Positions 1 to 64,000 of a stretch of DNA of 64,000 nucleotides are shown piece by piece. The translations under genes and the position numbers were made by a program. Position 1 is the first letter of the stretch. Each line of letters starts with the position of its first letter. This DNA is from Bacteroides neonati (GTDB lineage: Bacteria; Bacteroidota; Bacteroidia; Bacteroidales; Bacteroidaceae): positions 186,001 to 250,000 of the forward strand of contig NZ_HG726019.1 of the NCBI RefSeq assembly GCF_000499785.1. The letters are read 5' to 3'. The notes under the pieces were generated by a model. The model saw only the letters and a list, made by a program, of their open reading frames with translations. It ran no database searches and was not told the origin of the DNA.

Positions 1-1531
1 CCAATGCGCTATCGAAAAAATAAGCCGCTTGTTCCAATTCGTCCAGAAAATTCATCCGTTGCTCTTTATGCCCGAACCCATACTCTCGCTGTGCATGGGC
101 TTGTTTGAATGCCTCTATACTTCGTGCCGATGGGTTCCACCCAAACTCACCTTGAGCAATGTAGCCACGCCATACTGTTTCGGGGTGTGGTGAACCATCG
201 TCCCACGCCGTAGCCAGTATGCCGCTTAATTGATGATCGGCTACCAACTGGCTGAACCCTTTGATGTATCCCGCCATGGAATGGTTGCGGGGCAAAAAAG
301 GAGAACCGCCAAAAGCCGCTGCTGTGGCTCCCATCACTTTTAAACCCTTCTCATGATACCACTTCAAAAGACGTTGATGAGCCGGCTTTGTGGCATCCTG
401 GTAGTTCCAGCGCATATAGATACACTCTTTGGGAAACAAACGGATCGCCTCATCCAGCTTCGTTGTATTCCAAGCGAGTTCCAGCTCCCGACCGCTCTTA
501 TCACTTTGTATTACTTCCCAAATTCCTCCAAACTTGAGTGGCATATCGTCCCAGAAAATAGGTATCCTCCCTTGTTCAGTAGCATAATTACACACTTTTT
601 GCAGCCAAATCATTTGTAACTCGAAAGGACTCTTTCCTGTTTTTTTGCACCGTTCGTCTATACCGATCGCTGTTATTTCGTCTCCTCCTATGTGTAGGTA
701 TTTTCCATAGGGCATTGCTTCGATCGCATCTTGATAAAGATCGAACTGTAGTTCGTACGTGCGTGGATCGGATGGACAGAACTCCCAGTCGCTATGCGGA
801 TTTTCTCTTAGTTCCCAATGGTGTTTCAGAATGAAACCGGCATGCCCCAACCCCTGTACCAATGGGCTGATCTCTATGTTTCTCTCTTGCGCATAACGAC
901 AGATAGCCTGCATTTCTTGTTTACTGATAGCATTGGGAGCAGCTACTTCGGGGCGGCGGGTATATCTCAGCTTATCTTCAATTTCCCAGATAATGGCATT
1001 TACTTTATAATAGGCCAGTTTATCGATCTCTTTATAATAATATTCGATGCGATCTAAATGATGTTTTGTGTCGAAATGTACAGCACGATAAGGAATAGCC
1101 GGATAGTCGGTTATTTTCATAAACGGAATCGGTTGATGAAAGTCATGACTATCTTCCATCAATTGTTCCAACGTTTGACATCCATAAAACAGACCTGCCG
1201 GAGTTTTAGCCAAAATGACAACACCTTTTGCACTCACTTCAAGTGTATATCCTTCTGGCGATTCAGGAACTTGTGTTTTGCTTAATGCCAAGTAAATGGA
1301 TTTACCTGATCGGGGAGATTGCGGCAGCATACTTATCCAACCTTTCATAAGAGTTGGCATGGAAACCCCTTCTCCAAGTCGAATATAGCTTAATTCATCA
1401 GAGTGGATTCCTTTCCCGGGCAGCTCCTTTATGGACTGTGGCTGCGGAATGAGTCGATAAGTCTTCTCTAATTTCTGAGCAAAGCATGTGACTGATACAA
1501 ACAAAAAGCAGATGAATAAACAATGTTTCAT
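1..1531 (-). CDS. GH20 beta-N-acetylhexosaminidase (3' end outside window)
   Basis: Start ATG at 1531; about 510 codons are visible and the frame is still open at base 1, so the C-terminus is missing. Residues 1-18 form a signal peptide ending in VTCFAQ, followed by a GH20b-like N-terminal domain (about 25-150) and the GH20 TIM barrel. The family signature HIGGDE lies at residues 280-285, giving the Asp-Glu catalytic pair D284/E285 used for substrate-assisted hydrolysis of terminal beta-linked GlcNAc/GalNAc. As the last gene of the sigma/FecR/SusC/SusD cluster, 86 bp after susD, it is the only enzyme that hints at the PUL's substrate: host N-glycan, mucin O-glycan or chitin-type oligosaccharides. 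Likely periplasmic or surface exposed. Family call is firm; exact substrate is inferred. Confidence 0.93.
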   Translation of the reverse strand, partial: MKHCLFICFLFVSVTCFAQKLEKTYRLIPQPQSIKELPGKGIHSDELSYIRLGEGVSMPTLMKGWISMLPQSPRSGKSIYLALSKTQVPESPEGYTLEVSAKGVVILAKTPAGLFYGCQTLEQLMEDSHDFHQPIPFMKITDYPAIPYRAVHFDTKHHLDRIEYYYKEIDKLAYYKVNAIIWEIEDKLRYTRRPEVAAPNAISKQEMQAICRYAQERNIEISPLVQGLGHAGFILKHHWELRENPHSDWEFCPSDPRTYELQFDLYQDAIEAMPYGKYLHIGGDEITAIGIDERCKKTGKSPFELQMIWLQKVCNYATEQGRIPIFWDDMPLKFGGIWEVIQSDKSGRELELAWNTTKLDEAIRLFPKECIYMRWNYQDATKPAHQRLLKWYHEKGLKVMGATAAAFGGSPFLPRNHSMAGYIKGFSQLVADHQLSGILATAWDDGSPHPETVWRGYIAQGEFGWNPSARSIEAFKQAHAQREYGFGHKEQRMNFLDELEQAAYFFDSAL

Positions 1532-1617
1532 GGGTTTAATTTAAGTAGGGCTGACTGTTTGCCTTGAAACAATCAGCCCTGAGTTTAACGTGTTTTTACT
1601 TCCTGTTAAAGTTTCAA

Positions 1618-3149
1618 TTACCAACCCTCGCTTGGTGTGCAAAGCGGGTTGTTGTCTATCTCTTTGGTGGGAATGGGGTAATAATTGAATTTATTAAAGC
1701 TTCCCTTCTCTCCACCCATATAATTTTTATACCGTACCTCGTCGCATGTTTCCAGGGTTGATTTCAATAAGCCCCATCGCCGCAAGTCATAAAAGCGTTC
1801 GCCCTCTACAAAGAATTCGATGGCACGTTGGTGCACTAAATCGGCAAATATACCTTCTTTGGTTTTGGCACCGCTATAATCGTTGAGGTTGGCTCGTTGA
1901 CGAATCTGGTTCAGGTAACCGATGGCTTCATCCAGTTTATTTATATTTAAATTGGCTTCGGCTAATTGTAAGATTACTTCAGCATACCGGATCGCGCGCT
2001 CATTGATAAACGATTTGGGAGGAGAGGGCTCATCACTACGTGTTTTCCAATTCTGATATTTTAATATCCAATACGTATTCCATTTGTCTTGTGCGAAAAC
2101 TTTACGGAAAGGCTTTTGATAGTACGTGCAACCGTCATAGTCCCAAGCTACCGAACATCTTGCTCTGTAGTCGAAGTTGCCCGTTTTATCTTTTTCTTTC
2201 AGGAAGATATTCATCATTTGCTGTGTTGGATTTGCTTCGTACCAACCACCTACTTCGGCAGCTGCATATTCTTTAGGCCGTGTATTGGACTGAGTCGAAT
2301 TTATGTTTTCTCCATTTCCCCATAAATCGGTACCTCCTACGTCTTCGATGAGCAGTTCGAATATACTTTCGGCATTATTCTCATGGATATCGTCAAAGTT
2401 CCAATCAAAATCAACCAACTTATAGGTATAGGGTGCTTTGGTCAGCGGCAGCAAGATGTCAATTGCTTTTTGCCAGTTTTCTTCATAAAGATAAATCTTA
2501 CCAAGGGCAGCGAATGCGGCTCCTTGTGTCGGCTTACCTACTACATTGGAAATCGGAAGTAGACTAGCTGCTGTTTCCAGGTCTTTTTTTGCTTGTGCCC
2601 AAATCTCTGCTTGAGATGATTTTGCTAATGGAAAAGTAGCGGGCGATTGTGAGGCAGTAAGTTTTAATGGTGCATCTTTAAACTCTTTGGCTAGCTGAAA
2701 GAGATAAAATCCACGAATAAACAAGCATTCACCTTTGACTGCATTTTGAAACTCAGTCGAGAATTGCCCTCCTTTTTCCTCCAACTTCTGCATGATGGAA
2801 TTGGTACGATACAAGGCATTGTAGAATTGATAAAACATACCTTGTGTCAACGAGTTGGAAGTGCTGTTTGTGAAACGATTCGTCGTATAGATATCTGAGA
2901 TGTCATTTCTGAAATCGACTTCGTCTGCACGCGAAATACGTAGCATTACACCACGTGTGCCATAATAGCCACCGTTTAGTGCATTTTTCAAAGGTGTGTA
3001 GCACGAGGTAAGTGCTAAATTGAAATCGGCTTCATTTTTCCAGAACGTATCTTCGGTTGCTTTGTTGGGGTTGGTTTGAGTTAGCAGGTCTTCACAAGAA
3101 GTGAAAAGAGAACTGATGACTAAAACGGATAAAGCTATTTTTATATATG
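1618..3149 (-). pseudogene. susD-like gene of PUL 1, main body, interrupted by IS copy 1
   Basis: RagB/SusD-family glycan-binding lipoprotein. The coding frame continues upstream of the apparent TTG start at 2991 through a lipoprotein signal (LVISSLFTSC) to base 3149, where IS1380-type copy 1 is inserted. The first codons lie beyond the IS at 4737-4748. Removing the IS and one ATATG duplication gives an uninterrupted 512-aa protein starting MKTYIKIALSVLV. The C-terminal SusD domain has typical motifs (RYAEVILQLAEANLNI; ERFYDLRRWG; YPIPTKEID). The cut is after codon 4, and the IS end facing the gene has a stop in frame and no ATG, so a secreted lipoprotein is unlikely to be made. A leaderless product from TTG 2991 is possible but would stay cytoplasmic. 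SusC downstream partner function is probably compromised. Confidence 0.9.
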
Positions 3150-3319
3150 CCTCAAATCCGCAGCTAATTTATAACTGATTCAAATAGCGATTTAATTCAC
3201 CTAATAGTTCCTACTCGTAGCTTTTCCCCCTGCTTTTCTCCTTGATTTCAGGTTATAGGGCATAGCTTCCCCTTTCCCCAGTTAGCTGAAGGCATAAGTA
3301 ATCCCACGAAAAGTTGTTT

Positions 3320-4603
3320 TTACGGACTCCAAAGCAACTTGTATGGTTTGTCGGAATAAATATTGAGTACCCATTGTCTGCCTGTCTTTACCCATTTCGC
3401 AGGAACTGTAATGAATCGAAAGATAAATCGTTTGACTCGGCTTACCGGTTCAATATCTTCAAACACGGCTGCAACCTTCTCAATAAGGTAAGCATAAAAG
3501 TTTTTAGCCATGGCTGTAAGTAGCAGGAATACTGTATTCTCTTTGAGGAATGAACAGGGAAGATGACTCCACCCGAAATCGTTATTCATCATGTCGAATG
3601 TTCTTTCACAGGCTCCACGAGCATTGTAGAAGAGTACAATGTCTTTTTCAGAACTTTCATGGTCATTGGTTAAGATGCACCGATAGGTGTATTCACCATC
3701 AAATAGGTCCAATTGGTTGTCCTTACGCTTTTGCCTTTGAATAACAAGTCGGTAGTTTTCTTCTTGCAAAAAGGAAGTAAAAGGTATGGAGGTCACTTCA
3801 TAATTCTCGAAGTTGATTTCTTCTTTTTTCCAATCTGTGATTTTCGTCATTTCTTCATACAGAGACTGACATTTGCCGGCTCGTATGTAGAACTTGTTGC
3901 AGTAGCCATGTGTCATACGGATAATCTCTTCCGAATAAGAACCACAGTCCATCCGGCAACGGTCTATGAATATTCCCCTATCGGCCAAACGACGAAAAGT
4001 CCGTTGGAGCGTATCCGCTTGACGAAAACGGACATTTGCGTTTGCGGCCCGATTTTCCACACCAACAATGTTACCACCAATAGTTGCCGTGCCGGGGAAA
4101 TAACCACGTTTTTTCTTGTAAGAATACTGAGTGTCATACTTTTCTGTGGGAATAAACTGGTGGTCGAAGTCCAAGTTATAAAGCGTGTTTGGCTTGAGTT
4201 GTTCTGTTTGAAGGAGCATATCGAGCATCAAACTATTAAGCTGTTCCGCCTTATTGAAAGCATAGCTTGCTCCTTTTTGGGAAGTATAGTGGATATCCAA
4301 TTCTGCGAGTTCTTTTATGCCTCTCAATAAAGTATCCGGACTGGGGATTTCAGTATCCGGGCGTAATTCAAGATGTTTGCCAAGGTGTTTGCCGATATCT
4401 TCGATGTGGTCACCGCCGCAATAGTAGATCCAAAATAGGCTCGAAATAATTTCGCTATATTGGTAACCGGCGTAGGAAGAACGTAATCCTAAAGATTTAT
4501 CGATCACGGAATTCAGTCCTAAACGAGAAAATTCATCCATTGCGTAAAATATACCCCCAAAAGGAGTGATATTATCTGATTTTATGGCTATTTTTGTTGT
4601 CAT
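3320..4603 (-). CDS. IS1380-family transposase (copy 1)
   Basis: DDE transposase of 427 aa from ATG 4603 (a GTG two codons upstream, at 4609, is possible). Candidate catalytic residues lie in family-typical contexts: first Asp in YNLDFDHQF, second Asp in RMDCGSYSEE, and Glu in NARGACERTFD about 335 residues in, followed by the conserved hydrophobic helix LLLTAMAKNFYAYLIE. It catalyses excision and insertion of the surrounding element. An inverted-repeat hairpin sits between the IS end and the start codon (4665-4702) and may limit read-through transcription into the gene. The protein is identical in all three copies. Confidence 0.93.
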   Translation of the reverse strand: MTTKIAIKSDNITPFGGIFYAMDEFSRLGLNSVIDKSLGLRSSYAGYQYSEIISSLFWIYYCGGDHIEDIGKHLGKHLELRPDTEIPSPDTLLRGIKELAELDIHYTSQKGASYAFNKAEQLNSLMLDMLLQTEQLKPNTLYNLDFDHQFIPTEKYDTQYSYKKKRGYFPGTATIGGNIVGVENRAANANVRFRQADTLQRTFRRLADRGIFIDRCRMDCGSYSEEIIRMTHGYCNKFYIRAGKCQSLYEEMTKITDWKKEEINFENYEVTSIPFTSFLQEENYRLVIQRQKRKDNQLDLFDGEYTYRCILTNDHESSEKDIVLFYNARGACERTFDMMNNDFGWSHLPCSFLKENTVFLLLTAMAKNFYAYLIEKVAAVFEDIEPVSRVKRFIFRFITVPAKWVKTGRQWVLNIYSDKPYKLLWSP

Positions 4604-4664
4604 ATGCACAAGTACCTTTATGGTTTGTTTGGTAGCACTAATTTAGGTGAATCTTGTGACATAA

Positions 4665-4702
4665 CCAAACCTTGAGGATGTTATTCATCCTCAAGTGTTT
4701 GG
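4665..4702. promoter_or_regulatory. hairpin at the transposase-upstream end of the IS
   Basis: CTTGAGGATG (4671-4680) pairs perfectly with CATCCTCAAG (4686-4695) across a 5-nt loop. The stem extends by CCAAAC/GTTTGG with a one-base bulge. The same hairpin occurs at the equivalent place in copies 2 and 3. By analogy with other insertion sequences it may sequester or terminate transcripts entering from outside, protecting against host-driven transposase expression. The structure is seen directly; the function is inferred. Confidence 0.55.
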
Positions 4703-4736
4703 ATTCTCTGAAAATAATATGACTGCGGATTTAAGG

Positions 4737-4748
4737 ATATGTTTTCAT
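4737..4748 (-). pseudogene. 5' end of the interrupted susD (codons 1-4)
   Basis: Reads ATGAAAACATAT on the minus strand, i.e. Met-Lys-Thr-Tyr. It joins exactly in frame to the susD body at 3144 when the IS and one target duplication are removed. It lies 15 bp downstream of the susC stop codon, the usual susC-susD spacing, which confirms it as the native start. Confidence 0.88.
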
Positions 4749-4763
4749 ACAGTTGTTGCTTAT

Positions 4764-7700
4764 TTAGAATGTTACATTAAGTCCTATCATATACACCCGG
4801 TTGTTGGGATAGATAAAATTGTCGAATCCGCGAGCGGTAGCATTGTCGGTGTTGACATCCGGTGAGTATCCGGAATACCCTGATATGGTAAATAAGTTTT
4901 CGGCATTAGCGTATATCCGCGCATGTTGAAGATATCCGTTAAACCACTTATTGGGTAGCGTGTATCCTACCTGCAAACTACGCAAACGTAAGTAAGATCC
5001 ATTTTCTAAATAACGGTCGGATTCTGCACGTGTATTGCGATTAGGGTCATCCCACGTCAAACGAGGGTGTGAGGCATTTAAGTTTTGGGGTGTCCAGTAA
5101 TCCAGGGTCGATGCAAGAAAATTGGTTCCTTTGGTTACATCCTCCAGTGTTTGGCGTGTTGCATTATAAATCTTATTTCCAAACACACCTTGCAGCCCGA
5201 TAGATACGTCTAGATTCTTCCAGGTCAGGTTCCCATTGAGTGATAAGTTGAAATCCGGAAATGGACTTCCCTGATAAATTCTGTCGTCATCGTTGATGGT
5301 GCCATCGTTGTTGGTATCTTTAAATCGGATGTCTCCCGGCTTGGCACTGGGTTGTATTTTCGTGCCGTTTTTGGCATGTGCTTCTACCTCGGCATCACTG
5401 TTGAAATATCCATCGGTAGGTATCAACCAGAACGAACCGATAGGATATCCTGCCATTGTTTTGCTCGTAGTGATGTTTTGGTTGGTGCTACCGCCTTTAA
5501 TAGCGCCCGTCAGAGTACCCATGGCTATCACCTTATTGGCGTTGTAGCTACCAAGTAAGTTGATACCATACGAGAGTGAATGGCCTACTCGTTCATTCCA
5601 GCCTATATTGAACTCAACACCCGTATTGCGAATTTGTCCGGCATTGCGTATAGGGTCATTAGCACCTCCCGATGATATAGGGATGGGTACGGTAAGCAGG
5701 ATGTCTTTGGTCTCTTTTCTATACCAATCGGCAGTAAAGCTTAAGCGATTATTTAGTGCAATAATGTCAATACCAATGTTTGTCATGGCTGTTTCTTCCC
5801 ATTTGATATCGGGGTTGGCAAAATCTTTGGGAAAAGCTCCTTGAATGATTCCCCCTTTTCCATCCGGATAATTGATTCCGGTAGTAATGGTAGAAGTATA
5901 TTGATAATTATCAATTTCCTGATTTCCAAGTACACCATATCCGCCTCGTACTTTCAATTGGTCGAACCATCCGAGTTTTTTCATAAAATCCTCTTCTGCC
6001 AGGTTCCATCCAACAGAGAAGGAGGGGAAATACCCATATAAGTTATTACTTCCGAATTTGGAAGAGCCGTCTCTACGAATAGTTGCTGTGAACAGGTATT
6101 TGCTTTTATAGGAGTAGAATACACGCCCCAGAATAGAGGTCAGTACACTACGCGACGAGTTACCCTCGTTGCTACGGTTGGTTGTTGACGAATCGATTTC
6201 CTCCAGTCCGTCGGGTAGCTTTTCTCCATAGGCTTGTAGGTGTCGATAATTCCCGTCTTGATACGTATATCCCGCCAATACAGATATTTTGTGATTACCA
6301 AATGTTTGATCATACGTCAATAAATTTTCAACAAGTATATTGCGCCATCTTCGTTGGCGTTCGGTCGATTGGGTGGTCGTGTTTGTGTTCAACCCGAAAT
6401 CAAACTTGTTAGTGAAGTTTTTGTATCGGCTGAAGGTAAAGTCGGGTGTTACGTTTAATTTGTATTTCAATCCTTTATAAAGCTCCAACTGGGCATACAG
6501 ATTGGCAAACATCTTTACGTTTTCATTATATCGATTCATGATATTAGAATCAATGATAGCCAGTGGATGAGGTAAGTTAGTTACGTCGCCATACGTGCCA
6601 CCATAGCCACCCACGCGATTTGCATCATACTTCTCCAAGGTAGGGACATTTTGCAAAATAGTTCCGATCATTCCTCCGCGAGATTCTTCATGAAGTGGTT
6701 TATCATGGTTGAAAGAGAGGATCAGGTTCATTCCGGCCGAGAATATTCCTTTTTTAAAATCATTTTTAGATTGTATGTTGTATCGCTGATAGTTGGTTCC
6801 TTTTACCGTACCATCCTGGTTGAAGTATCCAAGCCCTGTATAGTAGGTCGAGTATTTACCTCCTCCTTTAATAGACAGATTGTAGTTTTGCATCAATGCC
6901 GGTCGGAACAATTCTTTTTGCCAGTCATTATCGGGTTTATTGGCTAGATCTGTTGCCATTTCCAGTATTGGTTTTCCGATTGCTTGACGAGCTATGGTGG
7001 TTACCTCCGCCCATCCTTTTGCATCCAGCATGTCGAGATATTTGCTGGGTGTCGATACTCCGATGTTTACCGAAAGGTCGACAATCGGCTTACCATCTGT
7101 ATTACTCCCCTCTTTGGTTGTGATAATAACGACGCCATTGGCTGCTCTGGAACCGTAGATAGCTGCCGAAGAAGCATCTTTCAATACATCAATGCTCGCA
7201 ATGTCATTCGGGTTTATATTGTCAATGCTGCTCATATACATTCCATCGACAATATAAAGCGGCGAGGCATTATTCAATGTACCGATGCCTCGTACCATGA
7301 TACGCGATCCACTTCCGGGGTTACCTCCCTGCGATACGATATCCACACCGGCTATTTTTCCTTGCAAAGCCTGTCCGATATTAGCATTGCTTTGTGTATT
7401 GAGCTTTTCGGCATTGATGTTGGCTACCGAGCCCGTCAGGTCGGCCTTTTTTTGTACTCCATAGCCGATAACAACAACTTCGTCCAGCAGCTCGGTATCT
7501 TCACGCATCACAATTATTTTACTTTGACTACCTTTGGCCGGTAATTCCTGTGTTTTGTAACCGATGTATGAAACCAAGATATTGCTATTCTCAGGTACTT
7601 GATTTAGCGTGAAGCTTCCATCGATACCCGTTATTGTGCCCAAGCCGCTTGTGCCGGCTACCGCTACCGTTACGCCAATCATGGGTTCTCCGTTGCTGTC

Positions 7701-8105
7701 TTTTACAATTCCCGAAACGTTGATTATTTTCCCGCCTTTATCTGCTTGTTGCTGGATAGGAGTGATCACGATTTTATTTCCACTCAAACTATATTGTAAC
7801 TTTTGAGCAGGCAATACGCCTTGGAGTAGCTGGCTTACAGTTTCGTTTTTTGCAGAGATAGATAGATTTTCTTTACCCTCCAAATCGGCATCTCTGTAAG
7901 AAAACCGATACTTGGTTTGCTGTTCTATCGTTATAAAAAGCTTTTTAATAGAAGCCTCTTTCAATGAGATATTCACTTTAGCATCCTGTGCATACAATGT
8001 ATGAGAAAATAGTAGAAAAAAAAGTAGGATTAAGCCATGCAATTGTGTGCTTAATTTCCTATCTTTACCCATCGTATGAGTATAAATATTACATTTAAAA
8101 TTCAT
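4764..8105 (-). CDS. SusC/RagA TonB-linked outer-membrane transporter with STN domain (PUL 1)
   Basis: 1113 aa. Signal peptide near residues 15-40 (the alternative start Met12, at 8072, would place it at the N-terminus). It is followed by a secretin/TonB short N-terminal (STN) domain at about 42-112, a carboxypeptidase-regulatory-like Ig domain at about 126-190 (SGIVKDSNGEPMIGV), the SusC box EVVVIGYGVQKK near 209, the plug and a 22-strand-type barrel ending in the aromatic residue of GLNVTF. It imports oligosaccharides across the outer membrane with TonB energy. The STN domain normally contacts the FecR anti-sigma factor in the periplasm, matching the FecR and sigma genes just upstream. A 182-bp gap separates it from fecR. 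The partner susD is broken by an IS. Confidence 0.95.
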   Translation of the reverse strand: MNFKCNIYTHTMGKDRKLSTQLHGLILLFFLLFSHTLYAQDAKVNISLKEASIKKLFITIEQQTKYRFSYRDADLEGKENLSISAKNETVSQLLQGVLPAQKLQYSLSGNKIVITPIQQQADKGGKIINVSGIVKDSNGEPMIGVTVAVAGTSGLGTITGIDGSFTLNQVPENSNILVSYIGYKTQELPAKGSQSKIIVMREDTELLDEVVVIGYGVQKKADLTGSVANINAEKLNTQSNANIGQALQGKIAGVDIVSQGGNPGSGSRIMVRGIGTLNNASPLYIVDGMYMSSIDNINPNDIASIDVLKDASSAAIYGSRAANGVVIITTKEGSNTDGKPIVDLSVNIGVSTPSKYLDMLDAKGWAEVTTIARQAIGKPILEMATDLANKPDNDWQKELFRPALMQNYNLSIKGGGKYSTYYTGLGYFNQDGTVKGTNYQRYNIQSKNDFKKGIFSAGMNLILSFNHDKPLHEESRGGMIGTILQNVPTLEKYDANRVGGYGGTYGDVTNLPHPLAIIDSNIMNRYNENVKMFANLYAQLELYKGLKYKLNVTPDFTFSRYKNFTNKFDFGLNTNTTTQSTERQRRWRNILVENLLTYDQTFGNHKISVLAGYTYQDGNYRHLQAYGEKLPDGLEEIDSSTTNRSNEGNSSRSVLTSILGRVFYSYKSKYLFTATIRRDGSSKFGSNNLYGYFPSFSVGWNLAEEDFMKKLGWFDQLKVRGGYGVLGNQEIDNYQYTSTITTGINYPDGKGGIIQGAFPKDFANPDIKWEETAMTNIGIDIIALNNRLSFTADWYRKETKDILLTVPIPISSGGANDPIRNAGQIRNTGVEFNIGWNERVGHSLSYGINLLGSYNANKVIAMGTLTGAIKGGSTNQNITTSKTMAGYPIGSFWLIPTDGYFNSDAEVEAHAKNGTKIQPSAKPGDIRFKDTNNDGTINDDDRIYQGSPFPDFNLSLNGNLTWKNLDVSIGLQGVFGNKIYNATRQTLEDVTKGTNFLASTLDYWTPQNLNASHPRLTWDDPNRNTRAESDRYLENGSYLRLRSLQVGYTLPNKWFNGYLQHARIYANAENLFTISGYSGYSPDVNTDNATARGFDNFIYPNNRVYMIGLNVTF

Positions 8106-8287
8106 AATATTAAATTATAAGTTGATTTTAGGTAAGTTGTCACTATGTGTTTCCAACCGATTTATAACTTATCGACTAAAGTCGACTCTAGGACTGGAGA
8201 ATCCGCAATATTTTCCGGTCCTTCCTTTTTTTGTCATGTGTCTGCCATCTTTTTCTTTTTTTTAAGGTTAATAATTTATGAGCGATT

Positions 8288-9292
8288 TTATTTGGGTGGA
8301 TAATTGACCCAAATGGTGTCTTCTTTCATTCGATAATCAAACTTGAAATTCTTCTTTAAAATATTCATAACATCACTGATGTTTCCTTCATCAAAGATTC
8401 CTGTATAGCGGTCGTTCATCGGAATCCTGTCATCTATGTTAAATATAATGCCATACTTTCGTCCAACACGATTAAAGACGTCTTTTAAAAGAGCCGAACG
8501 GAACACGAGCTCATTGCTCATCCAAGCTGTCTCCACTTGATTGCAAGAGGCTTCAATCCGTATATTACCTGTTTTCTTGTCATAAACAACCTTTTCGTTA
8601 GGGTTTACATAGAATTTTTGGTGTGGTGCATTGACAGCCGTCACCAATACGCTTCCCCTGACTAAAGCCATTTCGGCAGAATCTGCTTTCTCATAAGTAT
8701 ATACATTAAAGGCTGTTCCTAATACTTCAATATTGAGAAAGCGTGTATGTACTATAAATTTCTTTTTTTCGCTTTTGCTCACATCGAAAAAACCTTCTCC
8801 TGTCAAAGTGACCTGCCGATCGGTTAGTCCAAAGTTTTGTTGATAGGAGAGTTCCGACTCTGAATTTAACCTGACCTTAGTGCCATCGGGTAAAGTCATC
8901 GAGACTCGTTCTCCGTGTCCTACCTTGACTATTACACTTTGTTCTCCCAACTGAGTCATTTTCAAATTACTCGTATACAGATAAACAGAAATACTTGTCA
9001 ATAATATAATAATGATTGAGGCTGCAAACCGAAGCCCGTATCTTTGCCTGTTGAGCATGGGGTGAGGTTGGGTTTGTTTCTTGATCTTTTGAAATAGAAA
9101 ATCTTTTTCTGAGATAGATAGAGGGGTACATGTTTGCCACTGCTCCCATTCTTCTTCCAATATGGGTTTTAAGCTTTCATCATCTCCCCGGTTTACAGCT
9201 TCTTTTAATTCTCGAAGCTCTTTTACCGTAGCTTTATTCGAGGCATAACGATGAAGTATTTCTTTTATATCTTTAAATATATGTTCAGTCAT
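8288..9292 (-). CDS. FecR-family anti-sigma factor (PUL 1)
   Basis: 334 aa: cytoplasmic N-terminal anti-sigma region (1-85), one membrane helix at about 89-107 (FAASIIIILLTSISVYLY), a periplasmic FecR domain from about 118 to 210 (GERVSMTLPDGTKVRLNSES) and a C-terminal DUF4974-type domain (about 260-330). It should hold the ECF sigma factor inactive until the STN domain of the downstream SusC reports substrate binding. It lies 83 bp after the sigma gene and 182 bp before susC on the same strand. The intergenic sequence on the 3' side contains an imperfect hairpin near 8192-8224 that could attenuate transcription into susC. Confidence 0.94.
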   Translation of the reverse strand: MTEHIFKDIKEILHRYASNKATVKELRELKEAVNRGDDESLKPILEEEWEQWQTCTPLSISEKDFLFQKIKKQTQPHPMLNRQRYGLRFAASIIIILLTSISVYLYTSNLKMTQLGEQSVIVKVGHGERVSMTLPDGTKVRLNSESELSYQQNFGLTDRQVTLTGEGFFDVSKSEKKKFIVHTRFLNIEVLGTAFNVYTYEKADSAEMALVRGSVLVTAVNAPHQKFYVNPNEKVVYDKKTGNIRIEASCNQVETAWMSNELVFRSALLKDVFNRVGRKYGIIFNIDDRIPMNDRYTGIFDEGNISDVMNILKKNFKFDYRMKEDTIWVNYPPK

Positions 9293-9375
9293 GATCTTGG
9301 CTTTTTATATAATAGATACAAAGCCAAGATTTATACCATATCAAAAGATGTGTTATACAACATGTTTAAGCCATT

Positions 9376-9945
9376 TTATCTCAATATGGCTAAAAGAACG
9401 AGTAGGTAGGAATAGTTTTTGAGCTCTTTCCGTATAATTTTCAAGGAGGTGGTCAGTTGGTTTCTGACAGATTGATCGGTGAGTGAAAGTTCTTGGGCTA
9501 TTTCGCTTATAGAGAGGTTATACTCTTTGCTCATCTCGAATATTTGGCGTTGTCGGGGAGATAGCTTTGTTTTTGCTTTTATTAATTCCGCGAGGAAGGT
9601 GTCGAATGAACATTGCCTATCCGTTACTGAATCGGCTATCAACAAGTCATTACAGTATTCCATATAATCTTCCATTTGTGGGTGGTTGATTTTACGCTGT
9701 AATTCTTTTAATACCAGATGGTAGGAAATCGTAAAAATGTAAGACTTAAAAGAGAGGTTAGCGTTTATATTTCTACGATTCGTCCAGATCTTTATAAAAG
9801 TTTCCTGCACAATATCTTTGGCTATTTCTTCAGATTTTACTAATGAATAGACGAAACGATACAGTGGCGATACCCACTTATCATAAAGGGCAGTATAGCT
9901 CTTGTAAGATCCGGTAATCAGTCCGTTCAATAAGGTTTCTTCCAT
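9376..9945 (-). CDS. ECF RNA polymerase sigma factor (PUL 1)
   Basis: 189 aa sigma-70 family ECF factor. Region 2 (about 25-90) includes YSLVKSEEIAKDIVQETF, and region 4 helix-turn-helix (about 130-180) includes LSPRQRQIFEM and ISEIAQELSLTDQSVRNQL. It has a short hydrophobic C-terminal tail typical of Bacteroides PUL sigma factors. It is first in the order sigma, fecR, susC, susD, GH20, so it most likely activates susC and downstream genes when released by FecR. A good housekeeping-type promoter precedes it (9976-10007), so sigma and FecR can be made at basal level. Confidence 0.95.
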   Translation of the reverse strand: MEETLLNGLITGSYKSYTALYDKWVSPLYRFVYSLVKSEEIAKDIVQETFIKIWTNRRNINANLSFKSYIFTISYHLVLKELQRKINHPQMEDYMEYCNDLLIADSVTDRQCSFDTFLAELIKAKTKLSPRQRQIFEMSKEYNLSISEIAQELSLTDQSVRNQLTTSLKIIRKELKNYSYLLVLLAILR

Positions 9946-9975
9946 CTTCGACTCTGTTTAAACAAGGTTTGTGCA

Positions 9976-10007
9976 CAAAGGTAAGTGAAAAGAATCAGCT
10001 ATCCAAA
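9976..10007 (-). promoter_or_regulatory. Bacteroides-type promoter for the ECF sigma gene
   Basis: On the minus strand, TTTG at 10007-10004 and TACCTTTG at 9983-9976 are separated by 20 bp. This matches the Bacteroides primary-sigma consensus (-33 TTTG, -7 TAnnTTTG, 19-21 bp spacing). Transcription would start about 25 bp before the sigma start codon at 9945. Confidence 0.65.
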
Positions 10008-10069
10008 CCTTTCCATATATCTAGAAAGCGATGGGTTTAGACCTGTTTTGTCAGCTTCCTTTTATTGTA

Positions 10070-12223
10070 CTAAAACGAAAAGACCAATCCAGCATAAAAT
10101 GTCCTTAATGTATGATATTTGTTATACGTCCCAGAGTAGTTTGTATTATAGTATATACCGTTGGTTTCATTTTTAGTATTTAATATATTGTTTATTGACA
10201 AGTAGATTGTAAGAGCCAATTTTCTAAAGATCATGTGTTTTGACATTGATAAATCTAGCCTGTCATAAGCCCCTCTTTGTATCTCTTCCAGTGAACCGTA
10301 TGTTGGCTCATAAGCATTTGTTTTGGGATTCCATGTTGATGAATAGACTGGATAATCCAATATATAACTTCCAGGTCTTCCTATGTATGAAATACCAATA
10401 GAAAATATTTGGGGGGCTGTGTATGCTATAGATGGTTTCAAGAAATATAGGAAATTATGACTCCCCTTGTATTTTACTCCATCTACATCAACCTCTTGTT
10501 TTATAACAGAGTTTGATAATGAAATTGTTAGATATTTCCAAAATGTTTGAGAAACTAAAAATTCAAATCCTAAAGTTTGAGTTTTGTTTATAGCATAATA
10601 GAAGTCAACAGGTTGCTCTCCACTCTCTTGCTTAAAATATAGAGCAGATTGAATTTTAGTTTTATTTTTTTGATAAGAATAGTCCAGTGAAACCTGTTTG
10701 CTAGACAATAATCTATACATTAAATTATAGTAACCTGGTTGCGTATAATTATGATATTGTCCTGTACTTAATATTAATGAATGATTATTTGCAGGATTAT
10801 ATCTAATACTATATTGAATACTTTGATATTGTTTTTGATCTTTTAACGGAATGTTTATTCTTGCCCCTATAGACATAGATAATTTCTTGCTAATATCCCA
10901 ATTCAAATAAACGTATGGCTCTAAAATCATATTAGAGATGATTGTATCTTGAAGAAAAGTAGGTGAACCTTCATTCATTGCATAATAATATATTGGAATT
11001 GTATTATTAACATCCGTATTTTGGTTGTCGAAAGTAACACCTGTTTGTAATGTTATTTTTTTTGCTATTTCTTTCTTATAATTAGCCGACACATAGTGTG
11101 AGTAGTCATTAGAGTGCATTTTATTATTACCCAACAACACATCTTTTTTTTCATAATTATACCCATAATTGAATGTGAAAAGTCCGACTTTTGAAAAAAA
11201 ACTCAAATTATTAACAGAGAAGTATCTCATTCCATCAGAACCTAAATCTCCTTGATATGCCTGCATTGATGAAACGCCTTTGTAACTTTCGCTCATGAAG
11301 TAATTGAATGAGTTAAAGTATATCTTGTCATTTAATTTTAAGCGAATATTTACTCCTGCATCCTTTGTGTCGTAGCTTTTCATATCAGGTAAGCTCTTAT
11401 CGTTTATCATTTTTAATAAAATAGAATTTTGCCAATTAGCATAAGCCTGAACAAAAGTTGACTTCCCTTTTAGTTTTTGAGAAACAGAAAAGCCAACATT
11501 TCCTATTCCACTTGAAACTTGGTATTTATTTATATCTATTTTACGTATAGTATTGATATCAACCATACCACCTGAAGCATTACCAGTAGTTAGGGGTGGA
11601 TTTGAAGGATACACTGTTTGAATATCAATCATTTCGGGGTTGAATATACTAAAGAAGCCCACATTATTTAAACTAGAAGCCCTCACTGGTCTATAAATAG
11701 GCACACCATTATATATTACTCTTGAACGATCAGAGGAACTACCACGAAGAGAAGGATTAGCACTTTCGTCACTATTGGTTGATGCCGGCATATTAATAAT
11801 TGCTTTTAAGGGGTCTGCTTGAGAAATAGGATTCATGTATATATCCAAGCTACTTAATTGTGCTGTCGAAAACTGCTCGGACACAGGAGTTGCTCCTAAA
11901 ACGACAATCTCACTAATACTCAAGGCTTCAATCTTCAATACAATAGTGTTTTCTGCATCTTGTTTTAGTTTACTAGCGGATATTATTTTGCTTTCATATC
12001 CAATAAAAGAAACAGTAAGCGTATCAGTACTATGTGTAAATGAAATAGAAAAACGCCCATTCATATCACTAATTGCACCACCATTGGGGTGTGAAGCGAA
12101 GAATATATTGGCACCTATTATAGGACCGTTTTCAGTATCTATAATAATACCTGTAATATCTTGAGCTTTAGCCATGATAGATATTGCGAGCATGAATATT
12201 ATCAATAATATATTCTTTCTCAT
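10070..12223 (-). CDS. TonB-dependent receptor with N-terminal carboxypeptidase-regulatory-like domain
   Basis: 717 aa with signal peptide (1-20, ending MAKAQ). It has a CarboxypepD_reg-like beta-sandwich (about 22-100, containing SFIGYESKII), a plug domain (about 105-225, with NPSLRGSSSDRSRVIYNGVP and GMVDINT), and a 16-22-stranded barrel ending in YAGLVFSF, a terminal Phe typical of BAM substrates. It lacks the SusC box and has no SusD neighbour, so a small ligand or peptide/siderophore-type cargo is more likely than a polysaccharide. It is 48 bp downstream of a TPR protein gene on the same strand and is probably cotranscribed with it. Composition is clearly more AT-rich than the PUL genes on either side. 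The ligand is unknown. Confidence 0.85.
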   Translation of the reverse strand: MRKNILLIIFMLAISIMAKAQDITGIIIDTENGPIIGANIFFASHPNGGAISDMNGRFSISFTHSTDTLTVSFIGYESKIISASKLKQDAENTIVLKIEALSISEIVVLGATPVSEQFSTAQLSSLDIYMNPISQADPLKAIINMPASTNSDESANPSLRGSSSDRSRVIYNGVPIYRPVRASSLNNVGFFSIFNPEMIDIQTVYPSNPPLTTGNASGGMVDINTIRKIDINKYQVSSGIGNVGFSVSQKLKGKSTFVQAYANWQNSILLKMINDKSLPDMKSYDTKDAGVNIRLKLNDKIYFNSFNYFMSESYKGVSSMQAYQGDLGSDGMRYFSVNNLSFFSKVGLFTFNYGYNYEKKDVLLGNNKMHSNDYSHYVSANYKKEIAKKITLQTGVTFDNQNTDVNNTIPIYYYAMNEGSPTFLQDTIISNMILEPYVYLNWDISKKLSMSIGARINIPLKDQKQYQSIQYSIRYNPANNHSLILSTGQYHNYTQPGYYNLMYRLLSSKQVSLDYSYQKNKTKIQSALYFKQESGEQPVDFYYAINKTQTLGFEFLVSQTFWKYLTISLSNSVIKQEVDVDGVKYKGSHNFLYFLKPSIAYTAPQIFSIGISYIGRPGSYILDYPVYSSTWNPKTNAYEPTYGSLEEIQRGAYDRLDLSMSKHMIFRKLALTIYLSINNILNTKNETNGIYYNTNYSGTYNKYHTLRTFYAGLVFSF

Positions 12224-12271
12224 TGTTTAGATATTCTTTTAATGAATGAATGGGCGGATGCGATCCTATTG

Positions 12272-13051
12272 CTATAGAGATAATTTTGATTTATTAGATT
12301 TTAGGACATAGCTATTAGGATATTCAGTCAGACCTAGTTCTATGTACTTCTTTGCTTTTTCCATATCTTTTTGCTTAATATAGTGATTTGTAAGTAGCTC
12401 ATAGCTTTCCTGTTTTCCCCACGATGGCAGATATGGATTGCTGACTTTCTGAGCAGGAAGAGAAATTGCTTTTAGAGCATATTTTTCAACACTTTTACCA
12501 CCTCCGAAATTCTCTGGGGTGTAATAATCATTGTTAGCTAATACATAATATGCTCTTAGGTTATTTTTATCAAGTTCAACAGCTTGCTCAATATAGGTTG
12601 TAGCATCTTTAGACGCTTGAACTACTTCTGGAAATTTCAAAAACTGACAAGAGAAACTTTTAAGCATTGATAATAATGCATAATCTTCTGAATTCTTCTT
12701 TTTAATTGATTCCAATGTCTTTATTCCATTTGTTAGTATAGCTTTAGAATTACTTATATCAGATTTTTTTATGTAATAAATGCTATTATAATATAGAGCA
12801 TAGCCCTTCCAATATAAAAATAAAGAGTTGTTATTATTTTCATAAGAAGAGGACAAGTCATCAATAATAGACGTTATTTTAGAGTCACTTTGATCAGCGA
12901 ATGAACTCATAAATGCATTAATGATCTTTTCTTGAATATTAGTAAGATCTATAACATTATTACTTTTTATTGATTCTGTAAAATTAGGACTCGCTGTAGT
13001 TGGTGCTGAAACTGCTATTAGCACAATTAATGCAATAATTAAATTTTTCAT
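12272..13051 (-). CDS. secreted TPR-repeat protein of unknown function
   Basis: 259 aa with a signal peptide (MKNLIIALIVLIAVSAPTTA), so periplasmic. The rest is helical with TPR-like repeats, clearest near the C-terminus (YELLTNHYIKQKDMEKAKKY, then IELGLTEYPNSY) and around residues 155-200 (YIEQAVELDKNNLRAYYVL). No enzymatic motif is visible. It lies directly upstream of, and probably in an operon with, the TonB-dependent receptor at 10070-12223, suggesting an accessory role in that uptake system. Its 5' end overlaps the decayed HTH gene, whose truncated frame runs into its signal-peptide codons. Very AT-rich. Confidence 0.75.
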   Translation of the reverse strand: MKNLIIALIVLIAVSAPTTASPNFTESIKSNNVIDLTNIQEKIINAFMSSFADQSDSKITSIIDDLSSSYENNNNSLFLYWKGYALYYNSIYYIKKSDISNSKAILTNGIKTLESIKKKNSEDYALLSMLKSFSCQFLKFPEVVQASKDATTYIEQAVELDKNNLRAYYVLANNDYYTPENFGGGKSVEKYALKAISLPAQKVSNPYLPSWGKQESYELLTNHYIKQKDMEKAKKYIELGLTEYPNSYVLKSNKSKLSL

Positions 13052-13260
13052 CTTGTTTAAATTTTAAATTGTTATCTATAAAACCCTTCTTAATTACTAT
13101 GTAATTTGCTTTCTGTAGTTTATCTAGCTGAGTACTGAGATTGCCGGGAGTAGCATTACAAATATCATGCAGATATGTAAAATCTGCTTCTGCCACACTC
13201 AAAAGAACAGACATTATCGCTAGTCTTAGCTCAGAGCAGAGCAAGGGGGCTTGTAGTCAT
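12984..13260 (-). pseudogene. remnant of a winged-helix (HTH_34-type) transcriptional regulator
   Basis: From 13244 the translation reads LCSELRLAIMSVLLSV...GNLSTQLDKLQKANYIVIKKGF, which is the DNA-binding core of the short Bacteroidota winged-helix family (PF13601-type, consensus about PLLHSELRLAIMSLL). Two defects are visible. An ATG at 13260 gives MTTSPLALL then stop, but removing one C from the CCCCC run at 13245-13249 gives MTTSPLLCSELRLAIM, restoring the family start. The C-terminal third is replaced by the upstream region and first codons of the TPR gene. It is therefore frameshifted and truncated. A shorter product from the TTG at 13244 cannot be excluded. Confidence 0.65.
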
Positions 13261-13417
13261 TATATCTAATACTACATAAATTGGAGAAACAGCTAAAATA
13301 GATGCATCCCACACTATAGATTGATTATAGTTTCCCTCTTCTATATTCTGCTGCGTATTTCTTATCATGCGAGTGATAAGTTCTAAACTTTTTTTCGTTT
13401 AATCTTTTCTCGGTCAT
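13231..13417 (-). pseudogene. remnant of a small protein gene upstream of the HTH_34 remnant
   Basis: An ATG at 13417 starts MTEKRLNEKK, and after an apparent indel in the A-run near 13394 the other frame reads LITRMIRNTQQNIEEGNYN and continues with a hydrophobic stretch (DASILAVSPIYVVLDI). This resembles the small membrane proteins that often precede HTH_34 regulators in Bacteroides (helix with a MIRNTQ-like motif, then membrane segments), but only the first part survives. Read as a frameshifted, 3'-deleted gene that once formed an operon with the adjacent regulator. Family recall is from memory and moderate. Confidence 0.45.
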
Positions 13418-13459
13418 AGTTTCACCGGCTTAAAAGTGAAATATATTAATTAAATCAAT

Positions 13460-13663
13460 CTACTTTATAGCAATAATTCGTTTATCTGGAGACATAGTGT
13501 AATTGGGATGGGTACTTTGCCCTAAAAGCTCAACCATATAATATTTCGAGAATTCATACAAGAAATGGGTTGGAATTATGTCAGAGCTATAGGTGGCAGT
13601 AAACACTGGGTGAAAACGGTTCTCACTTGAATGATAATAATATAAGTAATCTACATATATGTG
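13460..13663 (-). pseudogene. orphan C-terminal coding fragment, unrecognised
   Basis: An open frame of 67 codons without a start codon, from just after a TAA to a TAG at 13460. It reads ...DYLYYYHSSENRFHPVFTATY...IPTHFLYEFSKYYMVELLG and ends DKRIIAIK. The composition looks like protein sequence rather than chance, rich in aromatic and beta-strand residues, and it is on the same strand as its neighbours. It lies 30 bp downstream of the interrupted barrel gene. Possibly the tail of a deleted surface protein; no family recognised. Confidence 0.35.
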
Positions 13664-13693
13664 TTACATCCATCCCCTTTTGAGAATAACTTC

Positions 13694-15304
13694 TTAGAAT
13701 TTATATCTTGCTTTTAGCATAAGATTGCCGGGAATCTGGCGGAAAAAACGCTCTGCTAAATAAACACCATTGTTGTATGTTGCTACCCAATCTTGCTTAT
13801 CCATATGTAACATATTTACGCCCACTATTTCAATTTCGAAATTCTTATTTAAAACGTAATTTATATTAGTATTCAGGTTATACTGATTTTGTTTATAGTC
13901 TGGTGCATCATTGATAACATACTCTAATTCGACAGCAGCAAAAAGACGCTTATTAATATTCATTTTAATTTTGCCGCCATACCGCTGTATATGTTGAGTG
14001 CTTTCGGCGCCTAATGATGATTTATTATTAAAATATTCTAATCCTGCTTTACACTCAAAATTAAATATCTGCTTATGATAGTTACTCTCTAATTGAAGCA
14101 GCGCGGATGCATTTTCAGCCTGAATCTTATTTTCAATACCCATAGCCTGATTGGAAAAGGACGTGTAATTATATCCACCGTTAATTTTCATTACCCAAGG
14201 AATAAACCCCAATCCTTTATTTACAAATAATTTTGTGACAAAATAATCTTTAGGGAGAGTGGATACTGGTTGGTATTTAGTCAGTAAGCCATCTTGAAAA
14301 TAGTCGTTTGAACTTGAATTCTTAATATGGCTATACATAGAGGTAAATACAACCATCGTATTTGAAAACAGATCGTAAATACGATAAGTCAAATTAGCAC
14401 TGTACTTACTGCTATATAGATATTGAGTTAAGCTATTTTGCATGTAATCCTGATAAGAGTCAAATACAATTCCCGATAGAAAAGCACTGGCAGGAACAGG
14501 AGAATCCGATTCTGAAAATGCAACATTTAAAACATGCTTTCGACTAAAAAACAATGAAACTTCTGCCATTGGATTTAGTTTCACTTTACTCTCAGAAGCA
14601 AACTTGTTATTATCAAATTGATATATATGCGCAAAAACTCCTAATTTGAATCTTAATAAACCGGTGTTTTTTACCAAACTAACCCCTGCATTATAATCAT
14701 AGACATCCATTTTAATGCTGTTTCGTAAGCTGTCAGCATCCAGTTCAATAGATCTCTGCGAAGGAATATCTTGATAAATATTCGAGCGATATCTTTGGTT
14801 ACTGATCTGGGTGTTTAAACTCGAGTTAATAAAATAGGCCGAATTGATTTTATACATAAATGAGAGATTTGCCCCTGACTCTATTTGCTTGAACTTTGTT
14901 TTTTGTTGCCCATAGTACCAACCATTGTCAACAATTAAAGGAATTGGCAGCAGTAATGAGTCGACCTGCATATCATATGCTGCCGGTTTATTGGAATAAG
15001 AAAAATAGATATTTGCAGCAAGCAAATGTCGCCCTAAAGAGTTCATTAGCAAAACATCATGGCGGGTCTTAAGCGTTTGAGCATCATAAATATCCGAAGC
15101 ATTGATTTGCTTTTTGTCTATACTATTTAAGGCCATGGCATTTCTGTTCATATCAATGTTTGAAATATTTCCTTTATATGCCAAACTGAACGTTTGGGAT
15201 GGTTGATAACTCAATTTCCACAAACCGCTGTATAGCCTGTTTTTCCCTTTACTATCAATTTGCTTTGTGGTTTCAAGGCTACCATCCGGCAATAAATAGT
15301 TATA
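13694..15304 (-). pseudogene. C-terminal part of an outer-membrane beta-barrel protein split by IS copy 2
   Basis: Encodes the barrel portion (about 535 aa), starting in frame at NYLLPDGSLETTKQ and ending LMLKARYKF with a terminal Phe, typical of outer-membrane barrels. With the N-terminal piece at 16892-17967, and the IS plus one TTATA duplication removed, it forms an intact 893-aa protein (junction DIVKYNYLLPDG). The C-terminal region resembles the OMP_b-brl_3 type barrel found in TonB-receptor-like proteins of Bacteroidota. A stand-alone start is only a TTG supplied at the IS edge, with no signal peptide, so no functional barrel is expected. Confidence 0.88.
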
Positions 15305-16891
15305 CCTCAAATCCGCAGCTAATTTATAACTGATTCAAATAGCGATTTAATTCACCTAATAGTTCCTACTCGTAGCTTTTCCCCCTGCTTTTCTCCTTGA
15401 TTTCAGGTTATAGGGCATAGCTTCCCCTTTCCCCAGTTAGCTGAAGGCATAAGTAATCCCACGAAAAGTTGTTTTTACGGACTCCAAAGCAACTTGTATG
15501 GTTTGTCGGAATAAATATTGAGTACCCATTGTCTGCCTGTCTTTACCCATTTCGCAGGAACTGTAATGAATCGAAAGATAAATCGTTTGACTCGGCTTAC
15601 CGGTTCAATATCTTCAAACACGGCTGCAACCTTCTCAATAAGGTAAGCATAAAAGTTTTTAGCCATGGCTGTAAGTAGCAGGAATACTGTATTCTCTTTG
15701 AGGAATGAACAGGGAAGATGACTCCACCCGAAATCGTTATTCATCATGTCGAATGTTCTTTCACAGGCTCCACGAGCATTGTAGAAGAGTACAATGTCTT
15801 TTTCAGAACTTTCATGGTCATTGGTTAAGATGCACCGATAGGTGTATTCACCATCAAATAGGTCCAATTGGTTGTCCTTACGCTTTTGCCTTTGAATAAC
15901 AAGTCGGTAGTTTTCTTCTTGCAAAAAGGAAGTAAAAGGTATGGAGGTCACTTCATAATTCTCGAAGTTGATTTCTTCTTTTTTCCAATCTGTGATTTTC
16001 GTCATTTCTTCATACAGAGACTGACATTTGCCGGCTCGTATGTAGAACTTGTTGCAGTAGCCATGTGTCATACGGATAATCTCTTCCGAATAAGAACCAC
16101 AGTCCATCCGGCAACGGTCTATGAATATTCCCCTATCGGCCAAACGACGAAAAGTCCGTTGGAGCGTATCCGCTTGACGAAAACGGACATTTGCGTTTGC
16201 GGCCCGATTTTCCACACCAACAATGTTACCACCAATAGTTGCCGTGCCGGGGAAATAACCACGTTTTTTCTTGTAAGAATACTGAGTGTCATACTTTTCT
16301 GTGGGAATAAACTGGTGGTCGAAGTCCAAGTTATAAAGCGTGTTTGGCTTGAGTTGTTCTGTTTGAAGGAGCATATCGAGCATCAAACTATTAAGCTGTT
16401 CCGCCTTATTGAAAGCATAGCTTGCTCCTTTTTGGGAAGTATAGTGGATATCCAATTCTGCGAGTTCTTTTATGCCTCTCAATAAAGTATCCGGACTGGG
16501 GATTTCAGTATCCGGGCGTAATTCAAGATGTTTGCCAAGGTGTTTGCCGATATCTTCGATGTGGTCACCGCCGCAATAGTAGATCCAAAATAGGCTCGAA
16601 ATAATTTCGCTATATTGGTAACCGGCGTAGGAAGAACGTAATCCTAAAGATTTATCGATCACGGAATTCAGTCCTAAACGAGAAAATTCATCCATTGCGT
16701 AAAATATACCCCCAAAAGGAGTGATATTATCTGATTTTATGGCTATTTTTGTTGTCATATGCACAAGTACCTTTATGGTTTGTTTGGTAGCACTAATTTA
16801 GGTGAATCTTGTGACATAACCAAACCTTGAGGATGTTATTCATCCTCAAGTGTTTGGATTCTCTGAAAATAATATGACTGCGGATTTAAGG
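15305..16891 (-). mobile_element. IS1380-type insertion sequence, copy 2 (inside barrel gene)
   Basis: 1587 bp with the same termini as copies 1 and 3 (CCTCAAATCCGCAG at 15305; CTGCGGATTTAAGG ending at 16891). It is flanked by a perfect 5-bp duplication TTATA (15300-15304 and 16892-16896). Transposase is on the minus strand, parallel to the interrupted gene. The duplication differs from those of the other copies and matches on both sides, so this is an independent insertion and no recombination with copies 1 or 3 has rearranged the flanks. Confidence 0.95.
15475..16758 (-). CDS. IS1380-family transposase (copy 2)
   Basis: 427-aa DDE transposase identical in translation to the copy at 3320-4603. 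ATG at 16758, with an alternative GTG at 16764. The same candidate catalytic contexts are present (DFDHQF, MDCGSY, GACERTFD). It appears intact and therefore potentially active. Confidence 0.93.
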   Translation of the reverse strand: MTTKIAIKSDNITPFGGIFYAMDEFSRLGLNSVIDKSLGLRSSYAGYQYSEIISSLFWIYYCGGDHIEDIGKHLGKHLELRPDTEIPSPDTLLRGIKELAELDIHYTSQKGASYAFNKAEQLNSLMLDMLLQTEQLKPNTLYNLDFDHQFIPTEKYDTQYSYKKKRGYFPGTATIGGNIVGVENRAANANVRFRQADTLQRTFRRLADRGIFIDRCRMDCGSYSEEIIRMTHGYCNKFYIRAGKCQSLYEEMTKITDWKKEEINFENYEVTSIPFTSFLQEENYRLVIQRQKRKDNQLDLFDGEYTYRCILTNDHESSEKDIVLFYNARGACERTFDMMNNDFGWSHLPCSFLKENTVFLLLTAMAKNFYAYLIEKVAAVFEDIEPVSRVKRFIFRFITVPAKWVKTGRQWVLNIYSDKPYKLLWSP

Positions 16892-17967
16892 TTATACTTA
16901 ACGATATCTTGGGCTTCTTCATTGATTTCGTTAAATAAAAAGTATGATGTACATTTCAACGAAGTGTTGGGCTGATATGCCATATTAAGAGCGCTCAATA
17001 GGTTTTTCCTTTTGAAAGTGTTATTTTGGGGCATGAGCATACTTTGTTCTTCTTTCGACAATTCGATAGAAGAGCTGCTACTATTATTCATCAACTCATT
17101 AATACCTCCTTGAAGACGAATGTACTCTTCCATATTAAAGACCTCGTCTCCTGTGTTATTTAAGGCTCCTACAAACGAGGTCATTAGCTTTGAGTTCATT
17201 TGCATGATGCTTGCCTTTCCTATATATTTATCCTTGTATCCGTAGGAAGCGGTCAGTTCGCCCGAAATTTTACCCATTTTTTTGTTACTTACACCTACAT
17301 TAATGACCGTTTTTTCATGAGACTGGAATCCGCCAAGTAGGGAATATTCACTGTAGTTATTCAAAACCTCTACATTTTCAGCAACATCAGCAGGTAAGTT
17401 TTTAGTTGCCATTTGCGTATTGCCGGAAAAAAAATCCTGCCCATTAAGCAATATGCTCTCAACCTGTTTACCTTGTGCCTTTACTCTCCCCTTTGAATCC
17501 ACTTCTACACCCGGTAGTTTTTTCAGAACATCTCCAAGAACTATCTCAGAACCATCTGTAAAGACTTTAGGATCATAACGGATTGTATCATTCTTAAATC
17601 TTATTCCAGGGTTTCGTCCCGTCACGACAACACTTTCTAGTTCTGTGAGACTCTCATCTAACACAAAGTTTGATACGACTATTTTATTATCTGTAAAAAT
17701 AATCGGTATTGTTTTTGCAGAATACCCCAAGCAACTTACACGCAAAAAATACTTTCCAGCCTCTTTCTGTTCAATTTTAAATTTCCCTTCGTTGTTTGTA
17801 GTAGCATAGTTAACAGACAAAGAATCGGCTTGTCGTAGAAGTGTTACATTTGCATAAGAAACAACCTCATTATTCTTATTCTTAACACTTCCGGATATGA
17901 CAAATTGAGAAGATGCTTTGATAGGGAGCAACAACATTAAAATTATCCAAAGAAACTTGAATCTCAT
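16892..17967 (-). pseudogene. N-terminal part of the outer-membrane barrel protein split by IS copy 2
   Basis: 358 native codons plus a short IS-encoded tail ending ILFSENPNT and a stop. Signal peptide (1-20, LLLPIKASSQ), a carboxypeptidase-regulatory-like domain (about 22-105, SGSVKNKNNEVVSYANVTLL) and a TonB-plug-like region (about 110-215, ESVVVTGRNPGI, LKKLPGVEVDSKGRVKAQGK). The plug ends with barrel strands up to DIVKYN. Lies 6 bp downstream of the GLPGLI gene on the same strand, the common pairing of GLPGLI proteins with barrel/TonB-like partners, so the two likely acted together in the envelope. IS copy 2 removes the barrel. Confidence 0.88.
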
Positions 17968-17973
17968 TTTACA

Positions 17974-18699
17974 CTACATTTTAATAACTTTCACTCCAGG
18001 CCCACCACTGTTAATACCCATCTCTTGCATTTTCTTTGTGCGGGTGTTGTTGAAATCTTCTCTTGTTATTTTCTTACCCGAATTTGGTTTTTTGATATCT
18101 TTTAATGCATCATATTTCAAGTCTATGTCTTGCACTACAATTGTGCGAGCTTGAGTTTCCAGTTTTATTATAAGTCCGGGCAAGCCGAAATATGTTCCAG
18201 GGCCTTCGTTAACTGGGATATCAGGGCAATACCATGCAATATCTCCTCCTGCATTGGTGGCCTTTTTGCATTTTAAACTCCCAATAGTTTTTTCTTCTGC
18301 ACTCATATTCCATATTGGTGCATTTAAGCCCTCAGTAATCAAAAATAGTTTATCCAAAATATACTCTTGCGAAATGATTTGTTTGTCATTCTGATTTTTA
18401 TATATGGTAGCACCTCCTCCCATTCGCATTGTCTGAACATTTAAGCTGCCTTGTTGTGGCTGCGTGGCAGAGTTTATTTGGATAGGAGAATAGACACTTT
18501 CTCCTTGAAATGAGTACAAACACATCGTTCTGTTTTGTTGTTTAAGTTGAGCCTCTACAGCTGCTCTCATCTCAGGGGATAGTTCTTTAACATTATCAGA
18601 AGCTCTTATTTGTTCTAAATATGTTACCCGTATTCCCTGTGCATTACTAAAAGCGGCTAGGCTAATCAATAGTCCTATAGTCATAATTATTTTTTTCAT
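17974..18699 (-). CDS. GLPGLI family protein
   Basis: 241 aa with a signal peptide (1-20, LISLAAFSNAQG) and the diagnostic family motif GPGTYFGLPGLIIKLE near residues 167-182, preceded by a conserved Cys-Lys-Lys-Ala and AWYCPDIP stretch (about 142-162). GLPGLI proteins are a Bacteroidota-specific, often paralogous envelope family of unknown biochemical role, commonly next to a TonB-receptor-like or carboxypeptidase-regulatory barrel gene. That is the case here, with only 6 bp to the downstream gene. A frameshifted secreted peptide lies 12 bp upstream. Function not known; envelope location inferred from the signal peptide. Confidence 0.92.
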   Translation of the reverse strand: MKKIIMTIGLLISLAAFSNAQGIRVTYLEQIRASDNVKELSPEMRAAVEAQLKQQNRTMCLYSFQGESVYSPIQINSATQPQQGSLNVQTMRMGGGATIYKNQNDKQIISQEYILDKLFLITEGLNAPIWNMSAEEKTIGSLKCKKATNAGGDIAWYCPDIPVNEGPGTYFGLPGLIIKLETQARTIVVQDIDLKYDALKDIKKPNSGKKITREDFNNTRTKKMQEMGINSGGPGVKVIKM

Positions 18700-18710
18700 C
18701 GTTTTAAAAT

Positions 18711-18883
18711 TTAAATAATGATAATAACATCAGCATCAATGATAATTATTACAATATCCGATTGCGCTGCAACTGCTGATACTTCTTCTTGTACTGGCTG
18801 TGGATTTACAGTAGGCGCAGCACTTACATTAAGCGATACAAAAGATAACGTTGCTATTGCTATTGAGAGAAAAACTTTTTCAT
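18711..18883 (-). pseudogene. small secreted peptide gene with a 1-nt frameshift after the start
   Basis: An ATG at 18883 followed by five A's gives MKKFFSQ then stop. With one more A the frame becomes MKKVFLSIAIATLSFVSLN, then VSAAPTVNPQPVQEEVSAVA and AQSDIVIIIIDADVIIII, stop at 18711 (about 57 aa). That is a clean signal peptide with an Ala-X-Ala site, a short Pro/Glu-rich linker and a tail made only of Ile, Val, Asp and Ala. It ends 12 bp before the GLPGLI start. Either a recent frameshift, a slippage-dependent gene or a sequencing error in the A-run. No family recognised. Confidence 0.5.
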
Positions 18884-19274
18884 AATAAAAAAATTACTTT
18901 GTTAATCTGCAATTGAAAGTTTCTTTGCATGGACATATCAGCAATTGGTCAATATTCACATTGCTTTTCTCTAATTAATAAGATTCAAGCAACTCTGTTA
19001 TAGATATATATATTCAGAAATCATTTGAAGTTGCGGTCTCTATAGTCTCCGCACTACATCCCATCATTAAGGTGATAAATAAAAAGAAAATGAAGTTTCT
19101 CATAAGCGCCGTGTTTTTGTTTATATTAGCATTATGTCAATGGCAAATATAGGGGTAGGTTTTAAGAAAACTGTAATAGTAAGGCAACTTTTTTGCGATC
19201 GATTAATGTTTTGTTAATCAGCTAATTACGGTTTTATTGGAGAAAATACGAGATTTTGGGAGAAGAAATTTTTG
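18884..19274. other. 391-bp AT-rich region between the peptide and the TPR/HTH regulator
   Basis: Contains only the 29-codon lipoprotein-like ORF at 19014-19103. No terminator, tRNA or convincing promoter was recognised. The stretch 19104-19274 follows the stop side of the regulator gene and probably carries the promoter of the peptide/GLPGLI operon. Confidence 0.4.
19014..19103 (-). CDS. possible 29-aa lipoprotein
   Basis: ATG 19103 to TGA 19014 encodes MRNFIFFLFITLMMGCSAE followed by TIETATSNDF: a basic n-region, a hydrophobic core and a lipobox (LMMGC) with the Cys at residue 16, then a 13-residue tail. The layout is exactly that of a bacterial lipoprotein signal, so translation is plausible, but the ORF is short and could be chance in AT-rich DNA. 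It lies between the TPR/HTH regulator and the frameshifted peptide on the same strand, which could make it part of the same peptide/GLPGLI operon. Confidence 0.35.
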   Translation of the reverse strand: MRNFIFFLFITLMMGCSAETIETATSNDF

Positions 19275-21155
19275 TTATTTAAGCGAGAGTTGAGCATTGA
19301 TAAATGCTAAAAAACCTTTTTTTCCATGTTGAGGAAACTTTATCTCAATACAAATTTGACTCATATATCGCTCGATAGTACGCATGTTTACATCAAGCAC
19401 TTGAGCTATCTCGTCGATCGATAGCCCCAAAGCAGTGAAGTAACAAATATCAAGATAGTGCTCTTTTAGCAAAGGGTATGTGCGCTCTAGCTCCACGGCA
19501 AATCCGTTGCGGGAAAGATTGAGCCAATGCATTAAGAGTGATCGGTCTGTGCATGGTAGATAGGTGAGGTTCTGGATGAGTTGTTGGGCTGTTTGGAGTG
19601 CTTTTATGTCGGTAGGATTCAATAGGGGGGTGTCTGTGCCATAAAGTAGCTTGAATTGATTGCCGATTCCTTCCGACTCTTTGTTCTTCTGCTCCAATGC
19701 ATTTATTCTTTGTAGCAACGCTTCCGTTTGCTCCCGATATGTTTTTTGAGACTGTGCTTGCTCTACAGCCAATCGGTTTATTTGGTTTTCTAGTATTTCT
19801 TGTTCGTTTTTTTGTAGCGTAGTGTCTGTGTGCAATCTTGATTGCAGTGCTCTTCTTTGCCCTTCGAATAGGTTGTTTTTGCTTTCGAAGAATGCTTTTT
19901 CTTGCAAGAGCCTTTCTTGCAGCAAAGATATCTCTTGTTTTAAAGAGCCGGTTTTCATTTGCATCTTCTTTTTATAGCGTCTGAAGCCATAGGCAATACC
20001 AAGAAGTACAAAAATGGCTATAATTAATGTAAAGAGCCAGCGATTTTTTAATTCGGAGTTTTGATAGAGCAATTCCATTCGGTCGTATTCTTTTTGGATT
20101 CCTAATACTTCCTTATATAAATTCCGGCTCTGTATAGAATCAGTTATTGCAATGTATTGAACGGCATATTCTGTTGCTTTTTGATAATTTTCTGCTGCTA
20201 TGGCTTCTTTATACAAATAATCGTATACAGAGGCTTGCGAAGATAAATCGGCTGTGCGTAAGGCTTTTCGTAATAGTTGCTCGGCCTCCTCCTTGCGGTT
20301 TGTTACGCCATACAGTTTGCCCAAACTAACTAGTGTTTTATAGGGAAAAGAGGCGGGGGTGGATATGCGTAAAGCTTGCAAAAAATACTTTTCGGCTTCC
20401 TCGTACTTTGCCTCAGATCTCTTTCGGATGGCTATATTATGGTACGCTTTCGCTTTAAGGCGCAAGTCGGGGGTAGAGTCGGCGATTTGTATCAGTTGAT
20501 TGATGCACCAATCGGTACTATCTACTTGGTTCAAATGGTAATAGATACTTGATAAATTGATGAAGTTACTGATCTTAGAGTTTATGTTTCCTATCTGGCT
20601 GTTAATCCGGAGTGCTTTCTTATAATATTCTTTTGCCAACTGATAATGATAGGCTTTGTTGTTTATGAACCCCAAGCTACTGTAGATACGAGAAACAAAT
20701 TGTTTGTTCTTTATCTGGGGAATGAGGCTCTCGGCCTTCTTATAAGCGGTTAATGCTTGTGGTATATCGTTGAAGCTTTCTTGCGCTATAGCCCCTTTTA
20801 TATAGTATATTTCACCTTTCTTATTGAGGTTGTTCTTTTTATTATAATAATGAGCTGCAATATTGATTAAAGAGTCTGACGGGATGGGTATATTGCAACG
20901 ATACTGAGTTAAAGTGAGCAGCAAAGCATAATCGGCCTGCTCTTGATTGACCAATAACTCAGGGTTGGGGATCGATTTTAATATGGATAAGGCGGAATCG
21001 GGGTGATGCCAAAGTAGCTCCTCGACTTGTGCTAAAGAAGTCGATACTTTATCACCAGTACGGCTGCAAGATGTATAGAGGCATCCGACAGACAGTAAAA
21101 TGCAGCACATACTGATAAAGCAGGTTCGAGTGTTGGCATAAATACGGTTTGGCAT
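19275..21155 (-). CDS. TPR membrane regulator with C-terminal LuxR-like helix-turn-helix
   Basis: 626 aa. N-terminal export signal with a possible lipobox (CLYTSC near residue 30), TPR repeats over about 40-360 (SIYYHLNQVDSTDW, AEKYFLQALRIST), one membrane helix at about 372-391 (WLFTLIIAIFVLLGIAYGF), a long coiled coil (about 395-490) and a C-terminal helix-turn-helix (about 575-605, LSIDEIAQVLDVNMRTIERY). This periplasmic-TPR, transmembrane, cytoplasmic-HTH architecture is widespread in Bacteroides as a one-component membrane regulator. As first gene of the AT-rich minus-strand block it may control the peptide/GLPGLI operon downstream; that link is inferred from position only. Confidence 0.85.
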   Translation of the reverse strand: MPNRIYANTRTCFISMCCILLSVGCLYTSCSRTGDKVSTSLAQVEELLWHHPDSALSILKSIPNPELLVNQEQADYALLLTLTQYRCNIPIPSDSLINIAAHYYNKKNNLNKKGEIYYIKGAIAQESFNDIPQALTAYKKAESLIPQIKNKQFVSRIYSSLGFINNKAYHYQLAKEYYKKALRINSQIGNINSKISNFINLSSIYYHLNQVDSTDWCINQLIQIADSTPDLRLKAKAYHNIAIRKRSEAKYEEAEKYFLQALRISTPASFPYKTLVSLGKLYGVTNRKEEAEQLLRKALRTADLSSQASVYDYLYKEAIAAENYQKATEYAVQYIAITDSIQSRNLYKEVLGIQKEYDRMELLYQNSELKNRWLFTLIIAIFVLLGIAYGFRRYKKKMQMKTGSLKQEISLLQERLLQEKAFFESKNNLFEGQRRALQSRLHTDTTLQKNEQEILENQINRLAVEQAQSQKTYREQTEALLQRINALEQKNKESEGIGNQFKLLYGTDTPLLNPTDIKALQTAQQLIQNLTYLPCTDRSLLMHWLNLSRNGFAVELERTYPLLKEHYLDICYFTALGLSIDEIAQVLDVNMRTIERYMSQICIEIKFPQHGKKGFLAFINAQLSLK

Positions 21156-21313
21156 TATCGTTTTTTTTGATTTAAAGGTGTTTCAAAAATAGATTAAGTA
21201 TTTGAATAATCCTATTTTTGAATTTGGCATTTGTGTTTTTTTATGATGTAGGGGAGGAGGCACCCATTTTGAAGTTGTCGAATAATCAATTAGCCTTGTA
21301 GGTAGAGCCGATC

Positions 21314-21475
21314 ATGAAACGGAAGAGTGGTGAGATGAGGAGTAGTAGATATAGGTTGAGCACAGCAATTTATAAGTTTAACTATTTGATTATAAATGTG
21401 CTATTTGTTTTGTGTTATACTGGTGTTTTCATGCTTTTTTTTGTGTACAAGAGTCGTATTTTAACGCTTTGTTAA
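21314..21475 (+). CDS. possible 53-aa single-pass membrane protein
   Basis: ATG 21314 to TAA 21473-21475. The translation has a basic N-terminus (MKRKSGEMRSSRYR), one hydrophobic segment (about 22-43, FNYLIINVLFVLCYTGVF) and a basic C-terminal tail ending KSRILTLC. The charge pattern would suit a small inner-membrane protein, but there is no recognised family and no strong promoter. The last codons fall inside the repeat element 21458-21580. A matching frame also ends ILT-V-C at the second element copy, so the stop may simply reflect repeat sequence. Confidence 0.25.
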   Translation: MKRKSGEMRSSRYRLSTAIYKFNYLIINVLFVLCYTGVFMLFFVYKSRILTLC

Positions 21476-21580
21476 CTACGTACTTTTGGTACCAATGAGT
21501 ACGTATTCATTGATACCAAAAGTATATATTCTTGTATGCGGGAGAAATATACAAGCAGATGAAACAATTAACAATGTTAA
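21458..21580. repeat. palindrome-centred intergenic repeat, copy A
   Basis: About 123 bp, sharing its layout with 53857-53977. The left block is ATTTTAACG..T.TGTTAACTACG. The centre is a palindrome (21475-21530, 23 of 28 positions paired) with arms reading TACTTTTGGTA and TACCAAAAGTA. The right block is ATTAACAATGTTAA, itself palindromic. It ends exactly at the stop codon of the S41 peptidase gene, so it would lie at the 3' end of that transcript and could act as a terminator or mRNA-end structure, or be a non-autonomous mobile repeat. Confidence 0.7.
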
Positions 21581-23205
21581 ATTGAAACGTTCAACTTTTG
21601 CTTGTATTCGTTCGAGTTCAATATTTCCAATGCACGTTCTACGCTTTTATTGGCTTGGTTCATGACTTGGAAGTACTCGTTCATATCCCACAGATCGCGT
21701 GCAATAAGTGCTTTGAGCTGTGTCTTGATAAGTGGCAATGAGGTATTGTATTGCGTTTCGTTGAAAGCAATCTTCTCTTTATCGGCCATTTCGCGTAGGG
21801 TGGCGAGTAGCTGATCGTCTACTTCGAACTTCTGATTGTACGTATCGAATTTCTTATACTTGCCGGCCAGCTCTTTGCGATTGCCCTCAATAAACTTAGC
21901 TACCAACCGGATGATGACACCTTTGGCAACCAGGTTGCGGTGATAATCGCTATACAGTGTGGTATCGACAGGCACAAAATAGTCGGGCATGATTCCTCCG
22001 CCACCGTATACGGTACGTTGTAGCTTCTTTGTCTGGCTCTTCAAGGAGTCGGGAAAGTGGATGCTGTCGGCACTGACCATCTCGCCACGGTTGTAACGCT
22101 GCATCAAGTCGCTTTGATATTTTTCGATGTTGCTTTCGTCGCTTTTTCCGTTGGATAACTTGGTATCGGCAGTGCTCTCGTAGGGCTTCTGGATGCATCG
22201 TCCGGCAGGAGTGTAGTAGCGGGCAACGGTAAGGCGAATCATCGAACCGTCGGGCAAGTCGATGGGGCGTTGTACGAGTCCTTTACCAAACGAACGGCGG
22301 CCTACTACCACACCTCTATCCCAGTCTTGTACGGCTCCGGTCACAATTTCGCTTGCCGATGCCGAGAACTCATCGACCAATACGACCAAGCGACCTTTGC
22401 GGAAGTTTCCATTGCCTTTGGCGAAGAATTCGCTACGTTGAGCGGTGCGCCCTTCGGTATAAACAATCAGTTCCTTTTGTTCGAGAAACTCATTGGCCAG
22501 ATCGATGGCTGCATTCAGGTAGCCGCCTCCGTTGCCTTGCAGATCGAGAATCAGGTCTTTCATGCCTTTCTTCTGCAGCTCTTTCAAGGCTGTGGTAAAC
22601 TCTTCGGCTGTGGTAGCACCGAAGCGATTGATACGGATGTAGCCCGTTTGAGGTGCAATCATATAAGAGGCATCAAGGCTTAAAATGGGGATTTTATCGC
22701 GCTGTACGGTAAACAGCAAAGGGTCTTTAACTCCGTGGCGAATGATGGTGAGGTTTACCTTAGAGTCTTTAGGGCCACGAAGCCGTCCCATAATATCTTC
22801 GGTGCTCATCTTAACACCTGCAATGGCCGTATCGTTGACTGCAATGATGCGGTCTCCTGCCAAGATGCCTACCTTTTCCGAAGGACCATTACTCACAGGC
22901 TGAATAACGAGCAGTGTGTCTTCGATCATCTGAAACTGAACACCGATACCCTCGAAATTGCCTTGTAGCGGTTCGTTCATCTTCTTCACCTCTTCGGCAT
23001 CCGAATAGGTAGAGTGGGGGTCGAGCTGTGCCAACATCTTGATGATAGCCTCTTCGACCAGCTTATTCTCATCTACTTTATCTACATACAGATTGGTGAT
23101 GGCGAACTCTGCCATTTGCAACTTGCGCAGTGCATCTGTTCCGAAGTTTTGTGCCTGTGCCATCACAGCACATAGAGCGATCAAAAAACAAAAGATTTTT
23201 CTCAT
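21577..23205 (-). CDS. S41 family C-terminal processing peptidase
   Basis: 542 aa with a signal peptide (1-18). A PDZ domain (about 90-170, EGIGVQFQM, GDRIIAVNDTAIAGV) is followed by the S41 peptidase fold with the catalytic serine in DEFSASASEIVTGA (about residues 279-292) and the Lys context SFGKGLVQ about 25 residues on, the usual Ser/Lys dyad. Such periplasmic tail-specific proteases trim or degrade envelope proteins from the C-terminus. It is the last gene of a four-gene operon (GNAT-like, topoisomerase IV B, coaD, this gene) with 20 bp separating it from coaD. The repeat element A begins at its stop codon. Confidence 0.94.
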   Translation of the reverse strand: MRKIFCFLIALCAVMAQAQNFGTDALRKLQMAEFAITNLYVDKVDENKLVEEAIIKMLAQLDPHSTYSDAEEVKKMNEPLQGNFEGIGVQFQMIEDTLLVIQPVSNGPSEKVGILAGDRIIAVNDTAIAGVKMSTEDIMGRLRGPKDSKVNLTIIRHGVKDPLLFTVQRDKIPILSLDASYMIAPQTGYIRINRFGATTAEEFTTALKELQKKGMKDLILDLQGNGGGYLNAAIDLANEFLEQKELIVYTEGRTAQRSEFFAKGNGNFRKGRLVVLVDEFSASASEIVTGAVQDWDRGVVVGRRSFGKGLVQRPIDLPDGSMIRLTVARYYTPAGRCIQKPYESTADTKLSNGKSDESNIEKYQSDLMQRYNRGEMVSADSIHFPDSLKSQTKKLQRTVYGGGGIMPDYFVPVDTTLYSDYHRNLVAKGVIIRLVAKFIEGNRKELAGKYKKFDTYNQKFEVDDQLLATLREMADKEKIAFNETQYNTSLPLIKTQLKALIARDLWDMNEYFQVMNQANKSVERALEILNSNEYKQKLNVSI

Positions 23206-23225
23206 TATTCTATGGGGTATATGGT

Positions 23226-23684
23226 TTATATCTCTATCTCCATCCCTTTGGGAATGAACATACTGATATCTTTTTTAAACGTAAGCAACTCGCGTACAAT
23301 GGTCGAGCTGATACAGGTGAGTTCCGGCTCGGTGAATAGCAGAATGGTTTCGATGCCCGCCAGCTTCCGGTTGATATCGGCAATGGTCTCTTCGTATTCA
23401 AAGTCTTTCACCGTTCGGATGCCGCGTACGATGAACTGTGCATCGACTTCGCGGGCAAAGTCGATGGTGAGGCTGTTGTAGGCGATGACCTTGATACGTG
23501 GTTCGTCGCGGTAGAACGTACGGATCATATCAACACGCTTCTCAATAGGGAAATACGTGTTTTTGTTCTCATTGATACCGATGCCGATGACTATCTCGTC
23601 CATAAAAGTCAGTGCGCGGCTTACCACCGAATAATGTCCGATGGTAAAGGGGTCGAATGTGCCCGGAAAGATAGCTCTTTTCAT
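23226..23684 (-). CDS. coaD: pantetheine-phosphate adenylyltransferase
   Basis: 152 aa, full family length. It contains the nucleotidyltransferase signature [10 protein letters not shown] (residues 8-17, T/HxGH ATP-binding motif), [12 protein letters not shown] (about 89-100) and the C-terminal ISSTIVREL motif (about 126-134). It transfers AMP from ATP to 4'-phosphopantetheine, the penultimate step of coenzyme A synthesis, in the cytoplasm. It is 3 bp after the topoisomerase gene and 20 bp before the S41 peptidase, in a housekeeping operon. Confidence 0.97.
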
Positions 23685-23687
23685 TCT

Positions 23688-25562
23688 TTATGCTATATCT
23701 TCTTCTATAACTAGGTTACCTATGATAAAGTTCTGTCGCTCCATGGTGTTTTTGCCCATATAGAACTCCAGTAGCTCTTTGACTGAGTCGGTTTTGCGCA
23801 AAGAGACTTGCTCCAAGCGCATGTCTTTGCCAATGAAATGCTTAAACTCATCGGGCGAGATTTCTCCCAGACCTTTGAATCGGGTGATTTCGGGAGACGG
23901 ATTCAGCTCCATAATGGCTCGCTGACGCTCTTCGTCACTGTAGCAGTAAATGGTTTTCTTCTTATTGCGTACGCGAAACAAGGGTGTTTGCAGAATGTAC
24001 ACATGCCCTTTCTTGATCAGATCGGGGAAGAACTGAAGGAAAAAGGTAATGAGCAGCAAGCGGATGTGCATGCCGTCGACATCGGCATCGGTTGCTACAA
24101 TGACTTTGTTGTAGCGCAGGCCTTCGATACCGTCTTCGATATTGAGTGCTGCTTGCAACAGGTTGAACTCTTCGTTCTCGTAAACCACTTTTTTGGTCAG
24201 CCCGAACGAGTTTAGCGGCTTACCACGCAAACTGAATACGGCCTGTGTGTTTACATCACGGCTTTTGGTGATGGAACCACTGGCCGAATCTCCCTCGGTA
24301 ATAAAGATGCAAGAGTCCTCTTCGAGCCCTTTGCCCTTGGTGTCATTGAGATGTATACGACAATCGCGCAACTTCTTGTTGTGGAGATTAGCCTTCTTGG
24401 CGCGCTCGCGAGCAAGCTTGGTTACACCGGCAATGGCTTTTCGCTCCTTTTCCGAATCTTGAATCTTTTGCAGCATGACTTCGGTCACATCGGCATGCTT
24501 ATGTAGATAATTGTCGACCTCCTGCTTGATGAAGTCGCCTACGTACTTATTGACGCTGATGCCGCCGGGAGCCATGTTGGTCGATCCCAGTTTGATCTTG
24601 GTCTGGCTCTCGAACATCGGCTCTTCTACGTTGATGGCAATGGCTGCCACCAAACCGTTGCGTATATCGGTATAGTCTTGATTCTTATTGAAGAACTCCT
24701 TGATGGTGCGTGCAATGTGCTCTTTGAAAGCACTCTGATGCGTACCGCCTTGTGTGGTATGCTGTCCGTTGACAAACGAGTAATACTCTTCGCCATACTG
24801 ACCGGTGTGCGTAAAGGCTATTTCAATGTCCTCGCCCTTGAGGTGAACGATGGGGTAGAGACTCGAAGCGGTCATGTTATCGTTCAGTAAGTCTACCAAT
24901 CCGTTGCGCGAAACAATGCGTTGTCCGTTATAAATCATAGCCAACCCCGTGTTGAGGTAGGTATAGTTACGCAACATGGTTTCGATAAATTCGGGGCGGA
25001 ACAGGTAGTTCTGAAAGAGTGTTGCATCGGGTTCGAAGAACGTAAACGTTCCGTTATCCTGATCGGTGTCTTGCGTCTCGTCGCTGAGCAGATTACCTTT
25101 CGAAAAGGTAGCAATACGCACCTTGCCGTCTCGGTAGCTGCGTACCTCGAATCGCGAACTGAGTGCATTGACCGCTTTTACGCCGACACCATTAAGCCCG
25201 ACACTTTTCTTAAATGCCTTGCTGTCGTATTTGCCGCCGGTGTTCAACATGCTTACGGCTTCGATCAGTTTTCCTTGAGGGATACCGCGTCCATAATCGC
25301 GCACGCTTACCCGCAGATTGTCTTCGATGATGATTTCGATCTTTTTGCCGGCCTGCATTTTGAACTCGTCGATACTGTTGTCAAGCACTTCTTTGAGAAG
25401 GACGTATATTCCGTCTTCGATGTGTGCACCGTCACCCAACTTTCCGATATACATACCCGGACGTGTGCGCACGTGTTCCATGTCGCTCAGGTGACGTATG
25501 TTGTCGTCGGTGTATTCCACCACGTGGTTGTTTGAGAGTATCTCTTCGTTCTCTTCCATCAT
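23688..25562 (-). CDS. parE: DNA topoisomerase IV subunit B (type IIA, GyrB/ParE)
   Basis: 624 aa. GHKL ATPase domain with [10 protein letters not shown] (N box), DYGRGIP and NTGGKYD...[13 protein letters not shown] (ATP lid), then the transducer domain, and the TOPRIM domain with EGDSASGSI and [13 protein letters not shown]. The short length without the GyrB insert and the ParE-like TOPRIM support topoisomerase IV rather than gyrase; parC is not in the window. It supplies ATP-driven strand passage for chromosome decatenation. It is separated by 5 bp from the upstream GNAT-like gene and by 3 bp from coaD, so translationally linked. Confidence 0.93.
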
Positions 25563-25567
25563 ACTAG

Positions 25568-26704
25568 TTAGTCTATCTTTTTCACAAACGCACGGCGACG
25601 TTTATGTTGTTCTGTTTTAAAATATTCCCATTGTGCCTGAACTTTGCCGTTCATCTCGAGTTCAGGGTTGCTTTCCGCAAAGATAAAACCTAATTTCTGA
25701 TAAACCGGAATTAAATCGGAAAATAACAAAGCGTTAACACCTTTATTCTGATATTCGGGCTTCACGGCTATCAACAACAGATCGAGCATTTTAGCCCGTC
25801 GCTTCATGAAAAGCGCTTTCAATAGATGATACCATCCGAAGGGTAGTAATCGCCCGTTCGACTTCTGTAAAGCTTCTGATAGCGACGGCATTGATATGCC
25901 TACGGCTATTAGTTTATCGTTTTCGTCGACAATGAGCGGTACCATACGCAAGTCGACAATAGGCAGATACATCTTGACGTATTGGTCGATTTGTCGTTGC
26001 GAAAGGGCCGAGTAGCCATATAATTCGCTGTAAGCTTCGTTCATCAGCTCGAAGATGGCTTGTCCGTAGTCTCTGGCAAGTTTGCGGCTGGAGGTGTACT
26101 TAACGATTCGTAGGTTGTACTTTTTTTGAATAATATCCGAGATGCGTTGGTGTTTCTCGGGGATGCTTTCGGGGATGTATATCTTAAACTCCACCCAGTC
26201 GGCTTCTTTTTCGAAACCCAGTTGCTCCATATGCACAGGGTAGTAGGGATGGTTATAGATAGTAGCCATGGTGCTTAACTGATCGAAACCTTCGATGAGC
26301 ATGCCTTCGGCATCGAAATCAGTAAAACCGAGCGGCCCTTGTATGTGGTTCATCCCTTTGGCTTTTCCCCACTCTTCGACTGCCCGGATGAGTGCTTGGG
26401 TCACTTCGAGGTCGTCAATAAAGTCTATCCAACCGAAACGGACATTTTTCTTGTCCCAGGTCTGATTGGCACGATGGTTGATGATTCCTGCTACGCGGCC
26501 CACTATTTCTCCGTCTCTATAGGCTAAGAAGTACTCTGCCTCGCAAAACTCGAATGCTGCATTTTTTTTCTTGTTGAATGTGTTGAGCATATCGTCATAA
26601 AGGTCTGGAACCGAATAAGGGTTTCCCTTATACATATAGTAATTAAACCGGATAAACTTATGGAGTTCTTTCTTGCAGGAAACTTTTTTGATTGTAATTG
26701 CCAT
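25568..26704 (-). CDS. GNAT-like N-acetyltransferase family protein
   Basis: 378 aa, cytoplasmic, no signal. It contains the acetyl-CoA-binding-like stretch [21 protein letters not shown] (about residues 310-330, with Q/RxxGxxA-like spacing) and an N-terminal [17 protein letters not shown] segment, consistent with a tandem GNAT fold. Homologues are conserved in Bacteroidota next to topoisomerase IV B, coaD and the S41 peptidase, but the substrate is not established. It is the first gene of the operon and follows a strong Bacteroides promoter at 26727-26756. Confidence 0.8.
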
Positions 26705-26726
26705 AGTTGTTTTTATATTGAAGCGA

Positions 26727-26756
26727 CAAATATACGTGATAATCTTTGAATTGCAA
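26727..26756 (-). promoter_or_regulatory. Bacteroides-type promoter for the GNAT-parE-coaD-peptidase operon
   Basis: On the minus strand TTG (26756-26754) and TATATTTG (26734-26727) are separated by 19 bp, a full match to the -33/-7 consensus, placing the start of transcription about 15-20 bp upstream of the ATG at 26704. Confidence 0.7.
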
Positions 26757-26795
26757 TCGACTACGTTATAGAAATTGCGGACCGGTCCTCTTCAC

Positions 26796-26924
26796 TTATT
26801 TGATGTTGAAGCGAATGGCTATGGTTTCATTCTTTGTATTGTGGGGCAACGATACGATCGTTTGGTTGCCTTGGGCATTGATCGTTCGGCCTTCTCGATG
26901 AATATCAAGGCCTTTTACGAACAA
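26796..26924 (-). pseudogene. orphan C-terminal fragment, probably of a glycosidase-like secreted enzyme
   Basis: A 42-codon open frame without ATG (first possible start TTG at 26924). It reads LFVKGLDIHREGRTINAQGN, then QTIVSLPHNTKNETIAIRFN and IK, stop. The rhythm (short beta strands, terminal IRFN) looks like the last strand pair of a beta-sandwich domain of a secreted carbohydrate-active protein. It sits directly downstream of the second susD and its terminator hairpin, where PUL enzymes normally lie, so it could be the remnant of a deleted PUL enzyme. Family not determined. Confidence 0.35.
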
Positions 26925-26961
26925 ACGGTGAAAATGAAGAATTTACTTCATTTCCACCGTT
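26924..26961 (-). terminator. stem-loop downstream of the second susD
   Basis: AACGGTGAAAATGAAG pairs with CTTCATTTCCACCGTT (one mismatch, 16-bp stem, 6-nt loop), 20 bp after the susD stop. The U-tract on the minus strand is weak, so this is either an intrinsic terminator or an mRNA 3'-end stabilising hairpin. Confidence 0.55.
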
Positions 26962-26980
26962 CTCCTTTCTTTATAAGAAA

Positions 26981-28849
26981 TTATTTTTTAGGTCCTTTTC
27001 CAAAATCAGGGCCTTTGTCATACCATACCCGTTGGCTGTTTAGCGTAGAAGGGGTATTGAATGCTTCACCACTATAGGTATAGTTTTGAGCCTCATAAGC
27101 CGCAATCGTGATATCGTATAAGATATCTGATTGGTTCGGTGCAGAAACTGGGAAGCGGCGTGGTATCAAGTATTTATCGCCCAATACTGGATCGAACTGC
27201 TCGTAAGGGAGCAATGTACTTCCAGACATCGGTATTCCGGAACGTCGAGACGTTACGAATAAATCCATTGGTGCCATCAGGTAGTGAATGTATTGCTGTA
27301 TGTAAACTTTCTCCAAATTCTCGTCTTGGCTACCAGTTAGTTTATATACATCATGAGTTAACATGTCCTGTACTTGTGCCTCTGTTAGTTTTATGCTTTT
27401 GTCGTGCTTGTCATTTACATAAGTGATGTCGTAATATGGCAAGTGGTTTAAACCTGCTACATTATTATAACCACGTACTGACAATTCAACACCAGCTGAC
27501 AAGTATTCTTGAGCAGTTTTAGGCAGCGTAGCTCCCAATAGTTTGAACTCAGCTCTTAAGAGGTTCGTTTCTCCAGCAGAGAAATACAATCCATACCAAC
27601 CATAAGGCTCCTTGTCTTGTACCGGTTTTACTCCGGGTACATCCGGATAGGTATATGTAAGCAAGCCTTTGATTGACTCGGCATTTCTATAAGCTATCGG
27701 AGTGTAGGTTTTTTTGGCTCCATCGTTAGCAAATAAGCAAAAGATAGAGTTGTTCGGGTCAAAATATTCGTCGTAAGCCGGATTCTTGTTCAGTTCTACC
27801 TGACATGGCAATCCGTAATAGCGTACCCAAGGCTCTCCTGGTTCTTTCCAGTTTTTAAATACTTTCTTTCCGTTTGCGTCTAATGTATATTCTACATTTT
27901 TCTCTACATAAGATGGGAGTGCCCGTTTCTGATCGAAGAAACCTTGTACTACATTTGAATTGTAATCATTCTTTTGGAAAATATAGAATAAACGAGGATC
28001 ACGATTGTTAATCATGAAATTAATCAGTTGGCGACTTCCGGCGGCAACAGAGATGTCATTGTTCCAGTTATTATCTCTTTTTCCTTTGTTGTATACAAAG
28101 TCATCTTCTAATGTTTCAAGAAAACCTGCTGGGCTCTTGCTAGCATCATTTACAATTTTGATAGCACGTTCCTTATCTATGTTTATCAAACGAGCAGCAA
28201 TTCTAAGTTTGAGCGAATTTGCAAACTTTGCCCATTTGGCAAGATTTCCTTTGTAAACAAAGTCTTGTGTACCCAAAATGTCTACAGGTTTCTTTTCTGT
28301 AAGATACTGAATCGTTTCGTCCAATTGCTTCAACCACAAATCGAAAAGCTCAGGCTGCGTGTCATATTTCGGTTTCAATGTACCTCCATAACGTGCCATT
28401 TCGGCTTCGCTATATTGGCGAGAACCATACATATCTGCATCTTCCATGCTTAGGTATACGAGCATAGGGTTGCAAAGATATGGGATATATTCATGCTTTG
28501 CTTTCTCTGCTTCTCCGAGTAGGCTTACTTGATACTTAATCTCATTCGCATAACGCAGCAATTCATTTACTTGATATCCACAGCCTGTTTGTGTGATGAC
28601 ATTTAATTTGTTCGAGTTTCCACCACCAGGAACTGTTGCTTGTACCCAATTTGACATATAATCGAATCCATAGAACCATTGTGAATAATCGCCAGGTTGG
28701 AACGCTGTTTCGCACTGGGTAAACAAGAAACGAATATTTGGTTTCGTAATTGTTGACGGATTGGAGTTCAGGTCTGCGAAATCGTCTATGCAAGAATTGA
28801 AGAGTCCTAGTCCGCTAAAGACGAGAACGGATATTAGATTTTTATATTT
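26981..28849 (-). pseudogene. second susD-like gene (SusD-like_2 type), 5' end displaced by IS copy 3
   Basis: SusD/RagB-family lipoprotein of the SusD-like_2 type (FADLNSNPSTITKPNIRFLF; FYGFDYMSNWVQ). Restoring the TATTT target site joins it to codons 1-7 at 30437-30456, giving 627 aa starting MKKNMKYKNLISVLVFSG with lipobox LFNSC. Unlike copy 1, the IS end here reads through in frame and supplies ATGACTGCGGAT, so the present ORF can begin MTADLRKYKNLISVLVFSG and keeps the whole lipoprotein signal. The gene may therefore still be functional if transcribed across the IS. The C-terminal region is intact to KGPDFGKGPKK. Partner of the SusC at 30465. Confidence 0.85.
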
Positions 28850-30436
28850 CCTTAAATCCGCAGTCATATTATTTTCAGAGAATCCAAACACTTGAGGATG
28901 AATAACATCCTCAAGGTTTGGTTATGTCACAAGATTCACCTAAATTAGTGCTACCAAACAAACCATAAAGGTACTTGTGCATATGACAACAAAAATAGCC
29001 ATAAAATCAGATAATATCACTCCTTTTGGGGGTATATTTTACGCAATGGATGAATTTTCTCGTTTAGGACTGAATTCCGTGATCGATAAATCTTTAGGAT
29101 TACGTTCTTCCTACGCCGGTTACCAATATAGCGAAATTATTTCGAGCCTATTTTGGATCTACTATTGCGGCGGTGACCACATCGAAGATATCGGCAAACA
29201 CCTTGGCAAACATCTTGAATTACGCCCGGATACTGAAATCCCCAGTCCGGATACTTTATTGAGAGGCATAAAAGAACTCGCAGAATTGGATATCCACTAT
29301 ACTTCCCAAAAAGGAGCAAGCTATGCTTTCAATAAGGCGGAACAGCTTAATAGTTTGATGCTCGATATGCTCCTTCAAACAGAACAACTCAAGCCAAACA
29401 CGCTTTATAACTTGGACTTCGACCACCAGTTTATTCCCACAGAAAAGTATGACACTCAGTATTCTTACAAGAAAAAACGTGGTTATTTCCCCGGCACGGC
29501 AACTATTGGTGGTAACATTGTTGGTGTGGAAAATCGGGCCGCAAACGCAAATGTCCGTTTTCGTCAAGCGGATACGCTCCAACGGACTTTTCGTCGTTTG
29601 GCCGATAGGGGAATATTCATAGACCGTTGCCGGATGGACTGTGGTTCTTATTCGGAAGAGATTATCCGTATGACACATGGCTACTGCAACAAGTTCTACA
29701 TACGAGCCGGCAAATGTCAGTCTCTGTATGAAGAAATGACGAAAATCACAGATTGGAAAAAAGAAGAAATCAACTTCGAGAATTATGAAGTGACCTCCAT
29801 ACCTTTTACTTCCTTTTTGCAAGAAGAAAACTACCGACTTGTTATTCAAAGGCAAAAGCGTAAGGACAACCAATTGGACCTATTTGATGGTGAATACACC
29901 TATCGGTGCATCTTAACCAATGACCATGAAAGTTCTGAAAAAGACATTGTACTCTTCTACAATGCTCGTGGAGCCTGTGAAAGAACATTCGACATGATGA
30001 ATAACGATTTCGGGTGGAGTCATCTTCCCTGTTCATTCCTCAAAGAGAATACAGTATTCCTGCTACTTACAGCCATGGCTAAAAACTTTTATGCTTACCT
30101 TATTGAGAAGGTTGCAGCCGTGTTTGAAGATATTGAACCGGTAAGCCGAGTCAAACGATTTATCTTTCGATTCATTACAGTTCCTGCGAAATGGGTAAAG
30201 ACAGGCAGACAATGGGTACTCAATATTTATTCCGACAAACCATACAAGTTGCTTTGGAGTCCGTAAAAACAACTTTTCGTGGGATTACTTATGCCTTCAG
30301 CTAACTGGGGAAAGGGGAAGCTATGCCCTATAACCTGAAATCAAGGAGAAAAGCAGGGGGAAAAGCTACGAGTAGGAACTATTAGGTGAATTAAATCGCT
30401 ATTTGAATCAGTTATAAATTAGCTGCGGATTTGAGG
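28850..30436 (+). mobile_element. IS1380-type insertion sequence, copy 3 (inside second susD)
   Basis: 1587 bp in the opposite orientation to copies 1 and 2 (CCTTAAATCCGCAG at 28850, CTGCGGATTTGAGG ending 30436), with a perfect 5-bp duplication TATTT (28845-28849 and 30437-30441). Transposase is on the plus strand, opposite to the interrupted susC-susD operon. Because copy 3 is inverted relative to copies 1 and 2, recombination between them would invert the 12-26 kb in between; matching duplications show this has not happened in this genome. Confidence 0.95.
28983..30266 (+). CDS. IS1380-family transposase (copy 3)
   Basis: 427-aa DDE transposase from ATG 28983, preceded by an alternative GTG at 28977; identical in translation to the other two copies. 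The upstream hairpin lies at 28884-28921. Transcription from the host susC promoter crosses this gene in the antisense direction, which could limit its expression. Confidence 0.93.
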   Translation: MTTKIAIKSDNITPFGGIFYAMDEFSRLGLNSVIDKSLGLRSSYAGYQYSEIISSLFWIYYCGGDHIEDIGKHLGKHLELRPDTEIPSPDTLLRGIKELAELDIHYTSQKGASYAFNKAEQLNSLMLDMLLQTEQLKPNTLYNLDFDHQFIPTEKYDTQYSYKKKRGYFPGTATIGGNIVGVENRAANANVRFRQADTLQRTFRRLADRGIFIDRCRMDCGSYSEEIIRMTHGYCNKFYIRAGKCQSLYEEMTKITDWKKEEINFENYEVTSIPFTSFLQEENYRLVIQRQKRKDNQLDLFDGEYTYRCILTNDHESSEKDIVLFYNARGACERTFDMMNNDFGWSHLPCSFLKENTVFLLLTAMAKNFYAYLIEKVAAVFEDIEPVSRVKRFIFRFITVPAKWVKTGRQWVLNIYSDKPYKLLWSP

Positions 30437-30456
30437 TATTTCATATTTTTTTTCAT
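30437..30456 (-). pseudogene. 5' end of the second susD (start codon to codon 7)
   Basis: Minus strand reads ATGAAAAAAAATATGAAATA (Met-Lys-Lys-Asn-Met-Lys and the first two bases of Tyr). It begins 8 bp after the susC stop codon at 30465-30467. It fuses in frame to the body at 28844 once the IS and one TATTT are removed. Confidence 0.86.
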
Positions 30457-30464
30457 TAATATAC

Positions 30465-33400
30465 TTAGAAATCTACGTTAATAGTCATCATATAATTAGC
30501 TGTATACGGCTCAAAACCTCTGATACGGAATTCTGAAGAAGTGTTACCACGACCACTTTCCGGGTTTAGGTTATTAGGTAGAGAGTTGTATAGATATCCA
30601 AGGTTACGAGCTGACAGGCTTAATCCCAACTTCTGCATACCTAGTTTACTTGCGATTGTTTTAGGGAATTGGTATGATAAAGTGATTTCACGTAACGCTA
30701 CATAACTTAACTCATGAACCCAAGTGTCAAAAATAACATTTTGTCCCCAAGCAGCGCGGTTGATATTATATGTACCAGCGTGAGTTGGTTCCAATTTTCC
30801 TTCTTTCACTAATTGAGCGTATGATAGCCCGCTGACATCATGAACAGTTCCATCAATGAATGTAGCATTTGTACCTTCTTTAAACACTCCCTCAGGAATA
30901 ACGCCATCATGATAGGTAATGCCGTTGCTACCACCTGCATATTGACTAGTCCATGTCATTCCTCCATGTCCTTCTCTTCCTGCCAAAGAGCTTTTTAACC
31001 AACCGGATTGTGTTCCGTATAAGTTAGAATAAGAAGCGACTAATCCACCAAATCGCATGTCGGTAGCGATATAAAGATTCCAGTTTTTATAAGATAGGTT
31101 TGTTGCAATAGAGCCAAGGAAGTCTGGGGTCATTTTACCAACCTCTTCTACTTTTCCACTTCTTGCTTCGTAAGCACCTCTCCAACCTTCGTCCCATTCC
31201 AACAACGTCTCTCCTTTTTCATTTTTTGCAGGAAGAATGTCCGACATCAAGATACCATAATCACCTCCAACTCGGGCTACCGAACCGATGTGGTAGTCAT
31301 AGTCATTCGGATATCCACTTAGTTCAATATAAGAGGCCACGTTTTCGTGCAAAGAAATGATTTTATTGGTATTCTTAGTATAGGTAAAGTTCAAGTCCCA
31401 TTGCCAGTTTGCGTTTTTAAACGGAGTAGTGTTGAGGGCTACTTCAATACCGCTGTTCTGGATGTTACCTGCATTTACTTTTTGAGTATCTACACCCGAA
31501 ATGCTAGGTACTTTAATGTTCATAATCTGATCGGTCGTATTTTCCTTATAGTAAGTAAAATCTAACCCAATGCGATTATTGAATGCACGAAAATCTAATC
31601 CAAGCTCCCACGAGTTTTTGCGTTCCGGTTTTAAAGATTTATCTTTCAAAACCTTATCAATGGTATTGGTATAGATGTTGCCTGTTGGGGTTTCTATTGT
31701 ACCAAAACCATAAGTCTGGTTAATTGAGTACGGGTCGGTATCATTACCTACTTGTGCCCATGAACCGCGTAGTTTAGCAAAAGAGACCCACGAAGGTAAC
31801 TTAAATGTTTCGCTTACCAACCAAGATCCTGAAACAGATGGATAGAAATAAGAGTGATTACCTGTTTTAATGCTATATACTAATGCAGACGACCAGTCGT
31901 TTCTTCCGGTAATATCTAAATATAATTGATTTTTCCAGCTTAAGTTAACAGCAAAAATAGCTGAGATAATACGCTTGGTTCCTTCAATTTTACCCGATGA
32001 TTTTTTAGGGTTTTTAGAGTTGTCAACAAACCATTGACCCGGTACTACCATACCACCATCTGTATTGATTGAATAGGCAGATTGGTAATTGTTGTAATAC
32101 TCAAAGCGTGTGAATCCACCGATATAAAAATCGTTGAGTTGCTTGCTAGCTGTAAATGTACCTCCAAAAGTGGTTTGCTCTTTGCTGTTTTGCCACATTC
32201 CGTAGTATCCGCCATCGTTTGCATAACCGCTTCCTAGTTGTTTGTCCTCACCGCGGGTATAGTAGTAGTTCATGTTGGCGTCGGCTTTGAATCTAAGCCA
32301 ATCCATCATTTGAACGTTTACCTCAAATTGTGGTCTGATAACGGTTTCTTTTTGATAGTAAGTGTTGTTGTCAATAGCAAACCAGTATCCTTTTTGTGGA
32401 ACGGGAGCATATAAGTCACCGTAGCTGCTGCTGGCAATACCTCCATGTTCTCCGGCATATTTGTCGCGGAAATAATTAGAGTCATAAAGAGGAGTTAGGA
32501 TTTGAGTATTTGCATTTACAAATAGCTCTCCTACATTTCTTTGTGCATTTCTAGGAGTTGAATTGGCGAAGTTAACAGATGCTGCAACATCAACTTTCTT
32601 ACTGATTTTATAAGTTCCTTTAACTAAGAACGAATAACGCTCAAAAGTATTGTTGGGAGTTGTTGAGTTTGCTTTCTTATACGAAATAGACGAATAGAAT
32701 GTGGCTACGTCGTTACCACCTCTTATGGAGACGTTGGTATTCGTGTTGAATCCTAAGTCGTACATATCCAGCATATTGTTCTTATGCGGAGAATATGTTG
32801 TCCATGTTCCGTCGTAATTCCGTATAGGGCTTCCGTCATATCTTCCACCGTATCCGTAATAGCCTGCGCCAATCAATGTATGATCTTTATTGTTGTCTAC
32901 AGTAAATTGATATGGATCCCATACGTTACCGTTTTTATCTGTATCTTTCCAGCCGGGGATAAGACCAATACCGAACTCTGTTTGAATGTCGGGAGTTTTA
33001 AAAGCGTGATCGATACCCAGGGTTTGTGAGAAAGAGACTCCAAAGCCTTTCCCTCCTTTACCGCTTTTGGTTGTGATCACTACGGCTCCATTAAGACCGC
33101 GCGAACCGTACAAAGCCGTTGCAGCAGCACCTTTGAGTACAGAAACTGTTTCAAAATCGTCCGGGTTAAGGTTCTTGAGTTCATTTCCATAATCTTTCGC
33201 ATTGTTACTTCCGGCGTCCCAGTCTACTGTGCTGTTACCCGATGTGCTGTTGTCCAATATCACACCGTCGATAACATAAATGGGCTGATTGTTGCCTTTA
33301 AGAGTCGATGCACCACGAATTTGTATTTTAGTTGCTCCAAAAATACCGCCGTCCGACTGCTTGATTTCCACACCGGCCACTTTACCTTGCAGTGATGCTA

Positions 33401-33914
33401 CCGGAGAAATTGTATTGGCAGTTCTTAAAGCATCTCCTTTCACCTCAGTTACGGCGTATCCCAATGCTTTTTGTTCACGTTTCAACCCCAATGCCGTTAC
33501 CACGACCTCATCCAATGCTTGGGCGTCTTCTTTGAGAGTGATGTTGACAACAGTTTTACCGGCTGTGCTAATCTCTTGTTTTTGCATACCAATATACGAA
33601 AACTCTAGAATAGCTTTGGCAGGAACATTAGAGAGAGAGTAGTTACCGTTAATGTCGGTGATGGTACCGTTGGAAGTACCTTTTACTAATACTGAGGCTC
33701 CAATAACAGGTTCTCCGTTTGTATCGGTCACTAAACCTGTGATTGTTCCCACTTTTGCTTGCTGTGTGATGGCTATAGCATCTTTCTCAGAAGTATCTGC
33801 TATGGCAAACTGTGGAGTTGCGCACAATAGCAGAAAACTAGTACCTGCTACTTTCAGAAAATTCATTTCGCGAGGTTTTGTAAGGTTTGTAAATAGGTTG
33901 TTTTTTCTTGTCAT
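30465..33914 (-). CDS. SusC/RagA TonB-linked outer-membrane transporter (PUL 2)
   Basis: 1149 aa from ATG 33914 (MTRKNNLFTNLTKPREMNFL), followed by a signal-like segment (AGTSFLLLCATPQFAIA). The frame stays open upstream to ATG 34142, adding 76 residues. It has a carboxypeptidase-regulatory-like domain (ITGLVTDTNGEPVIGASVLV), the SusC box DEVVVTALGLKREQKALGYA, plug and barrel ending TINVDF. There is no STN domain and no sigma/FecR neighbours, so control must come from elsewhere or from the long 5' leader. It imports an oligosaccharide or peptide with its SusD partner, whose 5' end is split by IS copy 3. Start 33914 is preferred because it sits just before the export signal. Confidence 0.93.
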   Translation of the reverse strand: MTRKNNLFTNLTKPREMNFLKVAGTSFLLLCATPQFAIADTSEKDAIAITQQAKVGTITGLVTDTNGEPVIGASVLVKGTSNGTITDINGNYSLSNVPAKAILEFSYIGMQKQEISTAGKTVVNITLKEDAQALDEVVVTALGLKREQKALGYAVTEVKGDALRTANTISPVASLQGKVAGVEIKQSDGGIFGATKIQIRGASTLKGNNQPIYVIDGVILDNSTSGNSTVDWDAGSNNAKDYGNELKNLNPDDFETVSVLKGAAATALYGSRGLNGAVVITTKSGKGGKGFGVSFSQTLGIDHAFKTPDIQTEFGIGLIPGWKDTDKNGNVWDPYQFTVDNNKDHTLIGAGYYGYGGRYDGSPIRNYDGTWTTYSPHKNNMLDMYDLGFNTNTNVSIRGGNDVATFYSSISYKKANSTTPNNTFERYSFLVKGTYKISKKVDVAASVNFANSTPRNAQRNVGELFVNANTQILTPLYDSNYFRDKYAGEHGGIASSSYGDLYAPVPQKGYWFAIDNNTYYQKETVIRPQFEVNVQMMDWLRFKADANMNYYYTRGEDKQLGSGYANDGGYYGMWQNSKEQTTFGGTFTASKQLNDFYIGGFTRFEYYNNYQSAYSINTDGGMVVPGQWFVDNSKNPKKSSGKIEGTKRIISAIFAVNLSWKNQLYLDITGRNDWSSALVYSIKTGNHSYFYPSVSGSWLVSETFKLPSWVSFAKLRGSWAQVGNDTDPYSINQTYGFGTIETPTGNIYTNTIDKVLKDKSLKPERKNSWELGLDFRAFNNRIGLDFTYYKENTTDQIMNIKVPSISGVDTQKVNAGNIQNSGIEVALNTTPFKNANWQWDLNFTYTKNTNKIISLHENVASYIELSGYPNDYDYHIGSVARVGGDYGILMSDILPAKNEKGETLLEWDEGWRGAYEARSGKVEEVGKMTPDFLGSIATNLSYKNWNLYIATDMRFGGLVASYSNLYGTQSGWLKSSLAGREGHGGMTWTSQYAGGSNGITYHDGVIPEGVFKEGTNATFIDGTVHDVSGLSYAQLVKEGKLEPTHAGTYNINRAAWGQNVIFDTWVHELSYVALREITLSYQFPKTIASKLGMQKLGLSLSARNLGYLYNSLPNNLNPESGRGNTSSEFRIRGFEPYTANYMMTINVDF

Positions 33915-34142
33915 ACAACTAAATTTTTCGATTAGATCATGTAACTTGTATTTCTCGATGCGGCATTTATTTAAAAGCCAGCATACCATTTGTTGGATTT
34001 GTACATCTAAGTTTTCATCGGTAAGTGTTTTTTCGTTAATGTATAATTGTGTGATGTTCCTACTTTGGATATTGAACATCGTTGTTAGTCTAGGCCTTGA
34101 TATTTGTATAGTTTTAATTCGTCTGGTGATTCTAATTCGCAA

Positions 34143-34621
34143 CTCAACTCATTAAATCTGTGCAGGTTCTTTTTGAACTTGAGAATTATTTGTTGTTGAT
34201 TTTGCACATAGATTATTTTTTTGAATCATATATTTTATATTCTTCATGTTTATAATTCTGTATTCTTTATCGTTTTTTCTATTTTTTTATAGATCTTACC
34301 CCTGCAAATGTATTAATATCTTTTTAAATTTCAATAAAATAAGTCTTTTTTTTATTAAATCAGATTTTATTGTCATCAGCTTTTTATTATTCACATAAAG
34401 TTAATTAACTTGTTTAAATCTTAATAAAGTTAGCACTATAACGGATGGCCTCTTTAATAAGCCTAGGAGGCTCGTCTTTGCAAAAAGTTCGTTTGCTCTT
34501 TCTTTTCTTTAAGGGGTTATGATTAGCTTACATTCGGCACAAGGCTTCATAAAGTAAACTTGAGTTAGCGGTGTGTAAATCATCGGGGGGTAGTGGGTAG
34601 AGAGTGCCGGGATAATTGTAT
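34143..34621. other. AT-rich intergenic region upstream of the second susC
   Basis: About 480 bp holding the susC promoter at 34305-34334. The rest shows no ORF of coding quality, no RNA gene and no clear operator. The mRNA leader between the promoter and ATG 33914 would be about 390 nt, long enough for leader-based control or for the N-terminal extension to be translated. Confidence 0.4.
34305..34334 (-). promoter_or_regulatory. Bacteroides-type promoter for the second susC-susD pair
   Basis: On the minus strand TTG (34334-34332) and TACATTTG (34312-34305) with 19-bp spacing, matching the -33/-7 consensus. Transcription would start near 34298. Confidence 0.65.
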
Positions 34622-34709
34622 TCTCACCTAGGTGGGTAAACCTCCCCACCCGGGTGAGAACATCTCCCCACCTCGGTGAGAATGTCTCCCCACCTGGGTG
34701 GGGAAGCTA
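34622..34709. repeat. four tandem 22-bp palindromic units
   Basis: Units at 34622-34643, 34644-34665, 34666-34687 and 34688-34709 with an exact 22-bp period. Each has a GC-rich self-complementary core (CTCACCTAGGTGGG, CCCACCCGGGTGAG, CCCACCTCGGTGAG, CCCACCTGGGTGGG) followed by a 6-8-bp AT-richer linker. The GC content contrasts sharply with the surroundings. The array ends 16 bp before the antiporter stop codon, so it lies at the 3' end of that transcript. Core positions differ between units but keep pairing. Could be a multi-hairpin terminator, a protein-binding array or a tandem-duplicated hairpin. Confidence 0.8.
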
Positions 34710-34725
34710 TTTTTTCAGGGTCTTT

Positions 34726-35682
34726 TTAACTAATATAGATAAGTATTGCTGTATAGGCTACGTAACTTAGCACAAGTATGCTTCCTTCTATGCGGGTAAT
34801 GGTACGTTTGGCAAAGAACAACCCGAATAACCAAAGCAGAATGCCGGCTGCAACAAGTGATAACAGATCAAAATTGGTGATCCCAGCCAAATAGAGTGGG
34901 GTAATAGAGGCACTGCATCCGAGCACGAAGAAGATGTTGAAGAGGTTGCTACCTATTACGTTGCCGATTGCTATTTCGGGGTTCTTCTTCAACGCAGCTA
35001 CAATGGAGGTTGCCAATTCCGGAAGTGAAGTTCCGCCGGCAACTAATGTGAGTCCGATGATCGATTCGCTGATGCCCATATTGCGGGCAATGTTGGTGGC
35101 TCCTTGAATAAACCATTCTCCGCCGAAGATAAGCCCGGCCAAACCACCGACAATATATAGCGTTGCTTTCCACGTAGGGAGTTGGCGGATCTCCTCCTCT
35201 TCGCCTGTTGGGGTATTGTTTGAGGCCATAGAAAACGTATAGCCCAAAAAGATAAGGAAGAAACAGAGCAGCAAAAGCCCGTCTGTAGTGCTTAGCACGT
35301 TGACTTTGCCCCCATTTAAGAATACATCGTTGGCACAGATCAGTAGCACAATGGATGATAAGATACAGAGTGGGATCTCTTTTCGGAGCGTATTACGCGT
35401 AATAACGATAGGTGCCACCAAGGCCGTACATCCAACAATCATCAGTGTGTTGAAAAGATTACTCCCGACAACGTTTCCAATGGCTATATCGGCACTCCCT
35501 TTTAAGGCAGAAGAGATGCTGACCGTGAGCTCGGGTGCCGAAGTACCGAAAGCTACGATGGTAAGTCCGATGACCATCGGTGAGATGCGAAACCGCATGG
35601 CTACCGAAGCAGCACCATCTGTTAAACCGTTTGCGCCTAGTAGGATGAGGATAAGTCCTCCGATAAGAAGTAAGATGTCCAT
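34726..35682 (-). CDS. calcium/sodium antiporter (CaCA family, YrbG-like)
   Basis: 318 aa, about ten membrane helices. Two inverted alpha repeats are clear: GTSAPELTVSISSALKGS with GNVVGSNLFNTLM in the first half, and GGTSLPELATSIVAALKK with GNVIGSNLFNIFF in the second, carrying the acidic and Asn residues that bind Ca2+ and Na+. The cytoplasmic loop between halves contains NNTPTGEEEEIRQLP. It exchanges cations across the inner membrane. Divergently transcribed from the MscS gene with a shared 116-bp promoter region. Confidence 0.95.
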   Translation of the reverse strand: MDILLLIGGLILILLGANGLTDGAASVAMRFRISPMVIGLTIVAFGTSAPELTVSISSALKGSADIAIGNVVGSNLFNTLMIVGCTALVAPIVITRNTLRKEIPLCILSSIVLLICANDVFLNGGKVNVLSTTDGLLLLCFFLIFLGYTFSMASNNTPTGEEEEIRQLPTWKATLYIVGGLAGLIFGGEWFIQGATNIARNMGISESIIGLTLVAGGTSLPELATSIVAALKKNPEIAIGNVIGSNLFNIFFVLGCSASITPLYLAGITNFDLLSLVAAGILLWLFGLFFAKRTITRIEGSILVLSYVAYTAILIYIS

Positions 35683-35702
35683 ATTCTTTTAGTATTTTAG
35701 CG

Positions 35703-35753
35703 CAAAGATAATGATTCTGTTTGATGAAATATCAAAAACATTACGTATGTTTG
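35703..35753. promoter_or_regulatory. divergent promoters between antiporter and MscS genes
   Basis: Plus strand: TTTG at 35720 and TATGTTTG at 35746-35753. Minus strand: TTTG at 35736-35733 and TATCTTTG at 35710-35703. Both have 22-bp spacing, slightly longer than the 19-21 bp norm. The two promoters overlap, so the genes may influence each other's expression. Confidence 0.4.
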
Positions 35754-35798
35754 AAGCGTTAATTTCAAATAAGAACTTATAACGTAATTCATTAAAAG

Positions 35799-37640
35799 AT
35801 GAAAAGAGAGAGATTCTTATGCATAGCTTTGTTGCTGCTGCTTGTGGGAGGACACGCAAATGCCCAGTTAGAAAAAGCCGTGCAGCAATTCTTGAGGCCC
35901 GACTCCAGTACGAGTACCGTTCCACCGAAGGGCAACGACTCTGTCCGGTTGAAGCGAATGGCAGAAGCCCTTGACTCGGCCAGGCTTAGTGAAGCCACGC
36001 TAAGGATGGAAATGGAGTTATTGAAAATGAAAACCTATGGTGGCGATTCGGTGAAACATGCTTTGCAAAAGCAGCGCATTGACTCTCTCCGAAAGGTAAC
36101 TCCGGGTGTACCGGTGGTTGTAGAAGGCGATACGCTCTTTTACCTATATGCCAAACGTGGCGGCTTGTCTCCGCAGGAACGTGCACAAATGACTACGTTG
36201 AAGATCGAGGAGTTGGGCAAAAAGTTTAATTTGCATCCCGATTCGGTGTACCTGGACAGCACAGACATCGTAACAGATGTAATGTATGGCAATAAAGTTA
36301 TTATCTCTTTTACCGATCAGGATGGTTTATGGGCCAACTGTTCGCGCAGTGAGCTTGCCGCCAAAGAGCGACTGGTCATTGTTCAGAAGCTTCAGCAGCT
36401 ACAAGAAACCCACGGGGCTTGGCAGATGGCCAAACGGATTCTTTATTTTATTCTGGTATTAGTAGGTCAGTATTTACTCTTCCGGGGGACAAACTGGCTT
36501 TATCGGAAGCTGAAACTGCGTATCAACAAGCTTAAGGATACCCGCTTAAAGGCCATCTCTATTCAAGATTATGAGTTGTTGGATACCCAAAAGCAAGTCA
36601 ACCTATTGATATTCTTGGCCAATATCGGGCGATACATCGTTATGGGGCTCCAGTTATTGATTACCGTGCCGTTGCTCTTTGCTATATTCCCACAAACCAA
36701 ATCATTGGCCTATACTATCTTTTCCTATATATGGAATCCAACTAAGAGTATTTTGTTGGGCATTGTGGAATATATACCCAATTTGTTCACCATCATTGTG
36801 ATCTATTATGCAGTGAGGTATCTGGTCAGAGGCTTGCGGTATTTAGCCGCTGAGATAGAATCGGGTCGTTTAAAGATTCATGGTTTCTACCCCGACTGGG
36901 CTGTTCCGACTTATCACATCTGCCGTTTCATGCTCTATGCGTTTATGCTGGCAATGGTTTATCCCTATCTGCCCGGCTCTAAATCGGGAGTATTTCAGGG
37001 GATATCGGTCTTCGTCGGATTGATTATCTCGCTTGGGTCAAGTACGGTGATTGCAAATGTCATTGCCGGAATGGTTATCACCTATATGCGTGCTTTCAAG
37101 ATTGGCGACCGTATTAAGCTCAATGAGACAACGGGCGATGTAGTTGAGAAGACTCCGTTGGTAACCCGCATACGTACACCCAAGAATGAATTGGTCACTA
37201 TCCCGAACTCGTTTATCATGTCGTCGCATACGGTAAACTACAGTGCCTCGGCACGCGACTACGGGTTGATTATTCATTCGGAGGTTACCATCGGTTACGA
37301 TGCACCGTGGCGCAAGGTGCATCAGTTGCTGATCGATGCCGCGCGGGCTACTCCCGGTGTGCAGGCTGCTCCCGAACCGTTTGTGCTCGAAACCTCGCTG
37401 AGCGACTTCTATCCCGTGTATCAAATCAATGCCTATGTGCTTGAGGTCGATAAGCTGATGCAGATTTATTCGGATCTGCACCAGAACATTCAAGATAAGT
37501 TCAACGAAGCCGGTGTCGAGATTATGTCGCCCCATTATATGGCCATGCGCGATGGTAATGAGACTACTATCCCGAAGAACGACGGTGCACCTCCCAAGAC
37601 TACTCCCCCCAATCCGCAAACCCACGATGTAAACGGATAA
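35799..37640 (+). CDS. MscS-family mechanosensitive ion channel
   Basis: 613 aa. Signal peptide (1-22, LLLLLVGGHANAQ), a periplasmic coiled/acidic domain (about 25-205), several membrane helices (about 208-228, 270-300, 315-340, 380-425), then the MscS pore and beta domain (SLGSSTVIANVIAGMVITYM about 410-429; FKIGDRIKLNETTGDVVEKT about 434-453; TIPNSFIMSSHTVNYS). The extra N-terminal domain resembles the larger MscK/YbiO-like members. It releases solutes on hypo-osmotic shock at the inner membrane. Ends with a Pro/Thr-rich tail. It faces the phosphatase gene across a bidirectional terminator. Confidence 0.93.
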   Translation: MKRERFLCIALLLLLVGGHANAQLEKAVQQFLRPDSSTSTVPPKGNDSVRLKRMAEALDSARLSEATLRMEMELLKMKTYGGDSVKHALQKQRIDSLRKVTPGVPVVVEGDTLFYLYAKRGGLSPQERAQMTTLKIEELGKKFNLHPDSVYLDSTDIVTDVMYGNKVIISFTDQDGLWANCSRSELAAKERLVIVQKLQQLQETHGAWQMAKRILYFILVLVGQYLLFRGTNWLYRKLKLRINKLKDTRLKAISIQDYELLDTQKQVNLLIFLANIGRYIVMGLQLLITVPLLFAIFPQTKSLAYTIFSYIWNPTKSILLGIVEYIPNLFTIIVIYYAVRYLVRGLRYLAAEIESGRLKIHGFYPDWAVPTYHICRFMLYAFMLAMVYPYLPGSKSGVFQGISVFVGLIISLGSSTVIANVIAGMVITYMRAFKIGDRIKLNETTGDVVEKTPLVTRIRTPKNELVTIPNSFIMSSHTVNYSASARDYGLIIHSEVTIGYDAPWRKVHQLLIDAARATPGVQAAPEPFVLETSLSDFYPVYQINAYVLEVDKLMQIYSDLHQNIQDKFNEAGVEIMSPHYMAMRDGNETTIPKNDGAPPKTTPPNPQTHDVNG

Positions 37641-37643
37641 AAA

Positions 37644-37676
37644 AAGGCCGCTGTCTCATCTCGAGATAGCGGCCTT
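37644..37676. terminator. bidirectional terminator between MscS and phosphatase genes
   Basis: AAGGCCGCTGTCTC pairs with GAGATAGCGGCCTT (14-bp stem, one mismatch, 5-nt loop). On the minus strand the stem is followed by a run of six T, a good intrinsic terminator for the phosphatase operon; it also follows the MscS stop codon by 3 bp. Confidence 0.8.
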
Positions 37677-37706
37677 ACCGTAGTGTGTGTACTTTAATAG
37701 TAGAAG

Positions 37707-38645
37707 TTATTTCTTTCGATTTACCGTATAGAGTATATTACCCTTTTTATCGATCATGCGTAGGTTCAATTCTTTCTTGTCGGCCGAACAGACGGAGAAT
37801 CCGGGTTCGGGGCTGCAAAACTGTGTGCCTTGGATGGCTTTGACCTTACGTGAGAGCGAAGCGGATGAGTTGACAATATAGTCAATCTTACTACCTGCTT
37901 GGCGAATATGCTGGAAATTGTGTATGTGTCCGCAAATGTACATATCTACGTTATGTTTCTTTAGCACCGGATCCAGGCGTGCTTGCAGATCGCTTCGTTC
38001 GCTGGCATCCTTCGGGGTTTCGGCATAGATGGGGTGATGGCCTACCACGATGACCCAATCCTCTTTGGCGGCTGCCAATACCGAGTCGGCCCAAGCCAAC
38101 TGAAGGTTGATGTCCTGATGGCAAGCATCAGGGTAGGTTGTCGTATCGCTACGGTACTTGTCGATGAGTGGAGCCGTATCGAGCCATACAACGCGCACGG
38201 TGATGCCCTTCTCTTCGAAGGCACGGGTATAGTAACGGGCGGGCATCGTCCAGCGCCGACTCACGTTGGTGTAGTCGATTACGGCCTGTGTGTTTCCTCG
38301 ATATTCGTGATTGCCCAATACGGGAAACCAGTCGATCATCAGTTCCGGGTGGCTATAAACAAGCTCGAAGTTGGTCATCCACAGCGGATCGTGAATGCTG
38401 CGCACTCCTTCGAAATGATGTACATCTCCTGCGGCTATGACGAATTCGGGTCCTATCTCTTCGCCCATTGTGCCCATGAGTTCGGCGATGGGCTTTTGGT
38501 CGTAGTAACCATTGCGTCCCAAGTCGTTGGCTATATAAAAGTTCAGTTTTTTGTCGAACGGCGTATAGTCTGTTATCTGAGCCGTAGCCAGTGTACTGAA
38601 CGCGATGAGTGCGAGTAGGAGTAGGTTCTTGATTTTCATGTTCAT
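37707..38645 (-). CDS. secreted calcineurin-like metallophosphoesterase (purple acid phosphatase-like)
   Basis: 312 aa with a signal peptide (1-22, LIAFSTLATAQ). All metallophosphoesterase metal-binding blocks are present in order: NDLGRNGYY (about 35-43), GDVHHFEG (about 73-80), GNHEYRG (about 111-117), VVGHHPIYAE (about 200-209) and CGHIHNFQH (about 238-246). It hydrolyses phosphomonoesters in the periplasm or at the surface. It begins 10 bp after the stop of a TonB-dependent receptor on the same strand, so the pair probably releases and imports phosphate or a phosphorylated nutrient. Specificity is inferred. Confidence 0.92.
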   Translation of the reverse strand: MNMKIKNLLLLALIAFSTLATAQITDYTPFDKKLNFYIANDLGRNGYYDQKPIAELMGTMGEEIGPEFVIAAGDVHHFEGVRSIHDPLWMTNFELVYSHPELMIDWFPVLGNHEYRGNTQAVIDYTNVSRRWTMPARYYTRAFEEKGITVRVVWLDTAPLIDKYRSDTTTYPDACHQDINLQLAWADSVLAAAKEDWVIVVGHHPIYAETPKDASERSDLQARLDPVLKKHNVDMYICGHIHNFQHIRQAGSKIDYIVNSSASLSRKVKAIQGTQFCSPEPGFSVCSADKKELNLRMIDKKGNILYTVNRKK

Positions 38646-38655
38646 TCTTGTTTTT

Positions 38656-41436
38656 TTAGAAGTTTATTTTGATACCTGCATTGACTTTGATACCGTAGTA
38701 TTCGGCCTGCATGGTGCGGTCTTTGGTTCCCTGATAGTATCGGAGCGGTTGGTTCAGCAAGTTGTTGGCTTCGGCGTAGAAGGTTGTTTTCAACTTTTTG
38801 CCAAACGTATAGCTGGCATTGGCATCGAGATAGCCTACCGCATCGTAGTAGCGGTCGTAGAAAGCACTTTCGCCCATTTCGTCGACGAACGCCGATGCGT
38901 AGTTATAAGATAAACGCAGGCTCATGCCGCTCTTCTCGAAATACAGCGATGCGTTGGCGGTATGCTCGGGCGAGCCGGGAAGCTTTAATCCGCTTTCGTT
39001 TTCGCGTCCTTCGAAATTGAAGTTCTTCACACGGGTATGTGTATACGTATAGGTTCCGTAGAAACCGACATGCTTCATGGCAGGGGCGATGAATCCGAAA
39101 TCGCGTTGATAGGCCATTTCGAGACCTATAAGGTTGGCATTGCCGGCGTTCTTAGGCTGAATCAGTCGGTTGTATGTAGTTCCGTTGAACTCGTAGTTGG
39201 TCGTCACCTCATTAACGATAAAATCGTTGATTTTCTTGTAGAATACTCCTGCGCTAACCAAACCGATGCTTTTGAAGTAGTAGTCGGCACTCAGGTCGAT
39301 GTTGTACGACAAGGTTGGTTTCAGGCTGGAGTTACCAATGGTTATTTCCGAATCCGAACGTTTGATATTGATGCTGGGCACCAATGCCGAATATTTAGGT
39401 CGCGACAGTGTTTCGGTGTACGAAGCGCGCACTTTGAACTCCTCGCTCACATCCCATTTAAGCAATAAGGAAGGCAGGAAGTTGAGGTAATTATTCGTTT
39501 GGCGTTCGGTAGGCGTGGTCAGATCGGCCTCATCATCATAGGTGCGACCGGTGTATCTCAAATCGGTGTTCTCGGCACGAATACCTGCCACCATAGTGAT
39601 CTTGTCTGTAAACCGCTGATCAAAGCGAACGTATCCGGAGGTTACCGTTTCGCGGGCTTCGAAGTTACCTGCCAATTCTTCTTGTACCTGCTCTTTCTCG
39701 AAAAGTGAGCCATTGTTCAGATCAAGCCCTCCAACGTATTCTTTGCTGGCAAATAGTCCGGTTTGGTACTTCTTGTTGGGCATAAACTTGTCTGTGCTCT
39801 GGTTGACCGTATTCTTCAAACTGTTTTCCATAAACACACCTTTATCAAGTGGGGTGTATTCGTAGAAGTCTACCTCTTTCTCTTTGCTCTTGCTTACTAT
39901 TTTGGCACCAAAGCGCAGTTTGCTTCCATTCTTCAGGTTCGATTTGAAGTTGACTGAGAGTTTGAGATCTTTCTCCTGAATGTCCTGTTGTTGCTCTGTG
40001 AGCTCCTTTAATCCGAACTTATCATTCAATGTCATGGTGTAGCCCGACCGAGGTGTTGCGAAGGGTTGGCGAGGGTTGCTTATGTCGAGGTCGAACTGTT
40101 GTTTCTTTAGTTCAAAGTCAATGTAGCGTTCGTTGGGGCGGAACTCACTTGCCTGAGCATAACTGGCATTCCAGTCCATCTCGACAGACCCCAGAATATG
40201 TTCACCACCGAGTGTTACGTCCATGGTACGCTGACGCTCCAAGCGGGTATTGCGGTTATCCGGTGTACCGGCTTTGGTTTGCACACGCACGCTCGCCTGT
40301 CCGTCTTGCTTCAGGTCTTTGAGGGTAGTTCGGTAGCGGTTCTCCCAATCGTTGCGATTGTTGAAGATACCTTTGAGCATCAATTTATGGTTGGCGTTGA
40401 TCTCCCAGTCGAGTGCTGCCGAGTAGCTCTGACGCTCGCGTGTAACGTAGTACTGGCGAATCTGATAATCGTTGACAAATGCTTTTTCGTCTGTTCCCTC
40501 TTTCCAGGTAAACTCCGTGTTGTATGATCCCGAAGGGGCGTTTTGATACGATGCCGATAACATGACACCCAGCTTCTTGTTGAAAAAGCGATCACCGTAA
40601 GTCAGCCCAAGATTGAGTTGCGCCTTGTCGCTGATCCAGTTATACCCGCTACCTGCCGTGGCAGTGATGGTACGTTTGTAAGGTGAGTTTTTGGTAACCA
40701 GGTTGATCGATCCGCCAATAGCGTCTCCATCCATATCCGATGTAACGACTTTGCTTACTTCGATGGTTTGAATCATGTCGGCGGGTATGAGGTCGAGTTG
40801 CACATTGCGTGTATCCCCTTCGGCCGAAGGCATACGGTTGCCGTTGATGGTCACCGAGCTAAGATCGGCCGATGTGCCGCGTACCTGTCCGAAGCGCGCT
40901 TCGCCTTGATCGTACTGCACGTTGATACCCGAGATACGCTTTAGGGCGTCTCCGATATTGGCATCGGGAAACTTGCCGACCTGATCGGCCGATACTACGT
41001 TCTTAATGCCTTGACTGTTCTTTTGTGCGTTGATGGCGCGGCGTTGCCCTTGAAAAGCTCCGCCGACAACGATCTCTTGCAGTTCTACACCCTCGCTCAA
41101 GACTACATCTTTCTCCAGCGTTTTGCCTGCCGGAACTGTGATCTTCATCTCTATGGGTGTGTATCCTACGTAGCTAACTTTTACAGTATAAGTGCCGGGA
41201 GTGAGGTTGGAGAAGGTGTAAAACCCATTAACATCGCTGGTTACTCCGGTACGTATCTTCTCGATATACAAGGTTGCTCCGGGCAATGTTTGTTTGCCTG
41301 TGTCGATGATTCGCCCTTTGATGGTGCCTTGTTTGATTGAGCTTTCGTATTCATCGGCCCAAAGGTTGCCCCCTAAAATACATAGTAAAAGAAAAAATGA
41401 GATAATTTTGCCTACTTGTTTCATTATTGTCATCAT
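38656..41436 (-). CDS. TonB-dependent receptor paired with a phosphatase
   Basis: 926 aa (start may be Met5 at 41424, which directly precedes the signal peptide KIISFFLLLCILGGNLWA). Carboxypeptidase-regulatory-like domain (about 35-115, IKGRIIDTGKQTLPGATLYI), a plug domain (about 130-245, VSADQVGKFPDANIGDALKR, RGTSADLSSVTINGNRMPS) typical of the TIGR01782-type receptors, and a long barrel ending KVNAGIKINF. No SusD partner. The directly downstream calcineurin-like phosphatase (10 bp) suggests import of phosphate or a sugar-phosphate/phytate-derived ligand. A TACTTTTG box (41461-41454, minus strand) precedes the gene but without a good -33 element. Confidence 0.9.
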   Translation of the reverse strand: MMTIMKQVGKIISFFLLLCILGGNLWADEYESSIKQGTIKGRIIDTGKQTLPGATLYIEKIRTGVTSDVNGFYTFSNLTPGTYTVKVSYVGYTPIEMKITVPAGKTLEKDVVLSEGVELQEIVVGGAFQGQRRAINAQKNSQGIKNVVSADQVGKFPDANIGDALKRISGINVQYDQGEARFGQVRGTSADLSSVTINGNRMPSAEGDTRNVQLDLIPADMIQTIEVSKVVTSDMDGDAIGGSINLVTKNSPYKRTITATAGSGYNWISDKAQLNLGLTYGDRFFNKKLGVMLSASYQNAPSGSYNTEFTWKEGTDEKAFVNDYQIRQYYVTRERQSYSAALDWEINANHKLMLKGIFNNRNDWENRYRTTLKDLKQDGQASVRVQTKAGTPDNRNTRLERQRTMDVTLGGEHILGSVEMDWNASYAQASEFRPNERYIDFELKKQQFDLDISNPRQPFATPRSGYTMTLNDKFGLKELTEQQQDIQEKDLKLSVNFKSNLKNGSKLRFGAKIVSKSKEKEVDFYEYTPLDKGVFMENSLKNTVNQSTDKFMPNKKYQTGLFASKEYVGGLDLNNGSLFEKEQVQEELAGNFEARETVTSGYVRFDQRFTDKITMVAGIRAENTDLRYTGRTYDDEADLTTPTERQTNNYLNFLPSLLLKWDVSEEFKVRASYTETLSRPKYSALVPSINIKRSDSEITIGNSSLKPTLSYNIDLSADYYFKSIGLVSAGVFYKKINDFIVNEVTTNYEFNGTTYNRLIQPKNAGNANLIGLEMAYQRDFGFIAPAMKHVGFYGTYTYTHTRVKNFNFEGRENESGLKLPGSPEHTANASLYFEKSGMSLRLSYNYASAFVDEMGESAFYDRYYDAVGYLDANASYTFGKKLKTTFYAEANNLLNQPLRYYQGTKDRTMQAEYYGIKVNAGIKINF

Positions 41437-41527
41437 ACGTTAATAATACGCTGCAAAAGTACGGTAGGTTCGTTTCGTATCTTTTACATCGGTTTGAACG
41501 CTGAGTGACAATAAGGTTTCGTTCGTG

Positions 41528-42709
41528 TTACAGTTTTTCGCCGCGTATCAGTACTTTCTGTTCATTGGCAAGGGTGGTGGCAAAGAGGTAAATGTCTCCT
41601 CCATCCGAAAGTTTGGTACGTTTGCGCAGTTCGGCCACCGTAGCCGGAAAGTTACGTACTGTAATGTTTGCTTTCGTTGCACCTTGCATCAACTCCTTGA
41701 GTTCCTTTTTGTTGAGCGAGCCGGTAGCGGTAATGCGAAACGAGCGGCCGGGAAAATCCGCTATCCATTCGTTCGATGTATATAGGTGGCTATTGGGGTG
41801 CAACTTCTTCAACTTATATATAGAAGCAATCTTTCGGAAAGCTCCCGCCTTAAGTATGGAGGCGTTGGGCTCGTACAAATAAGTTTCCGGTTGCTCGGCA
41901 TAGGTGCAGTGAGCTGCCTGTTCGGCTTCGCGTGTGAAGGAGAACGTCTGTGCCCCTTTGGCGGTTAAGTTAACACAATGAATTGTTACCTCCCTCACAG
42001 GCTGCTTGGCCGCCATCAGCAACAACTCTTTGCATTCATTGTTGACCGAAAGAATGTGTGCCTCGTATGCATAAGGCATATCCCGCAGTGCCAGTGTGAG
42101 GTCGAGCATGGGCGAGAGCTTAATCATCACCCGCCCGGCTTTGTTGGTGAGTACAGGTGCCAGCGCAGCTACGTCCGGTTCGCAGTCTGATATGGCAACC
42201 GTCTTACCACCCTGTTCGTTTCTGCGTGCAGGGTCGATGAATATCATATCGACCGGTTGCATACGCCATAGGTAAGCCACTCCGTCGTCGTTGTGCACCT
42301 CGATATGGTTGAGGCTCAACAACGGGAAGTTATGGCTTGCTAGCATACATAGCTCTTCTTGCCGCTCTACGTAAACAGCCTTGGCAAACTTCTTGGCAAG
42401 AAACGCACAGTCAATCCCGAATCCTCCGGTGAGGTCGGTAAAGCTATCGCCCGCTGCCAATGCAGCCTTATAGCTTGCAGTTGCCTCCGACGAGCATTGC
42501 TCTAACGAGAGATGTCGCGGATAGAGTAGCCCTTCTACTACACTCCACGAAGGTACTTTATCGGCAAGCACTTTTCGTCCGGCTATCTGTCTGATAGCGA
42601 GTTCCATGTTCACCTGCGGATATTTTTTCGCTTGTAGAGCCAGTGTACGTACATCGTCATCACTGTGCGTGCGGATGAAGTCGAGTGTAGCCGAAGATAT
42701 GTTCATCAT
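41528..42709 (-). CDS. class I SAM-dependent methyltransferase with THUMP-like C-terminus
   Basis: 393 aa cytoplasmic protein. SAM-binding motif FTDLTGGFGIDCAFLAKKF (about residues 92-110), acidic motif AVYVERQEEL, and the motif IV-like IDPARRNEQGG (about 158-168). The C-terminal region (about 300-393) matches the THUMP-like domain found in Bacteroidota RNA methyltransferase-like proteins (LHPNSHLYTSNEWIADFPGR). Probably an RNA methyltransferase, substrate unknown. Its start overlaps the stop of the upstream lipoprotein gene by 4 bp (ATGA), so the two are translationally coupled. Confidence 0.85.
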   Translation of the reverse strand: MMNISSATLDFIRTHSDDDVRTLALQAKKYPQVNMELAIRQIAGRKVLADKVPSWSVVEGLLYPRHLSLEQCSSEATASYKAALAAGDSFTDLTGGFGIDCAFLAKKFAKAVYVERQEELCMLASHNFPLLSLNHIEVHNDDGVAYLWRMQPVDMIFIDPARRNEQGGKTVAISDCEPDVAALAPVLTNKAGRVMIKLSPMLDLTLALRDMPYAYEAHILSVNNECKELLLMAAKQPVREVTIHCVNLTAKGAQTFSFTREAEQAAHCTYAEQPETYLYEPNASILKAGAFRKIASIYKLKKLHPNSHLYTSNEWIADFPGRSFRITATGSLNKKELKELMQGATKANITVRNFPATVAELRKRTKLSDGGDIYLFATTLANEQKVLIRGEKL

Positions 42710-43170
42710 GGTTGTGGTTCCGGTTTAATTTCCAGATAGTGTACGTCGAACCGCCCTTTGCTGGTTTGTCCTCCTTCGAAAGTACCGCTGATGATTCTCC
42801 TTTTTTTATCCAGATGGGTGATGGTAACGTTGCCGTCTTCCAGAGGCTCAAACCCGAAGGAGGCATCTGTATAGGTTGTTGTTTTTCCTACCTGTGGTGA
42901 GTGGATGGTGAACCTGATCGGCTTCAACATCTTTACGTAGACATATACGTTAACTATATCTTTGGCCGGATAGTACTCAAAGCGGATTGAGCTCGTAGCC
43001 GGAGGAGCTCCGTAGCGTCCGCCCACATAGAGCCATCCGTCTATCAAACAACCGAATGTATCGGCACCTGTGGTTGTTGCTTCGGGCATCACCGTGGTGT
43101 CTACCGTTGTGTCTTCACTCTCGCAGCCGATACAAAGCAAGAGCATTAGTACGAATATGTATTTTTTCAT
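42706..43170 (-). CDS. small lipoprotein, DUF6252-like
   Basis: 154 aa. Lipoprotein signal with lipobox LLCIGC (Cys15), then a single beta-rich domain with TFGCLIDGWLYVGG near 38-51 and the C-terminal IISGTFEGGQTSKGRFDVHY pattern seen in Bacteroidota DUF6252 proteins. No catalytic residues recognised; probably a surface or periplasmic structural/binding protein. It lies between a beta-barrel protein gene (24 bp upstream) and the methyltransferase (4-bp overlap) on the same strand. Confidence 0.7.
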   Translation of the reverse strand: MKKYIFVLMLLLCIGCESEDTTVDTTVMPEATTTGADTFGCLIDGWLYVGGRYGAPPATSSIRFEYYPAKDIVNVYVYVKMLKPIRFTIHSPQVGKTTTYTDASFGFEPLEDGNVTITHLDKKRRIISGTFEGGQTSKGRFDVHYLEIKPEPQP

Positions 43171-43194
43171 CTTTGTTTATGGATTGAGTGTTAG

Positions 43195-43827
43195 TTAAAA
43201 AGAGTAGGTTATTCCTGCCGAAATACTCAGTCGGCTTCCCGATAAAGACTCGCCATTGGGAAAGGTCACTTTGATGGTTTCGTCGTGATAACGTACGTCC
43301 ATTTGTCCGAACTTAGCGATCAGATACTGAATGTCTGCCCCAATGCCCCAGTTGCTGTTTAGCTTATAGTTGAAGTTGAGCCCCAGATTCCCTGCCAGAT
43401 TGGAGGTGGTCACTGTTCTGCTGTTTGAGAACACCTCTCCGTTGTTGCGATAAAACATCCAGCCGAGTCCGGCATTGAATCGCAAGTCGACAGCGTTGTT
43501 GTTTATGATGTAGAGACCTGCCTGCGGAGAGATGAAATGTGTGTACACATGATCGGCTCCCTCTTCGTGTCGTGCTTGGGCGGAATACCCCGAATAGAGT
43601 AAGCCGAAGCCCAGGTGTTTGAACGGTATCACGTAGTATTGAGCATCCCAGTTCACCCCTTTGCAGAGTTTATCCTGGTAACTGTTATCGCGGATGGTTA
43701 ATCCGCTGGTACCCTCCAGCATATTGCCGTAGCCTACATGAAAGGCAAATGATTGTCTGCCATTCTGAGCCGATGTCCACGCAGAATAAACGATGAACAT
43801 AAGTAGAAGTGTGATGTTTCTTTTCAT
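43195..43827 (-). CDS. outer-membrane beta-barrel protein (OmpA-like 8-strand type)
   Basis: 210 aa with signal peptide (1-20, AWTSAQNG), then alternating amphipathic strands of an 8-stranded barrel (AFHVGYGNM, HLGFGLLYSGYSAQAR, LRFNAGLGWMFYRN, WGIGADIQYLIAKFG) and a final strand SISAGITYSF ending in Phe. Typical Bacteroidota porin-family OMP of unknown role. First of a likely three-gene operon with the DUF6252-like lipoprotein and methyltransferase. Two hairpins upstream (43892-43922 and 43962-43998) separate it from the PUL 3 susD. Confidence 0.85.
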   Translation of the reverse strand: MKRNITLLLMFIVYSAWTSAQNGRQSFAFHVGYGNMLEGTSGLTIRDNSYQDKLCKGVNWDAQYYVIPFKHLGFGLLYSGYSAQARHEEGADHVYTHFISPQAGLYIINNNAVDLRFNAGLGWMFYRNNGEVFSNSRTVTTSNLAGNLGLNFNYKLNSNWGIGADIQYLIAKFGQMDVRYHDETIKVTFPNGESLSGSRLSISAGITYSF

Positions 43828-43891
43828 TGATTTAATATTTCAGGTGATCTTTTTTGTCGGTTTCCGTTGCTGTTCATATTGCAAAGAAACA

Positions 43892-43922
43892 AAAAAGAAA
43901 CTTCTTTTGAAAGTTTCTTTTT
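43892..43922 (-). terminator. U-tract terminator upstream of the small barrel gene
   Basis: AAAAAGAAACTT pairs perfectly with AAGTTTCTTTTT across a 7-nt loop; in the minus direction it is followed by a T-run. It would stop transcription coming from PUL 3 before the barrel gene. Confidence 0.6.
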
Positions 43923-43961
43923 GAATTATCTGATACAAAAAATCATATTCCTATGATAGGG

Positions 43962-43998
43962 AGTCAATGGAAAGCGACATTCAAGCTTTCCATTGACT
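43962..43998 (-). terminator. stem-loop after PUL 3 susD
   Basis: AGTCAATGGAAAGC pairs perfectly with GCTTTCCATTGACT (14 bp, 9-nt loop), 15 bp past the susD stop codon. Together with the hairpin at 43892-43922 it marks the 3' end of the PUL 3 operon. Confidence 0.65.
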
Positions 43999-44013
43999 TT
44001 CTCTTTTATCTTA

Positions 44014-45870
44014 TTACCATAGTGGGTTTTGTATCAATTGCTTGCTGATTTGTACCTGGGATAGTGGAATAGGATATAAATACATTCTTCGTTCGAAAAT
44101 TCGTTTCTCGATGGAGGTACGTTTATAAAAGTCATACTTATTGCCTTTTTCTCCAAACATATTCATGCCATGAAACTCTCCTCCCTGTCTGGATTCCTCT
44201 TTTTCTGCTATCATCCAACGACGTACATCAAAATAACGCTGACCTTCCGTACAAAGCTCTAACCGTCGTTCGCGTTGTATGGCTTCGCGCTGTGCTGCTT
44301 GATTTCCTTTTATTTCGGGTTTTATATCAGCTAACTTTGGAATACCTGCACGTTCTCGAATTTTGTCTATATACTCTATGATCAGAGTATTGGACGGATC
44401 TACTTCGTTCATTGCTTCTGCATATAATAAATAAAAATCGGCTAAACGGAAAATAAAAGAAGGTCGGTAATGCTCTTTAGGATAAGAGCCTTGATTATAT
44501 ACTTTGCGGCTCTCTCTCTTGAATAAAAGATATCCACATGCTGGAAAATTGGATGTTTTGTCGGCACCATTGTGTGATCCGTAGTAGAAATAAATGGGTG
44601 TATTCTTCACTTGCCATTTGCGGCCTTGATAAAAAACTGTTTGATAAAAGCGTGGCTCCCTATTTATCCACTGATTGTAAATTTCTTGTCCATCAACACT
44701 TGTAAATCCATTGTCATTTGGATTATATAAATTGGATTCTTCTATAGGCAGACCGTCTTTCATCAGAAAATCATCTACTAACTCTTGTGTAATAGAAGCT
44801 GTTTGATTTCCTTTCTGCTCTGAAAAGGGTGTACAGTATTTGTCGTATCCGTGGCTGTCTTGAATCTTAGCGAAAAAGGTTTTGGATGAGGCCCATATTA
44901 TTTCATTATTGTATGACATGAACATTTCATACAATGATTTATCTGCGTCATATTGGTTATTGCTATAGGCTTTATAGAGTTCATATTTTCCCTCCGAGAA
45001 TTTGATGAAATTTTGAATCGCATCTAATGCTACTGTCCATTTTTTAGGGTCTGAGTCAGGAAAGATACGTTTCCCGTCTGGGTTTGTAAGCGCCAATGCT
45101 TCTGTATAACCTCCATTATACAGTGGACTTGCAACTAATATACGGGTTTTGGCTATTACTGCCAATGCCGCACCTTTAGTAGGAAGTGCCAAACGTTCTT
45201 GCTGGGTTTCTATTTCACTTAACCCACCTTCTTCTGCGATTAAATCCGCCATTTCTTTACATATATACTGAGCAACCTCGTCGATGCTATTGCGTGGTAG
45301 ATCCAAATCATCTTGATAAGGGTCTAAAATTCCATCGACTAATGGAACGGGTCCATAAAGTTCTAATAGCAGATAATAATAGTAAGCCCGTAAAAAACGC
45401 GCTTGCGCGGTTAGCTCCTTTAATTCAGCTTCGTCTAAATAGTCGAGTTGTGTTCCTGCCATTGGAATAGCGTGAGCATCTTTCAGAAAAATATTCGCTT
45501 GTCGGATAAGCTTATATAATATTCCCCATCGATGAAAAACTCCGCTACCTGCATGATATCCTCCTGTAAGTGCATAATATGACTCATTCATTGTGCCAAA
45601 GGTTATCTCATCAGATAAAGATGTCCATGGGTTGCCTAACCCATTTTCCGAAGTTGATATGTCTTTTACACGTATATTCGAGTAATCGGGTATGCCTGTA
45701 AATATATTCCGATGCCATTGCCTGGTCTTTTGGGGATCGTTGAAAACTTGTTCTTTGGTCAACTGTCCGGCCAATTCATCCGACACATCCAAAAAGGTGC
45801 ATCCGCAGAATAAATATGATAAAAGCAATGTGAATATGATGCTTTTTATTGTAAACCTTATTTTTTTCAT
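44014..45870 (-). CDS. SusD/RagB-family lipoprotein (PUL 3, intact)
   Basis: 618 aa. Signal peptide with lipobox LFCGC (Cys24), then the helical SusD fold with TPR-like pairs (FLRAYYYYLLLELYGPVPLV about 158-177) and C-terminal landmarks FRLADFYLLYAEAMNE, ERRLELCTEGQRYFDVRRWM and LYPIPLSQVQIS. It is a surface glycan-binding lipoprotein capping its SusC partner, 16 bp upstream. This is the only intact susD in the window, in contrast to the two IS-interrupted ones. Confidence 0.95.
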   Translation of the reverse strand: MKKIRFTIKSIIFTLLLSYLFCGCTFLDVSDELAGQLTKEQVFNDPQKTRQWHRNIFTGIPDYSNIRVKDISTSENGLGNPWTSLSDEITFGTMNESYYALTGGYHAGSGVFHRWGILYKLIRQANIFLKDAHAIPMAGTQLDYLDEAELKELTAQARFLRAYYYYLLLELYGPVPLVDGILDPYQDDLDLPRNSIDEVAQYICKEMADLIAEEGGLSEIETQQERLALPTKGAALAVIAKTRILVASPLYNGGYTEALALTNPDGKRIFPDSDPKKWTVALDAIQNFIKFSEGKYELYKAYSNNQYDADKSLYEMFMSYNNEIIWASSKTFFAKIQDSHGYDKYCTPFSEQKGNQTASITQELVDDFLMKDGLPIEESNLYNPNDNGFTSVDGQEIYNQWINREPRFYQTVFYQGRKWQVKNTPIYFYYGSHNGADKTSNFPACGYLLFKRESRKVYNQGSYPKEHYRPSFIFRLADFYLLYAEAMNEVDPSNTLIIEYIDKIRERAGIPKLADIKPEIKGNQAAQREAIQRERRLELCTEGQRYFDVRRWMIAEKEESRQGGEFHGMNMFGEKGNKYDFYKRTSIEKRIFERRMYLYPIPLSQVQISKQLIQNPLW

Positions 45871-45886
45871 GTGTTTTGCATTTATA

Positions 45887-48800
45887 TTAAAAAGTGATTT
45901 CTACTCCTAATGAGAAAGTACGAGGCAACGGGTATGACATACCATCATTTTTGTTACCCATCTCCGGGTCCCAGAGTTTTATCTTGTCCCATACGGCTAT
46001 GTTATAGCCCATCAAATAAACTCGTGCAGCTTGCATATGCATTTTCTGTGCGGTTCGTTTATTGAAGCTATATCCCAGTTCAATGTTTTTCAAGCGTAAA
46101 AAGCTTGCATCGCGCATCCACCAGGTACTTGAGGCACGATTGTTAAAATTGGAAGAAGAGTGTAGACGAGGGAACATAACATTTTGACTTGGATTATCTT
46201 CAGTCCATCGATCCATTGCTTGTATACGTGTACCTGATGTTCTATCTGCCCACGCGAATGGGTGGAAACCCGGCCCATTAGCGATACCCATAATAGTAGA
46301 TGTTTTTCCTACTCCTTGGAAGAAGATACTGGCATAAAGCCCCTTGTAGTCTACGTTTAATCCGAAGCCGTAAACCAACTCCGGTACACTTGGATTACCT
46401 ACATCTCTTATTTGGTCAAAGCTATCTATGATGCCATCATTGTTTTGGTCTACAAACTTGATATCACCCGGAGCAATACTTCCTAATGTAGAATTGGGTA
46501 CTCCCGGTTTCACTTCATATTTTTTTGTTCCATCCTGATTTTCGGTAATAATGAAATCATCATGGGTATATAATCCGTCGGAAATGTATACGTTCCAAGA
46601 GTTCAATCGCGTACCGGTTGTATTCATCCAGTCATATTTCTGTGGAACTTCATCATACTCTAATATTTTGTTTCGGGCAAATGTAACGTTTCCGCGGAAG
46701 GTAAGACGAAAATCTCCCAGTTTCTCTGTTACAATGAGACTTCCATCCATACCCTGATTGGATACTTTTCCATAGTTTTGCCAAGGGTTTTCCCGGAAAC
46801 CTGAGAGGGTGGGTATGGTATTTCTCTTTAGCAAGATATCGGTTCGCATATTATTAAAATAGTCTATCTGTATATCTACTTTGTTATTGAACAATCCGAC
46901 GTCAAGACCCAAGTTGCGTTTATTCTCTATTTCCCATCCCAGATTTTGAGCAGCGAATCGATCTTCTATAATACCATTACCTACACCGTTCAATCCACCG
47001 TCTGTACCAATACCTATATTGTACCCGCCTGCATTTGTTTTTAGTATTTCGCGATATAAGAAGCGGCTACCACCGGTATTATCATTACCTGTTCGTCCTA
47101 TGGATGCGCGAATTTTAATTTTATTCACGACATTGGTAAAACTACTCGGCATAAATGGTTCGTTGGTTAAGAGATAGGCAACACCTACCGCAGGGAAAAG
47201 ACCAAATCGGTGATCTTTGGAGAATGTTTCGCTACCGGTATAGCCGAAACTACCTTCAATAAAATAGCGTTCGTTATACGAATAAGAGGCACGCCCCACT
47301 ATACTCTGTTTGCGATACGACAAGGCATCATCGTGATATTGCTGCTCTTTCTGCATATATAGCAACATTCCACTTACTTGGTGCTTGTCTGCGAACAAAC
47401 GGTTATAACTTAATTGAGTTTCAACGTATATTTTCTTATCTCCACTATTCTTTTCTGCCGGATCGCCCAAAGAGTCATTTCCTTTGACTACTTGATTGAA
47501 GATTAGTTTTCCATTCTCATCTCTTCCCGTGGCGTTAAATTGGGTGGGTGTTTTTAGGCGTGTCATATCGTAGAGAGAATAGGAGTCGAAGCTGATACGT
47601 CCCATCCAAGTAAGTCCTTTGGTTACAAAATCTAGTTTTTGTTGCAATTTTACCGTAGACTGAATGCTTGTTTTCCATGACTTGGTATATCCCGAATTCA
47701 TAAGTAAGTTGTAGGGATTTAATATGTTGCCGGTTGGTTCTGATGGGCTTGCGATCGTTCCATCTGAATAGACCATTGGAGTTAAATGGGGAGGAGTCAA
47801 TGAAATTTTAGTGAAAATCTCATTTGAGCTTTTCCCTGGGTTATTCGTTTGAGAGTATTGTCCGCTTAAGTCTACACTCAATAAGGTGGATGATGTGATA
47901 TCAATATCGATATTGCTACGCAAGTTGTAGCGAGTCACTCCAATGTTTGTATCATAGTCTTCTAGGTTATTGTTTTTAAAGATACCTGTTTCGTGGAAAT
48001 AAGCTCCAGATACAAAATAACGTGCTTTTGCCGACCCTCCTTGCACATTTAGTGTATACCTTTGGTTATAAGTCTGATTCTTTAGCATATCAAACCAGTT
48101 TGTATCCGGATACAAGTCTCGATCCTCTCCCTGTGCATATTTAGCAATAAGTTCTTCGCTGTAATAAGGAGCAAGTCCATCGTTAACACGGGCTTCATTA
48201 AACAATGTCATATGATCGACCGATCCTAACATTTGGGGTAAGCGTGTAGGCGAAGCCATTCCAACCTCTCCTCTGAAACTAATTTTTGCTTTCTCGGTTT
48301 TACCTCGTTTTGAAGTAATCAATATGACTCCATTGGCTCCTTCCGCTCCATATACGGCGGTAGCTGCTGCATCTTTAAGTACGGTAAAAGTTTCGATCTC
48401 ATCCGGCTCAATATCTTGCATTGCCCGAGGGGCACCATCTACTAATACCAGAGGTGAGGTTCCTCCTGCGAATGAGCTTGTACCTCGTATCCAGAACTCA
48501 GCATTGTCGTTGCCCGGCTCCCCATTGCGTTGAATGGCAATAATACCGGCTAGCTGGCCGGCTAAGTTGTTAGTCAGATTTCGGGTCGGTGCTTTGATTT
48601 CTTTAGCAGTCACTGAATTGACAGAGCTAACAACTCCACTTTTCTTCTGTTGGCCATAACCAATAACGACAACTTCATCCAATGTCTTGGAGTCTTCACT
48701 TAACATAACATTAATATTGCGCCGGTCTTTTACTTTAATTTCTTCTGTGTTGTAACCTAGATATGATATCAGTAAGACCGATTCTTCCGAGGGCACGTAT

Positions 48801-49327
48801 ATTTCATATCGTCCCTCTATGTTTGTAATACCTCCAATGCCGGCACTGCCTTTGACTGATACATTGGCTCCGATAATTGACTCTCCTTTTCCATCGGTAA
48901 CGACACCTGTGACTTTTATCTTACTCTTTTGTTGATTTTTATCTGCTGGTAAGTGATCTTTCTCTTTCTTATAAATGTTGATTTGTCGATCTTTGATTGA
49001 ATAGCTGTTTTCCGTATTTTTGAAAACCTGTTCCAAAACCTTTTCAACCGATTGGTGGATTACATTGACTGAAACTTTACGATTAAGGTCGACGGCTCCG
49101 TCTCTATAAAAAATAATAAACTCACTTGTTTTTTCAATTTCATCGAAAATTTGTCGAACAGTTTTCTCTGCAGCCTGAATATTAAAAACCTTTTTCTTGC
49201 TGTAACTGTTTGTTGCTAAGGTTATATTACTTATCGATAAAAATAAAAGAAGTAAAAAAATACTTTTAAAAGATAATAAGGTTCTACCTTTAATCTTATT
49301 CAGATTAAAAAATGATTGGTTTTTCAT
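45887..49327 (-). CDS. SusC/RagA TonB-linked outer-membrane transporter with STN domain (PUL 3)
   Basis: 1146 aa from ATG 49327 (a TTG at 49339 lies in frame but is less likely). Signal anchor about 18-36, STN domain about 50-120 (QIFDEIEKTSEFIIFYRDGA), carboxypeptidase-regulatory-like domain about 135-205 (VTGVVTDGKGESIIGANVSV), SusC box DEVVVIGYGQQKKSGVVSSV, plug with RGTSSFAGGTSPLVLVDGAP, and barrel ending FSLGVEITF. The STN domain implies signalling to the FecR protein encoded 119 bp upstream. Forms a complex with the SusD encoded 16 bp downstream. Glycan specificity unknown. Confidence 0.95.
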   Translation of the reverse strand: MKNQSFFNLNKIKGRTLLSFKSIFLLLLFLSISNITLATNSYSKKKVFNIQAAEKTVRQIFDEIEKTSEFIIFYRDGAVDLNRKVSVNVIHQSVEKVLEQVFKNTENSYSIKDRQINIYKKEKDHLPADKNQQKSKIKVTGVVTDGKGESIIGANVSVKGSAGIGGITNIEGRYEIYVPSEESVLLISYLGYNTEEIKVKDRRNINVMLSEDSKTLDEVVVIGYGQQKKSGVVSSVNSVTAKEIKAPTRNLTNNLAGQLAGIIAIQRNGEPGNDNAEFWIRGTSSFAGGTSPLVLVDGAPRAMQDIEPDEIETFTVLKDAAATAVYGAEGANGVILITSKRGKTEKAKISFRGEVGMASPTRLPQMLGSVDHMTLFNEARVNDGLAPYYSEELIAKYAQGEDRDLYPDTNWFDMLKNQTYNQRYTLNVQGGSAKARYFVSGAYFHETGIFKNNNLEDYDTNIGVTRYNLRSNIDIDITSSTLLSVDLSGQYSQTNNPGKSSNEIFTKISLTPPHLTPMVYSDGTIASPSEPTGNILNPYNLLMNSGYTKSWKTSIQSTVKLQQKLDFVTKGLTWMGRISFDSYSLYDMTRLKTPTQFNATGRDENGKLIFNQVVKGNDSLGDPAEKNSGDKKIYVETQLSYNRLFADKHQVSGMLLYMQKEQQYHDDALSYRKQSIVGRASYSYNERYFIEGSFGYTGSETFSKDHRFGLFPAVGVAYLLTNEPFMPSSFTNVVNKIKIRASIGRTGNDNTGGSRFLYREILKTNAGGYNIGIGTDGGLNGVGNGIIEDRFAAQNLGWEIENKRNLGLDVGLFNNKVDIQIDYFNNMRTDILLKRNTIPTLSGFRENPWQNYGKVSNQGMDGSLIVTEKLGDFRLTFRGNVTFARNKILEYDEVPQKYDWMNTTGTRLNSWNVYISDGLYTHDDFIITENQDGTKKYEVKPGVPNSTLGSIAPGDIKFVDQNNDGIIDSFDQIRDVGNPSVPELVYGFGLNVDYKGLYASIFFQGVGKTSTIMGIANGPGFHPFAWADRTSGTRIQAMDRWTEDNPSQNVMFPRLHSSSNFNNRASSTWWMRDASFLRLKNIELGYSFNKRTAQKMHMQAARVYLMGYNIAVWDKIKLWDPEMGNKNDGMSYPLPRTFSLGVEITF

Positions 49328-49458
49328 ACATTTGTACAAATTTGATTAAAACGTTGTTTTTTGAAAATTGTGTTTACGGGTTGGATGATATGTCGGTATT
49401 GTCCAACCTGTTTTTCTTGTCATTTAAGGTCCCTGTTTCATTTGATTGTTGTTAGAGG

Positions 49459-50640
49459 TTATTTAATAAAGAAAGTTCCATCTTCTGTTTTTTCAATTTC
49501 AGCCGGTATGGTTTCTGCCAGTGTTTCCAATACTTCTTCCAGGCTATCCCGCAGATTCAGTTTTCCGCTACACGTTATGTCTTTCAGGCGTGGAGATATG
49601 GTGATGTCGCGTTTATAGTATTGGGATAGTTTGGTTGCAACGTTTGATACGCTTTCTTTCTCGAAGATACAATAACCGTTTATCCAACTGATATAATTGG
49701 CTACATTGACCGTTCGAACTTGTAACTCCTTCTCGCTGTATGCCAGCATTTCATTCGGTTTTAGTTTTCTTGTGGAGTGATGGCGGGTATCTACCTCTAC
49801 CGCTCCACTTACCAATACCACATTTTGATTTTCGGTATAAGCATTGATGTTGAATTTGGTTCCCAGTACCCTTACGTCTAATTGAGTGGTTTTTACGATG
49901 AAGGGTCTGCTCTTATCGGGCGATACCTCCAGATACACTTCTCCTTCCACATAGATTTCGCGTCTTTTGGTTGTAAACTCCACGGGGTATACGACGCGGG
50001 TGTTGGCATTTACACATACTTTGGTGCCATCGCTAAAGGTGATGGAAGAGCGCTTACCTGCCGGAACGATTAGTTGGTTGTATGCTTCTTCTGTACCTTT
50101 GCTCTCGTTTATCTGTATGGTTTGCGAGTTTATATCGACTTTTCCTTTTTGGTAGAGTAGTTTACTGTCTTCTCCATCTATGGTTAGCTTTTTCGTATCC
50201 GATAAAATCAGTTGCACTTCATCTGTTGGCTGCGCGTCTGGTCTTTTTACCAAGGCGATTCCTGCATACTCCTCTTCCGGCATATTCATCAGTGCCATCC
50301 ATCCACCTACAAAAAGAATGATGATACAGGCCACCGCAGCTACCCATCGGCGTAGCAACAGGTAAGGGCTTTTTCTTTTCTCCTTGGCGATGGTGCGGCT
50401 TTTAATCTGTTCCCAAAGCTCGGCTACTTCCGGCTCTGAAATACGTTTGCCGGAACTATGCGCTACAATATGTAACAATGCACGTGCCAACTGCATTTCG
50501 CTAGCTAGTACCTTGTGCTCTGCTTCAAGCCGGCTCCAAAAGAGTTGGCTTTCGGGGGTAGGATGATGTTCTGACTCTAAGAAATAATCATCATTTAAGA
50601 GGTCTGTTGCCGTATATGTGATATAGTCTGTCTTCTCCAT
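49459..50640 (-). CDS. FecR-family anti-sigma factor (PUL 3)
   Basis: 393 aa. Cytoplasmic N-terminal region (1-95), single membrane helix (about 99-118, WVAAVACIIILFVGGWMALM), periplasmic FecR domain (about 185-280, AGKRSSITFSDGTKVCVNAN; FNINAYTENQNVVLVSGAVE) and C-terminal DUF4974-like domain (about 320-393, ERDITISPRLKD-type segment and LRDSLEEVLETL). It keeps the ECF sigma factor silent until contacted by the STN domain of SusC. 43 bp downstream of the sigma gene. Confidence 0.94.
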   Translation of the reverse strand: MEKTDYITYTATDLLNDDYFLESEHHPTPESQLFWSRLEAEHKVLASEMQLARALLHIVAHSSGKRISEPEVAELWEQIKSRTIAKEKRKSPYLLLRRWVAAVACIIILFVGGWMALMNMPEEEYAGIALVKRPDAQPTDEVQLILSDTKKLTIDGEDSKLLYQKGKVDINSQTIQINESKGTEEAYNQLIVPAGKRSSITFSDGTKVCVNANTRVVYPVEFTTKRREIYVEGEVYLEVSPDKSRPFIVKTTQLDVRVLGTKFNINAYTENQNVVLVSGAVEVDTRHHSTRKLKPNEMLAYSEKELQVRTVNVANYISWINGYCIFEKESVSNVATKLSQYYKRDITISPRLKDITCSGKLNLRDSLEEVLETLAETIPAEIEKTEDGTFFIK

Positions 50641-50683
50641 TTCTATGCCTTATTTATCTCAAAGACAAATGAACTTTTATTTT

Positions 50684-51304
50684 CTACTCATAGAAAATGA
50701 AATTTTTTAGGCATAACGTGTTTATTTGGATAAAGAAGAGCACAGATAAACCTGACGACTCGCGCAACTTGATCAAAGAACGCTGAAACAAATTGTAGGC
50801 AGATTGGTAATTGAGATCCATCAGACGGCATATTTCATCGTATTGCAAGTCTTCATAGAATCGGTAATAGATAATTTCGCGTTGCCGGGGCGAAAGCGTA
50901 TTTAGTAGATGAGCAATGGTTTGACTTTGTGAGGATTCCTCTTCGTCTGCAATGAATTGCTCCTCGACCGATAGGTCGAAGTCAAAGGCAGTATTGCTTA
51001 TATACGTATCGTGCAGACGGTTTCTGTTGAGTGTGTTAAATAAAGCATTTCTTAAAGCCGACATCAGATAGAGTTTCGGGTTGTCGGGTACTGTTAGCTT
51101 CTCTCTATTTTGATAAATGTTAACAAAGAGGTTCTGAATGCAGTCTTTCACCACTTCCGAATCGGCACAGAAACGACACCCGTATTGATAAAGTTGATGA
51201 ATATATCGGTTGTATATCCATGTATAAGCCTCATTGCTGCCCTCTGTCAGTAGTTTCCATTGGGCGAGACTTTCACTCGTATCAGATTGGCCATTCTTTT
51301 TCAT
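50684..51304 (-). CDS. ECF RNA polymerase sigma factor (PUL 3)
   Basis: 206 aa. Region 2 (about 25-95: CADSEVVKDCIQNLFVNIYQ, LYLMSALRNALFNTLNR) and region 4 (about 135-185: LSPRQREIIYYRFYEDLQYD, LNYQSAYNLFQRSLIKLRE). The hydrophobic C-terminal tail is typical of Bacteroides PUL sigma factors. It heads the sigma, fecR, susC, susD cluster and should activate susC transcription when the glycan is sensed. Preceded by a strong promoter at 51443-51472. Confidence 0.95.
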   Translation of the reverse strand: MKKNGQSDTSESLAQWKLLTEGSNEAYTWIYNRYIHQLYQYGCRFCADSEVVKDCIQNLFVNIYQNREKLTVPDNPKLYLMSALRNALFNTLNRNRLHDTYISNTAFDFDLSVEEQFIADEEESSQSQTIAHLLNTLSPRQREIIYYRFYEDLQYDEICRLMDLNYQSAYNLFQRSLIKLRESSGLSVLFFIQINTLCLKNFIFYE

Positions 51305-51442
51305 TAACGATTCCGTGTTTCTCTATTATAATCATTTTGGCAAGCCTTTCACTTCGGTGATTCTGCTTGGTGAGGCCTATTTATAGACTAAACCATTGTT
51401 TTAAAAAGGATTGTAAGGCGTCTTTTTATTTTATGATTGCTG

Positions 51443-51472
51443 CAAAGATAGATATTATTTTATTATAGACAA
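51443..51472 (-). promoter_or_regulatory. Bacteroides-type promoter for the PUL 3 sigma gene
   Basis: Minus strand TTG (51472-51470) and TATCTTTG (51450-51443) separated by 19 bp, a full consensus match. Leader of roughly 130 nt before the sigma ATG at 51304. Confidence 0.7.
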
Positions 51473-51548
51473 GGAAATGCCGAATATATTCGGAGTGAAA
51501 TATGAAAAGCTATCCCGAACTTTGAGCAATTAAAGAAAATAGATACTT

Positions 51549-51764
51549 ATGGTTAACGAAGCAGATGTTCTGACTGATATAGGTAAAATTATAGTTCGCA
51601 GACGCAAAGAATTGAATATTACCCAAGAAGAGTTGGCTTATTCCGCCAACGTAGATCGAACTTATATAGGATATATTGAGAATGGAAAACAAAATATTTC
51701 CATATCCATTCTTTGCAAAATAGCCAATGTGCTCGACTTGGATATGAAAGACTTCTTTTCTTAA
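51549..51764 (+). CDS. small XRE-family helix-turn-helix regulator
   Basis: 71 aa, almost entirely one Cro/C1-type HTH domain: IGKIIVRRRKELNITQEELA (helices 1-2), YSANVDRTYIGYIENGKQN (recognition helix and loop), SISILCKIANVLDLDMKDFF (helices 4-5). No second domain. Transcribed toward the PHP phosphoesterase gene (45 bp downstream) and divergently from the PUL 3 sigma gene, so it may regulate either. Stand-alone HTH proteins of this kind can also be chromosomal or mobile-element remnants. Confidence 0.8.
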   Translation: MVNEADVLTDIGKIIVRRRKELNITQEELAYSANVDRTYIGYIENGKQNISISILCKIANVLDLDMKDFFS

Positions 51765-51809
51765 GCCTTCTTTTTTCATGCTAATACTAATCTAAAAAAT
51801 ACAAATTCG

Positions 51810-52880
51810 ATGCGAAAACTATGTATGTGTTTATTTGCTTGCATAACGCTGACTTCTTATGCACAACTGCAAAATAATGAGGTGTGGAAACTTCCTGAAA
51901 TGGGTCAAGGCGCCGTTCGCCAACTCATCCGTATTCCCGATATTCAAGGCTATCATACGCTAAAGTGCGACTTTCATATCCATACCGTTTTCTCGGATGG
52001 CGAAGTATGGCCTTCTGCCCGTGTAAAAGAGGCTTGGCGGCAGGGACTTGACGCAATAGCCATTACCGATCATATCGAGTATCGACCGCATAAAGATCAA
52101 CTTTCGGGAGATTTTAACTCGGCAGATAACATCGCCCGTAAAACAGCCAACGACCTTGGTTTTATCTTGATTAAGGGATCTGAAATCACTCGTCAGAAAC
52201 CCTTGGGACACCTCAATGCCCTCTTTCTCACAGACTCTAATCCGCTCGATGTCAAAGATCCTTTGCAAGCCATCGACATAGCCCGTTCGCAAGGAGCTGT
52301 TATTTTGTGGAATCACCCGGGATGGCCCGATAACCAATCGACCATCTACCCGGTGCACGAACAACTGTTGGCCAATCATAAAATTGATATGGTAGAGGTA
52401 CATAACTATATGGAGTACTATCCGCTCTCTTTCGATTGGATTACGAAATACAATATTGCTCCTTCGGCCAATTCGGATACACATAATACGATTGAAAATG
52501 AGTTTGGTACCGACCGTATGCTCCGTCCCATGACTCTTGTGTTTGCCAAAGATCGTTCGGAGGCAGGTATCAAGGAGGCTTTACTGGCTCGTCGCACAGC
52601 GGCTTTGTTCAATGGCAATGTGATGGCACGGCAGGAGTGGGCCGAGCAATTGTTCCGCTCTTCTATCGACTATCGGATTATTCGCCAAAGCGAAGGCATG
52701 GTAACGCTGGAGGTCGAAAACCGCTCGGATATTCCTTATACACTCAAAAATAGTAAGAACGACTTGATGGTGCTTCCCGCTCAAAAGGCTGTGATTCTTA
52801 ATTTAATACCCGGCGAAAGGCTGCGTGTAATGAACGTCTTCGTAGGTCATAATCGAAACCTGGAGATTCCGGTAGAATAA
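51810..52880 (+). CDS. secreted PHP-domain phosphoesterase (Sb-PDE-like)
   Basis: 356 aa with a signal peptide (1-19, LTSYAQ). PHP metal-binding motifs in order: DFHIHTVFSDGE (about residues 53-64), AITDHIEYRPH (about 88-98), GSEITR (about 126-131), LWNHPGWP (about 168-175), and SANSDTH (about 224-230). The C-terminal part is a small beta domain. It is probably a periplasmic phosphodiesterase/phosphoesterase using two or three metal ions; the substrate is unknown. It is followed by a perfect 19-bp terminator stem. Placement between PUL 3 and the glycosidase suggests a role in processing the same nutrient. Confidence 0.85.
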   Translation: MRKLCMCLFACITLTSYAQLQNNEVWKLPEMGQGAVRQLIRIPDIQGYHTLKCDFHIHTVFSDGEVWPSARVKEAWRQGLDAIAITDHIEYRPHKDQLSGDFNSADNIARKTANDLGFILIKGSEITRQKPLGHLNALFLTDSNPLDVKDPLQAIDIARSQGAVILWNHPGWPDNQSTIYPVHEQLLANHKIDMVEVHNYMEYYPLSFDWITKYNIAPSANSDTHNTIENEFGTDRMLRPMTLVFAKDRSEAGIKEALLARRTAALFNGNVMARQEWAEQLFRSSIDYRIIRQSEGMVTLEVENRSDIPYTLKNSKNDLMVLPAQKAVILNLIPGERLRVMNVFVGHNRNLEIPVE

Positions 52881-52981
52881 TTCGCCTTCCGAACATCGTA
52901 ACGCTGCGATTCGTATTGTATTATTTTGAACCTAATATGTACAGAATCGGAACTTCTCTCGTCTGCTCTCATTTATCTTTG

Positions 52982-53027
52982 TCCCGGTTTCGGATCAAAA
53001 ACAGATGCTTTTGATCCGAAACCGGGA
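52982..53027 (+). terminator. strong stem-loop after the PHP gene
   Basis: A perfect 19-bp stem (TCCCGGTTTCGGATCAAAA with TTTTGATCCGAAACCGGGA) and 8-nt loop, about 100 bp past the PHP stop codon and followed by TTT. It ends 37 bp before the next gene, so it probably separates the two transcripts; a TATCTTTG sequence abuts it at 52974. Confidence 0.7.
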
Positions 53028-53064
53028 TTTATGTTAAACAAATCAATTTATTAAATTAAATCGT

Positions 53065-53772
53065 ATGAAAAAACAACTATTCTTACTTGCTGCTATCGCA
53101 ACTTCATTGGCGGCCGGTGCGCAAAACCTGATTCAGAACGGAGACTTTAACAAGAGTGTAGACGTGGTGGTTACCAATGTCAATAAGGCTGTTCCGGGCG
53201 AGTGGTTTATCGTTAATAATGAGCCGGACAAGAATGCCACTCAGATTGAGTTGGTCGATGGTGGTGAGGCTCATCAAGGTGTGATGCAGATGAAAACGAC
53301 AACATCTGTTCCGTGGTACAGAGTTTTCTTTGGTCAACGCATTCAACAGACAACGATTGAGCCGGGTGTCTATACCTTGAGTTTCGATGCGAAAGGGTTG
53401 TCGAAAGACGCCGTTGTATCGGTCTATATCAAACAAACCGTGGAGGAGAAAGATCCTGCTAGTAATAAGTTCCGAAATACATTCTTTGTGCGCAAGCAGT
53501 ACGATCCGGATAAACAACTGACTCACTCGGGAGCATCTTTCTCGCAGACGCTGAAAAAGGTCGATACGTGGACACCCGTCACGGTTGACTATGACTTCGG
53601 ACGAATCATCAATAATATTTCGAGCAAAAAGTCGGTGGGCGATGGGTTGCAGATAACCGAACTGAGCGCAAATGCTCCGATTCTATCGGACTTCTTTGTG
53701 GTGATACAGGGGATTGCTGCCAACCAAACCATTCAGGTAGATAATGTGAAGCTCATCAAGAAGGGGAATTAG
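53065..53772 (+). CDS. secreted carbohydrate-binding-like beta-sandwich protein
   Basis: 235 aa with signal peptide (1-19, ATSLAAGAQ). It begins LIQNGDFNKS, the typical opening of CBM4/9 or CBM-like galactose-binding-fold modules, has the PGVYTLSFDAKGLSKDAVVS strand pair, and ends TIQVDNVKLIKKGN, the characteristic last strand. Single-domain, without a catalytic module. Likely a periplasmic or surface glycan-binding accessory protein. Lies downstream of the PHP phosphoesterase on the same strand and faces the glycoside hydrolase gene across repeat element B. Confidence 0.7.
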   Translation: MKKQLFLLAAIATSLAAGAQNLIQNGDFNKSVDVVVTNVNKAVPGEWFIVNNEPDKNATQIELVDGGEAHQGVMQMKTTTSVPWYRVFFGQRIQQTTIEPGVYTLSFDAKGLSKDAVVSVYIKQTVEEKDPASNKFRNTFFVRKQYDPDKQLTHSGASFSQTLKKVDTWTPVTVDYDFGRIINNISSKKSVGDGLQITELSANAPILSDFFVVIQGIAANQTIQVDNVKLIKKGN

Positions 53773-53856
53773 GTCAAGCACTTGATTAGTATCAGCATTC
53801 GCCTGTTACTCCGCCACCTTTACATCATCGTGTTTTTCGCTGTTTGCAGAAGAACT

Positions 53857-53977
53857 ATTTTAACGGTGTGTTAACTACGTACTTTTGGTATGAATGAATA
53901 CGTATTCATTCATACCAAAAGTACGTAGTCTTGTATCTGAAGAAATGGAAAGCATGCCGAACGATTAACAGTGTTAA
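53857..53977. repeat. palindrome-centred intergenic repeat, copy B
   Basis: About 121 bp, aligned with 21458-21580. The core 53874-53929 is a perfect 56-bp palindrome (28-bp arms, no loop) with arms containing ACTACGTACTTTTGGTATGA. It is flanked by TTAACGGTGTGTTAA on the left and TTAACAGTGTTAA on the right, which are near-inverted copies of each other. It lies between convergent genes (binding protein on plus, hydrolase on minus) and carries no gene. Possibly a terminator or a miniature mobile repeat. Confidence 0.75.
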
Positions 53978-54043
53978 CATGCAGAGCGAATGCTTCATCG
54001 TTCGCCAAGTAAACTCTCTTCTACGAAGGAATTCGATCCTTTT

Positions 54044-56134
54044 CTATTTGTTAAACATTAATATACGAATTTCCTTCGGTTTTAGCTCAAGTGTCAACAC
54101 ATCGTTGTAACTCCAACTCTCTTTTAGCCCCTCTGTGTCGCCCAAGAGTGGTGACGAAAGGGTGTAATCCTTTACGCTACTGTGCACACCTATTTGTCGA
54201 TTGAGCGGAAGAGCGATCTTTTGCGGACGACTGGATGGGTTGTGCAGCGATATATAGCCCTGTTTGCCTTTCCAACCGGAGTAACCGTAAACTTCCTGGT
54301 TCAGTGGGTTACCTCCAAACATCTTTACGCGCTCGAATGTGGGGAATACCGTTCGTACCCACTTTAAACCTTCGGCCAATACATCCCAATCCGAATTGGA
54401 CAATACTTTTGTTTTTAAATACAGCTCAACAAATGCAGCACCACGGCTCAGATCCATGAATAAATAATCGCGGAACTCATCGGCCGATTCGCCCGTTGTT
54501 GTCTTCTTAGGCTCGTGATTGAATATGGAATGAATGGGAAACTTCGTATTCTCAGTTGCAAAAACCTCATGATAGACTCCATCCCGATATACCAATTCGC
54601 TACTGCGGTCTGCGCCTCCTGCTGCATCACCACAGTTGATAAGCCATACTACATCGGTGTATTGAAGCCACCAGGGGCTTAAATAGGCACCGTTGGTAAT
54701 GGCTGTATAAACATTAGGGTTTACCTTGTGCTGATTAATCATTAGCTGCATCAATCGCTCGGTTCCGGCCACCAAATAGTACATCTTTAACTCATCGTAT
54801 TTCTTGTCGTTTAAACGGATGTCATTGCAAGAGAAGCCTTGGGTGTTGAGCTGAGGCATATAAGGTGTATTGCGTCCTTCCAATTCGAAGTCGCGTGTAT
54901 TGAGATGTCCGAATAAACCGTCGTATTTAAAATAGGTAACCCCCTGCTTTGTCAACTCTATGATCCGGTTTTCCAGCTTATCCATATACTTGGGACCGGC
55001 CATCGACATGGAGAGGGAGAGTGCTTCATACCCATTTTCCCGTAATACATTGACTTGTGGTCGTGAGCCAAAAAAACAACCCGGACTAAGCCATAAGCCC
55101 AAGGAGGAACCTATTGCTTTCAATTGCTCGTGTGTGTCACTGAAGTTTGGGGAGAATTTCCGGTTGATGCTCCATACGCCGTTTGGTTTGTCCAAATCGG
55201 GTAGGGTTACGTCTTGCCAGCCATCGTCAATTGCATACACATTCAACGGAGGCACTTGACGTTCCTCGACCAATTTGTTATGAATGTACTGTACACTCTC
55301 CTGAAACAACTCTTTTGTTACTTGAGAACCAAAGTCGAACCAGCTGTTGTATTGTACTTGCAGTCGAAGTGGGCGAATGCGAATATCGTTGATATAGTCA
55401 AAAAAGGCATCATCAATATAGGCTGCATCATCGGCTGCTCCCATGATGCTTTTATAAGAATGATACGTTGTACCGGGCTTCAACTCCCTCCCCCACAGAT
55501 ATCCCAACCGCATCTGCTGATTGGTTACACTGTTGTTGGCGGCTGGAAATTCAACTCCCCAGAACGTGCCGCTTGTAATGGTGTAGATGGGTTGTCCCAG
55601 TCCGGGACTCCAATTTCCAGGTGCTTGTGCGGTAATTGCTGTTTTGGTATAAGGCTGATATGCGTCCTCGAGCGTCAAAGCATCTACGTCAATACGTTCG
55701 AGTGTTATGGCAGTATTGTTGGTAATCGATAGCTGTTTGTGTAGATAGGGTTTATCTTTAAGCAGTTCGTAACAAACGACAACTTTCAAACCATGCTTTG
55801 CGTTGAAAAGAGAGAACCGAATACCCTCCCCCGGCTTTGCACCAGTAAGTTTATAGCGTTTTGTATCCGTTACTTTGAAGTCTTTTGAGCGAAGAATGAA
55901 GTCGGTTCCTACTTTATCTGTTCCTTTCGACAGGCGAAGTACAAACTCATCGCATTCCACAGGTACCAATGTCGTATTCGTCTGTTTGTTTACAATTTCG
56001 GTGGTATGTAGAAAGCCTTTGTCTGAGAGTGTTCTGCTTAGATATTGGTTGGTTAGCTGGTAGGTTTTCTGACAGTAAGCGACAGAGCTCAGCAAACAAA
56101 GGAACAAAGATAGGGTTAATTGTTTTTTCTGCAT
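54044..56134 (-). CDS. alpha-galactosidase-like glycoside hydrolase (clan GH-D related)
   Basis: 696 aa with a signal peptide (1-21, LSSVAYC). N-terminal beta-supersandwich (about 25-260), then a TIM barrel with NVYAIDDGWQDV (about 296-307), WLSPGCFFG and the nucleophile-like VTYFKYDGLFG (about 400-410), and a C-terminal beta domain ending KEIRILMFNK. The Lys-Tyr-Asp and Asp-Asp-Gly-Trp motifs are those of GH36/GH27-type alpha-galactosidases, though the whole fits no single family I can name with certainty. Likely secreted, acting on alpha-linked galactose or N-acetylgalactosamine. Convergent with the binding-protein gene across repeat B. Confidence 0.75.
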   Translation of the reverse strand: MQKKQLTLSLFLCLLSSVAYCQKTYQLTNQYLSRTLSDKGFLHTTEIVNKQTNTTLVPVECDEFVLRLSKGTDKVGTDFILRSKDFKVTDTKRYKLTGAKPGEGIRFSLFNAKHGLKVVVCYELLKDKPYLHKQLSITNNTAITLERIDVDALTLEDAYQPYTKTAITAQAPGNWSPGLGQPIYTITSGTFWGVEFPAANNSVTNQQMRLGYLWGRELKPGTTYHSYKSIMGAADDAAYIDDAFFDYINDIRIRPLRLQVQYNSWFDFGSQVTKELFQESVQYIHNKLVEERQVPPLNVYAIDDGWQDVTLPDLDKPNGVWSINRKFSPNFSDTHEQLKAIGSSLGLWLSPGCFFGSRPQVNVLRENGYEALSLSMSMAGPKYMDKLENRIIELTKQGVTYFKYDGLFGHLNTRDFELEGRNTPYMPQLNTQGFSCNDIRLNDKKYDELKMYYLVAGTERLMQLMINQHKVNPNVYTAITNGAYLSPWWLQYTDVVWLINCGDAAGGADRSSELVYRDGVYHEVFATENTKFPIHSIFNHEPKKTTTGESADEFRDYLFMDLSRGAAFVELYLKTKVLSNSDWDVLAEGLKWVRTVFPTFERVKMFGGNPLNQEVYGYSGWKGKQGYISLHNPSSRPQKIALPLNRQIGVHSSVKDYTLSSPLLGDTEGLKESWSYNDVLTLELKPKEIRILMFNK

Positions 56135-56367
56135 TTTTCAGGTATTATGGTTTTTATAGATGACTAAATATGCTTTTCAAGATACAAATATACGCTGTTT
56201 CTTTTAAGAAACGAACTTTTCAATGGTAAAAATTACTTTCAGTATTTGCTTCGTATGCCTTTTCATAACTGATAATCCAATACGGATAGAGCGGTTTTTC
56301 AGGTATCGTATATACATGTATTTTCCAAGATTGCCTCTTGCCGTGATTTGAATGGGGTATCAATAAA

Positions 56368-56399
56368 AAATCCCCATAAACAATAGTTTATGGGGATTT
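56368..56399 (-). terminator. intrinsic terminator of the tRNA-Met gene
   Basis: AAATCCCCATAAA pairs perfectly with TTTATGGGGATTT (13 bp, 6-nt loop); the minus-strand 3' side is followed by TTTTTT-rich sequence. It lies 6 bp downstream of the tRNA. Confidence 0.85.
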
Positions 56400-56405
56400 A
56401 AGAGG

Positions 56406-56479
56406 TGGGCCATCTTGGGCTTGAACCAAGGACCTCCAGATTATGAGTCTGTTGCTCTAACCAACTGAGCTAAAAGCCC
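56406..56479 (-). tRNA. tRNA-Met (CAT)
   Basis: 74 nt without an encoded CCA. Minus strand: acceptor GGGCTTT pairs with ATGGCCC, with one T-T mismatch and one G-T pair; D arm AGCTCAGTTGGTTAGAGC; anticodon arm with loop ACTCATAA (anticodon CAT at 56443-56445); T arm CTTGGTTCAAGCCCAAG; discriminator A. Elongator Met is favoured by the overall sequence; a tRNA-Ile with modified C34 is the alternative. An independent terminator follows. Confidence 0.93.
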
Positions 56480-56562
56480 GTGCTATCTTGTTTCCTAGAA
56501 GCGGGTACAAAAATAGTACTTTTTATTAATAGATGCAAGCTTTTTAAGCAAAAAATCATGGC

Positions 56563-56874
56563 TTAAAACTTGTATTTTCGTTTCGGGTTTTTGGGAAACC
56601 ATCCCTTTTTCACGCGCTCTTCTTGCTCAAAGACCTCTTTGATAGTCCAGAAAGAAGAGAAAGCAAATACGCCCAGCAAAGAAGAGATCAGTATGTTGTC
56701 CGTGCTAAGCGAAGCGGCTACACCGGCAATACCGAGTAGTAGAAAGATCCACCAGCAGCGCGTTCCCCAGTAATATTCGGCCTTCACTACCACAGGATGG
56801 AAAAGACCAATAATGAGAAACGTACAGATGCCGATGAAAAGCCCCGCCAAATGGTAATCGTTTAAAAACTCCAT
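56563..56874 (-). CDS. DUF4491 membrane protein
   Basis: 103 aa, three membrane helices (about 10-28 LAGLFIGICTFLIIGLFHPV, 40-56 WWIFLLLGIAGVAASL, 62-80 ILISSLLGVFAFSSFW) and a basic C-terminal tail (KKGWFPKNPKRKYKF). Matches the short DUF4491 family of Bacteroidota and Firmicutes; function unknown. Its start overlaps the stop of the upstream Lrp-type regulator gene by one base, so the two form a coupled operon. Confidence 0.85.
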   Translation of the reverse strand: MEFLNDYHLAGLFIGICTFLIIGLFHPVVVKAEYYWGTRCWWIFLLLGIAGVAASLSTDNILISSLLGVFAFSSFWTIKEVFEQEERVKKGWFPKNPKRKYKF

Positions 56875-57338
56875 TATTTATCTGTACGAATTGGAATCTC
56901 TTTCTTGATGCTCTGCTCAAGCGAGATTAGTGTTTCGGTAGCTGTAACCCCCGGTATCTCTTGCATTTTATTATTCAGCAAGTCCATTAAGTGTTCGTTG
57001 TCGCATGCATATACTTTTGTTAGCATGGTGTATGGTCCCGTTGTAAAGTGGCACTCTACGATTTCGGGTATTTTATTGAGTTCGGCAACCACCGCTTTAT
57101 ACATAGAACCTTTTTCGAGCTTGATACCGACGTAGGTACATGTTCTATATCCAAGCGATTTAGGGTTGACATGGTAGCCCGAACCCACGATCACTCCCAA
57201 GTCGATCAGTCTCTGAACACGTTGATGGATAGCAGCGCGTGAAACGCCACATTCAGCAGCTACATCTTTGAAAGGGATACGGGCATTTTGTGAGATAATC
57301 TCCAGAATCTGCCGGTCGAGGTTGTCTATCTTTTCCAT
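56874..57338 (-). CDS. Lrp/AsnC-family transcriptional regulator
   Basis: 154 aa. N-terminal winged HTH (IDNLDRQILEIISQNARIPF, VAAECGVSRAAIHQRVQRL, residues 3-50) and C-terminal RAM/ASNC effector domain (about 70-145, VECHFTTGPYTMLTKVYACD, EIPGVTATETLISLEQSI). Typical feast/famine regulator binding amino acids. Likely controls its own operon with the DUF4491 protein; no operator visible. Confidence 0.95.
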   Translation of the reverse strand: MEKIDNLDRQILEIISQNARIPFKDVAAECGVSRAAIHQRVQRLIDLGVIVGSGYHVNPKSLGYRTCTYVGIKLEKGSMYKAVVAELNKIPEIVECHFTTGPYTMLTKVYACDNEHLMDLLNNKMQEIPGVTATETLISLEQSIKKEIPIRTDK

Positions 57339-57478
57339 AATTCTAATATATGTAATTTCCAGTTGTTATCAAATAGTAAGCAAATATAACGGTTTATTTT
57401 AATTTCTCTTCATAAATGAAAGAAAAAACAGAAAATTCGCACTATTTTATTTTTATTTTAGGGGTTTGAGCATAAAAA

Positions 57479-57508
57479 GAGGGTGTTCGGTAAAGACCAA
57501 ACACCCTC
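57479..57508 (-). terminator. intrinsic terminator after the FKBP pair
   Basis: GAGGGTGTT pairs with AACACCCTC, extended by an inner GGT/ACC, followed on the minus strand by TTTTT. Thirty bp past the stop codon of the isomerase gene. Confidence 0.85.
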
Positions 57509-57538
57509 GGAGTCGTAGGCTGAAAACCTATGTATTGT

Positions 57539-58405
57539 TTACTTCTCGATGTCCAACAGTTCTACTTCGAAAACCAAGGTAGAGAAAGGTTTGATTTGAC
57601 CTTGGTCTCTTGAACCATAAGCCAAGTCTTGAGGGATATAAAGTTCCCATTTAGAACCTACGGGCATCATAGTCAACGCCTCTGTCCAACCTTTGATTAC
57701 TTGGTTAGCACGGAAAGTTGCAGGCTCGTTACGTTTGTATGAGCTATCGAACTCAGTACCATCGATCAATGTTCCTTTGTAGTTAACCTTTACGCTTGAA
57801 GTATCGGCAGGGATAGCGCCTGTACCTTCTTTGATCACTTTGTATTGCAAACCGCTAGGAGTTGTTTTTACACCTTCTTTGGTTTTGTTTTCGGCAAGGA
57901 ATTTTTCGCCGGCTTCTTTGTTAGCGCCGAATGTTTTCTCCATTGCTTTAGCTTTAACAGCTTCCATAGCTGTTTGTGTATAAGCTTGAGCTTGTTCCAT
58001 AGTCATTACGCCACCTTTTTCAAGTGTACCTGCGATGAAACCTGCCAGGAAGTTTTCTTTGCTGATTGTTTGAGTAGAATCTGCACCGAATAGTTCTTGG
58101 TTGATACCTTTCATCATTTGGTTGCTGATTTGTTGTCCGATTTGGATACCAGCCATATAAGCGATATCTTTCTTGCTTGTCTTGCTTGCACCTTCGTTTA
58201 CACCTTTGATGAACTCAGCCATATAAGCTGTATCAACGTCCATGCGGCCGGTCAGATAACCTTTCAAACCTTGAGTTTGAGACATACCGATTGAGTAAGA
58301 CAATGAGTCAAGGTCTGTTTTCAGATTAGCCTTAGGGCTTTGAGCTGTACAAGAAGCCAAGCTGGCTGCAGCAGCTACTGCCATTAAAATAGTTACTTTT
58401 TTCAT
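57539..58405 (-). CDS. FKBP-type peptidyl-prolyl isomerase lipoprotein (Mip/FkpA-like)
   Basis: 288 aa. Lipoprotein signal with lipobox LASC (Cys19), an N-terminal helical dimerisation region (about 25-175; LSYSIGMSQTQGLKGYL, and GIQIGQQISNQMMKGI in a second repeat), then a C-terminal FKBP domain (about 185-288) with the active-site pattern VKVNYKGTLIDGTEFDSSY, RNEPATF and VIKGWTEALTMMPVGSKWEL, YIPQDLAYG. It catalyses cis-trans prolyl isomerisation in the periplasm or outer membrane. A paralogue lies 21 bp upstream on the same strand. Confidence 0.95.
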   Translation of the reverse strand: MKKVTILMAVAAAASLASCTAQSPKANLKTDLDSLSYSIGMSQTQGLKGYLTGRMDVDTAYMAEFIKGVNEGASKTSKKDIAYMAGIQIGQQISNQMMKGINQELFGADSTQTISKENFLAGFIAGTLEKGGVMTMEQAQAYTQTAMEAVKAKAMEKTFGANKEAGEKFLAENKTKEGVKTTPSGLQYKVIKEGTGAIPADTSSVKVNYKGTLIDGTEFDSSYKRNEPATFRANQVIKGWTEALTMMPVGSKWELYIPQDLAYGSRDQGQIKPFSTLVFEVELLDIEK

Positions 58406-58426
58406 TTTGCTTTAAGATTTTTTTAT

Positions 58427-59011
58427 TTATAATACTTCGATTAATTCTACTTCGAATACCAATGTGCTGTGAGGAGGAATCATTTCTCCGGCTCCTTGTG
58501 CACCATAAGCAAGTTCAGAAGGGATATAGAGCTTCCATTTAGAACCTTCGGGCATCAGTTGCAAGGCTTCTACCCAACCCGGAATAACTTGGTTAACACC
58601 AAATACGGCAGGCTGACCGCGCTTGATCGAGCTGTCGAATAGCGTTCCGTCAATTAGCGTACCTTCGTAGTGGCATTTCACCTGGTCGGTCGCTTTGGCC
58701 ATTTTGCCGTTGCCTTCGGTGATCACTTCGTATTGCAAACCACTGGGCAATGTAACAATATTCGCTCTTTTTTTGTTTTCTTCGAGGAATGCTTTTCCTT
58801 GCTCAATGCTCGCAGCACTCATCTTGCTCTCTAATTCTTCAAAATATGTGTTGACGATCTCGCGAGCTTCCTGGTGGCTGATAGCCGTAGGGTTTCCTTC
58901 GAGTACGTCTTTGATTGCCTGAGCAAAATCATCTACTGAGATGCCTTTGGCACCCATTCCTGATAGGTTTTGGCCAATACCGAGGCCGATAGCATAGCTA
59001 AATTTATCCAT
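58427..59011 (-). CDS. FKBP-type peptidyl-prolyl isomerase, short form
   Basis: 194 aa. A shorter paralogue of the following gene without an obvious signal peptide (MDKFSYAIGLGIGQNLSGMG), with an N-terminal helical segment (1-85) and an FKBP domain (about 90-194: VKCHYEGTLIDGTLFDSS, VIPGWVEALQLMPEGSKWKL, YIPSELAYGAQGAGEMIPPH). Probably cytoplasmic. The arrangement suggests tandem duplication with relocalisation of one product. A TACTTTTG box precedes it near 59088-59095 but lacks a clear -33 element. Confidence 0.94.
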   Translation of the reverse strand: MDKFSYAIGLGIGQNLSGMGAKGISVDDFAQAIKDVLEGNPTAISHQEAREIVNTYFEELESKMSAASIEQGKAFLEENKKRANIVTLPSGLQYEVITEGNGKMAKATDQVKCHYEGTLIDGTLFDSSIKRGQPAVFGVNQVIPGWVEALQLMPEGSKWKLYIPSELAYGAQGAGEMIPPHSTLVFEVELIEVL

Positions 59012-59131
59012 ATGTTTGTTCTTTGTCGACTTAAGAGCAACAGGTGATTGTTTATCTTACAGTCAGTTGCAAATTTGTAAATCGCAAAAGTACGTGTTTT
59101 ATTTGAATGATTTAGCATTTTAGATTTAAAA

Positions 59132-59163
59132 TTTGTTTATTCATTCATTCTATGCTACATTTG
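59132..59163 (+). promoter_or_regulatory. Bacteroides-type promoter for the sirtuin gene
   Basis: TTTG at 59132-59135 and TACATTTG at 59156-59163 with 20-bp spacing. It places the transcript start near 59170, downstream of the upstream in-frame ATG at 59133, and so supports ATG 59208 (preceded by GGAGGAG) as the real start. Confidence 0.65.
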
Positions 59164-59207
59164 CAGTGTATGTAAGATTTGCTATACGATTATTGGAGGA
59201 GAAAGTT

Positions 59208-59912
59208 ATGAAAAATTTAGTTGTCTTATCCGGTGCCGGAATGAGTGCCGAAAGTGGAATAAGTACGTTCAGAGATGCAGGCGGCCTATGGGATAAGTAT
59301 CCGGTAGAGAAGGTGGCTACTCCCGAAGGGTACAGCCGAGACCCGCAACTTGTTATCAACTTTTACAATGAGAGGCGGAAGCAGTTGACCCGGGTCGAAC
59401 CCAACCGAGGGCACGAGTTGATGGCCGAATGGGAGAAAGAGTTTAATGTGACCGTTATTACACAAAATGTAGACAACCTGCATGAGCGCGCAGGCAGTAG
59501 CTGTGTGATTCATTTGCATGGTGAGTTAACGAAGGTCTGTTCCAGTCGCGAACCACAGAATCCGCAGTATATAAAAGAACTCGAACCGCAGGAGTATGAA
59601 GTCAAGATGGGCGATTGTGCAGCCGACGGATCACAACTACGACCGTTTATCGTATGGTTCGGCGAGGCGGTTCCGCAAATAGAGACTGCTATCCGATATG
59701 TTGAGCAAGCAGACATCTTTGTCATTATAGGTACTTCGATGAATGTATACCCTGCTGCGGGATTGCTAAACTATGTGCCGCGGTCGGCACAGGTGTATCT
59801 GATTGATCCCAACAAGGTGCAGATTCAAACATCGCGTTCGATACACGTCATTCAGAAAGGAGCATCCGAGGGTATGGAGGAGTTGAGCCGATTATTGTCC
59901 GGGCTTCGTTAG
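59208..59912 (+). CDS. NAD-dependent protein deacylase (sirtuin, class III type)
   Basis: 234 aa from ATG 59208, chosen because of a GGAGGAG site 6 bp upstream and a promoter that begins after the longer ORF start. Motifs: GAGMSAESGISTFRD (9-23, NAD), YNER (53-56, the Tyr-x-x-Arg of desuccinylases/demalonylases), TQNVDNLHERAG (85-96) and catalytic His104 in IHLHGEL. The zinc site is unusual: CSSR at 111-114 and CAAD at 137-140 replace the usual two CxxC pairs, leaving only two cysteines. Removes acyl groups from lysines using NAD. Its last 21 bp overlap the 3' end of the convergent glycosyltransferase gene. Confidence 0.93.
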   Translation: MKNLVVLSGAGMSAESGISTFRDAGGLWDKYPVEKVATPEGYSRDPQLVINFYNERRKQLTRVEPNRGHELMAEWEKEFNVTVITQNVDNLHERAGSSCVIHLHGELTKVCSSREPQNPQYIKELEPQEYEVKMGDCAADGSQLRPFIVWFGEAVPQIETAIRYVEQADIFVIIGTSMNVYPAAGLLNYVPRSAQVYLIDPNKVQIQTSRSIHVIQKGASEGMEELSRLLSGLR

Positions 59913-60647
59913 CAAACGGAACACAAACCAAGCATGATGCATCACGGTGCTCCATAACCCATAATGATACACCATGATGCGAAACCGCTCCATGAGCGAT
60001 GCCTTGCGGTTTTGCGTAGTCATCCCTTCGTCCAGATAATCGATAAGGGTCAGGTGTGTGTTATGAATCGTTTTCGCCTTTTTCAGGATGCGGATACACC
60101 AATCAAAATCGGCAGAATAGCGGTAGTTTAAATTGTAGGGCTGTATGAGCGTTCGGCGGGCAATGAAGGCTTGATGGCAAACAAGCATGCCTTGCCGGAA
60201 ACTTTTCCAGGTAAGCACTTCGGGAGCCGATAACCTGCGCATGCGCAAGAAGTGTCCTTTGCCATCTACCAGTGCTGTTTCGCCATATAGTACATCGGGC
60301 AACTCGCGTCCTTTGATCGATTGCATCATCTGTTGCAACGTATCGTCCTGATGAAAGCTATCGCCTGCATTGAGAAAACAGACATACTCTCCCGTAGCCA
60401 AAGCGATGCCTTTGTTCATGGCGTCATACAATCCACGGTCGGGTTCGCTGATAAGAAGCTGAATCCGGTCGCGATACTTTTCTGCAATCGCCAACGTACG
60501 GTCTTTGGAGGCTCCGTCGATGAGAATGTATTCAATGTGATGATAGGTTTGCGAAATGACACTCTGCAAGGTAGTTTCCAACACCTGCTCGGCATTGTAA
60601 GTGACGGTAATGATCGATAGGGTAGGCAATGGGTGGTTGTTATGCAT
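59892..60647 (-). CDS. family 2 glycosyltransferase
   Basis: 251 aa, cytoplasmic/membrane-associated. GT2 opening LSIITVTYNAEQVLETTLQS (about 10-29), IEYILIDGASKDRTLAIAEK (DGxSxD, about 35-54), a DxD-like region LISEPDRGLYDAMNKGIALA (about 64-83) and LNAGDSFH (about 95-102), and a C-terminal amphipathic helix. Transfers a sugar from a nucleotide donor, likely in capsule or O-antigen assembly with the downstream-oriented GT1 and wec genes. Overlaps the upstream GT gene by 8 bp and the sirtuin 3' end by 21 bp. Confidence 0.93.
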   Translation of the reverse strand: MHNNHPLPTLSIITVTYNAEQVLETTLQSVISQTYHHIEYILIDGASKDRTLAIAEKYRDRIQLLISEPDRGLYDAMNKGIALATGEYVCFLNAGDSFHQDDTLQQMMQSIKGRELPDVLYGETALVDGKGHFLRMRRLSAPEVLTWKSFRQGMLVCHQAFIARRTLIQPYNLNYRYSADFDWCIRILKKAKTIHNTHLTLIDYLDEGMTTQNRKASLMERFRIMVYHYGLWSTVMHHAWFVFRLLTKPGQ

Positions 60648-61905
60648 ACTTTCCCGTTATTTTATTGTATACGTCGATGTACTTCTTGGCAATGATACTT
60701 TCGGAATAATGCGATACGGCCTTGCGGGCTGCCTGCTCCGAGAGAGTGGGATACTCCGATTCGGTAAGTGCCCAGTAAATGCCATTGGCAAAGTCTTCTG
60801 CCTCTTTGTAGCGAGCGATGTATCCGTTGTGCAGATGATCGATCATCTCGGGGATACCGCCTACATGAAATCCTACGCAGGGCACGCCACACGCCATGGC
60901 TTCCATGATGGTGTTGGGTAGATTCTCTTCGAGCGAGGGAGTCACGAATAAGTCGACAGCGTTGTAGATGTTTACCAGATCGTGCTCGTTGCTTACATAA
61001 TCGAGTGCATATACCGGAAAGGGTAGTAGTGATGCTAATTGCTGTGAGTGCTGTCCGAAGGCAACAATGCCGATTGTTTTTTTTGATTCGGGATGCTTCT
61101 CTACCAAGTGCTTGCACGACTCAATCAGGTAATCGATTCCTTTTCGCTTATCGGTAATCTTGACAGAGCCGAAAAGGATCAACTTTTTGTCTTGAGGCAA
61201 CCGGCATAACGACCGTGCCTCTTGCTTGTTGCGTGGGCGGAAAAGATTGGTATTAATCGGATTGGGGATGCTAAGTACAGTTTGCCCAACAAGCAGTGCA
61301 CTGTCTTGAGCTCGTTTCTTCAACCATTTGCTACAAGCGATAAAGGTAATGGGAGCTGTTTGGTACAGTGCTTTCTTTTTGCGGAAGATGCGGGTCGATA
61401 AGTCTTTCTTGTTGCCTCCTCCATAGAGGAACGGACAGTGGTGGCACTCTTCCTGATAGTGGTTGCACTCGCGTGCATGGTGGCAAATGCCGGTACAGGG
61501 CCACATATCGTGCATGGTCCATACAACGGGTTTGCCCGAAGCCAGAATTTTCCGGATGTTTGCAAGTGAAAGCATGCCTTGGTTAATCCAGTGCAGGTGA
61601 ATGATATCGGCTTGTTGAAACTCGGGAAGGGTGGTGATATCTGTTCCGGTATTGGCTATGTCGACAGCAAAAAGGTTGTTTTTCTTGAAGCGGTTGGCTT
61701 TCCAGATAACGATTCGCTCCCATACAAATTTCCATACACTCAGCCAGTTGCGATCTAGTTTGACAACACTGATTTGATCGGTTTGCTTATCGCGCACCAG
61801 CATTTTTGCTTTGATTCCGTTGTTCTTCAACGACTCCATCAAGCGGCTTGCGGCAACGGCTGCGCCACCTATCCGTTCGGAAGTATTGATAATTAGTACC
61901 CTCAT
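60640..61905 (-). CDS. family 1/4 glycosyltransferase
   Basis: 421 aa from ATG 61905 (an ORF extension to 61962 adds residues not resembling the family start). N-terminal Rossmann fold opens VLIINTSERIGGAAVAASRL, with donor-binding C-terminal fold containing LILFGSVKITDKRKGIDYLI, SLEENLPNTIMEAMACGVPC (ExxxxxxxE-type motif) and VGFHVGGIPEMI. A CHHARECNHYQEECHHCPF cluster is an insertion in the acceptor domain, possibly metal-binding. Retaining GT4 fold; acceptor unknown. Acts with the GT2 in polysaccharide synthesis. Confidence 0.92.
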   Translation of the reverse strand: MRVLIINTSERIGGAAVAASRLMESLKNNGIKAKMLVRDKQTDQISVVKLDRNWLSVWKFVWERIVIWKANRFKKNNLFAVDIANTGTDITTLPEFQQADIIHLHWINQGMLSLANIRKILASGKPVVWTMHDMWPCTGICHHARECNHYQEECHHCPFLYGGGNKKDLSTRIFRKKKALYQTAPITFIACSKWLKKRAQDSALLVGQTVLSIPNPINTNLFRPRNKQEARSLCRLPQDKKLILFGSVKITDKRKGIDYLIESCKHLVEKHPESKKTIGIVAFGQHSQQLASLLPFPVYALDYVSNEHDLVNIYNAVDLFVTPSLEENLPNTIMEAMACGVPCVGFHVGGIPEMIDHLHNGYIARYKEAEDFANGIYWALTESEYPTLSEQAARKAVSHYSESIIAKKYIDVYNKITGKYA

Positions 61906-62007
61906 TTGCCGAAATGTTTTGGCAAAAATAGCGGTTTTCCGTGAGAATCCGTACAAAGTCACGTATTATTTGTACTTTTGCCACACTTATATAAAAGTGA
62001 TGTAGAT

Positions 62008-63215
62008 ATGAAAAAGGTTCTGTTTTTAGGCTTAGGCTACATTGGCCTTCCTACGGCAGCAGTTGCTGCCAATCATGGCTTTGAGGTGATCGGGGTGGAT
62101 GTCAACCCGGTGGTGGTAGATACCATCAATCAGGGAAAGATTCATATTGTAGAACCCGATTTGGCACAAATAGTAAAGGAGGCTGTTCAACAAGGAACTC
62201 TTCGTGCCGTATCGAAACCCGAACCGGCAGATGCCTTCTTTGTGGTAGTGCCTACTCCTTTCAAACAGAATCATCGGGCGGATATTACGTATGTGGAGTC
62301 GGCTACCCGTTCGGTTATCCCTTTTCTGAAAGAGGGCGATTTGTTTGTAATCGAGTCTACCTCGCCCGTGCTTACCACCGAGCGTATGGCCGATATTATC
62401 CACAAGGAACGCCCCGAACTGAAAGGCAAAATATACATTGCTTATTGTCCCGAGCGCGTATTGCCCGGCAATACACTCTATGAGCTGGTACACAACGATC
62501 GTGTGATCGGAGGTATCAATCCCGAATCGACCGAGAAAGCCATTGAGTTTTATTCGGCTTTCGTACAAGGCAAACTACACCGCACAAATGCCCGTACGGC
62601 AGAGATGTGCAAACTTACCGAGAACTCCTCGCGCGACTCTCAGATAGCCTTCGCCAATGAACTGTCTATGATTTGCGACAAGGCGGGAGTCAATGTGTGG
62701 GAGCTTATCATGTTGGCCAATAAACATCCGCGGGTCAATATCCTGCAACCCGGATGCGGAGTGGGTGGACACTGTATTGCCGTCGATCCTTGGTTTATCG
62801 TATCAGACTATCCCGAGCAGGCGCAACTCATTAAGCGTGCCCGCGAGACGAATGACTATAAAGCCGATTGGTGTGCCAACCGCGTGATAGAAGCCTGTCA
62901 GCAATTTGTTGCCGAGAACGACCGCGAGCCTGTTGTAGCGTGTATGGGATTGGCCTTTAAACCCAATATCGACGACTTGCGCGAATCGCCTGCCAAATAC
63001 ATCGCTTCACGTATTATTTCCGAATCGCGTGCCGATGTGTTGATCGTCGAACCCAATATCAGCAAGCACCCCAGCTTCAACCTGACCGATTATCGCGAAG
63101 CTTACCGTCAGGCGGATATTGTGGTGTGGCTTGTTTGCCATACTCCGTTTATGGAGTTGCCCCGGCAGGAAGCAAAGGTGGAACTTGATTTTTGTGGTGT
63201 TCGAAAAGGGAATGG

Positions 63216-63219
<4 letters not shown>
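62008..63219 (+). CDS. wecC: UDP-N-acetyl-D-mannosamine dehydrogenase
   Basis: 403 aa from ATG 62008 (ORF extends to 61978 but the family start is [19 protein letters not shown]). Rossmann NAD motif GLGYIGLP (7-14), [30 protein letters not shown], and the catalytic Cys in [14 protein letters not shown] (about 247-260). The C-terminal domain has [16 protein letters not shown]. Oxidises UDP-ManNAc to UDP-ManNAcA for capsule or ECA-type polysaccharide. Its stop overlaps the start of the following epimerase gene (ATGATGA), so the two are coupled. Confidence 0.93.

Positions 63220-64000
<781 letters not shown>

Follow-up and report, generated by a model that had tools for sequence, protein, structure and literature searches.

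The array and its surroundings

The window analysed here is a stretch of 64,000 nt of Bacteroides neonati DNA. At 34621-34704 it holds four 18-bp units with the cores CACCNNGGTG, placed at a spacing of exactly 22 bp (Table 1). The first two cores are separated by the 12-bp spacer GGTAAACCTCCC, which comprises the 4-bp link and the adjoining unit arms. Tandem Repeats Finder reports the array at 34625-34700 (period 22, score 89) as one of two arrays within the window. An earlier note, based on the sequence alone, had described four GC-rich, self-complementary units in AT-rich DNA with an exact 22-bp spacing. The spacing is confirmed both by the unit coordinates and by Tandem Repeats Finder, and so is the composition, i.e., the GC content of the array is 0.607 (61%) compared to 0.303 (30%) for the 519 flanking bases and 0.419 for the whole window. 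With regard to self-complementarity, the first two cores are perfect palindromes (centres TA and CG), while the centres of the last two (TC and TG) break the symmetry.

Table 1. Positions of the array components and of neighbouring features within the window
Feature	Position	Strand	Remark
Flank GATAATTGT	34611..34619	.	by-eye match to a weak A+T-rich motif
Palindromic unit 1	34621..34638	.	core CACCTAGGTG
Link (4 bp) between units 1 and 2	34639..34642	.	
Palindromic unit 2	34643..34660	.	core CACCCGGGTG
Palindromic unit 3	34665..34682	.	core CACCTCGGTG, centre not self-complementary
Palindromic unit 4	34687..34704	.	core CACCTGGGTG, centre not self-complementary
Na/Ca exchanger (antiporter) gene	34726..35682	-	PF01699; neighbour, outside the element

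The gene on the other side of the array encodes TonB-receptor plug and carboxypeptidase-regulatory domains and is presumably of SusC type. A 429-aa ORF at 28977-30266, about 4.4 kb from the array, resembles an IS transposase by eye.

The earlier note had also placed the array directly behind the antiporter stop. The distance of 21 bp between the array end and the end of the stop codon (34726) agrees with this, but the link to the gene is incidental, since 20 of the 21 other genomes with an antiporter orthologue score at most 19/24 when the 500 bp downstream are scanned for arrays of 22-bp spacing, while the remaining one (G445) shows a different candidate array. Among the 22 genomes the host (G000) alone has a CACC-type array downstream of the exchanger, while the G445 candidate is of another type (CTC-GTA-GAG, 21/24). 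This candidate (L397) lies some 259 bp beyond the stop of the exchanger gene and consists of four units, CTCTACGTC, CTCGTAGAG, CCCGTAGAG and CTCGTAGAG, at 22-bp spacing. No exchanger match was found in G166, a related Bacteroides MAG. A role as Rho-independent terminator of the antiporter is not supported, because the terminator-like call at the array is restricted to the + strand and the antiporter is encoded on the - strand.

Copies in the host genome and its nearest relative

A pattern of two units with up to two mismatches yields 21 forward and 20 reverse matches in the 5.02-Mb host genome, compared to none in either direction for the reversed control. The array of the window is thus not a product of chance. 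The matches correspond to nine arrays on the contigs C1, C2, C5, C9, C11 and C12, to which C2 adds two stray matches with two mismatches each. All nine arrays show four clear units; at a loose threshold (5/8 core matches), a fifth unit is counted in one of them (L146). The earlier note had proposed a genome-wide search for the same core and named a single occurrence, together with a lack of structure or termination in RNA data, as the result that would speak against it; nine arrays were found.

By the strict pattern, none of the 60 other relatives was matched. A scan of contigs matched at least 110 stretches, and of the 110 rescanned four hold arrays, all of them from one MAG, Bacteroides sp. 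Go_SlPrim_bin_32. The same array is carried by contig C31 of G166 and by JAGOOC010000005.1. Judged by one protein, the closest relative among the 149 searched genomes of the same genus is G166 (73%; next 62%). Six of its arrays of the host type were examined, each with four units.

Breadth across species and further palindrome families

A three-unit pattern with up to three mismatches matched 61 of the 399 genomes of the family, covering 15 of 30 genera, compared to 6/399 for its reversed control; the 61 genomes were inspected in part, and some of the matches are longer tandem runs. Two such runs, L153 and L172, consist of 13 and 7 similar 22-bp palindromic units and may be unrelated to the four-unit arrays. 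When 295 genomes drawn from the order were searched, the three-unit pattern matched six, three of which belong to other families (one with a single match). The highest number among the 399 genomes is seen for G328, i.e., 383 three-unit matches in 2.5 Mb (control 18); near-identical arrays 1.3 kb apart on its contig C24 might bracket something.

The spacer letters differ between most species compared. The spacing is kept: in 400 kb of G349, four consecutive CACN4GTG sites occur five times at spacing 22 and not once at each of the spacings 15-21 and 23-30. We also performed blind scans over all trinucleotide half-sites; a generic palindrome scan without half-sites is too insensitive. For 400 kb each, the best palindrome at spacing 22 forms 5 arrays in G349, 5 in G512, 7 in G276 and 4 in G021, compared to at most three arrays at the other spacings between 17 and 27. 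No clear further family was found in 400 kb of host contig C2 taken outside both known C2 arrays; here, at most two arrays per palindrome occur at the spacings 22, 23 and 24 alike.

Different palindromes are found at the same spacing. A TAGYGWCRCTA family is present in G512 and G021 and an AAAGC-N3-GCTTT family in G512, both at 22 bp. The seven arrays of G276 (L331-L350) have a 22-bp period, TATATA centres and GCTGCA arms in the loose scan; the strict consensus retains one run of four and one run of three units. CACC-type arrays reside in other parts of the G276 genome. Within the scanned 400 kb of G512 and G021 (L291-L310, L351-L370), at least two other families of four 22-bp units were observed, e.g., TAGTGACGCTA / TAGCGTCACTA, and the arrays at G512:771672 and G021:703923 look orthologous by eye.

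Two-unit seeds were also extended, which resulted, among the six of 25 motif/genome combinations listed, in runs of four in 17 of 21 cases, of three in three cases and of five in one; no run was obtained at spacings 20, 21, 23 or 24. With the loose threshold of 5/8, a fifth unit is counted in 6/8 arrays of G306, 2/7 of G349 and 1/2 of G432. Where listed, the extra positions of G306 and G349 score 5-6/8 compared to 6-8/8 for the four units, so that 'four' is to be read as four clear units. For G091 and G235, three units were counted in each of the nine arrays.

Apparent gain and loss at intergenic sites

The gap upstream of pepT (gene named by eye) was compared between genomes; its amidophosphoribosyltransferase-like neighbour is kept in 18 of 23 genomes. 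For 16 of the 18 genomes with the gene pair, the gap spans 107-188 bp and scores at most 19/24 in the 22-bp array scan. The host gap has 423 bp and contains a four-unit array (24/24). The gap of G166 measures 314 bp, and its four-unit array (23/24; cores CAATGCGTTG, CTCCGCATTG, CTCCATGGTG and CTCCGCAGTG) differs from that of the host. Given the short, array-free gaps on the one hand and the longer gaps with different arrays on the other, arrays seem to come and go at intergenic sites. All 18 gaps read (L371-L393) also share, with small changes, a hairpin followed by a T run, AAAAAGAGCCGTGAATT...AATTCACGGCTCTTTTT.

The pepT array of G166 lies inside a 155-bp stretch between perfect 11-bp inverted repeats, a finding obtained without a control run. 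For the nine host copies, no terminal inverted repeats above the shuffled background were found outside the arrays, beyond a weak A+T-rich flank motif. This motif, GATAATTGC / GCAATTATC, adjoins several other copies besides that of the window, as judged by eye; in this by-eye reading some flanks of G306, G276, G091 and G166 are shifted by one base. At a further site, the ResB locus, the ResB neighbour is kept only in G000 and G166 among 30 loci, which makes this locus uninformative with regard to empty sites.

The insertion-like pattern at pepT, the lineage-specific array positions and the 155-bp stretch of G166 are what would also be expected from inert MITE relics, i.e., from remnants of elements whose parent transposase recognised the palindromes, with neither a present host function nor a standing binder.

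Half-sites and geometry of orthologous arrays

Three pairs of host and G166 arrays (L142/L220, L143/L093, L147/L128) were judged orthologous because their neighbouring genes agree. Their CAC and GTG half-sites are changed at none of 72 positions, compared to 59/156 for the rest of the array (Fisher 4e-12). The latter changes are distributed over core positions 4 and 7 (8/24), the centre positions (9/24) and the spacers (42/108). The alignable flanks of these arrays differ at 16-48% of positions. Both the 22-bp spacing and the four units are kept without insertions or deletions in these three pairs as well as in four orthologous pairs of G349 and G306.

The closer pair G349/G306 shows the same trend without reaching significance (half-sites 2/96 vs 14/208 for the rest, p = 0.10). 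Here, the arrays changed at a similar rate (16/304) to the flanks (91/1556, a count that includes a one-base shift), which would again suit inert relics. The conserved half-sites at the three host/G166 sites and the indel-free geometry of all seven pairs argue against them, so that we regard relics as an unlikely explanation. Homogenisation between copies could mimic the conservation of half-sites.

Symmetry and folding

The earlier note had left two alternatives, namely that the units form repeated hairpins in RNA or that a dimeric protein binds the array. If hairpins of single units were important, joint changes of both arms would be expected. We compared the symmetry of 13 arrays from the host and G166 with shuffled versions. 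The pairing of the arms within units does not differ from that of shuffles (p = 0.30). The links between cores fall below the shuffles in symmetry (p = 0.998), since the individual spacers are asymmetric and may occur in either orientation. For the variable arm positions of eight genomes, the paired counts are mostly near or below independence, with a modest excess at pair 3 (24 vs 19.1 expected in G306, 20 vs 16.5 in G349). The centre dinucleotide (TA or CG) of host units is self-complementary in 31/37 cases compared to 15.6 expected. This excess suits a symmetric dimer that recognises double-stranded DNA, because adjacent centre bases cannot pair within a unit hairpin. The effect is weaker in G166 (16/24 vs 11.3 expected), and self-complementary centres are below expectation in G349 (5 vs 10.1), G276 (6 vs 9.1) and G091 (4 vs 8.0).

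An RNA element would act post-transcriptionally by stacked hairpins or by one long hairpin, e.g., as terminator, processing site, stabiliser of mRNA ends or regulator within 5' UTRs. Folding speaks in its favour: each of the seven folded arrays exceeds its shuffles in stability, with -60.4 kcal/mol and z = -4.6 for the - strand of the window array (z = -3.0 for its + strand) and z = -4.5 to -10.2 for six further arrays, folded for one strand each. One long hairpin is formed by four of the seven (L142, L143, L148, L269), i.e., by four of the six folded arrays from outside the window, while three prefer two hairpins (the - strand of the window array, L145 and L216), which fits the RNA explanation less well. 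Furthermore, complementarity is highest between the outermost arms (48/52, shuffle p = 0.03), which leaves room for a long hairpin of DNA or RNA that spans the entire array, and by eye several host copies sit shortly downstream of a promoter-like TAnnTTTG box just outside the array.

The arm pairs within units, on the other hand, show little or no covariation, and the symmetry of the arrays thus resembles that of a DNA site recognised by a protein more than that of an RNA hairpin. The gene context does not support an RNA role either. In G349 and G512, none of 13 arrays overlaps an ORF of at least 100 aa, and their flanking genes are co-directional in 7, convergent in 3 and divergent in 3 cases, compared to background gaps of 71/11/17 in G349 and 68/20/29 in G512 (same order); these 13 arrays thus show no clear preference for the 3' ends of genes. 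The pepT gap, moreover, has its own hairpin and T run beside the array. Within 34400-34900 of the window, the best Rfam match reaches 24.4 bits compared to a gathering score of 62, and all matches are sub-threshold and of unrelated families; five further stretches of 20 kb, four of them with arrays, revealed only two tRNAs above the gathering score. Given the unchanged half-sites (0/72) and the scarce covariation, the dimeric protein is the favoured one of the two alternatives of the earlier note; the RNA alternative is weakened, yet the stable folds of all seven arrays still count for it. Overall, we consider an RNA element unlikely.

To the right of the L148 array, a long inverted repeat, CTGCCCGTACCTTT...AAAGGTACGGGCAG, was observed between convergent genes, which is probably a bidirectional terminator.

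Comparison with known elements

With REP/BIME elements and their RAYT partners, the arrays share the dispersed, short intergenic palindromes in small groups, while in the available text on REP groups spacing and number vary and a GTAG or CGTC tag is present (PMC3733652, PMC6006769). The arrays keep 22 bp and usually four units and lack a consistent tag, and no gene for a Y1 transposase was detected in the host. In the 12 bp next to the array ends, with both strands considered, GTAG is found for one of the nine host arrays and CGTC for none. In G512 and G021, CGTC is part of the core of a different family.

A mobilisation as REP/BIME by a resident Y1 (RAYT/TnpA-REP) transposase could draw on the many short intergenic palindromes and on a Bacteroidetes Y1 subclass whose genes, in the accessible part of its description, are flanked by atypical structures (PMC6006769), but 21 of 28 array-positive genomes, including the host, gave no match to PF01797 (Y1), and the CACC-type array is absent from all eight loci around detected Y1 genes (best 17/24), so that this explanation is strongly disfavoured and a resident partner is rejected for the host genome. 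Repeat-like scores were observed near Y1 genes for L182 (22/24, spacing 22), L180 (23/24, spacing 20) and L185 (24/24, spacing 21), which are possibly REP-type structures.

PINSR of Prevotella intermedia/nigrescens is likewise lineage-restricted, intergenic and non-coding without terminal inverted repeats, and shares about three quarters of its positions between two strains, according to the text at hand (PMC4755523). The same text gives one 188-bp consensus in 177-184 copies, and an architecture of four times 22 bp does not appear in its description (PMC4755523). With the BrickBuilt MITE of Porphyromonas gingivalis (PMC4596501), the arrays share the intergenic occurrence in a limited set of Bacteroidales hosts and the tandem units of short period. 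In the parts of the source available, 19 BrickBuilt copies are given for one strain, with 1 to 22.8 units of 23 nt per element that are not described as palindromic, and with a leader, a tail and IS5-like terminal repeats (PMC4596501). The host arrays differ from this build, since all nine have four clear palindromic units at 22 bp. Finally, the FopS sRNAs of Bacteroides thetaiotaomicron are also multicopy, non-coding and from Bacteroidaceae; as far as their available description goes, they are sRNAs of about 65-70 nt with a canonical promoter and a shared seed, and no 22-bp palindromic array is described (PMC11697453).

In summary, the arrays resemble REP/BIME, MITE, BrickBuilt and PINSR in habit, and membership is shown for none of them. 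A literature search, with subscription journals and preprints largely or wholly outside its reach, returned no paper that describes such rows of four palindromes with a 22-bp spacing for Bacteroides. The arrays are thus apparently a previously undescribed, scattered non-coding element of Bacteroides-type bacteria.

Phased dimer sites as the preferred reading

The simplest joint account of the constant geometry, the held half-sites, the drifting spacers, the species-specific palindromes and the gaps in which arrays come and go is a mobile (or formerly mobile) element with phased dimer sites. That is, we read the array as a dispersed, REP/MITE-like insertion element, intergenic and non-coding, which is built of phased putative dimer-binding sites. 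We assign this reading a probability of slightly above one half (about 0.52). Since the spacing and usually the number of units are kept between species while the letters differ, the array points to a series of docking sites that a putative DNA-binding protein would use.

Within this preferred reading, four dyad-symmetric sites, placed in phase at every second helical turn (22 bp), would form the core of the element, and four dimers, i.e., eight half-sites, could line up on the same face of the DNA over about 85 bp. The sites would be bound by a dimeric protein that would co-evolve with them and thereby give rise to species-specific letters. Candidates for such a binder are the transposase or recombinase that may spread the element as well as a nucleoid or regulatory protein.

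A more far-reaching version is possible but doubtful. Here, the arrays would represent a nucleoprotein module of fixed geometry and variable sequence that is found throughout the Bacteroidaceae and also in other families of the Bacteroidales. Each genome would carry several sequence families, each with its own fast-evolving DNA-binding protein, possibly a domesticated transposase, and the host might use them, e.g., for chromosome organisation or local gene control.

If the phased-site reading is true, Bacteroides-type bacteria carry several families of non-coding elements for which the geometry, usually four sites at 22 bp, is kept while the letters change. Constant geometry along with changing letters would then be the mark of a rapidly co-evolving protein-DNA system, and the array would provide a defined bait for identifying the binding protein. 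Furthermore, intergenic repeats that are now left unannotated would be explained.
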